Assembly (NCBI GenBank): GCA_934408705.1
Contig: CAKRVL010000066.1
Span: 1 to 14,427, forward strand
Source: an uncultured Blautia sp.
GTDB taxonomy: Bacteria > Bacillota > Clostridia > Lachnospirales > Lachnospiraceae
Length of the DNA stretch: 14,427 nucleotides
Reading direction: 5' to 3'
Shown here: positions 1 to 14,427 of the stretch, one piece after another
Position numbering within the stretch: the first letter of the stretch is position 1
Layout: every line of letters begins with the position of its first letter
Made by a program: the position numbers and the translations under genes
Notes under the pieces: generated by a model
Database searches by the model: none
Seen by the model: the letters and a program-made list of their open reading frames with translations, nothing else
What the model was told of the DNA's origin: nothing

Positions 1-70
1 TTCCTCTCTTTCGAGGGGTTGCCGTGGCTTCATAGATCCTATGTATCTCCACCACTCTGAATAAAAGGCT
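1..70 (-). promoter_or_regulatory. SAM-I (S-box) riboswitch, 5' part, cut by the window edge
   Basis: Read on the minus strand, this matches the 5' half of the SAM-I aptamer. It has the TTATTCAGAGTGG start (P1/P2 5' strand), then GGAG, a small P2b hairpin (GAT/ATC, 35-37 with 45-47, 7-nt loop), then the hallmark GAAGCCACGGCAACC at 31-17. P3 follows at 16-3 as CCTC/GAGG. The expected next block (AGGTGC...) lies beyond base 1, so the second half, the expression platform and the controlled gene are missing. S-box RNAs bind S-adenosylmethionine and usually switch off methionine, cysteine or SAM genes (metK, metE, transporters). P2b differs from the usual GGG/CCC but keeps a compatible shape. The identification rests on the conserved GCCnnGGCAACC core and its context. 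Confidence 0.85.
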
Positions 71-98
71 ATTCTTCTGTTTTCTTGTTGCAAGCAAT

Positions 99-127
99 AC
101 AATATACCGATTGCTTATAATTGTCAA
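99..127 (-). promoter_or_regulatory. Promoter of the SAM riboswitch transcript
   Basis: On the minus strand a perfect -35 TTGACA (127-122) is separated by 17 nt from a -10 TATTGT (104-99). Transcription would start near base 92, about 20 nt before the riboswitch. This separates the riboswitch-controlled gene from the murA run just upstream, where I see no strong terminator. Confidence 0.7.
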
Positions 128-160
128 TAGACATTTAATAAGATATGACTATTTTTGCTA

Positions 161-1453
161 TCATCCTACACGCAGACGAAATTTCTGAATCTCCTTCTCG
201 CTGGAAACTCTCTCAATCTCTGCACCAAGGCTGCGGAGCTTCTCCTCAAAGTTCTCATAACCACGCTGGATATAAACAATATCATCCACAATGGTGATGC
301 CCTCTGCTGCCAGACCTGCAATAACAAGAGCTGCTCCTGCACGAAGATCCGGTGCGCTTACTCTTGCGCCGGTAAGCTTATTCACGCCATCAATAATGGC
401 GGAATTACCTTCAACCTTAATACATGCTCCCATTCTGGAAAGCTCATCTGCATATTTGAAACGATTTTCAAAAATACTCTCAGTCACAATACTGGTTCCC
501 TCTGCAAGTGCAAGGGTAACAGCAATCTGTGGCTGCATATCAGTAGGATATCCTGGATATGGAAGAGTCTTAACATGAGTTCTGCGAAGCTTGCCCACTG
601 CACGTACACGTACAGCATCATCAAACTCCTGAACCTCACATCCAATCTCCTCAAGCTTAGCTGTAGTAGCCTCAAGATGCTTAGGAATTACGTTCTTAAC
701 CGTAACATCACCACCGGTAGCTGCTGCAGCAAACATAAATGTTCCAGCCTCGATCTGATCCGGAATAATGGAATACTCTGTACGATGAAGCTTCTCAACA
801 CCCTTGATACGGATCACATCTGTACCGGCACCCTTAATATTAGCTCCCATACTATTCAGGAAGTTAGCAACATCTACTACATGAGGCTCTCTGGCCGCAT
901 TCTCGATAATAGTACGTCCCGGTGCAAGGGATGCTGCCATCATAATATTGATGGTTGCTCCTACAGAAACTACATCAAGGAAAATATGGCTTCCATGAAG
1001 ATTAGACGCTTCTGCGACAATAGCTCCATGAAGAATATCAACCTTAGCGCCAAGAGCTCTGAAGCCCTTCAGATGCTGGTCAATAGGACGGCTTCCGATG
1101 TTACATCCGCCAGGAAGCGGAACCTCCGCTCTTTTATATTTACCAAGCAGTGCACCAAGAAGATAGTATGATGCACGAATCTTCTTAATGTACTCATAAT
1201 CTACACTTACATCACCAATAGTAGAACCATTGATTTTAACAGTTGACTTATTGATTCTATCAACCTGCGCACCGATGCCAGCTATTGCTTCCAGTAAAAC
1301 ATTGATGTCTCTGACGTCAGGCAGATTCTCAATGAGAATTGTCTCATCCGTCATAATGGCTGCTGATAAAATGGCAAGTGCAGCGTTCTTAGCACCTGCT
1401 ATCTCAACTTCGCCAACCAGCGGATTTCCACCTTTAATCACATACTGTTCCAT
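161..1453 (-). CDS. murA: UDP-N-acetylglucosamine 1-carboxyvinyltransferase
   Basis: MurA transfers enolpyruvate from PEP to UDP-GlcNAc, the first committed cytoplasmic step of peptidoglycan synthesis. At 430 residues it is full length for the family. Visible family residues are K22-N23 in AGAKNAAL, the fosfomycin-target cysteine C117 in PGGCNIGSRPIDQHLKG, the catalytic D305 in YPTDMQPQ, and R397 in the C-terminal IQRGYENFEEKLRSLGA block. The two inside-out alpha/beta domains of the enolpyruvyl transferase fold are intact, with no frameshift. The ATG start is preceded by AGAGGTG at suitable spacing. It is the last gene of the run, 91 nt after the shikimate-kinase-like gene, with no convincing terminator before the riboswitch promoter. 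Many Bacillota carry two MurA paralogues; which one this is cannot be told here. A cysteine at this site predicts fosfomycin sensitivity of the enzyme. Confidence 0.96.
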   Translation of the reverse strand: MEQYVIKGGNPLVGEVEIAGAKNAALAILSAAIMTDETILIENLPDVRDINVLLEAIAGIGAQVDRINKSTVKINGSTIGDVSVDYEYIKKIRASYYLLGALLGKYKRAEVPLPGGCNIGSRPIDQHLKGFRALGAKVDILHGAIVAEASNLHGSHIFLDVVSVGATINIMMAASLAPGRTIIENAAREPHVVDVANFLNSMGANIKGAGTDVIRIKGVEKLHRTEYSIIPDQIEAGTFMFAAAATGGDVTVKNVIPKHLEATTAKLEEIGCEVQEFDDAVRVRAVGKLRRTHVKTLPYPGYPTDMQPQIAVTLALAEGTSIVTESIFENRFKYADELSRMGACIKVEGNSAIIDGVNKLTGARVSAPDLRAGAALVIAGLAAEGITIVDDIVYIQRGYENFEEKLRSLGAEIERVSSEKEIQKFRLRVG

Positions 1454-1544
1454 AACACACCTCTATTATTCTTACTCCGCGAGCCAAAAAGGCTATTGCT
1501 ATCCTACAATAACCTCAAAAAACTCTCCTCTGATCTACAGTTAC

Positions 1545-2057
1545 TTAGTTAACCCCTGTCTGTAGTGTTTCCAAAAGTGCCTGCAGACTTGCTTCCAAAT
1601 CTTTCCCTTCCTCATCTACCACAATATCTGCATACTTCTCATATAAGGGAATTCGCTCCTCATATAAGCTCTTCAAAGTCTGTCCTTCCTTAAGAAGAAC
1701 ACCTCTCTTCTTAAGATTTCCAAGTCGTTTCTCAAGAGACTCTAAAGAAATTCTGAGGTAAACTACCTTTCCTATTGATTTCAAGTGCTCCATAGCTTCA
1801 CTGCAATATACCACACTTCCCCCGGTAGCAATCACAGTTTTCTCAGTCTCAATTGACGCATTTACACGATTCTCAATAGCCTTGAAACCTTCTTCACCCT
1901 CTTCATCAATGATCTGATAAAGACGTCTGTTTTCTTCTTTTTGTATTAAAAGATCTGAATCTAAAAATTCATATCCCAGTATTTTTGCAAGAACAACGCC
2001 CAGTGTGCTTTTACCGGCACCGGGCATTCCAATTAATGTTATATTATTGATTTTCAT
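1545..2057 (-). CDS. Divergent shikimate-kinase-like P-loop kinase
   Basis: This 170-residue protein has the shikimate kinase fold: Walker A GMPGAGKST (10-18), D33 and D35 in LDSDLLI, the TGG turn (78-80), a lid segment around R118, and R135 in YEERIPLYEKYA. Shikimate kinase phosphorylates shikimate to shikimate-3-phosphate in the chorismate pathway. Several substrate-contact positions differ from the standard enzyme. The usual FR arginine is K59, the GGG motif is GGS (79-81), and the lid RPLL is RGVL. It may therefore be a shikimate kinase with relaxed motifs or a related small-molecule kinase; automatic annotation would call it aroK. The ATG is preceded by AGAGGG at 8 nt. It sits 49 nt after the flavin-reductase-like gene and 91 nt before murA. 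The superfamily is certain, the substrate is not. Confidence 0.75.
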   Translation of the reverse strand: MKINNITLIGMPGAGKSTLGVVLAKILGYEFLDSDLLIQKEENRRLYQIIDEEGEEGFKAIENRVNASIETEKTVIATGGSVVYCSEAMEHLKSIGKVVYLRISLESLEKRLGNLKKRGVLLKEGQTLKSLYEERIPLYEKYADIVVDEEGKDLEASLQALLETLQTGVN

Positions 2058-2106
2058 TCGATATTCCCTCTGATAATAACATAAAATATCTATTATTGCA
2101 ATCCCA

Positions 2107-2697
2107 TTAAGAATTTCGGTTTTTTCCGCGCTTTTTCCCCTTCTTTACGCTGTAACCGAAGGTTCCCAGTTTTTTACCAAGACTCATATATTCTCCATGG
2201 GAATACACTATAAGTTTCGACTGATTCAGTTGGAATTTATTATTTTTATCTATGTACGCTTCGTCCGCATGCACTGCAACTACTTCTGCAAGAAACATAT
2301 GATGGGACCCCAGCTTTTCGATTTTTCTGACCTTGCATTCAATATTTACAGGAGATTCTGCAATCATAGGTGCTTTTACATGATCTGCTTTTTCTTTTGT
2401 GAGATGAAGCTCCTGAAATTTATCAACATCTCTGCCTGAGCGTACACCGCAGTAATCAGTAGCATATGCAAGCTCCTCTGTGGTAAGATTCAACACAAAT
2501 TCCTTAGTCTTGCAGATCATATCATAGGAAAATCTGCTGGGACGTACAGAAATACTTACCATAGGCGGGTTGGTGCACACGGTACCAGCCCACGCCACTG
2601 TTATTATATTATCCTTACCCTCACCATCTGTAACGCTGACCATTACAGCCGGAAGCGGATAAAGCATATTGCCTGGTTTCCAGGTCTGTTTTGCCAT
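2107..2697 (-). CDS. Flavin-reductase-like FMN-binding split-barrel protein
   Basis: The 196-residue protein matches the flavin reductase-like (flavoredoxin/ferric reductase) family, which binds FMN in a split beta-barrel and passes electrons between NAD(P)H, flavin and acceptors in the cytoplasm. The N-terminal half carries the typical DNIITVAWAGTVCTNPPMVS block (29-48) and SVRPSRFSY (50-58). The family motif YCGVRSGRDVDKF lies at 82-94. No membrane segment or signal peptide is seen. The C-terminus ends in a short very basic tail (residues 185-195). The AGGAG site at 2704-2708 lies within the 13-nt gap after the pyrophosphatase stop, indicating tight operon coupling. The physiological substrate cannot be inferred. 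Confidence 0.85.
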   Translation of the reverse strand: MAKQTWKPGNMLYPLPAVMVSVTDGEGKDNIITVAWAGTVCTNPPMVSISVRPSRFSYDMICKTKEFVLNLTTEELAYATDYCGVRSGRDVDKFQELHLTKEKADHVKAPMIAESPVNIECKVRKIEKLGSHHMFLAEVVAVHADEAYIDKNNKFQLNQSKLIVYSHGEYMSLGKKLGTFGYSVKKGKKRGKNRNS

Positions 2698-2710
2698 ATT
2701 TTACTCCTAA

Positions 2711-4378
2711 TCAGTTAAAGTCATTTGCCATGATCTGTGCCGCTTCCATCATAGATGGGATCATCTGTTTCTTACGAGAAACCACACCTTTAAGGTGGAA
2801 GCATTCATCCTCAGGCTCCTGCTGGAATGCGATTTTTCCCATTTCCTCACTGCCCTCTCCGTAATAGATAACATCGGAGGACTCATCCATAATATTGGTT
2901 AACATAAAGTAAACGCGGGTGATTCCATGACGTCCGCATTCGCTTACCATAAATGGTTTCAGGCGGGTTTTGATTTCCTGAAGCTCTTCCTCGTCCATAG
3001 AGCTGATCTGTCCAACACCAAAAGCCACATTTCCTTCTGCAATAAATTTCTTGTAATCCTGATAGAAAATTTCTTCAGGTGCTTTGTCCTTCAGATTGCT
3101 TCCGGCTTTGAACATTTCCTTTGCGAAATCTTCGATTTTGATATCTGCGATCAGTGCCAGAGCACTTGCTGCAATCTTATCACGCTGAGTGCAGGTTGGT
3201 GAACGAAACATCAGAGTATCGGAAATAATGGCTGCACAAAGAAGTCCAGCAATCTTTGGCGGAATCTCAAGTCTCTGCTCCGCATAAATGCTGTAGAGAA
3301 TGGTTGCCGTACAGCCCACCGGTTCATTCCGGAAATTGATAGGCTTCATTGTTTCCAGGGAGCCAAGCTTATGATGATCTATAATCTCCAGAATTTCCGC
3401 TTTATCAATATTATCAACGGCCTGATCTTTCTCATTATGATCTACCAAAGCTACCTTTTTCTTGTGCATATCCAGGAAATTTCGTCTGGAAATAGTTCCC
3501 ACACATTTTCCCCTCTTGTTAATAACAGGGAAAGCACGGTGACGGTGCTTGATCATAACATCCTGTATGTCATCTGTGAAATCCTCAGTGCTGAAGGTTA
3601 CCAGATTATCCTTTTTCATCACATAATTTACCGGAATACTCTGATTGATCATTCTGGCAATTGTATAAGTATCATATGGTGAAGTGATGATAATGATCTG
3701 TCTTTCGTGGGCTTTCTGGATTACCTCCTGGCTGACCTGAATATTCATTCCAACAATAATACAGCTTACATTCAGCTCAATAGCTTTCAGCTGATCCTCT
3801 TCACGATTTCCAAGAATAACCATATCATTTTCTTCAATATAGTCCTTCATCATCTCAGGATCTGCTGTTCCAATAAGAATTTTTCCTTTGGTAAAATAAC
3901 CATGACCATTTCCTTCCACGATTTCACCATCAAGAGTGTCCCTGATCTTGTTATACTGTGTTCTGGCATTGGAAAGAAGATAGCTGTCCTTAGTGTCCAT
4001 GTAAACATCAGCAATATCACCGATAGTTACGATACCCTCCAGTTCATCTTCACTGTTACAGATCGGAAGAGTAACAATTCCCTTGTTCTGCATCATATCC
4101 CAGGCATTTTTCAAGGACATAGTATGATCTGTATCTGGTTTCGGACGGATATCCATATCCTTTACCTGAGTTCCAATATTTCCCAGATAAGGCGGTGGCT
4201 GCACACCGAAACGGTTCAGAACATACTGAGTTTCCTCATTGATCTGTCCGGCACGTCTTGGAATATATTTCTTAGTCTGAGTTGTTCTGTTTTTGATGTC
4301 TGCGTATGCGATTGCGGAACAAATAGAGTCCGTATCCGGATTTTTATGTCCCATTACAAATACTTTCTGATTCTTCAT
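2711..4378 (-). CDS. CBS-DRTGG manganese-dependent inorganic pyrophosphatase
   Basis: A DHH-family (family II) pyrophosphatase that hydrolyses PPi to phosphate with Mn/Co, pulling biosynthetic reactions forward. The 555 residues show the split catalytic core. GHKNPDTDS (10-18) supplies metal ligands H11, D15 and D17; VDHNE (312-316) and IDHHKLG (333-339) follow. A DHHA2 domain runs from about 420 to 550 with substrate-binding SRKKQ (534-538). Between the two DHH halves lies a regulatory insert: CBS (about 75-125), DRTGG-like (about 135-245) and second CBS (about 250-305). In characterised clostridial CBS-PPases such inserts sense AMP/ADP and diadenosine polyphosphates. The gene begins 21 nt after the S1-domain gene with AGAAGGAAG upstream and is followed 13 nt later by the flavin-reductase-like gene. 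Confidence 0.93.
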   Translation of the reverse strand: MKNQKVFVMGHKNPDTDSICSAIAYADIKNRTTQTKKYIPRRAGQINEETQYVLNRFGVQPPPYLGNIGTQVKDMDIRPKPDTDHTMSLKNAWDMMQNKGIVTLPICNSEDELEGIVTIGDIADVYMDTKDSYLLSNARTQYNKIRDTLDGEIVEGNGHGYFTKGKILIGTADPEMMKDYIEENDMVILGNREEDQLKAIELNVSCIIVGMNIQVSQEVIQKAHERQIIIITSPYDTYTIARMINQSIPVNYVMKKDNLVTFSTEDFTDDIQDVMIKHRHRAFPVINKRGKCVGTISRRNFLDMHKKKVALVDHNEKDQAVDNIDKAEILEIIDHHKLGSLETMKPINFRNEPVGCTATILYSIYAEQRLEIPPKIAGLLCAAIISDTLMFRSPTCTQRDKIAASALALIADIKIEDFAKEMFKAGSNLKDKAPEEIFYQDYKKFIAEGNVAFGVGQISSMDEEELQEIKTRLKPFMVSECGRHGITRVYFMLTNIMDESSDVIYYGEGSEEMGKIAFQQEPEDECFHLKGVVSRKKQMIPSMMEAAQIMANDFN

Positions 4379-4399
4379 TCACATTCTTCCTTCTGAAAA

Positions 4400-5302
4400 T
4401 CACAGTTTAATGTTTGCAAATAAGGAGCCCAGAGATGTAGTTGCTTCTTCCCCTGACTGTGGCAGCTGGATTTCTTCTTCCTCTACCTCTTTTGCCATCA
4501 TATCAGTTGCTTCCTTGATACTCAGGCTCAGCTTGCCATCCTTCACTGCAGTTACTTTCACCTTAACTTTATCACCTACAGCAAGAACCTCTGATGGTTT
4601 ACGGATTCTCTTTTCGCAAATCTGGGAAATATGTACCAGTCCGGATACACCATTTCCAAGGTCAACGAATGCGCCATATGGCTGAAGGCTTTCTACTGTT
4701 CCCTCTGTTACAAAGCCTGGCTGAATATTGGATATTTTATTCTTTCTTTCCTCTTCTGCTTTTTGTCTCAAAAGCTCTTTAGCAGAAAGGATCAGCTTCT
4801 TATCGTCTTTATTTACATCAATTACCTGAACCTGAATGCGCTTGTTCAGATATTCATTGGTATCTTCCACGTAACTCAGTGCCAGCTTGGATGCCGGGAT
4901 AAAACCACGCACACCCTCTACATAGGCAACTGCACCGCCATTTACAACACCCTTTATAACTACATCAAGAACCTCACCGGAGGCTTTCAGCTCTTTTAAT
5001 TTATCCCATGCAAGGATATCGGTTGCCTCAACCTTAGATAAAAGGATATTGCCATTTCCATCATCCCTTTTTACTACAGTAGCGGAAATCTCATCTCCAG
5101 GATGTACCTCTTCTTTTACATTAAAACCTGGTTCTCTGCTGTAATCTTCTACCGGAATGATACCTTCAGCATAATATTTTAAATCCACAATAATTTCTTT
5201 ATCATCTACACTTACAACTGTTCCTGTAAGAATGTCGCCTTCTTCAATTTTCTTAAAAGAAGCTTCAAGTTCAGCTTCGTAATCTTTCATTGTTTCTGCC
5301 AT
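4400..5302 (-). CDS. Three-S1-domain RNA-binding protein (RpsA/YpfD-like)
   Basis: This 300-residue protein has three consecutive S1 OB-fold repeats, at about 20-94, 108-174 and 192-264. The third is most canonical: GTVESLQPYGAFVDLGNGVS and GLVHISQI. It corresponds to the short Bacillota homologues of ribosomal protein S1, which bind mRNA or the ribosome but have fewer repeats than the six-domain enterobacterial S1. The C-terminus has an acidic stretch followed by a short hydrophobic tail (SLGSLFANIKL). The ATG lies 9 nt after AAAGGAG. It is the first gene of the run reaching murA and has its own well-formed promoter at 5369-5396. Whether it is an essential ribosomal protein or an accessory RNA binder is not shown by the sequence. 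Confidence 0.88.
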   Translation of the reverse strand: MAETMKDYEAELEASFKKIEEGDILTGTVVSVDDKEIIVDLKYYAEGIIPVEDYSREPGFNVKEEVHPGDEISATVVKRDDGNGNILLSKVEATDILAWDKLKELKASGEVLDVVIKGVVNGGAVAYVEGVRGFIPASKLALSYVEDTNEYLNKRIQVQVIDVNKDDKKLILSAKELLRQKAEEERKNKISNIQPGFVTEGTVESLQPYGAFVDLGNGVSGLVHISQICEKRIRKPSEVLAVGDKVKVKVTAVKDGKLSLSIKEATDMMAKEVEEEEIQLPQSGEEATTSLGSLFANIKL

Positions 5303-5358
5303 GACCTATGACTCCTTTCGAAATATAGGGCGGGAACCACAATGGGCTCTGATGCCAC

Positions 5359-5419
5359 TTTTGCGTACATTATATCACACCACCTATTTGTTGCAAATAA
5401 ATTTTATTTGTACGCAAAA
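5359..5419. repeat. Inverted repeat bracketing the S1 promoter, with an internal palindrome
   Basis: A perfect 10-bp inverted repeat, TTTTGCGTAC (5359-5368) and GTACGCAAAA (5410-5419), brackets the -35 and -10 boxes. The arm centres are about 51 bp apart, close to five helical turns. Between them, CAAATAAATTTTATTTG (5394-5410) is a second near-perfect palindrome just upstream of and touching the -35 box. The arrangement fits a paired operator for a dimeric regulator or an AT-rich upstream element; part of it also contributes the T-tract of the neighbouring terminator. Confidence 0.6.
5369..5396 (-). promoter_or_regulatory. Promoter of the S1-domain gene and downstream run
   Basis: On the minus strand, -35 TTGCAA (5396-5391) and a perfect -10 TATAAT (5374-5369) are 16 nt apart, with an extended -10 TGn just upstream. 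It lies just after the terminator at 5416-5449 in the direction of transcription, so it begins a new unit with a 5' UTR of about 60 nt. Confidence 0.75.
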
Positions 5420-5449
5420 AACGCCTCCTGCAATTTAAGGCAGGAAGCG
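5416..5449 (-). terminator. Rho-independent terminator after the 37-codon cassette
   Basis: On the minus strand a 10-bp stem pairs CGCTTCCTGC (5449-5440) with GCAGGAGGCG (5431-5422), containing one G-U pair and an 8-nt loop. Six T residues follow directly (5421-5416). It starts 6 nt after the TGA of the small ORF and ends before the S1 promoter. Confidence 0.88.
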
Positions 5450-5455
5450 CATTTA

Positions 5456-5569
5456 TCAGTCGTCTCTCAAAGCTTCTGGGAATAAAAAATCTCCCATAAA
5501 ACGAGGAGTGCCCCGACAGTGGATGCCGGGGCGATTATTATGAAAAAATTTTATGTGTAATGGTGTCAT
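5456..5569 (-). CDS. Possible 37-residue protein of unknown function (or structured RNA)
   Basis: An ATG-to-TGA ORF of 37 codons is placed exactly between a plausible promoter (5603-5631) and a strong terminator (5416-5449). The peptide begins MTPLHIKFFH, contains RPGIHCRGTPRF in the middle and ends PEALRDD. It is rich in F, R and H, with one cysteine and no signal peptide or membrane segment. I do not recognise it. The ribosome binding site is weak (AGAAG about 8 nt upstream), and the start codon lies within a 7-bp hairpin (5556-5573). A GC-rich hairpin (GCCCCG/CGGGGC, 5510-5532) encodes RPGIHCRG. A weak stem plus T6 (5508-5484) lies inside the ORF. These features equally fit a small noncoding RNA of about 180 nt. 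Confidence 0.4.
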   Translation of the reverse strand: MTPLHIKFFHNNRPGIHCRGTPRFMGDFLFPEALRDD

Positions 5570-5602
5570 TACAACGTCTTCTGTGTATGTTCTTTCGAAC
5601 TG

Positions 5603-5631
5603 TTTATATAGTATCAGAGAGTTGTGAACAA
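5603..5631 (-). promoter_or_regulatory. Candidate promoter of the 37-codon cassette
   Basis: On the minus strand, -35 TTGTTC (5631-5626) and -10 TATAAA (5608-5603) are 17 nt apart. The upstream side (5640-5720) is strongly A/T-rich with long A and T runs, as in UP-element promoters. A 12-nt GTTC-GAAA-GAAC palindrome (5589-5600) sits at the predicted start site. In the rest of the spacer up to 5777 I see only AT-rich DNA and one weak hairpin. Confidence 0.45.
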
Positions 5632-5777
5632 AATATGTCTAAACTATAAATGAACAATGAATTTTTGTTTTATTTGCACAATTTATTCTTTCATTTTCCT
5701 CTTTTTTTATAAATTTGCCACATTTTCTTTTGTGCTTTAGCTTGGTAAAGCTATACATTTTGCACATTTTCTAACTA

Positions 5778-6227
5778 TTATTCCAATAATCCTTTTACAA
5801 AATCGATTAATTTCGACACAAGTCCCTTGGCATCGTCCTTTGTCACACCCATATCCTGAAGCTTATTGTAAACAGAATTTACATCACTTCTAAGCGCATC
5901 CTCATCAATTTTCGCATCCAGAACCTTGCGTACTACAGATACAAGAGAATCTACATCGGAATCAGAAAGAGATACACCGAAATGATCTGCTGCCTGAGTG
6001 ACTGCACTTCTTACCTGGTCATCTGTAATATTCTGCTGATCTACCAGATCCTTGGCATACATAATAATGTCTACTGCTTTTCCCGGATCAGATGCCAGAA
6101 AATCAATTCCACTGTCCAGAAGACTTTCTACAACTTCTGTATCACCAGAAGCCATAACCGGAATAGGCATGGAGCAGGCAAGAACTCCTGCGAGAATAAG
6201 TGCTGCTGATTTTTTCATTTTTATCAT
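5778..6227 (-). CDS. Secreted small helical protein, DUF1002/YpuA C-terminal-like
   Basis: This 149-residue protein starts with a typical Sec signal peptide: MIKMKK, then a hydrophobic core and VMASG around residues 24-28, with likely cleavage after A26. The C18 is not in a good lipobox, so a lipoprotein is unlikely. The mature part is acidic and predicted helical. Two similar helical units can be seen, ITDDQVRSAVTQAADHFGV (66-84) and SLSDSDVDSLVSVVRKVLD (85-103), which resemble the C-terminal region of DUF1002 (B. subtilis YpuA) proteins. It is much shorter than a full DUF1002 protein. The ATG at 6227 follows AGGAGG at 8 nt, so the start is firm. It has its own promoter and is separate from the flanking operons. 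Role unknown; an extracytoplasmic or envelope location is inferred from the signal. Confidence 0.8.
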   Translation of the reverse strand: MIKMKKSAALILAGVLACSMPIPVMASGDTEVVESLLDSGIDFLASDPGKAVDIIMYAKDLVDQQNITDDQVRSAVTQAADHFGVSLSDSDVDSLVSVVRKVLDAKIDEDALRSDVNSVYNKLQDMGVTKDDAKGLVSKLIDFVKGLLE

Positions 6228-6265
6228 GATAGTTACCTCCTGATTAACATTCCGTTCATAAACTA

Positions 6266-6312
6266 CTGAAATCCGGTCACAGTTCTAAAAAAGAGTGTCT
6301 TCCAGATTTCAG
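6266..6312 (-). repeat. 11-bp dyad at the predicted start site of the secreted protein transcript
   Basis: On the minus strand CTGAAATCTGG (6312-6302) pairs with CCGGATTTCAG (6276-6266), with one T-G wobble and a 25-nt loop. It begins at the predicted transcription start, so it could be a 5'-end stabilising hairpin or an operator overlapping the promoter. Confidence 0.6.
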
Positions 6313-6318
6313 CTTATT

Positions 6319-6347
6319 ATACTACACCCTTCTCTTTTATTTGTAAA
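6319..6347 (-). promoter_or_regulatory. Promoter of the secreted protein gene
   Basis: On the minus strand, -35 TTTACA (6347-6342) is 17 nt from TAGTAT (6324-6319). This overlaps a perfect TATAAT (6321-6316) that would have a 20-nt spacer. Either register gives a start near 6309-6312, leaving a 5' UTR of about 85 nt. Confidence 0.6.
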
Positions 6348-6598
6348 ATATATCTAAAATCTTTATAATCTTTTTATAATTAATTCCTAAAAAAAGAGCC
6401 ATTTTGTCCCCGGTTACAAATCTTTTTAAATTCGTTCATTAATTTTTCATAAGATAAACACGATTCTTTCAAACTTTCCCGATATACTAACATCATAAAA
6501 ATAATAACAGCCAACATTATTTTTATAAAATTTCTTTTTCATATGTCAGTCACGAAAAGTGATTGACTCTCCTTCCTTTTAAAAAATATATTTGAGAA
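6348..6598. other. AT-rich spacer without a recognisable gene
   Basis: This part of the gap between rsmA and the secreted protein gene has no convincing ORF or RNA gene on either strand. The only structure I see is a 9-bp hairpin, GTCAGTCAC/GTGATTGAC with loop GAAAA (6545-6567). It lacks an adjacent T-tract and may be a backup 3' structure for rsmA transcripts. Confidence 0.6.
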
Positions 6599-6639
6599 AA
6601 ATAAAAATCACCCGTTTAGCCACCGGGTGATTTTTATTT
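6599..6639 (-). terminator. Strong terminator after rsmA
   Basis: A perfect 16-bp stem (6599-6614 with 6624-6639) has core CACCCG/CGGGTG and a 9-nt loop. It is flanked by A-runs on the left and T-runs on the right, so it can act in both directions. On the minus strand the stem ends in TTTTTATTTTT, starting 4 nt after the rsmA stop. It marks the end of the replication block. Confidence 0.93.
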
Positions 6640-6643
6640 ACAC

Positions 6644-7522
6644 TTATCTTTTTAATTTATCAAAGGAATTAGCAAGATCTGCAAACTCCTTTAACGTAAG
6701 AGCTTCGCCTCTTACGTTCACCGGAATCCCGGTTTCAGCCATAACTTTCTCAATCTCTTCTTTCGAGAAATCAAGCTCAGGTGAATTCTTCAGCCCATTT
6801 ACCAGAGTTTTTCTTCTCTGGTTAAAGGATGCCCGGATCAGCCGGAACATCAGCTTCTCATTATCCACCTGTACCGGCGGCTCCTCATATCTGACCAGCT
6901 GAATAACTGCACTTCCCACCTTCGGTCTTGGCATAAAACAGTTCGGCGGAACATTTGCAATAATCTGCGGTCTGGCATAATACTGGACAGCCAGTGACAA
7001 AGCACCATAATCTTTCGTTCCCGGTCCAACCTGCATTCTGTCCGCTACCTCCTTCTGCACCATGATGGTGATAGAAGAAATAGGAACATGGTTTTCAAAA
7101 AGTCCCATAATGATCGGTGTAGTAATATAATAGGGCAGATTGGCAACCACCTTAATAGGCTTGCCACCATTTTTCTCCTGCGCCAGTGCAGCAATATCCA
7201 CCTTCAGGATATCCTCATTGATCACCGTCACATTATCCCAATCCTTCAAGGTATCATTTTCCAGAATGGGAATCAATGTTTTATCAATCTCTACAGCTAC
7301 AACCTCTCTTGCAGCTTCTGCCAGATACTGCGTCATGGTTCCAATACCCGGTCCGATCTCCAGCACAAAATCATCCTTAGTGATCTGGGATGCCTCTATT
7401 ATTTTTTCCAGGACATGTGTATCAATAAGAAAATTCTGACCAAACCTTTTCTGGAAAGCAAAATTATACTTTTGAAGAACTTCAATGGTATATTTCGGGT
7501 TTCCTAAATAAGGTCTGGTCAT
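6644..7522 (-). CDS. rsmA: 16S rRNA (adenine1518-N6/adenine1519-N6) dimethyltransferase
   Basis: RsmA (KsgA) uses SAM to dimethylate two adjacent adenines in the 3' hairpin of 16S rRNA, a late 30S assembly check. The 292 residues carry RFGQNFL (26-32), SAM motif I VLEIGPGIGTMT (53-64), acidic VAVEID (75-80), catalytic motif IV NLPYYITTP (128-136), MVQKEVADRM (154-163) and FMPRPKVGSAV (196-206). FNQRRKTL (233-240) in the C-terminal helical domain is also typical. The ATG has a GAGG site about 9 nt upstream. The gene begins 25 nt after the TPR/AAA gene and is the last of the run, ending at the terminator. Loss of this enzyme is the classical cause of kasugamycin resistance. Confidence 0.96.
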   Translation of the reverse strand: MTRPYLGNPKYTIEVLQKYNFAFQKRFGQNFLIDTHVLEKIIEASQITKDDFVLEIGPGIGTMTQYLAEAAREVVAVEIDKTLIPILENDTLKDWDNVTVINEDILKVDIAALAQEKNGGKPIKVVANLPYYITTPIIMGLFENHVPISSITIMVQKEVADRMQVGPGTKDYGALSLAVQYYARPQIIANVPPNCFMPRPKVGSAVIQLVRYEEPPVQVDNEKLMFRLIRASFNQRRKTLVNGLKNSPELDFSKEEIEKVMAETGIPVNVRGEALTLKEFADLANSFDKLKR

Positions 7523-7547
7523 AATATTTTCCTCTTTCTTTTAATTA

Positions 7548-10100
7548 TTATTTTGAAAAATCTTTCTCATAGAGAACCGTAAATCCGTCACGGTCTACTC
7601 TCTTCTTCTTGTTAAATTTCAGAAGTCCACCCTGGGATTTCGCCATTGCCGCATCAAGCATATCCTTAACCGCACCAATATTCATAGGCTGGTCTTCCTT
7701 CTGATTTACACCGATCAGATTATATAATGCAAGCATTCCCATCTGGTCAATCTTATAACCATTCTCCTTAGTGTAAACTCTTGCAAAATTTACAAGCTCA
7801 TCATTAGTAAACACCGGAATATTGATCATAGATGTGAACTTTTTGGCAAATTTCGGGAATCTTGCGATCAGCTTGCGCATTCCGATCTTCTCATCCTCAA
7901 TAATAACTGTAAGTCCGTCAGTGCGGAACTCCATAGCCTTATCCAGAATATCCACTGTCTCCTGTGTAAGCTGATTTGCATTCTCAATTACCAGGAAACC
8001 GCCACGAAGCTTATTAAGCACTCTGGCAACATCCATTCCATTCAGCTGCTCCGCGAATACATAAGCAACCTTTGATGCCGGCAGATTCAGTTCTTTACAG
8101 ATTGCCGGAATCAGACTTGCGATCAGTCTTGTCTTTCCGGTTTCCTTACCACCCATAACGATTACGTTACCAGTCTTGGAGGTTTTATCAGCTGCAGCCA
8201 TCTGCACATCACAAAGTGCACTGATCAGCTGATCCTTCATTCCCGGAACCTTCACAAAATATGTAAACAGCTTCTTCTCATCATCAGAAAGTGCTTTCTC
8301 TCTCGGAACAATGTCAGATGGATTCGTCTTATCCTTAGGCTGAATGGACTCGATGAACTGCTCAAGCTCTTCTTCCTCGGAAAGAGGACCTTCCTCCTCT
8401 TCGCTTTCCTCTTCATCCTCATCAAAAGCGAAATCTAACTCATCATCCTCAGATTCCTCTGCCATATCCTCATCAGAATCATCCGGTTCTTCCTCTGCAT
8501 CTTCAGTCTCTGCTATATCATCCAGAACAGGAGAAGCTTCTTCATCCTCTTCCTCTTCTTCTCCGATGCTTTCACGAAGAAGCTTTGCAATAAATTCATC
8601 CTCGGACATAGAATCTTCGTTAGCTTCCGCCTTCTTATCCTCTTTATGTCCGGCAGGACCATTCATAAACTCATCCTCTGCAGCCTGAAGATCCTCCTCG
8701 GAAAGGAATTCTTCTTCCTCAAGCTCTACAACAGGCTTCTTTACCTCCGGAGTATCTATAATTTCTTCCTCTTCCGGTGTAATTACTTCCTCCGGAATTT
8801 CCGCAGCCTCTTTAATCTCTCTATTCTCTTCTTTTACCTTTTCTTCATCCGGCTTCTCATCAGGAATCTCAATTCCCTGGGCGGAAGCAGCTGCCAGAAT
8901 TGTATCTTCCAGATTAAAATTGGAAAAATCAAATTCTGCTTTTACCTCTGTCACATCATCAGGATCATTCTTATCGCTGAAAAGATTATTCTGTGCAGGC
9001 GCCTTCGGAACCTCCATCTCTTCCGGTGAAATATTCTTCATGGAATCCGGAATATTCAGCTTAGGCATTTTCAGATTCTCTGCAGGTTTCTCTGTTTCTG
9101 CAGAAGATACGCTTTCCTCTTCTGCTGTCTTAGTTTCCTCTTCTACAGCACTCTTTGCCTTATCCTTGCCAGTCTCCGGCTCAAGCTCCGGCACACTTGC
9201 ATATTCCTTCTCAGAAGCAGGATCTCTCAGCATCTCCTCCTGAACCTCTTTCGTTTCCTCAGAAGAAACAATGCTGTCTTCCATTTCATCCAGCTTACGG
9301 TTTCCGAAAATATCGCGAAGACCTTTGGAAATTTTGTCCTGAAGACTCTCTACTCCATTCAGATCCTCATTCTTGATCTGAATACTTTCAATGCTGTCAT
9401 TTGCTTTATTCTCAGCTTCAGCTGCCTTCTCCTCTTCCTTGGCTGCCTCCGCTTCCTCAGGCTTCAGAAGCTTCGGTACAAACTGCTGCTCATACCGCTC
9501 TTTTTCTTCGCCGGTGAGGGCACCCATGCGCTGCTTCAGATCCATCGCCTTCATTACGTAGCCACCCTCATTAAACCAGAGAATGATCTCATTGCAAAGC
9601 TCAAGGCATTTCTCCTTGTCTCCATCCTGATAATACAGCTTGGCAAGCTCATAAGACCATTTTTCGGTAAATTCCTTCTCCTTATAATCCTCCAGAACTT
9701 TAATCTGCTCTGCAAGTGGAGATTTCTTCTCCTTCAGGATCTTATATTTCAGAATATACTGTGTATTGTCGTTAGGAGCAACCTCTCTGTATTCCTGATA
9801 AAATTCTACCGCCTCGGAAATCTGTCCCAGCTTAAGGGAAACTTCTACAAGACGATAAAGAATGTTCTTACCGATAGAGGCTCTGTGATAAGCCAGCAGG
9901 AAAATCTCCTTACTGTCCTCATAGCGCTTATTAGCAGCATAGATCTCACCAACCACACAAAGGGTACGAACATTTTTCACACGGCGCCAGTCAATGCTGT
10001 CCACAACATTCATGGCTCCCTTATAGTCTCTCTGTTCTACTAAATGATTAATCTCTTCAAGTTTAACCCGAAATTCCTCTTTATCCAAATTTTTCACCAA
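7548..10100 (-). CDS. TPR / acidic-linker / degenerate CbxX-SpoVK-type AAA+ protein
   Basis: This 850-residue protein of unknown function has three parts. Residues 15-190 are amphipathic helical pairs of TPR type. Residues 200-600 are low complexity and extremely rich in E and D, with poly-E runs near 441-448, 513-521 and 561-579, so probably disordered. Residues 605-825 form an AAA+ domain: Walker A GGKETGKT (650-657), then GGFLVIENANQL (700-711), which aligns with GGVLFIDEAYSL of CbxX/SpoVK. The Walker B Asp-Glu is thus E706-N707, and the arginine-finger site aligns with K754 in FPKFAKKF, suggesting weak or no hydrolysis. No membrane segment is seen. Start is a TTG (10100) or overlapping GTG (10097) with a poor ribosome site. 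It sits between recF and rsmA, 52 nt after recF, where gyrB is common. A role tied to replication or ribosomes is only a context guess. Confidence 0.85.
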   Translation of the reverse strand: MVKNLDKEEFRVKLEEINHLVEQRDYKGAMNVVDSIDWRRVKNVRTLCVVGEIYAANKRYEDSKEIFLLAYHRASIGKNILYRLVEVSLKLGQISEAVEFYQEYREVAPNDNTQYILKYKILKEKKSPLAEQIKVLEDYKEKEFTEKWSYELAKLYYQDGDKEKCLELCNEIILWFNEGGYVMKAMDLKQRMGALTGEEKERYEQQFVPKLLKPEEAEAAKEEEKAAEAENKANDSIESIQIKNEDLNGVESLQDKISKGLRDIFGNRKLDEMEDSIVSSEETKEVQEEMLRDPASEKEYASVPELEPETGKDKAKSAVEEETKTAEEESVSSAETEKPAENLKMPKLNIPDSMKNISPEEMEVPKAPAQNNLFSDKNDPDDVTEVKAEFDFSNFNLEDTILAAASAQGIEIPDEKPDEEKVKEENREIKEAAEIPEEVITPEEEEIIDTPEVKKPVVELEEEEFLSEEDLQAAEDEFMNGPAGHKEDKKAEANEDSMSEDEFIAKLLRESIGEEEEEDEEASPVLDDIAETEDAEEEPDDSDEDMAEESEDDELDFAFDEDEEESEEEEGPLSEEEELEQFIESIQPKDKTNPSDIVPREKALSDDEKKLFTYFVKVPGMKDQLISALCDVQMAAADKTSKTGNVIVMGGKETGKTRLIASLIPAICKELNLPASKVAYVFAEQLNGMDVARVLNKLRGGFLVIENANQLTQETVDILDKAMEFRTDGLTVIIEDEKIGMRKLIARFPKFAKKFTSMINIPVFTNDELVNFARVYTKENGYKIDQMGMLALYNLIGVNQKEDQPMNIGAVKDMLDAAMAKSQGGLLKFNKKKRVDRDGFTVLYEKDFSK

Positions 10101-10152
10101 CTTTCCATAGTTAATGCCAGTTTAGCATATCACTTACTACTTCGCAAGCTTA

Positions 10153-11241
10153 TTATATAGGCTGATACACCTGCCCGGCCACAACGTGAAACACTTTATT
10201 TATTTTAAACTGATGGCTGATAAAATCATCCAGACCGGTACATGTGATCATAGTCTGGATGTCATGAATGCTCTCCAGAAGATAATTCTGACGGCTGCTG
10301 TCCAGCTCGGAAAGTACATCATCCAGAAGCAGAACCGGCTTGTCATGAATAATCTTCTCCACCAGATAAATCTCCGAAAGTTTTAAGGAAAGGGCTGCTG
10401 TTCTCTGCTGCCCCTGAGAGCCATATTTACGGATATCGATTCCGTTCACCGCAACCATCAGATCATCCCTGTGTGGCCCGGAAGAGGTCATTTTCATCCG
10501 AAGATCCCGGTCACGGTTGCGAAAAAGACTCTGCTCCAGCTCTTCACTTTTTACACTTGGCTCATAAATAACTTCTATATTCTCAATCCCACCGGTAAGA
10601 TTTCTGTGAATATCCTTGATGATCTCATTCAGGGATTCTACAAATTCCTGTCTTTTCTCAATAATCTTGCGTCCATAGGTTACAAGCTGCATATCCCACA
10701 CATCCAGTGTTGCTCCCAGCTCAGGCTGCCTGTACATATCCTTCAGAAGCTTATTTCTCTGATTCAGGATATGATTATAGCCGGCAAGATCGGTAAGATA
10801 CAGCTTATCCAGCTGGCAAAGCTCCGCATCCATAAATCTGCGCCGCTCTCCCGGACCGTTTTTGATAATATTCAGATCCTCCGGGGAAAAGAAAACCAGG
10901 TTCACCACTCCCAGAAGCTCCCTTGCCTTCTTTATGGGAAGTCCGTTGATTGCCACTCCCTTAGCCTTATTTTTACGAAGATGCATATCGATCTTGTAAG
11001 ACATGGAAGCCTTCTCAACCATCATTCGGATGTGGGATTCCTCCTGGTCAAAACGGATGATCTCCTTATCCTTGCTGCCCTTGTGTGACTTACTGGTTCC
11101 ACAAAGATAAACTGATTCCAGGATATTTGTTTTACCCTGGGCATTATCCCCATAGAAAATATTAGTTCCCTTGTCAAAATTAAGCTCCAGTGATTCATAA
11201 TTTCTGAAATTGCTTAATTTTATGGATTCAATATAAGCCAT
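10153..11241 (-). CDS. recF: DNA replication and repair protein RecF
   Basis: RecF is an SMC-like ABC ATPase that binds gapped DNA and, with RecO/RecR, helps load RecA at stalled forks. The 362 residues show Walker A YGDNAQGKTNILE (30-42), the RecF FFSPEDLNIIKNGPGERRRF block (117-136), the ABC signature YGSQGQQRTAALSLKLSE (273-290) and Walker B PVLLLDDVLSELD (302-314). SSGPHRDD (253-260) is another typical family segment. The ATG lies 1 nt after the yaaA stop, so the two are translationally coupled, with the ribosome site inside the end of yaaA. Tandem TAA codons end it (10155-10150). Confidence 0.97.
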   Translation of the reverse strand: MAYIESIKLSNFRNYESLELNFDKGTNIFYGDNAQGKTNILESVYLCGTSKSHKGSKDKEIIRFDQEESHIRMMVEKASMSYKIDMHLRKNKAKGVAINGLPIKKARELLGVVNLVFFSPEDLNIIKNGPGERRRFMDAELCQLDKLYLTDLAGYNHILNQRNKLLKDMYRQPELGATLDVWDMQLVTYGRKIIEKRQEFVESLNEIIKDIHRNLTGGIENIEVIYEPSVKSEELEQSLFRNRDRDLRMKMTSSGPHRDDLMVAVNGIDIRKYGSQGQQRTAALSLKLSEIYLVEKIIHDKPVLLLDDVLSELDSSRQNYLLESIHDIQTMITCTGLDDFISHQFKINKVFHVVAGQVYQPI

Positions 11242-11242
11242 T

Positions 11243-11458
11243 TTACTCGTTTCCTGACAGAACCTTCACATCCTGGCCATTATAGGAAATAACATCACCG
11301 CCATAAACCTTACGGCCTCTTCTGGTATCTACCTCTCCGTTAACCTTTACAAGCCCGTCACCGATCACATATTTTGCTTCAACACCATCTGAAACAAGAT
11401 CGGCAAGCTTTAATGCCTGGCCAAGCTTAATAAATTCGTCTCTGATTCTGATTTCCAA
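11243..11458 (-). CDS. yaaA: S4-domain RNA-binding protein YaaA
   Basis: This 71-residue protein is almost entirely an S4 RNA-binding domain: IKLGQALKLADLVSDG, then VIGDGLVKVNGEVDTRRGRK (31-50), then the closing GDVISYNGQDVKV. In B. subtilis the equivalent gene lies between dnaN and recF, and the protein is implicated in ribosome assembly. Spacing is 20 nt from dnaN and 1 nt from recF, as usual in Bacillota. An AGGCAAAA-type site precedes the ATG. Confidence 0.93.
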   Translation of the reverse strand: MEIRIRDEFIKLGQALKLADLVSDGVEAKYVIGDGLVKVNGEVDTRRGRKVYGGDVISYNGQDVKVLSGNE

Positions 11459-11478
11459 TTTTTTGCCTCCACTTCCAC

Positions 11479-12594
11479 TTATCTTGCCTGATTCTGATTT
11501 ATGTTAACCGGCAGGATAAGATAAGTATATGTTTCCTCTTCATCCCTGATAAAGCACGGAGCCTTCGGGTTTACAAGATAAATATCAATAGTTTCATCAT
11601 CAATAACCTTAAGTGCATCGATAAGGAACTTAGGATTAAATCCTATCAGGATATCCTTTCCCTCTTTTTCAATATCAATATCCTCATTCATGGAACCCAT
11701 TGCAGAATCAATCTTCAGTTCCATACTGTTATCCGTAATATGAATAATGATTGGCTTCTTGTCTCCTTCTCTTACAAGAAGTGTGGCACGGTCAATACAA
11801 TCCAGGAATTCTTTTTTGTTAATGGAAAGCTTGGTCTCATAATCACTGGAAAGCATCTGGTCAATTCGGAAATATTCTCCCTCAATCAGACGGGAAACAA
11901 CCATAGTCTGGTCAAATTCAAATAAAATATGATTCTTTGTAAAGAAAATGCTGACTACATCATCCATTTCCCCGGATAATATCTTACTGATCTCATTCAG
12001 TGTCTTGCCAGGAACTACAACCTTGCGGTCAGAATAGTCCTTTTTCAAAGGCATTTTGCGGATAGCGATGCGATGTCCATCCAGAGAAACAATTTTCAGA
12101 CAATTATCCTTAATTTCAAACAGCTCACCAGTCATTAAAGTGTTGTTATCGTTGACTGCAATTGAGAATATTGTCTGATAAATCATGTTTTTCAATGTAT
12201 ATTGTGAGATAGTTAATGGTTCATCTCTTTCAATCATAGGAAGATATGCGAAATCTTCTCCTGATTTTCCCGGAATATTAAACTTTGCTTTTTCACATGT
12301 GATAGTTGCAGCAAATTTTTCATCTGTTTTAATAGTAACATCATTATCTGGAAGTCTTCGAATGATTTCATAGAAGATTTTTGCATTCAGTGCAACCATT
12401 CCTTTTTCTTCTATAGTACCATCAACGATGGTTTCAATCCCAAGTTCCATATCATTTGTAGTAAATTTGATCTGGTTAGTTGTTGCATCAATAAGAATAC
12501 ATTCCAGAATTGGCATGGTTGTTTTGGATGGTACAGCTTTTAATGAAATGCTGACGCTCTTCAACAAGTTACTTTTTGAGCAAATGATTTTCAT
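11479..12594 (-). CDS. dnaN: DNA polymerase III beta subunit (sliding clamp)
   Basis: DnaN forms the dimeric ring that tethers DNA polymerase III and repair factors to DNA. The 371 residues cover the three repeated clamp domains. Family segments include the N-terminal MKIICSKSNLLKSVSISLKA, AVPSKTTMPILECIL (20-34), FTTNDMELGIET and the C-terminal YTYLILPVNI. The last residues continue a little past the usual R-L/M-P-V/M end (NQNQAR). The ATG is preceded by AAAGGAAG, and a DnaA box (12597-12605) lies between that site and the start codon, so DnaA binding at the origin could directly affect dnaN expression. It is separated from dnaA by the putative oriC. Confidence 0.97.
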   Translation of the reverse strand: MKIICSKSNLLKSVSISLKAVPSKTTMPILECILIDATTNQIKFTTNDMELGIETIVDGTIEEKGMVALNAKIFYEIIRRLPDNDVTIKTDEKFAATITCEKAKFNIPGKSGEDFAYLPMIERDEPLTISQYTLKNMIYQTIFSIAVNDNNTLMTGELFEIKDNCLKIVSLDGHRIAIRKMPLKKDYSDRKVVVPGKTLNEISKILSGEMDDVVSIFFTKNHILFEFDQTMVVSRLIEGEYFRIDQMLSSDYETKLSINKKEFLDCIDRATLLVREGDKKPIIIHITDNSMELKIDSAMGSMNEDIDIEKEGKDILIGFNPKFLIDALKVIDDETIDIYLVNPKAPCFIRDEEETYTYLILPVNINQNQAR

Positions 12595-12872
12595 AATGTG
12601 TATAACTTCCTTTCTGGAGAAAATGGGTTTTTCATAAAATATATTTAAGAAGATATCCGCCGTATCCGTCGTAGAGGATGTGAATATGTGAAAAATTCAC
12701 TTCCGCCCAGTGAATAAAAGGGTTTCGGATATGGATAACTTCGTGTAAAAGCATTGGTTTAGGGTGTGAATAACCTGTGTAAAACCACATCGGCGATTTT
12801 AGCGGCGAAAGTTATTCACATTAATACACATAATTTCAACATCTTATACACATGGAATGTGGAAAAAATGTG
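12595..12872. other. oriC: Probable chromosomal origin oriC (dnaA-dnaN spacer)
   Basis: Four exact TTATNCACA DnaA boxes are visible: 12812-12820 (+), 12844-12852 (+), 12765-12773 (-) and 12597-12605 (-). One-mismatch boxes occur at 12679-12687, 12709-12717, 12730-12738 (TTATCCATA) and 12860-12868 (-), at 12822-12830 (+), and at 12880-12888 (-) within the dnaA 3' end. The two exact right-hand boxes point one way and the left-hand group the other. The dnaA-dnaN spacer is a known site of Bacillota origins. All flanking genes diverge in one direction from it as leading-strand genes. Confidence 0.85.
12630..12671. other. Candidate DNA unwinding element of oriC
   Basis: An AT-rich stretch (about 12630-12648) borders two adjacent 9-mers, TATCCGCCG and TATCCGTCG (12654-12671). 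Between them lies AAGAAG (12647-12652), which read 3' to 5' is GAA-GAA, like the DnaA-trio motif of basal unwinding systems. The order of DnaA boxes, GC-rich patch, trio and AT-rich DNA resembles that described for B. subtilis. The assignment is inferred from layout. Confidence 0.5.
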
Positions 12873-14237
12873 TTAAGTTTGTGGATTAATTTTTTTCTTT
12901 AAAGTCTCGACGGTGCTTTGCAGCTGTTCGTTCGTCTGCAGCTCCTTTTCGATCTTTTCTACACCATGCATAACGGTTGTGTGGTCACGATTTCCAAGAT
13001 ACTGGCCAACATTTTTCAGAGGGATGGCAAGTATTTCACGGCAAAGGTACATAGCCACCTGTCTGGGCATAACGATCTTGGAGCTTCTCTTATTTCCGCA
13101 CAGATCTGCAGTGCTGACATTAAAGTGTTCAGCAACCATAGAGATAATATATTCTGCAGTAATCTGTTTATTCTCATTCGGTGCGATGATATCCTTCAAA
13201 GCCTGTTCAGCAAGCTCAAGTGTAACCTCTTTTTTCTCCAGCTTCGCGTAAGCAACTACCTTATTAAAGGCACCTTCCAGCTCACGGATGTTAGATTTAA
13301 TATTATTTGCAATATATTTGATAACATCCTCACTTACATTATAGCCATCCATGTCTTCCTTCTTATGAAGAATAGCCATCCTGGTCTCATAATCCGGCAG
13401 TGTGATATCTACGATCAGTCCCCATTCGAATCTTGAACGGAAACGCTCATCCAGAATCTCCATATCTTTCGGCGGTTTATCAGAAGATATGATGATCTGC
13501 TTATTAGCGCTGTAAAGACTGTTAAATGTATGGAAAAATTCCTCCTGTGTAGATTCCTTTCCTATAATAAACTGAATATCATCGATCAGAAGGACATCAA
13601 TGTTACGATATTTCTCACGGAATTTGCTCATTGCAGTATTATTTCCGTTACGGATCGTCTCGATCAGCTCATTGGTAAATTCTTCACTGGTAACGTAGAG
13701 AACCTTGCTGTTATCATCATTTTCGATAATAAAGTGAGCGATGGAATGCATCAGATGGGTTTTTCCCAGTCCGGCGCCACCATAGATAAAAAGCGGATTG
13801 TAGGTATTTCCAGGAGATTCCGCTACGGCCAGGGCTGCTGCCTGAGCCAGTTTGTTGTTGCTTCCTACGATAAATGTATTAAATGTATATTTCGGATTAA
13901 GATTTGCTTCCTCACATCTGTCCTTAAAACGGCTGTTCTGGTCAGGTGTAGCTTCGGAAGTGGATTTCTTCGCCGGAACATCTTCTGGAAGGATAAATTT
14001 TACTTCGCAGTCAGCCATTCCGGTGACTTCGCTTATGGTAACCTGCAGAGGCAGCTTATAATTCTTATTAATGTAGCTTAATCGTACTTGATCTGAAGCA
14101 ACGATGGTGACTACATTTCCGCTGACGTCATAAACCTTAAGGGGTTTCAGCCAGGTGTCGAAGCGAACATCGGAAAGATCGTGCTCCTTTTTCACAATTT
14201 CCAGGATTTCATCCCATTTTTCTATTACTGTGCTCAT
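12873..14237 (-). CDS. dnaA: Chromosomal replication initiator protein DnaA
   Basis: DnaA binds DnaA boxes and, as an ATP-bound filament, melts the origin and loads the helicase. At 454 residues it is standard length. Domain I is about 1-85, followed by a short linker (85-110). The AAA+ core contains YTFNTFIVGSNN (117-128), Walker A GGAGLGKT (153-160), Walker B VLLIDD (215-220), box VII DERFRSRFEWG (263-273) and sensor II NIRELEGAF (316-324). Domain IV holds the DNA-binding signature GNRDHTTVMH (415-424). The ATG follows GGGAGG at close spacing. Upstream is a structured leader with a possible leader ORF; downstream is the probable oriC. Confidence 0.98.
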   Translation of the reverse strand: MSTVIEKWDEILEIVKKEHDLSDVRFDTWLKPLKVYDVSGNVVTIVASDQVRLSYINKNYKLPLQVTISEVTGMADCEVKFILPEDVPAKKSTSEATPDQNSRFKDRCEEANLNPKYTFNTFIVGSNNKLAQAAALAVAESPGNTYNPLFIYGGAGLGKTHLMHSIAHFIIENDDNSKVLYVTSEEFTNELIETIRNGNNTAMSKFREKYRNIDVLLIDDIQFIIGKESTQEEFFHTFNSLYSANKQIIISSDKPPKDMEILDERFRSRFEWGLIVDITLPDYETRMAILHKKEDMDGYNVSEDVIKYIANNIKSNIRELEGAFNKVVAYAKLEKKEVTLELAEQALKDIIAPNENKQITAEYIISMVAEHFNVSTADLCGNKRSSKIVMPRQVAMYLCREILAIPLKNVGQYLGNRDHTTVMHGVEKIEKELQTNEQLQSTVETLKKKINPQT

Positions 14238-14266
14238 GTTTTCCTCCCATAATACATCTGATTGTG

Positions 14267-14362
14267 TTACGCGAAAGTAACCGTATAATAATGCCGTCCG
14301 TTGGCGACATGTCCGTTTATGAAAATATCAGCGGTAAAACTGGTATTTTCATAAACGGACAT
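14267..14362 (-). CDS. Possible 31-codon leader ORF upstream of dnaA
   Basis: On the minus strand an ATG at 14362, with AAGGA 5 nt upstream (14372-14368), opens a 31-codon frame. It starts MSVYENTSF and ends YYTVTFA before TAA at 14269-14267, 29 nt before the dnaA ATG. Its first half is encoded by the large hairpin at 14309-14362, so translating it would melt that hairpin. No family is recognised and the frame could be chance. If the promoter call is right the ribosome site lies at the very 5' end of the mRNA, which weakens the case. Confidence 0.35.
   Translation of the reverse strand: MSVYENTSFTADIFINGHVANGRHYYTVTFA
14309..14362. repeat. 19-bp perfect inverted repeat in the dnaA leader
   Basis: The arms at 14309-14327 and 14344-14362 are exact reverse complements over 19 bp. 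The core is GTCCGTTTATGAAAATA, and the stem continues 4 more imperfect pairs to an 8-nt loop. No T-tract follows on the minus strand, so it is not a simple terminator. The heptamer GTCCGTT also occurs a third time at 14296-14302, 15 bp from the left-arm copy, so these may be repeated protein-binding sites instead of, or as well as, an RNA hairpin. Confidence 0.85.
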
Positions 14363-14378
14363 AAATATCCTTATATAT

Positions 14379-14405
14379 ATTATAATAAATCCTGTCTTTT
14401 CGCAA
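14379..14405 (-). promoter_or_regulatory. Candidate dnaA promoter
   Basis: On the minus strand, TTGCGA (14405-14400) is followed after 15 nt by a perfect TATAAT (14384-14379), with the overlapping TAATAT (14382-14377) at 17 nt. The start would be near 14372, giving a leader of about 135 nt. ATTATAAT (14379-14386) is palindromic, so a plus-strand TATAAT (14381-14386) exists too. A divergent promoter for a gene beyond base 14427 (in many Bacillota, rpmH) is possible. Confidence 0.55.
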
Positions 14406-14427
14406 CGACAAAATCTTATTTATATAG

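Follow-up and report, generated by a model that had tools for sequence, protein, structure and literature searches.

A TPR protein of Lachnospiraceae with a disarmed CbxX-type AAA+ domain, probably a non-motor scaffold

Across the Lachnospiraceae, a protein that we call X couples an N-terminal TPR domain to a C-terminal AAA+ domain that, judged from sequence and alignment, keeps the CbbX fold without the Walker B glutamate, the arginine finger, the sensor-2 arginine, or the usual pore loop. We consider X to be probably a non-motor scaffold. What is new is the family-wide disarmed CbxX-type AAA+ domain coupled to a TPR domain, as a variant of the pseudo-AAA+ domains, which as such are already known. 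The gene lies in a 14,427-nt contig of an uncultured Blautia sp.; this whole stretch of DNA is referred to below as the window.

Architecture of X and comparison with known AAA+ proteins

Gene X (846 aa) occupies positions 7548–10088 on the reverse strand of the window, with a TTG start codon at 10088. Another TTG, listed at 10100, is unlikely to be the start; the codon at 10088 is favored because a Shine–Dalgarno-like box (GGTGA, 10094–10098, reverse strand) lies 5 nt ahead of it and is present in 12 of 14 relatives, and because a shifted frame in L007 and an in-frame stop in L008 make the upstream codon unusable. All 14 relatives compared have TTG or GTG at the codon corresponding to 10088.

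The N-terminal domain (residues 1–207; 9468–10088, reverse strand) scored over the cut-off of Pfam TPR_19, and its AlphaFold2 (AF2) model, built from a 114-row alignment (pLDDT 95.2), has 12 helices, or about six repeats, with TPR proteins as the best structural matches in the PDB. It is followed by an acidic low-complexity linker (residues 208–592; 8313–9467, reverse strand) with 36% D+E, 10% K+R, and a charge of about −100; the linker is net-negative in all 115 relatives, with a median charge of −80. The last 251 residues (596–846; 7551–8303, reverse strand) form a pseudo-AAA+ domain of the CbxX/CbbX type, which matched the NCBIfam CbbX model at E 7.9e−10 and whose profile was matched by CbbX structures at E 2e−20; its AF2 model (pLDDT 93.2) also had CbbX as its best structural match. 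A preliminary description had proposed a CbxX/SpoVK-like AAA+ domain joined through an acidic linker to TPR-like helices and had suggested structure prediction for both ends of the protein; the profiles, models, and structural matches agree with it at both the TPR and the CbbX-fold end. Two ideas about the linker were rejected. Binding of a basic AAA domain to it fitted the window, where the domain has a pI of 9.2, but the median pI was 6.03 over the 89 of 109 fused domains surveyed, and three linker motifs that had seemed conserved were confined to close relatives, two occurring in 12 of 115 proteins each and the third in 4 of 115.

Within the AAA+ domain of the window (all positions on the reverse strand), alignment places an intact Walker A motif, GGKETGKT, at residues 646–653 (8130–8153). 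The sequence LNGMD at residues 682–686 (8031–8045) marks the site where the pore-loop-1 stretch is seven residues shorter than in CbbX. E702–N703 (7980–7985) stand in place of the Walker B D-E, and K750 (7839–7841) replaces the arginine finger.

CbbX, the red-type Rubisco activase (PDB 3SYK, 3SYL, and 3ZUH), resembles X in AAA fold and sequence profile and shares Walker A with the window's lineage, but X lacks the Walker B DE, the Arg finger, the sensor-2 Arg, and the canonical pore loop 1, and adds the TPR domain and the long acidic linker. CbxX-type AAA domains like that of X also occur in SpoVK (E 2.4e−8) and in EccA, the AAA+ protein of type VII secretion (E 1e−5 to the window protein; EccA1, 9lur, matches the profile at E 2e−11). 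EccA has an N-terminal TPR followed by the AAA domain, but the catalytic and pore elements are lost in X, which furthermore has the long acidic linker; no type VII secretion genes were recognized by eye among the ORFs of the window. Assignment to any of the three equivalogs was rejected, with X scoring 38.5 bits against a cut-off of 459.25 for CbbX (TIGR02880), 33.3 against 422.95 for SpoVK (TIGR02881), and 24.2 against 466.65 for EccA (TIGR03922).

Among the listed hits, the public names of close relatives of X were “CbbX protein,” “tetratricopeptide repeat protein,” and “hypothetical protein,” and most were unnamed. The record P0019 calls a Blautia X “CbbX protein,” a name that would wrongly imply an active Rubisco activase. 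A search of open-license PMC full text (titles and abstract starts) found no paper describing X, in keeping with the earlier remark that this architecture has no described function. A survey of Lachnospiraceae reports TPR gene clusters in gut-restricted strains, with X not named in the excerpt considered here (PMC3971600).

Distribution of X and loss of motor elements

A scan of one genome per species yielded 15 X loci, in Blautia and other Lachnospiraceae or Clostridia records. When the TPR profile (A2) was run on a draw of 150 genomes from the Lachnospiraceae, the family to which Blautia schinkii belongs, it matched 145 of them, with two strong copies in G047 and a second, weak match in G056 and G059. 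Four of the five missed genomes nonetheless contain an X-type AAA domain, the frame reaching the contig end in G053, G020, and G117 and being interrupted ahead of the AAA domain in G148; only G022, a 1.2 Mb assembly, had none. In a draw from the order, the profile matched 82 of 196 genomes at E ≤ 0.001 but just 22 at E below 1e−28, and the weaker matches look like generic TPRs. A draw from the class gave matches at E ≤ 1e−12 in 7 of 196 genomes, including one (G506) with a different TPR protein. X is likely missing outside the Lachnospiraceae. The viral-contig scan found no relative, and the idea of a phage protein was set aside, the one PHROG match being of unknown function and covering the TPR alone. 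A role as a defense gene was likewise set aside, there being no PADLOC match for X at E ≤ 0.01.

The protein of G506 (L174) has a TPR similar to that of X (1.9e−22) followed by four CbxX AAA domains, the TPR-adjacent one degenerate, and L151 (G211, order draw) has a similar TPR (E 1e−15) followed by two canonical CbxX-type AAA domains; both are without the long acidic linker. L174 and L151 are possible relatives of the ancestor of X, the kinship of the TPRs being uncertain because a TPR-only protein scores almost as well (4.6e−13). In L160, L163, and L164, the last of three CbxX AAA domains is degenerate (Walker B D-H or E-H), a loss of the catalytic Glu separate from that in X.

For the comparison across the family, 116 loci were assembled: 100 of the 120 places selected from the family draw, 15 from the species scan, which is biased toward Blautia, and the window. 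One locus that begins within the gene (L012) was excluded from the 115 proteins and the 109 fused domains described below. With the final profile, and with only domain hits above 8 bits counted, the AAA domain was found within 107 of the 115 X proteins. These 107 domains, together with those of L152 and L154, gave 109 fused domains, which were compared with 6 split ones (the split domain of L149 being outside these six) and, as controls, with 21 CbxX domains that the same draws had supplied, of which 18 are canonical in both Walker motifs. Neither the AAA domains containing long inserts nor a few irregular rows entered profile A4 (85 rows). In L082, L090–L094, L097, L100, L104, and L109, a long low-complexity insert separates the AAA core from its lid, which nevertheless remains encoded.

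An intact Walker A motif is present in 57 of 109 fused domains and in none of the six split ones. The Walker B DE is present in a single X domain of 115, that of L131, which is itself without Walker A. An Arg occupies the finger column in 4/109 fused, 0/6 split, and 21/21 comparison domains (K in the window), and the sensor-2 column (GNAR) in 2/109 fused domains versus 18/21 comparison domains (G in the window). The replacement of Walker B by E-N and of the arginine finger by K, noted in the preliminary description for the window, therefore belongs to a family-wide loss; the alignment of orthologs at these two sites, which that description had recommended, shows a family trait and not an isolated variant. 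Its proposal of a nucleotide-binding scaffold fits the window's lineage, where Walker A is intact, and not for the family as a whole.

The pore-loop-1 segment has 22 residues in all 109 fused domains and 22–25 in the six split ones; it has 27–29 in the 21 comparison domains, 27 being the length in the three non-canonical ones. The segment past Walker B is 19 residues long in 102/109 fused and 6/6 split domains versus 23–28 residues in the comparison domains. The column of the pore-loop Tyr, which corresponds to CbbX Y114 when counted along the HMMER alignment, is a gap in 109/109 fused and 5/6 split domains and Y in 12/21 comparison domains, the edge of the deletion being aligner-dependent: MAFFT pairs the Tyr with a gap and HMMER with a residue, placing the missing seven residues right after the Y of VGQYI. 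At the shortened loop (LNGMD), Asn is found in 100/109 fused and 6/6 split domains; the 21 comparison domains have V, I, L, or S. In a quick tree of 63 rows, comprising a hand-picked subset of fused domains and all split and comparison domains, the fused and split X domains fell on one side of a branch with a support of 95, several branches being long.

In CbbX, as a passage of PMC5437159 reports, the Y114A mutant keeps ATPase activity and loses activase activity. The loss of the canonical pore loop does not by itself exclude remodeling by X, since CbbQ-type and plant Rca Rubisco activases remodel without the canonical aromatic pore-loop motif, according to a part of PMC5385338, and 42 of 115 X-type domains keep an aromatic residue elsewhere within the shortened segment. 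With the catalytic motifs absent as well, we rejected an active unfoldase; the earlier suggestion that X is not one is supported by the motif loss and strengthened by the shortened pore loop.

X might instead form mixed rings together with an active CbxX/SpoVK-type ATPase, in which it would be the inactive, regulatory subunit. Canonical CbxX-type proteins do occur in Lachnospiraceae, and red-algal CbbX tolerates one Walker-B-dead subunit, as stated in the same part of PMC5437159. However, only 54 of 150 genomes gave a SpoVK-type match (E ≤ 1e−20; none over the curated cut-off, with at most 16 candidates scored per genome), at places other than X, versus 145 of 150 for X in the same draw, so that an obligate mixed ring was rejected; the pore-loop stretch of X is also shortened, unlike that of a simple Walker B mutant. 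We regard a mixed ring in general as very improbable.

In six of the eight X proteins without a fused AAA domain, the domain is on a neighboring gene. The next gene carries it at the C-terminus in L134, L142, L146, L147, and L148; in L149, the next gene starts like the split-gene carriers and the AAA domain is in an overlapping second frame (10144–12180), so that this carrier looks frame-broken. L150, outside the 115, is likewise split. Of the five intact adjacent carriers, four have 828–1053 aa with a long A/E/K-rich stretch, and the fifth, that of L134, has only 260 aa. In L142, L146, L147, L148, and L150, a second large protein with an A/E/K-rich stretch and a C-terminal pseudo-AAA domain follows the AAA-less X. 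An MreB-like gene is next in L142, L146, and L148 and nearby in L149, whose member was named MreB by family search. Because the gene is fused in most species and the two parts are neighbors in others, this arrangement suggests that the TPR and AAA parts serve one function. In L137 and L143, no AAA domain was found in or beside X, the only hits in these genomes being at SpoVK-type places; the AAA module is therefore dispensable.

Another reading makes the AAA domain a relic in decay, with the TPR and acidic linker alone functional. In its favor, 52 of the 109 fused domains have lost Walker A, whose state changes at least nine times on the TPR tree (a quick tree in which 48 of the 117 inner branches are open and several end branches are long), long inserts split the AAA domain in some lineages, no AAA domain was found for two of the 115 proteins, and it evolves faster where Walker A is lost. 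The last point comes from AAA/TPR distance ratios over 31 automatically chosen, disjoint nearest pairs (87 rows without inserts), which repeated a comparison of 14 dN/dS pairs chosen by hand: the median ratio was 1.17 with Walker A intact (21 pairs, range 0.31–2.06) and 1.77 with Walker A lost (10 pairs, range 1.17–4.31), the ranges overlapping (Mann–Whitney p = 0.0005). Between the window and L001, however, omega was 0.037 for the AAA domain, 0.030 for the TPR domain, and 0.144 for the linker; the first two values point to purifying selection, and this similarity of AAA to TPR argues that there is no simple decay in the window's lineage. Moreover, the domain is kept in 107 of 115 proteins or on the neighboring gene, and a new Asn is conserved at the shortened pore-loop stretch. 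The similar AAA and TPR rates where Walker A is intact indicate that nucleotide binding, where kept, accompanies constraint on the whole domain. Overall, a mere relic seems improbable.

Genomic neighborhood and a possible link to JetABC

In the window, all on the reverse strand, recF (10153–11241; TIGR00611 over cut-off) lies directly upstream of X and rsmA/ksgA (6644–7522; TIGR00755 over cut-off) directly downstream, with dnaA (12873–14237; TIGR00362 over cut-off) as the oriC marker. Further along, a gene at 5778–6227 (reverse strand) encodes a predicted secreted protein of 149 aa that matches mainly the C-terminal part of relatives of about 300 aa; the short form (149–159 aa) is common to five other Blautia-type loci. 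The order dnaA-dnaN-S4-recF-X-rsmA characterizes Blautia and its near kin. A tally of neighbors across genomes, as the preliminary description had advised, was run on the 116 loci, with neighbor clusters named from one representative each (NCBIfam or Pfam, and PADLOC for JetABC; YaaA was below its cut-off). The neighbors differed by clade. The commonest single neighbor was glgB, downstream of X at 33 of 116 loci, followed by rsmA (downstream at 23 and upstream at 8); upstream neighbors included recR (16), recF (13), and JetC (9). The operon with dnaA-recF and rsmA thus stood for Blautia and its near kin and not for other clades, which have recR, JetC, glgB, or others, and we rejected it as a fixed functional context.

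Of 11 genomes, nine had dnaA and X on one contig with usable coordinates. The X–dnaA distance, expressed as 2d/L with genome sizes partly rounded, was at most 0.143 in eight of these nine (median 0.073; 0.636 in G064), a departure toward dnaA with a Kolmogorov–Smirnov p of 5.6e−6, or 3.4e−5 after leaving out one of G340 and G243, which look like close kin. In other Firmicutes, recF, recR, and rsmA are oriC-proximal. The evidence from neighbors and location therefore counts as one lead and not three.

JetC, the SMC subunit of Wadjet III in PADLOC, was detected in 21 of 150 Lachnospiraceae genomes with three candidates scored per genome. In 14 of these 21, X is downstream of JetC on the same strand within 1.9 kb: no ORF was called between them in 11 (with a 1.2 kb gap in G017), and one gene lies between in G129, G069, and G128. 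In the remaining seven, X is 7.8 kb off (G133) or on other contigs (six genomes). On the TPR tree, the Jet-linked X proteins fall into four separate positions. The order recR-jetA-jetB-jetC-X was found at 9 of 20 Jet loci, uninterrupted at seven and with small ORFs ahead of jetA at two (L192 and L193), and dnaX and ebfC precede recR in eight of the nine. JetD was not recognized at the 20 Jet loci examined, and in a PF09983 search for it 16 of the 21 JetC genomes had no match and the other five had copies on other contigs only. The JetABC genes at L185–L204, with no JetD recognized beside them, are possibly a chromosomal condensin related to a defense system. MksB of Corynebacterium glutamicum had no effect on chromosome organization, as far as the excerpted text of PMC10123090 goes.

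A narrower form of the scaffold reading would make X a partner of the nuclease-less JetABC condensin or of origin-proximal segregation. The recurrent JetC–X linkage, the lack of a recognized JetD at the Jet loci, and the nearness to dnaA in eight of nine genomes point this way. Against it, JetC was unmatched in 129 of 150 genomes (three candidates each), nearly all of which have X; X is elsewhere in a third of the JetC genomes; the shared locus may be an inherited oriC-proximal gene order; and X itself matched nothing in PADLOC. We give such a partnership a minor share of our confidence.

Proposed working of X and its meaning for Lachnospiraceae

In the non-motor scaffold that we favor, X would neither hydrolyze ATP in the usual way nor thread proteins, because the catalytic residues and the canonical pore loop are lost, and it is very improbable that the pseudo-AAA+ domain can still pull on a substrate. 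The TPR domain may dock one or more partners, and the charged disordered linker would act as a long, flexible, repulsive tether between the modules. The pseudo-AAA+ domain would then serve as a second docking or oligomerizing module. In the lineages with Walker A, including that of the window, bound ATP probably shapes this domain as a structural ligand or switch, and the other lineages would dispense with ATP.

More tentatively, X might take part in replicating, repairing, or organizing the chromosome, close to its origin. A chromosome-related role is our best guess, at a low probability, and glgB as the commonest neighbor is a fair counter-lead to it. The most far-reaching version would make X a Lachnospiraceae-wide chromosome hub derived from a former threading motor, in which an ATP-gated pseudo-AAA+ domain lacking the pore loop and the TPR array tether the origin region, recombination proteins, and sometimes the nuclease-less JetABC condensin to one another via the charged linker; this we find rather doubtful.

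The Lachnospiraceae belong to the most abundant bacteria of the gut. That we found no described function for a strongly conserved protein that nearly all of them have leaves a gap in the core biology of this family. The X family furthermore constitutes a natural disarmament series, in which ATP binding is kept, ATP binding is lost, the domain is in a neighboring gene, or the domain is apparently lost, while the TPR domain stays. This series makes the question of why the pseudo-AAA+ domain is kept directly testable.
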